This document shows positions 1 to 10,623 of a stretch of DNA of 10,623 bases, in pieces. Made by a program: the position numbers and the translations under genes. The DNA is from an uncultured Clostridia bacterium (GTDB lineage Bacteria > Bacillota > Clostridia > Oscillospirales > Ruminococcaceae). The stretch lies in assembly GCA_947175045.1 (NCBI GenBank), contig CAMWLH010000045.1, positions 1-10,623 of the forward strand. Reading direction: 5' to 3'. Position 1 is the first letter of the stretch. Each line of letters begins with the position of its first letter. The notes under the pieces were generated by a model. It saw only the letters and a list, made by a program, of their open reading frames with translations, made no database searches and was not told where the DNA came from.

Positions 1-18
1 ATTTATAGATTTATATTG

Positions 19-24
19 TATAAT
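19..24 (+). promoter_or_regulatory. Possible -10 box for the two-gene plus-strand unit
   Basis: TATAAT lies 46 nt before the ATG at 71, in an AT-rich leader, and matches the sigma-A -10 consensus exactly. A -35 box at normal spacing would fall just outside the left edge of the window, so only half of the promoter can be judged. A TTGACA at 51-56 is too close to the coding region to serve as the -35 of this gene. Confidence 0.35.
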
Positions 25-70
25 TTTTGATAGGAAACTGCAAAAACGTTTTGACAACATGGAGGTAATT

Positions 71-787
71 ATGTACGACGAATTTGATGAAAAGACTGTT
101 GACGAAGAAAAGCGCGAAACGGAGCGCGCCAAAAAGAAGCGGCGCAAAAATACCGGATTTATTATCGGTATCATAGGCGCTGTTCTGGTCGTTGCCGCCG
201 CCGTACTTTTCGCGTTTTACGCTATACGACAAAGGGAACGAATGATGGTTAGAAAGCCCGTTATCTATCTTTACCCGAGCGAAGTTACCGAAGTTTCCGT
301 TGAGCTTGATTTTGAGGGGCTGACCGTGACCTACCCCGAATACAACGGCGGCTGGAGCGTCACGGCATATCCCGACGGAACTCTTTTAGACGAAAGCGGA
401 GCGGAATACAGCTACCTTTTCTGGGAGGCGGATTCGCAGACCGAATTTGATTTCAGCGAGGGATTCTGCGTCAAGGGGAGCGATACCGCGGAGTTCCTGC
501 GTTGGGCGCTCAGCGAGCAGGGGCTTACTCCGAGGGAATACAACGAATTTATTGTGTACTGGCTGCCGCTTATGCGGGATAACGAGTACAACGTTATTTC
601 GTTCCAGGGGGATTGCTACGAGGAGAGCGCGCCGCTTAAAATATCCCCCAAGCCGAACAGTATCAAGCGTGTTTTCATGGCATATTACGCAAGCGAAAAA
701 GAGGTCAATATCCCCGAGCAATCCCTTTCGGGATTTGAGCGCAGCGGCTTCACCGTTGTTGAATGGGGAGGAACTTGTATTGAATAG
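71..787 (+). CDS. Single-pass membrane protein with conserved KPVIYLYP domain, function unknown
   Basis: This 238-residue protein has an acidic N-terminus, a basic cluster (KKKRRK, about residues 21-26) and one hydrophobic segment (about 30-52). By the positive-inside rule the N-terminus should be cytoplasmic and the rest outside the membrane. The outer domain begins with KPVIYLYP (62-69), continues through a TYPEY segment and an EFIVYWLPLM segment, and ends with GFTVVEWGG near the C-terminus. I recognise this as a recurrent, uncharacterised domain in Clostridia and other bacteria; no catalytic motif or function can be assigned. The ATG at 71 is preferred over the ATG at 59 because GGAGG (61-65) sits 5 nt before it and overlaps the upstream ATG. 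The end overlaps the next gene by 8 nt, which implies translational coupling. The domain boundaries and topology are inference. Confidence 0.9.
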   Translation: MYDEFDEKTVDEEKRETERAKKKRRKNTGFIIGIIGAVLVVAAAVLFAFYAIRQRERMMVRKPVIYLYPSEVTEVSVELDFEGLTVTYPEYNGGWSVTAYPDGTLLDESGAEYSYLFWEADSQTEFDFSEGFCVKGSDTAEFLRWALSEQGLTPREYNEFIVYWLPLMRDNEYNVISFQGDCYEESAPLKISPKPNSIKRVFMAYYASEKEVNIPEQSLSGFERSGFTVVEWGGTCIE

Positions 788-1385
788 ATATTTCCTGCAC
801 GGTCTCGGACAGACCCCCGCGAGTTGGGATAAAACAGCCGGGGCGCTTGGCGCTTCCGCCGACTGCCCCGATCTGCGCGGGCTGTTAAACGGCAGAAGCG
901 CTCTGTACTCCGAGCTGTACAAGGCGCTTTGCGAATATCTTCCCGCCGACGGGGAGCTCGACCTTTGCGGCTTATCTCTTGGGGGAATACTCGCGCTGAA
1001 TTTCGCGGCGGATTTTCCGTCAAGAGTTCACTCTCTGGTGCTTATCGGTGCGCAGTATGTTATGCCTAAAATTCTGCTTAAAATTCAGAACGCGGTTTTC
1101 CGTTTTATACCCAAAAGCGCCTTTGCCGATACGGGCTTTGATAAGTCGGATTTTCTTATGCTGGCAAATTCAATGGCAGACCTTGATTTCAGCGGCAGGC
1201 TTGCCGACATATCCTGCCCCGCGCTGGTCATATGCGGCGAAAAGGATTCCGCCAATATGAAGGCGGCAAAGAACCTCGCGCGGCTTCTCCAGAACGCGGA
1301 ACTGAAAACCGTCCCCAAATCGGGTCATGAGGTAAATATAGACGCACCCGAAACGTTGGCGCGGCTTATCAAGGAATTTATATAA
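780..1385 (+). CDS. Small alpha/beta hydrolase, TTG start, coupled to the upstream gene
   Basis: This predicted 201-residue alpha/beta-hydrolase-fold enzyme has an oxyanion motif HGLGQ (residues 7-11), a nucleophile elbow GLSLGG with Ser66, a probable acid Asp156 in ICGEKD, and His183 in SGHEVNID. The full Ser-Asp-His triad is therefore present in the expected order. The substrate is unknown; the protein is short for the fold, with a small lid region, resembling MenH-like or lysophospholipase-like members without being assignable to one. The TTG at 780 is chosen because GGGGAGG (765-771) lies 8 nt upstream and the protein then opens MNRYFLHG, the usual opening for this family. Longer in-frame readings would overlap most of the upstream gene. 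Its start lies inside the last codons of the membrane-protein gene, so the two are probably co-translated. No signal peptide is seen, so it is probably cytoplasmic. Confidence 0.9.
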   Translation: MNRYFLHGLGQTPASWDKTAGALGASADCPDLRGLLNGRSALYSELYKALCEYLPADGELDLCGLSLGGILALNFAADFPSRVHSLVLIGAQYVMPKILLKIQNAVFRFIPKSAFADTGFDKSDFLMLANSMADLDFSGRLADISCPALVICGEKDSANMKAAKNLARLLQNAELKTVPKSGHEVNIDAPETLARLIKEFI

Positions 1386-1388
1386 CAA

Positions 1389-1412
1389 GTGCTCCCCTCA
1401 ATAGGGGAGCAC
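1389..1412. terminator. Bidirectional hairpin terminator between convergent genes
   Basis: A perfect 10-bp stem (GTGCTCCCCT at 1389-1398, AGGGGAGCAC at 1403-1412) with a 4-nt loop CAAT sits between the hydrolase stop and the groEL stop. Downstream of it the plus strand reads AATTTATT and the minus strand reads TTGTTATA, so both U-tracts are imperfect. The position between two convergent genes and the strength of the stem support its use in both directions. Confidence 0.8.
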
Positions 1413-1435
1413 AATTTATTACAACGGATCAGATA

Positions 1436-3082
<1,647 letters not shown>

Positions 3083-3099
3083 TTAGTTACCTTTGTCCG

Positions 3100-3456
<357 letters not shown>

Positions 3457-3479
3457 CTAAAAGATTTTGATTACCACGT

Positions 3480-3506
3480 TTAGCACTCTATTTTATTGAG
3501 TGCTAA
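3480..3506. promoter_or_regulatory. CIRCE operator (HrcA-binding inverted repeat)
   Basis: TTAGCACTC (3480-3488) and GAGTGCTAA (3498-3506) form the exact 9-bp CIRCE arms separated by 9 bp. In Gram-positive bacteria HrcA binds this element and represses groESL and dnaK operons until heat stress. Here it lies between the putative promoter and the groES ribosome binding site. The hrcA gene itself is not in the window. Confidence 0.98.
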
Positions 3507-3538
3507 TTATATTTTACCCATTATTTTAAAAAAATCAA
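3506..3538 (-). promoter_or_regulatory. Probable groESL promoter (sigma-A type)
   Basis: Read on the minus strand, TTGATT (3533-3538) is followed after 16 nt by TAAAAT (3511-3516). An exact TATAAT overlaps the far end at 3506-3511 but has no good -35 at standard spacing. Either -10 places the transcription start at or within CIRCE, the normal arrangement for HrcA repression. The exact boxes are uncertain. Confidence 0.6.
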
Positions 3539-3746
3539 GGGGTTATTGCAACTTTTTCCGAATTTTCGTGAATATTGACGGAATTTTATGCCTTGCGCAG
3601 CGCCATATTATGACTTTTATACAAATTAAAATATATGCTTTGTGGGAGAAAAATATGCACGATATGATAAAGTGTTTATCTGAGCTGTAATGCGGTCAAG
3701 CGGCCTATGTTGACGTGAATTAAGTGATTATAAGAATTCCAAAAAT

Positions 3747-3757
3747 CCCGATGCGGG
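3747..3757 (-). terminator. Weak candidate terminator after pcrA
   Basis: On the minus strand, 12 nt past the pcrA stop, CCCG-CAT-CGGG forms a short hairpin followed by ATTTTTGG. The stem has only 4 bp, so this is a weak candidate, but it is the only hairpin with a following T-run in the pcrA-groES spacer. Apart from this and the groES promoter/CIRCE, the AT-rich 3539-3746 stretch holds no recognisable gene, tRNA or conserved RNA. Confidence 0.35.
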
Positions 3758-3769
3758 GGCGTTATGTCG

Positions 3770-6118
3770 CTACGCCTTTGTGATCCTCGCGAAATTCGCC
3801 ATCAGCTTTTTCTGCCCTGCGGTATCGAAACTGATGGACAGCATGGTGTCGTTGCCCATACACTTCGCGTCGGTAACCGTTCCCTCGCCGAAAACATTGT
3901 GGCGAACCCTGTCTCCCGCCGCAAAGACCTCTCCTGTAACATGGGGCGAAGCCGTCACGGGCTTTTTCGCGGATTCCTCAGCAAAATAGCTGCGCTTCTG
4001 CGGCTTCTGAAGCGGCGTGCTGCGTATCGGCGCGTCGCCCTGCCGCTCGGTGAGCGCTTCGGGGATCTCCCTTATAAAAGTCGACAGCTTGTTGGATTTG
4101 GTTTGACCGTACAGCATACGGTAGGTGGTGTGGGTAACATAGAGCTGCCTTTTGGCACGAGTTATCGCCACATAGGCGAGCCGCCGCTCCTCCTCCAGCT
4201 CTGCGGGCTCGTTAAGGCTCATATAGCTCGGGAACACGTTGTCCTCTGCCGCGACCATGAACACCGTTCCGAATTCCAGACCCTTTGCGCTGTGCATAGT
4301 CATCAGCGATACACGGTCGGTCTCGGTGTCGTAGCTGTCCAGGTCGGACACCAACGCCACCTGCTCCAGAAAATCGGGCAGAGTCGCATCGGGATTTTCC
4401 TCCAGAAGCAGCATAGCGTTTGACTTAAGCTCGTTGATATTGTCCAGCCGAGCCGCGCCCTCGTCCCCCTGCGCCTTTAGCAACTGCACATAGCCGCTCT
4501 TTACCGCCACGGCTTCAATAAGCTCGTCGAGCCGTGCGCTGTCCGCCAGCTCCTCCAGCTCGTCGAAAAGATTTGCCGCGGCTTTGAGCGCCTTTTCCTT
4601 GCGCATAAGCGCGGGCAGAGTGTCTGCGTTGCGGCATACGTCAACGGGGCTCGTCCCCAGACCTCTTGCGATATTTACTATCTCCTCTATCGTCGCGTCT
4701 CCTATGCCGCGCTTGGGCTCGTTGATTATGCGGCGGAATCTTATCTCATCGTAGGGATTGTTTATCACCGCCAGATAAGCGATAATATCCCTTATCTCCT
4801 TGCGGTCAAAGAAGCGCATTCCTCCCACTACCTTATAGGGAATGCCCGCCCTTGCCAGCGCGTTCTCATACCCTCTCGAAAGCGCGTTGGAGCGGTACAG
4901 CAGCGCGAAATCGGAGTACTTGGCTCCCGCCTGAACTCCCTCGAGAATGATATCCGTGATCGCCTTGGCCTCCATGGAATCGTTGGGGTAATTTCTTACC
5001 TGAATTTTATCGCCCTCGCCCATGTCGCTCCAAAGGGTCTTTCCTTTTCGATGGGTATTGTTGCTTATGACCGCGTTGGCTGCGTTGAGGATATTTTCGG
5101 TGGAGCGGTAATTCTGCTCCAGCCGTATTACCTCGCTGTTCGGGTACTGCTTTTCGAAGCTGAGTATATTCTCAATGGTCGCGCCGCGGAAACGGTATAT
5201 CGACTGGTCGTCGTCGCCCACCACGCAGAGGTTCGCCTTGTCTCCCGCCAACAGCGATATAAGACGGTACTGCGCCACATTTGTGTCCTGGTACTCGTCC
5301 ACCATTATGTACTTGTAGAGATTGCGGTAGTGGGACAGCACCTCGGGCTGCTGCTCAAACAGCTTTACGGTGAGATAAATAATATCGTCGAAATCCAGAG
5401 CGTTCGCCGCCGTCAGCGCCGCCTGATACTCCGAGTAGACCTGCGCGGTCTTTATCTGTATAAGCTCCGCGGACTCCTGCGCGATAGCCGCGTAATCCCG
5501 AGGCGAGAGCATCCTGTCCTTGCAGCGGGAGATATTATTCTTGAACATCTTCGGGTTCATTACCTTCTCGTCGATATTCAGCCGCTTCATTACTTCCTTG
5601 AGCACCCGCTTTGCGTCGTCGTCGTCATAAATAGTGAAGCTGCTTCTGAACCCGATATGCTCTATCTCCCTGCGGAGTATCCTCACGCAGGCAGAGTGGA
5701 ACGTGGAAGCGTTTATCTTCTCCGCGCCCTCACCTATCATATCGCAAAGGCGCTGCCGAAGCTCTCCCGCCGCCTTGTTGGTGAACGTTATTGCGAGAAT
5801 GTTCCAGGGATTGACGGGTCGCACCGCTATAATTTTCGCCAGCTTTTCCGCGTTTTCGGGAGTTTTTTCCATATCGGGAAACCCGGAAAGAAAGCGCTCC
5901 TGCTCGGGCGTGAGCGCTCTTTCCTCTGTGTCGTTGTACGCGTCTCCGAAACGCATCATGTTCGCTATCCTGTTGCACAGCACGGTAGTCTTTCCGCTGC
6001 CCGCGCCCGCTATGATAAGCACCGCTCCGTTCACCTTGAATATCGCTCTGCGCTGCATCTCGTTGGAGCGCGAAAAAAAGCTGTCGAGAGCGTTCCGCTT
6101 TAATTTTGTGTAATCCAA
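3770..6118 (-). CDS. pcrA: ATP-dependent DNA helicase PcrA/UvrD (SF1A), with an insertion in domain 1A
   Basis: This 3'-5' superfamily 1A helicase acts in nucleotide excision repair, rolling-circle replication and clearing of RNA polymerase or recombinase from DNA. From the TTG start it has 782 residues. It carries a Q-motif-like NEMQRRAI, Walker A AGAGSGKT (37-44), motif Ia ITFTNKAA, Walker B DEYQDT (274-279), motif III GDDDQSIYRFRGA (301-313), motif IV QNYRST (335-340), motif V TMHSAKGLEF (607-616) and motif VI YVAITRAKRQLY (649-660). A C-terminal Tudor-like domain (about 735-781, GDRVRHNVFGEGTV) binds RNA polymerase in PcrA. Between Walker A and motif Ia there are about 41 residues (roughly 58-100) absent from Bacillus-type PcrA. 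The TTG at 6118 is chosen because AAAGGA lies 6 nt upstream and the protein then opens MDYTKLKRN, as in PcrA. A longer TTG reading from 6166 would run through a structured repeat and is unlikely. Confidence 0.95.
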   Translation of the reverse strand: MDYTKLKRNALDSFFSRSNEMQRRAIFKVNGAVLIIAGAGSGKTTVLCNRIANMMRFGDAYNDTEERALTPEQERFLSGFPDMEKTPENAEKLAKIIAVRPVNPWNILAITFTNKAAGELRQRLCDMIGEGAEKINASTFHSACVRILRREIEHIGFRSSFTIYDDDDAKRVLKEVMKRLNIDEKVMNPKMFKNNISRCKDRMLSPRDYAAIAQESAELIQIKTAQVYSEYQAALTAANALDFDDIIYLTVKLFEQQPEVLSHYRNLYKYIMVDEYQDTNVAQYRLISLLAGDKANLCVVGDDDQSIYRFRGATIENILSFEKQYPNSEVIRLEQNYRSTENILNAANAVISNNTHRKGKTLWSDMGEGDKIQVRNYPNDSMEAKAITDIILEGVQAGAKYSDFALLYRSNALSRGYENALARAGIPYKVVGGMRFFDRKEIRDIIAYLAVINNPYDEIRFRRIINEPKRGIGDATIEEIVNIARGLGTSPVDVCRNADTLPALMRKEKALKAAANLFDELEELADSARLDELIEAVAVKSGYVQLLKAQGDEGAARLDNINELKSNAMLLLEENPDATLPDFLEQVALVSDLDSYDTETDRVSLMTMHSAKGLEFGTVFMVAAEDNVFPSYMSLNEPAELEEERRLAYVAITRAKRQLYVTHTTYRMLYGQTKSNKLSTFIREIPEALTERQGDAPIRSTPLQKPQKRSYFAEESAKKPVTASPHVTGEVFAAGDRVRHNVFGEGTVTDAKCMGNDTMLSISFDTAGQKKLMANFARITKA

Positions 6119-6130
6119 ATTATGTCCTTT

Positions 6131-6344
6131 CTTATTTGAAAAAATTTTTCGCACCGCGCCGAACAAGTCGGCGCCAGCCCACCGTAAAAGCTCCGCTACA
6201 CTCCGCTGCGCTCCGTTTCGTTACGCTTTCACGGCGGCTTGCGAAAAATTTGGCTGCGCGGGCTTTATGTCGCTCTTTGCGAGCGTTGTTTTGCTTTGAG
6301 AGCAAATGTTGCTCTATGCGAACGACCCTTTGCTGCGCGTGTGG
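6131..6344 (-). repeat. Intergenic structured repeat, copy A (leader of pcrA)
   Basis: This element fills most of the gap between the SPFH gene and pcrA and is homologous to 7333-7506. An outer stem pairs AAATTTTTCGCA (6142-6153) with TGCGAAAAATTT (6240-6251). It encloses hairpin I, GCGCCGA/TCGGCGC (6156-6162/6168-6174, 5-nt loop), and hairpin II, CCGTAAAAGC/GCTTTCACGG (6182-6191/6225-6234, one mismatch). Homology to copy B continues past the outer stem to about 6344, including CTCTTTGC. The outer stem ends 23 nt before the pcrA TTG, the same distance as copy B from its gene. It could be a structured 5' UTR or a MITE/REP-like repeat. No promoter or protein-coding function is evident. The remainder, 6345-6399, shows nothing recognisable. 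Confidence 0.75.
6267..6324. repeat. 39-bp-period direct duplication inside repeat copy A
   Basis: ATGTCGCTCTTTGCGAGCG (6267-6285) recurs as ATGTTGCTCTATGCGAACG (6306-6324), with 3 differences in 19 bp and a period of 39 bp. A further TTTGCT match follows in each unit. The corresponding part of copy B has only one unit, so the duplication accounts for most of the length difference between copies. Within and between the units lie the small hairpins CGCTC/GAGCG (6271-6285) and TTTGCT/AGCAAA (6290-6306). Confidence 0.65.
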
Positions 6345-6399
6345 TTTGCAGCCTTAAGCTTTCACCGCCCTTGACCGCTGCGTTTTACATTATCGCCGC

Positions 6400-7323
6400 T
6401 TATCCCGCTGTATTGCTCGGAGCGCTTTGATTTCTCACCGCCGCCGCGGTCTGCGAGCTGTCCCCGTCAAGCACTATAAACGGGTTTATATCATTCCCTA
6501 TCGCCTGCGGGAGCTCTCCGTTCCAGTTATTTATCTTAAGATAATCGATATAATTCGGAGACTTTGCGAGCTGCTCCTGAACCACCTGGATAGCATACGC
6601 CTCAGCTTCCGCCTTTATCCTCTGAGAATCCGCCTCCGCTTGAGCCGCAATGACCTTCTGGCGTGCTTCCTCCTCACGCTCTACCGTCTTGTTCTGCATT
6701 TTCAGAGCGTCCTGCGCCGCTATGACCTTCGCTTGGATAGACTCCTCAAACGCGTCGTCAAAGTCCAGGTTTTCTATCGCGAATGCCGTCACCACTATCC
6801 CGTTCGGCGCAAGGGTCTCCTTAAGCACCTCATATATCGCGTCCTGTACCTCCGAGCGCGACTGCACCAGATCCTCCGCCCTTACCTTGCCTATCTCGTT
6901 CTTTGAGATCTTAGCCACGTTAGGCACCAGCAGCTTTGTTTCCACATTCTCAATACCCGTCGACCTTATGATATCCGAAAGCTGCGTCGGGTCGTAGCAG
7001 TAATTCAGCTTCAACGACAGGCTGTCCACCGTCTGCGTATCGCTGGTATAAGCGTTCGTCTGCACCGAATATATCTGCTCCCGTATATCCACGGGTCTTA
7101 TCTCTTCAATAAACGGGATATGGAAATTAAGCCCCGCCGAAAGACTGCTGTCCACTATCTTCCCGAACTGGTACTTTACCCCTATATATCCCTCGTCAAC
7201 CACCGAAAAGCAGTTGAACACCAATACCACCAATGCGATCACAATGACGGCTATCAATACCAGCTTCGTGATATTAGGCTTTTTTTCTCCGTTACTTTGA
7301 GTTGAAAAATTCTGTGTACCCAT
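6400..7323 (-). CDS. SPFH/prohibitin-family membrane protein
   Basis: This 307-residue member of the SPFH (stomatin/prohibitin/flotillin/HflK-C) superfamily is a type of membrane-anchored scaffold that oligomerises and organises membrane microdomains or modulates proteases. It has a short hydrophilic N-terminus, one membrane segment (about 20-38), the SPFH domain beginning VVDEGYIGVKYQFGKIVDSSLSAGLNFHIPF (41-71, split by family-typical Gly and Pro positions), and a charged Glu/Ala/Lys-rich coiled coil (about 200-252). The C-terminal tail is Ser/Ala/Asn-rich and probably disordered. It is closest to the prohibitin-like group rather than to HflK or HflC specifically. The ATG at 7323 follows AAGGAG with a 6-7 nt gap. 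No NfeD-type partner or protease gene is adjacent. The gene is flanked on both sides by same-orientation copies of the intergenic repeat, and copy B forms its leader. Confidence 0.93.
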   Translation of the reverse strand: MGTQNFSTQSNGEKKPNITKLVLIAVIVIALVVLVFNCFSVVDEGYIGVKYQFGKIVDSSLSAGLNFHIPFIEEIRPVDIREQIYSVQTNAYTSDTQTVDSLSLKLNYCYDPTQLSDIIRSTGIENVETKLLVPNVAKISKNEIGKVRAEDLVQSRSEVQDAIYEVLKETLAPNGIVVTAFAIENLDFDDAFEESIQAKVIAAQDALKMQNKTVEREEEARQKVIAAQAEADSQRIKAEAEAYAIQVVQEQLAKSPNYIDYLKINNWNGELPQAIGNDINPFIVLDGDSSQTAAAVRNQSAPSNTAG

Positions 7324-7332
7324 TCAATTCTC

Positions 7333-7506
7333 CTTATCTGAATTTGAAATTTTCCGCACCGCAGGAACGTTGCAAAGCAACGTTCCTGCTAGCCCGCCCA
7401 TAAAGCTCCGCCCGCTTTGCGGGCTGCGCTTTATGAGCGGCTTGCGAAAAATTTCCTGCGTGGGCTGAACGCAGCTCTTTGCCGACGTTGCTTCGCTGCG
7501 TGGGCG
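7333..7506 (-). repeat. Intergenic structured repeat, copy B (leader of the SPFH gene)
   Basis: This is the homologue of copy A. The outer stem pairs AAATTTTCCGCA (7347-7358) with TGCGAAAAATTT (7443-7454), with one mismatch. Hairpin I is a perfect 13-bp stem, GCAGGAACGTTGC/GCAACGTTCCTGC (7361-7373/7377-7389), with a loop of AAA. Hairpin II pairs CATAAAGC (7399-7406) with GCTTTATG (7428-7435) and GCCCGC (7410-7415) with GCGGGC (7419-7424). An 18-bp block (7437-7454) is identical to 6234-6251 of copy A. The outer stem ends 23 nt before the SPFH ATG. It fills nearly the whole space between the large activase-type gene and the SPFH gene. Confidence 0.8.
7447..7474 (-). terminator. Possible terminator after the large activase-type gene
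   Basis: On the minus strand, CTGCGT (7469-7474) pairs with ACGCAG (7456-7461) around a 7-nt loop and is followed by GAAATTTTT. The stem is 6 bp and is separated from the T-run by four bases, so it is weak. The same CTGCGT arm could instead pair with an upstream copy of ACGCAGC (7495-7501), giving two mutually exclusive folds. Confidence 0.3.
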
Positions 7507-7547
7507 ATATGTTGACATCGGCTTGCGGCGCTCAGCCATTCTTTCCG

Positions 7548-10500
7548 TCAGTTGTTCATTGTCAGCAGCTCGGAATACTTGTCCTCTGTCTTGATATGCG
7601 GAGCGACAGCTCTCCTGCTTATCCCAGCGTTGGAGAATGCCTGCGTGAGCATCAGCTTTATTCTGTTCACCTGATTTACCTCGGAAGCGCCTGGGTCGAA
7701 ATCCACCGCAACGATATTGCTCTCCGGGTGCTGACGGCGAAGCTCGCCGATAACTCCCTTGCCCGTTACATGATTCGGCAGGCACGCGAAAGGCTGCATG
7801 CAAACTATGTTCGGCACGCCCTCCTCTATAAGCTCCAGCATTTCCGCGGACAGGAACCAGCCCTCTCCCGCGATATTGCCGGGGGAAACGATAGCCTTTA
7901 CACGCTCCCTCATCTCAAAAATATCCCCGGGACAGCCGAATTTTGTGCCCTTTACCGCCTTGCGGTAGCTCCTCTCCATAAACCGTATAGCCTTGATAGC
8001 CGCGTTGTCCGCGAACTTTGTCGTCCCCGAAATATACAGCAGCTCGCTCTTGGTCACGCCGTGAGAGCATATATAGTAGAAAAATCCCATAAGATCGGGC
8101 ACTACTACCTCGCAGCCCTCGCTTTCCAACAGCCCTATGATATCATTATTCGCCACCGGGTGGAATTTAACCAGAATTTCTCCAACAAGTCCAACCTTAG
8201 GCTTCTGAATATCCTTTACGGGGAACTTTTCAAATTCCTTTACTATATTCCTTACATTGTCGTTGAACCGCTTCAGTGAGAGCGTTTTAAGCTCCTCGCG
8301 CAGGAACACTCTCCACTTCTCATACAGCTTGTTGGCGCTCCCCTTTACTTTTTCGTAGGGACGCACCTTGTACAGACAGCGCGAGAGCACGTCGCCGTAC
8401 ACTATACCCATAAACGCCCTAACCGCCATAGGCACAGACAGCTTGAAGCCGCTCTGCTTTTCCAGACCCACAACGTTCAGCGATATAAGCGGAACGTTGG
8501 CGAAGCCCGCGTCCTTGAGCGCCTTTTTGAGCATTCCCACATAATTGGTCGCGCGGCACGCGCCGCCCGTCTGGGTTATCATGACCGAGGTCTTTTCAAT
8601 ATCGTATTTTCCGCTGTTAAGCGCGTGTATAAGCTGCCCCACGACCAGTATCGACGGATAGCAGGCATCGTTGTTGACATACTTTAATCCCTCGTCCACC
8701 ACCGATTTTGAACAGTCGGTGAGTATCACTACGTTATATCCGCTGTGATTGAACGCCGCCTCCAGCATATCAAAATGAATAGGTGCCATCTGCGGGCAGA
8801 GTATGGTGTGAGTTTCCCGCATTTCCTTGGTGAACTCGGGCTGGCGTATGTAGCCGAGGTGTCCGCGCACAGGCTTGTATTGGTGCCGCTCCCGCTCGTC
8901 CACTACCGAGATAAGCGAGCGCAGGCGTATCCTTGCCGCGCCGAGGTTGTTTACCTCGTCTATTTTAAGGCAGGTGTACAGCTTGCCGAAGCTGCGGAGT
9001 ATCTCCTGCACCTGGTCGGTCGTGATAGCGTCCAGACCGCAGCCGAAGCTGTTGAGCTGCACCAGCTCCAGGCACTCGTGCTTGCCCACGACGTGTGCTG
9101 CCGCGTACAGCCTTGTGTGGTAAGTCCACTGATCTACAACACGGATAGGACGCACCACCTGCTCCATATGAGCCACACTGTCCTCAGTGAGCACCGCGAA
9201 GCCGTAGCCCGCTATCATTTCGGGCAATCCGTGATTTATCTCGGGGTCGACATGGTAGGGTCTTCCCGCGAGAACTATGCCTCGCTTGCCGTTTTCCTCG
9301 AGGTATTTCAGGGTTTCCTCACCCTTGCGGCGCATTTCCCGCTTGAAAGATTCGTCCTCCTCATATGCCAGCTTAAGCGCGTCGGTGATCTCGGTTTTGG
9401 TTATATTATACTCGGGAATACGCTGTGAAAACTCTTCAAAAAGCCGCTCCACCATACGCTTGCGGTGGAATATCGGCAGGAAGGGATTGAGGAACTTAAC
9501 GTCCTCGCGCAGCTCGGGAACGGAATTTTTGATGACCTCGCTGTATGTAGCTACCACGGGGCAGTTATAATGATTGTCTCCGCCGTTGCCGTCTCCCATC
9601 TCATAGGGTATCGAGGGGTAGAATATCAGTTTTATCCCGCTGTCGATAAGCGCCTGTATATGTCCGTGAGCCAGCTTTGCGGGATAGCACACCGACTCGG
9701 AGGGCATGGTCTCGATCCCTCTGTCGTAGATATCGCGGGAAGATTTCGGCGAGAGCTTAACGCAGAAGCCGAGCCCGCTGAACAGCTTATGCCAGAACGG
9801 GTAGTTCTCATACATACCCAGTACCCGCGGGAAGCCAATGATGCCGCGCCTTGCCACGTCCGCGGGCATACTGTCGCGGGCGAAGAGGAGGCGGTATTTG
9901 TATTCGTAAAGATTCGGCAGCTTTTCCGTGCCCGAAACGTTGCCTGCGCCGCGCTCGCAGCGGTTGTTGCTTATATAGCGCTTGCCGTCGGGGAATTTTG
10001 TTATGGTGAGCAGGCAGTTGTTGCTGCATTTTCCGCAGCGTGCGGCGGTTTTCTCTGCCTTAAAGCCATCCAGCATTTCAGCCGTGGAGAGCATACTGCC
10101 CTTTCCGTCGTCGCGTTCGAGTGAGATGAGCGCGCTGCCGTAGGCTCCCATAAGACCCGCCTTATCGGGGCGCACGACTTCCTTTCCGCAGATAAGCTCA
10201 AAGGCGCGGAGCACGCTGTCGTTCATAAACGTGCCGCCTTGAACGATTATCTTTTCACCCATATCAGAGGTGTCGCGCAGCTTTATTACCTTAAACAGCG
10301 CGTTTTTTACCACCGAGTAGCTTAAGCCCGCGGAGATATCCGCGACGGTAGCGCCCTCCTTCTGAGCCTGCTTTACGCGGGAGTTCATGAAAACCGTGCA
10401 GCGCGAGCCGAGGTCGACGGGGTTCTGCGCGGTAAGACCCAGCTTTGCGAAATCCGCCGAGGACATATCCAGCGCGTTCGCGAAATTCTCGATAAACGAG

Positions 10501-10623
10501 CCGCAGCCGCTGGAGCAAGCCTCGTTCAGCAGAATGCTCTCTATCTCGCCGTTTCTGACGCGCATACACTTCATATCCTGCCCGCCGATATCGAGGATAA
10601 ATTCCGCGCCGGGAAGTATTTTG
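7548..10623 (-). CDS. 2-hydroxyacyl-CoA dehydratase activase-type fusion protein (BadF/BcrA ATPase + DUF2229 + dehydratase-like), 5' end outside window
   Basis: About 1024 residues are visible; the frame stays open to the right edge, so the N-terminus is missing. The visible part opens in the ATPase domain of 2-hydroxyglutaryl-CoA dehydratase activases (DIGGQD at 11-16, CSSGCGSF at 36-43 with two cysteines that in HgdC-type activases ligate a 4Fe-4S cluster, VQGGTF at 127-132, GAYGSAL at 159-165). A cysteine cluster follows (Cys196, 199, 203, 222), then a DUF2229-like segment (from about 260, GIIGFPRVLGMYENYPFW), then a long region with AGRPYH, SFGCGLDAITTDQ, DACYPS, GGACRATNY and QPFACLPNH, conserved in the large activase-related proteins of anaerobes. 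Activases hydrolyse ATP to inject a low-potential electron into a partner; here the activase and dehydratase-like parts appear fused. The substrate is unknown. It ends with TGA at 7548, before repeat copy B. Full-length relatives, as I recall them, are about 1400 residues with a second activase domain in front. Confidence 0.92.
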   Translation of the reverse strand, partial: KILPGAEFILDIGGQDMKCMRVRNGEIESILLNEACSSGCGSFIENFANALDMSSADFAKLGLTAQNPVDLGSRCTVFMNSRVKQAQKEGATVADISAGLSYSVVKNALFKVIKLRDTSDMGEKIIVQGGTFMNDSVLRAFELICGKEVVRPDKAGLMGAYGSALISLERDDGKGSMLSTAEMLDGFKAEKTAARCGKCSNNCLLTITKFPDGKRYISNNRCERGAGNVSGTEKLPNLYEYKYRLLFARDSMPADVARRGIIGFPRVLGMYENYPFWHKLFSGLGFCVKLSPKSSRDIYDRGIETMPSESVCYPAKLAHGHIQALIDSGIKLIFYPSIPYEMGDGNGGDNHYNCPVVATYSEVIKNSVPELREDVKFLNPFLPIFHRKRMVERLFEEFSQRIPEYNITKTEITDALKLAYEEDESFKREMRRKGEETLKYLEENGKRGIVLAGRPYHVDPEINHGLPEMIAGYGFAVLTEDSVAHMEQVVRPIRVVDQWTYHTRLYAAAHVVGKHECLELVQLNSFGCGLDAITTDQVQEILRSFGKLYTCLKIDEVNNLGAARIRLRSLISVVDERERHQYKPVRGHLGYIRQPEFTKEMRETHTILCPQMAPIHFDMLEAAFNHSGYNVVILTDCSKSVVDEGLKYVNNDACYPSILVVGQLIHALNSGKYDIEKTSVMITQTGGACRATNYVGMLKKALKDAGFANVPLISLNVVGLEKQSGFKLSVPMAVRAFMGIVYGDVLSRCLYKVRPYEKVKGSANKLYEKWRVFLREELKTLSLKRFNDNVRNIVKEFEKFPVKDIQKPKVGLVGEILVKFHPVANNDIIGLLESEGCEVVVPDLMGFFYYICSHGVTKSELLYISGTTKFADNAAIKAIRFMERSYRKAVKGTKFGCPGDIFEMRERVKAIVSPGNIAGEGWFLSAEMLELIEEGVPNIVCMQPFACLPNHVTGKGVIGELRRQHPESNIVAVDFDPGASEVNQVNRIKLMLTQAFSNAGISRRAVAPHIKTEDKYSELLTMNN

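Follow-up and report, generated by a model that had tools for sequence, protein, structure and literature searches.

Short structured repeats, probably mobile, lying before Shine-Dalgarno sequences in an uncultured gut Clostridia genus

The window analysed here, a stretch of 10,623 nucleotides from an uncultured Clostridia bacterium, carries two diverged copies of a structured intergenic element that recurs throughout the host genome. The preferred reading, with a probability of roughly 0.6, is that these are short structured mobile repeats that multiplied in this uncultured gut Clostridia genus, inserting between stop codons and Shine-Dalgarno (SD) sequences and tolerated there through self-folding. 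The family has a high copy number, a covarying structure, a species-specific occurrence and tandem arrays, and relatives contain element-free sites. In the host (G000) and one genus mate (G018), two of the four genomes examined in this respect, most copies occupy an SD-abutting, sense-strand position.

The two copies in the window

Both elements are on the minus strand, 5' of a pcrA/uvrD-type helicase gene and of an SPFH/Band 7 gene, respectively. An earlier note had described them as diverged three-stem copies in the same orientation relative to their genes, and this holds: each outer stem contains two inner hairpins. In both copies 23 nt separate the outer stem from the start codon (6141-6119, TTG of pcrA; 7346-7324, ATG of the SPFH gene). 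The spans then assigned, 6131-6344 and 7333-7506, do contain the element, and continue past the outer stem to take in another shared module on its 5' side. The parts are as follows, all on the minus strand; R1 is the covariance model described below.

3770..6118, minus: pcrA/uvrD-type helicase gene, TTG start
6125..6130, minus: pcrA Shine-Dalgarno AAAGGA (sequence)
6132..6141, minus: copy 1 AU-rich tail TTTCAAATAA (sequence)
6142..6263, minus: copy 1 three-way-junction core, before pcrA (R1 match, 109.6 bits)
6142..6153, minus: copy 1 outer stem, 3' arm TGCGAAAAATTT (sequence and fold)
6156..6174, minus: copy 1 hairpin 3, GCGCCGACTTGTTCGGCGC, the interchangeable hairpin (fold and alignment)
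6177..6239, minus: copy 1 hairpin 2, limits approximate (fold)
6240..6251, minus: copy 1 outer stem, 5' arm AAATTTTTCGCA (sequence and fold)
6254..6344, minus: copy 1 5' modules, M repeats, limits approximate
6400..7323, minus: SPFH/Band 7 protein gene, ATG start
7330..7335, minus: SPFH gene Shine-Dalgarno AAGGAG, its AA shared with the copy 2 tail (sequence)
7334..7346, minus: copy 2 AU-rich tail CAAATTCAGATAA (sequence)
7347..7465, minus: copy 2 three-way-junction core, before the SPFH gene (R1 match, 112.7 bits)
7347..7358, minus: copy 2 outer stem, 3' arm TGCGGAAAATTT (sequence and fold)
7361..7389, minus: copy 2 hairpin 3, GCAGGAACGTTGCTTTGCAACGTTCCTGC (fold and alignment)
7392..7441, minus: copy 2 hairpin 2, limits approximate (fold)
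7443..7454, minus: copy 2 outer stem, 5' arm AAATTTTTCGCA (sequence and fold)
7455..7506, minus: copy 2 5' module, M repeat, limits approximate
about 3671..3771, minus: core-less element remnant 3' of pcrA (M module, stem scraps, tail, M' module)

Folding of the gene strand gave z scores of -4.10 for 6119-6360 and -7.76 for 7324-7520, with none of 200 shuffles as stable in either case. Rfam had no match in the window, and at relaxed E values 6100-7560 gave three weak matches far below gathering scores, in keeping with the earlier remark that no known RNA family was recognised. The core-less remnant is a third trace of the element in the window, missing from the earlier list; its best local score is 106, against 59.5 as the top of 100 shuffles.

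A repeat family in the host and its genus

The host genome is a MAG of 2.55 Mb in 443 contigs, 78% complete. BLAST of each copy against it gave 70 and 71 matches, numbers that show the element pair not to be a product of chance. From the first loci 44 cores were collected by pattern, and 36 of them were aligned to build R1; the search for further copies by covariance model, which the earlier note had proposed, brought at least 146 host copies and diverged relatives in nine of 36 sampled genus mates. In the host, with 150 of the 2388 first-look candidates scored, R1 matched at least 140 times at E<=0.1, the hits being spread over 95 contigs; in 99 fetched host regions it matched at least 146 times at E<=1e-7. 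The 131 host copies of 40 bits or more form 118 clusters (107 single copies, nine pairs and two triplets), and the element family is a species-specific repeat with tandem arrays.

Among 61 genomes, with 58 candidates scored in each under strict filters, ten had members at E<=1e-4, namely the host and the nine genus mates; the 24 drawn from the order's other families gave no match. Among the mates that were searched again, counts ran from one (G020) to 73 (G032), with 36 in G018 and nine in G006; G013 had none. A broader model, R2, matched the host only among 295 genomes of the order, a result that, with 13 candidates per genome and strict filters, says little about distant relatives. Copy 2 had no match in phage and plasmid records, and an exact 25-base pattern of the element's own type had none in genome-contig and viral-contig collections, which may omit the host itself. 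At no more than 80% identity, the closest named records for the SPFH protein come from MAGs whose titles read Oscillospiraceae bacterium, Ruminococcaceae bacterium or uncultured Clostridia bacterium, and R1 run on 72 nearest-record SPFH loci gave six matches at E<=0.002, in five loci. No account of this repeat family was found in the literature searched, a search that left most subscription papers outside.

Structure and strand

The unit opens with a 5' module (...AAAGAGCAACATAAAGCCCACGCAG), which is followed by the core and then by the AU-rich tail TTTAAAT(A/C)A. The core, of about 80-125 nt, is an outer stem around one or two interchangeable hairpins, and it is the outer stem and the tail that are constant across members. 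Hairpin 3 is represented in the 36-copy alignment by many unrelated yet self-complementary sequences; as judged by eye, it is absent in short members, and hairpin 2 is absent in one (C103). In G018 the outer stem is GCAAATTCGGCA and variants, and the convergent copies of G032 have an extra 3' module, CAACAGCCCCTCGTCAACATTATAAAAC and variants.

In the 36 host copies, 17 of 26 pairs have pair-keeping changes on both sides. The covariation score was 0.341, against 0.138+-0.010 for shuffled alignments and at most 0.128 with partner columns slid, a comparison in which the host structure, derived from the same alignment, is favoured over the slid controls. A replicate with other stem sequences was provided by 27 copies of G018 (of 33 matches in fetched regions, ends trimmed by hand), which gave 22 of 30 pairs and a score of 0.496 against 0.186+-0.012 shuffled. 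On the gene strand, G-U pairs exceed A-C mismatches by 201:48 in the 146 host copies (model pairs, two 5'-module pairs excluded), by 46:10 in the 36-copy alignment and by 41:9 in G018, and still by 121:46 (host) and 25:9 (G018) when the commonest G-U pair is omitted, an excess to which strand-biased C-to-T mutation may contribute. Among distinct host copies of 70 nt or more, 131 of 142 fold more stably in the sense than in the antisense direction, as do 25 of the 27 from G018; these statistics come from related copies and so overstate their independence. Such biases suggest that the fold is of consequence on the sense single strand.

Placement relative to genes

Genes were called with a simple purpose-made caller (codon scores and SD), which on the window gave the same two starts as the earlier note, and placement was scored on the 3'-most copy of each of the 118 host clusters. 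Of 104 scorable clusters, 81 lie at most 35 nt before a same-strand start; 17 others lie further from a same-strand gene and six before a convergent gene. The remaining 14 of the 118 were unscorable (contig end, or no gene on the fragment). As a control for orientation, a gene on the opposite strand lies 5' of 12 of the 131 host copies of 40 bits or more, the closest such start being 64 nt away, so that an opposite-strand start within 35 nt occurs in none of the 131. The 23 nt common to the window copies had been presented as an exact distance. As a special value it was rejected, 17 of the 81 start-adjacent copies having exactly 23 nt and 77 being spread over 17-26 nt; the equal distances are a coincidence within a real constraint, the abutment of the tail TTTAAAT(A/C)A on the SD.

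In the other genomes the arrangement varies. In G018 no cluster is convergent, and 23 of 29 end at most 35 nt ahead of a same-strand start; in G032 the latter figure is 16 of 43, with 15 convergent, ten further off on the same strand and two without a gene (24 and 36 fetched regions, holding part of the 36 and 73 matches, respectively). Two of nine G006 copies are SD-adjacent. SD-abutment is therefore the rule in G000 and G018 but not universal, with G032 and G006 showing it only in part. Such one-sided placement is unusual for a mobile repeat, and is weaker in G032 and G006.

The junction with the Shine-Dalgarno sequence

Of 82 genes with the element, 57 are preceded by AT(A/C)AGGAG, as against 19 of 213 without it. 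Similar AAAT(A/C)A ends recur inside tandem arrays, before TTTGG and other sequences, an indication that the element supplies the tail and the gene the GGAG. A few copies adjoin the ATG itself without an SD, and at the pcrA SD position several relatives have SDs of the AAAGGAAGG or AAAGGACGG type. When gene scores were relaxed slightly, giving 85 genes that have the element and 230 that do not, SD-start spacing was shorter where the element is present (mean 6.33, n=66, against 7.55, n=135), and AAG preceded the start in 13 of 85 genes as compared with 3 of 230. In view of these differences in spacing and AAG frequency, the SD and spacer may travel along with the element.

Partition-function folding of positions -150 to +36 gave an unpaired probability for -14 to +6 of 0.585 in 85 genes with the element and 0.481 in 228 without. 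Shuffling of -150 to -26 lowered this openness to 0.504, the real sequence being more open in 71 of the 85 genes. The element is predicted to fold on itself and to spare the SD, leaving the initiation region open, a predicted property that fits a selfish, harm-avoiding element and a useful leader alike.

Element-free sites in relatives

The window locus was examined in 29 relatives that share its gene order, all of them for the SPFH-pcrA gap and 26 also for the gap before the SPFH gene. R1 found the element at the two window sites in one of 29 (G032, before pcrA) and R2 added one more (G063, before the SPFH gene), so that by both models the sites are element-free in 27 of 29; the SPFH-pcrA gap is only 8-20 nt in 13 of the 29. 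Because 27 of 29 relatives are without it at these sites, the element is probably a mobile repeat and not an inherited riboswitch-like leader, for which conservation at orthologous genes would be expected; at the two window sites an element, inherited or independently inserted, is present in one (R1) or two (R2) of 29.

A closer comparison was available between G006 (nine R1 matches) and G013 (none), which are 95.6% identical over the window locus. Six G006 sites were searched in G013 and five aligned, three being empty and two holding an unrelated palindrome. Among the empty sites only L246 corresponds to an SD-adjacent G006 copy; the G013 genes overlap there and the SD region differs. At L253, the other SD-adjacent G006 site, G013 has an unrelated palindrome before an identical SD and spacer, AAGGAGGTTCAACCCA. 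No target-site duplication was evident by eye at the three empty G013 sites, where the flanks at the junctions have diverged. Polymorphic presence of this kind is a MITE trait, as are the short, non-coding, multicopy nature of the element, its inverted terminal arms and its extensive fold.

The two explanations offered in the earlier note, a structured leader and a small palindromic mobile repeat, thus each keep a part. The near-fixed distance before starts that had suggested a leader is real; sites without the element in relatives bear out mobility. Host copies do not occur in all orientations and positions, and in G032 and G006 many copies do lie away from starts. The two outcomes that had been set as support for one or the other, near-fixed start distance and element-free sites, hold together. 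The suggestion of a repeat inserting next to, or carrying, an SD fits best among the ideas of that note.

Candidate mobilising enzymes

A search for Y1 transposases at E<=1e-5 took in 23 genus members and 14 genomes from other families, 37 in all, with five carriers among them. No match at this threshold was obtained in carriers G018 and G021; the G000 match is a stop-containing fragment, those in G020 have stops or are partial, and carrier G006 has an intact-looking frame of 167 aa, with the non-carrier twin G013 lacking Y1. Among 20 genomes of the genus, reverse transcriptase (RT) was present in five of ten carriers against two of ten others and IS110 transposase in three of ten against three of ten, with neither found in G000 and G032. 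Y1, IS110 and RT genes were tried as movers, and their occurrence does not track the element. No transposase was recognised by eye among the translated genes beside nine copies, and no mobilising gene or parent transposon was found among the Y1, IS110 and RT genes covered, negatives that MAG incompleteness weakens for the host (78%) and G032 (80%) and hardly for G018 (99%).

Interpretation

Under the preferred reading, new copies would insert in the interval from an upstream gene's stop codon to the SD of the following gene, joining the element's tail to that SD. The host would tolerate them there since the sense RNA forms its own structure and keeps the SD and start codon accessible. Propagation would require an enzyme, and the strong polarity favours a one-strand process, through single-stranded DNA or RNA, over symmetrical-duplex cut-and-paste. 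Any effect on the downstream gene, such as a standby site or intercistronic mRNA protection, would be secondary and is putative. Against insertion before a native SD is the difference in SD-start spacing with and without the element, which is not predicted, and L246, with its differing SD regions in G006 and G013, gives no support for a native SD having been kept. A possible, if tentative, alternative is that the element is an RNA-structured mobile module that is directed to translation-initiation regions or moves together with them. Read on the sense strand, it would have its tail joined to an SD, perhaps bring SD and spacer with it, and produce standardised leaders genome-wide; the basis of this proposal is the uniform AAAT(A/C)AGGAG junctions, the shorter SD-start spacing and the more frequent AAG before the start.

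Sense-strand structure with its GU bias, the near-fixed position before the SD, the predicted open initiation region, and the AAG (13/85 against 3/230) and spacing (6.33 against 7.55 nt) differences would also suit a functional cis-regulatory or mRNA-stabilising leader, kept and spread by the host and tuning downstream translation or decay, for example through a 5' exonuclease block and an AU-rich 30S standby site. This is judged unlikely, however: the element is not conserved at orthologous genes at the two window sites, convergent and tandem copies occur, hairpin 2 or hairpin 3 is missing in some members, and no functional theme is apparent to the eye in the two window genes and the genes beside nine copies. 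Distinctly doubtful is an ordinary MITE with random insertion, SD adjacency then being due to purifying selection, with stop-to-SD gaps as the sole dispensable DNA between co-directional genes. The short element-free gaps (8-20 nt between SPFH and pcrA genes in 13 of 29 relatives), the overlapping element-free genes at one G006/G013 site and the convergent position of 15 of 43 G032 clusters agree with it, but positional selection alone hardly explains the lack of antisense copies at starts, and the tail-GGAG junction is likewise hard to explain by position. Convergent clusters, moreover, number 6 of 104 in G000 and 0 of 29 in G018, unlike pneumococcal repeats, figures that are raw counts, uncorrected for how common convergent gaps are in these genomes.

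The G032 convergent clusters (15 of 43) could also be taken for bidirectional terminators, with an A-tract/U-tract outer stem (arms AAAATTTT), some of which lie before genes by chance. Seven terminator-like sites occur in 5900-7700 against 2.1+-1.5 in shuffled sequence (loops of 3-8 only, the outer stem being outside the scan), and one of them, minus strand 7474-7456, is the copy 2 5' module with the first stem arm. Yet an SD-adjacent copy leaves no room for a promoter before its gene, and genes like pcrA would be shut off if termination were complete, which makes this explanation very improbable. Equally little probability is given to the idea that the element is of REP type and is mobilised by a Y1 (RAYT/IS200) transposase: palindromes, single-strand polarity and the G006/G013 contrast in Y1 speak for it, and against it are the lack of Y1 at E<=1e-5 in G018 (99% complete, 36 matches) and G021 and the stop in the G000 fragment.

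Comparison with known repeats

Interspersed palindromic repeats are usually thought to survive where they are least harmful. The present family sits, in the host and G018, where most harm would be expected, directly before ribosome-binding sites and in one orientation. If the preferred reading is confirmed, about 80 natural inserted leaders in one genome would be available for relating upstream structure to translation and mRNA decay, and a new mobilising mechanism with polarity toward SD sequences would be indicated.

In the BOX repeats of Streptococcus pneumoniae, boxA and boxC form the outer stem. The accessible text of PMC3049150 describes BOX in terms that resemble the present element, as modular, high in copy number, structured, intergenic and possibly affecting neighbouring genes; in the same text, BOX, RUP and SPRITE occur more often than expected between convergent genes, and BOX-to-gene distances decay gradually. 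In contrast, the 3' end here (G000, G018) abuts the SD in one orientation, a distinction of placement. REP/BIME sequences with their RAYTs are likewise many short palindromes, some of them arrayed, but carriers G018 and G021 have no Y1 match (G006 has one) and the core here is 80-125 nt with a junction. Because Y1 is absent in two carriers, the element is not filed as REP/RAYT. CGTC-tagged REPs, said in the accessible text of PMC3733652 to have no dedicated transposase, offer a parallel as a repeat class without an identified transposase, and differ in being palindromes of 20-40 bp.

MITEs (Correia, ERIC and RUP; also bcr1) are similar in being non-coding, with inverted terminal arms, a strong fold and polymorphic presence. 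They differ in that no parent transposon was found here (Y1, IS110 and RT genes only), no duplication was seen and polarity to starts is strong; in the accessible text of a MITE review (PMC10969869) the terms "Shine", "ribosome" and "start codon" do not occur. With no duplication seen and no parent found, the element is not filed as a proven MITE. It behaves like a BOX/MITE-type interspersed repeat, modular, structured, multicopy and polymorphic, and differs from these in its placement.

Remnant and variants of the element in the host genome

In the window, a remnant of the three-way-junction element was recognized by local alignment score:

3671-3771, - strand, remnant that lacks the core, directly 3' of pcrA

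Its parts are the module, scraps of stem, the tail TTATAATCA and the 3' module, and its top local score of 106 compares with a maximum of 59.5 among 100 shuffles. Elsewhere in the host genome, a subfamily of the element having a distinct hairpin 3 and the tail GCATTTAAATAATTTG is found on contigs C54, C24, C60, C33, C193 and C152, with the next gene convergent on C54, C24, C60 and C193. By eye, the apex of hairpin 2 in many copies apparently consists of pentamer-like repeats (GCAGC GGAAC GAAGT GGAGC) that vary in number, with GGAGC being common.

Other repeats and a transposase frame in relatives

Long, repeat-like intergenic sequences of other kinds occur in the same two gaps (before the SPFH gene, and between it and pcrA) of relatives, in loci L210 (genome G014), L208 (G004), L223 (G025) and L227 (G009); neither R1 nor R2, the narrower and broader covariance models of the element, matched these gap sequences. 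A 167-aa Y1-transposase frame is present on contig C133 (locus L258) of G006, a genus mate that carries the element, and is absent from G013, its 95.6%-identical, element-free twin. G013 has a second palindromic family, unrelated to the element and of the form CAGACTGTCGA...variable hairpins...CAACAGTCTG, which occupies several intergenic gaps (L276, L277, L279, L280); at two of its sites the G006 counterpart is the present element.

A third palindrome, on two contigs within element matches

A third small palindrome, GTTTTGCGCAA...TTGCGCAAAAC, was observed in the host genome, with 20 half-sites in the regions fetched around R1 matches to the element:

C131, C20, C33, C3, C44, C322, C281, C88, C46, C16, C268, C265: contigs with the GTTTTGCGCAA...TTGCGCAAAAC palindrome

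Because its coordinates on C46 and C88 fall within matches to the element, the hairpins of the element may be landing sites for other palindromes.
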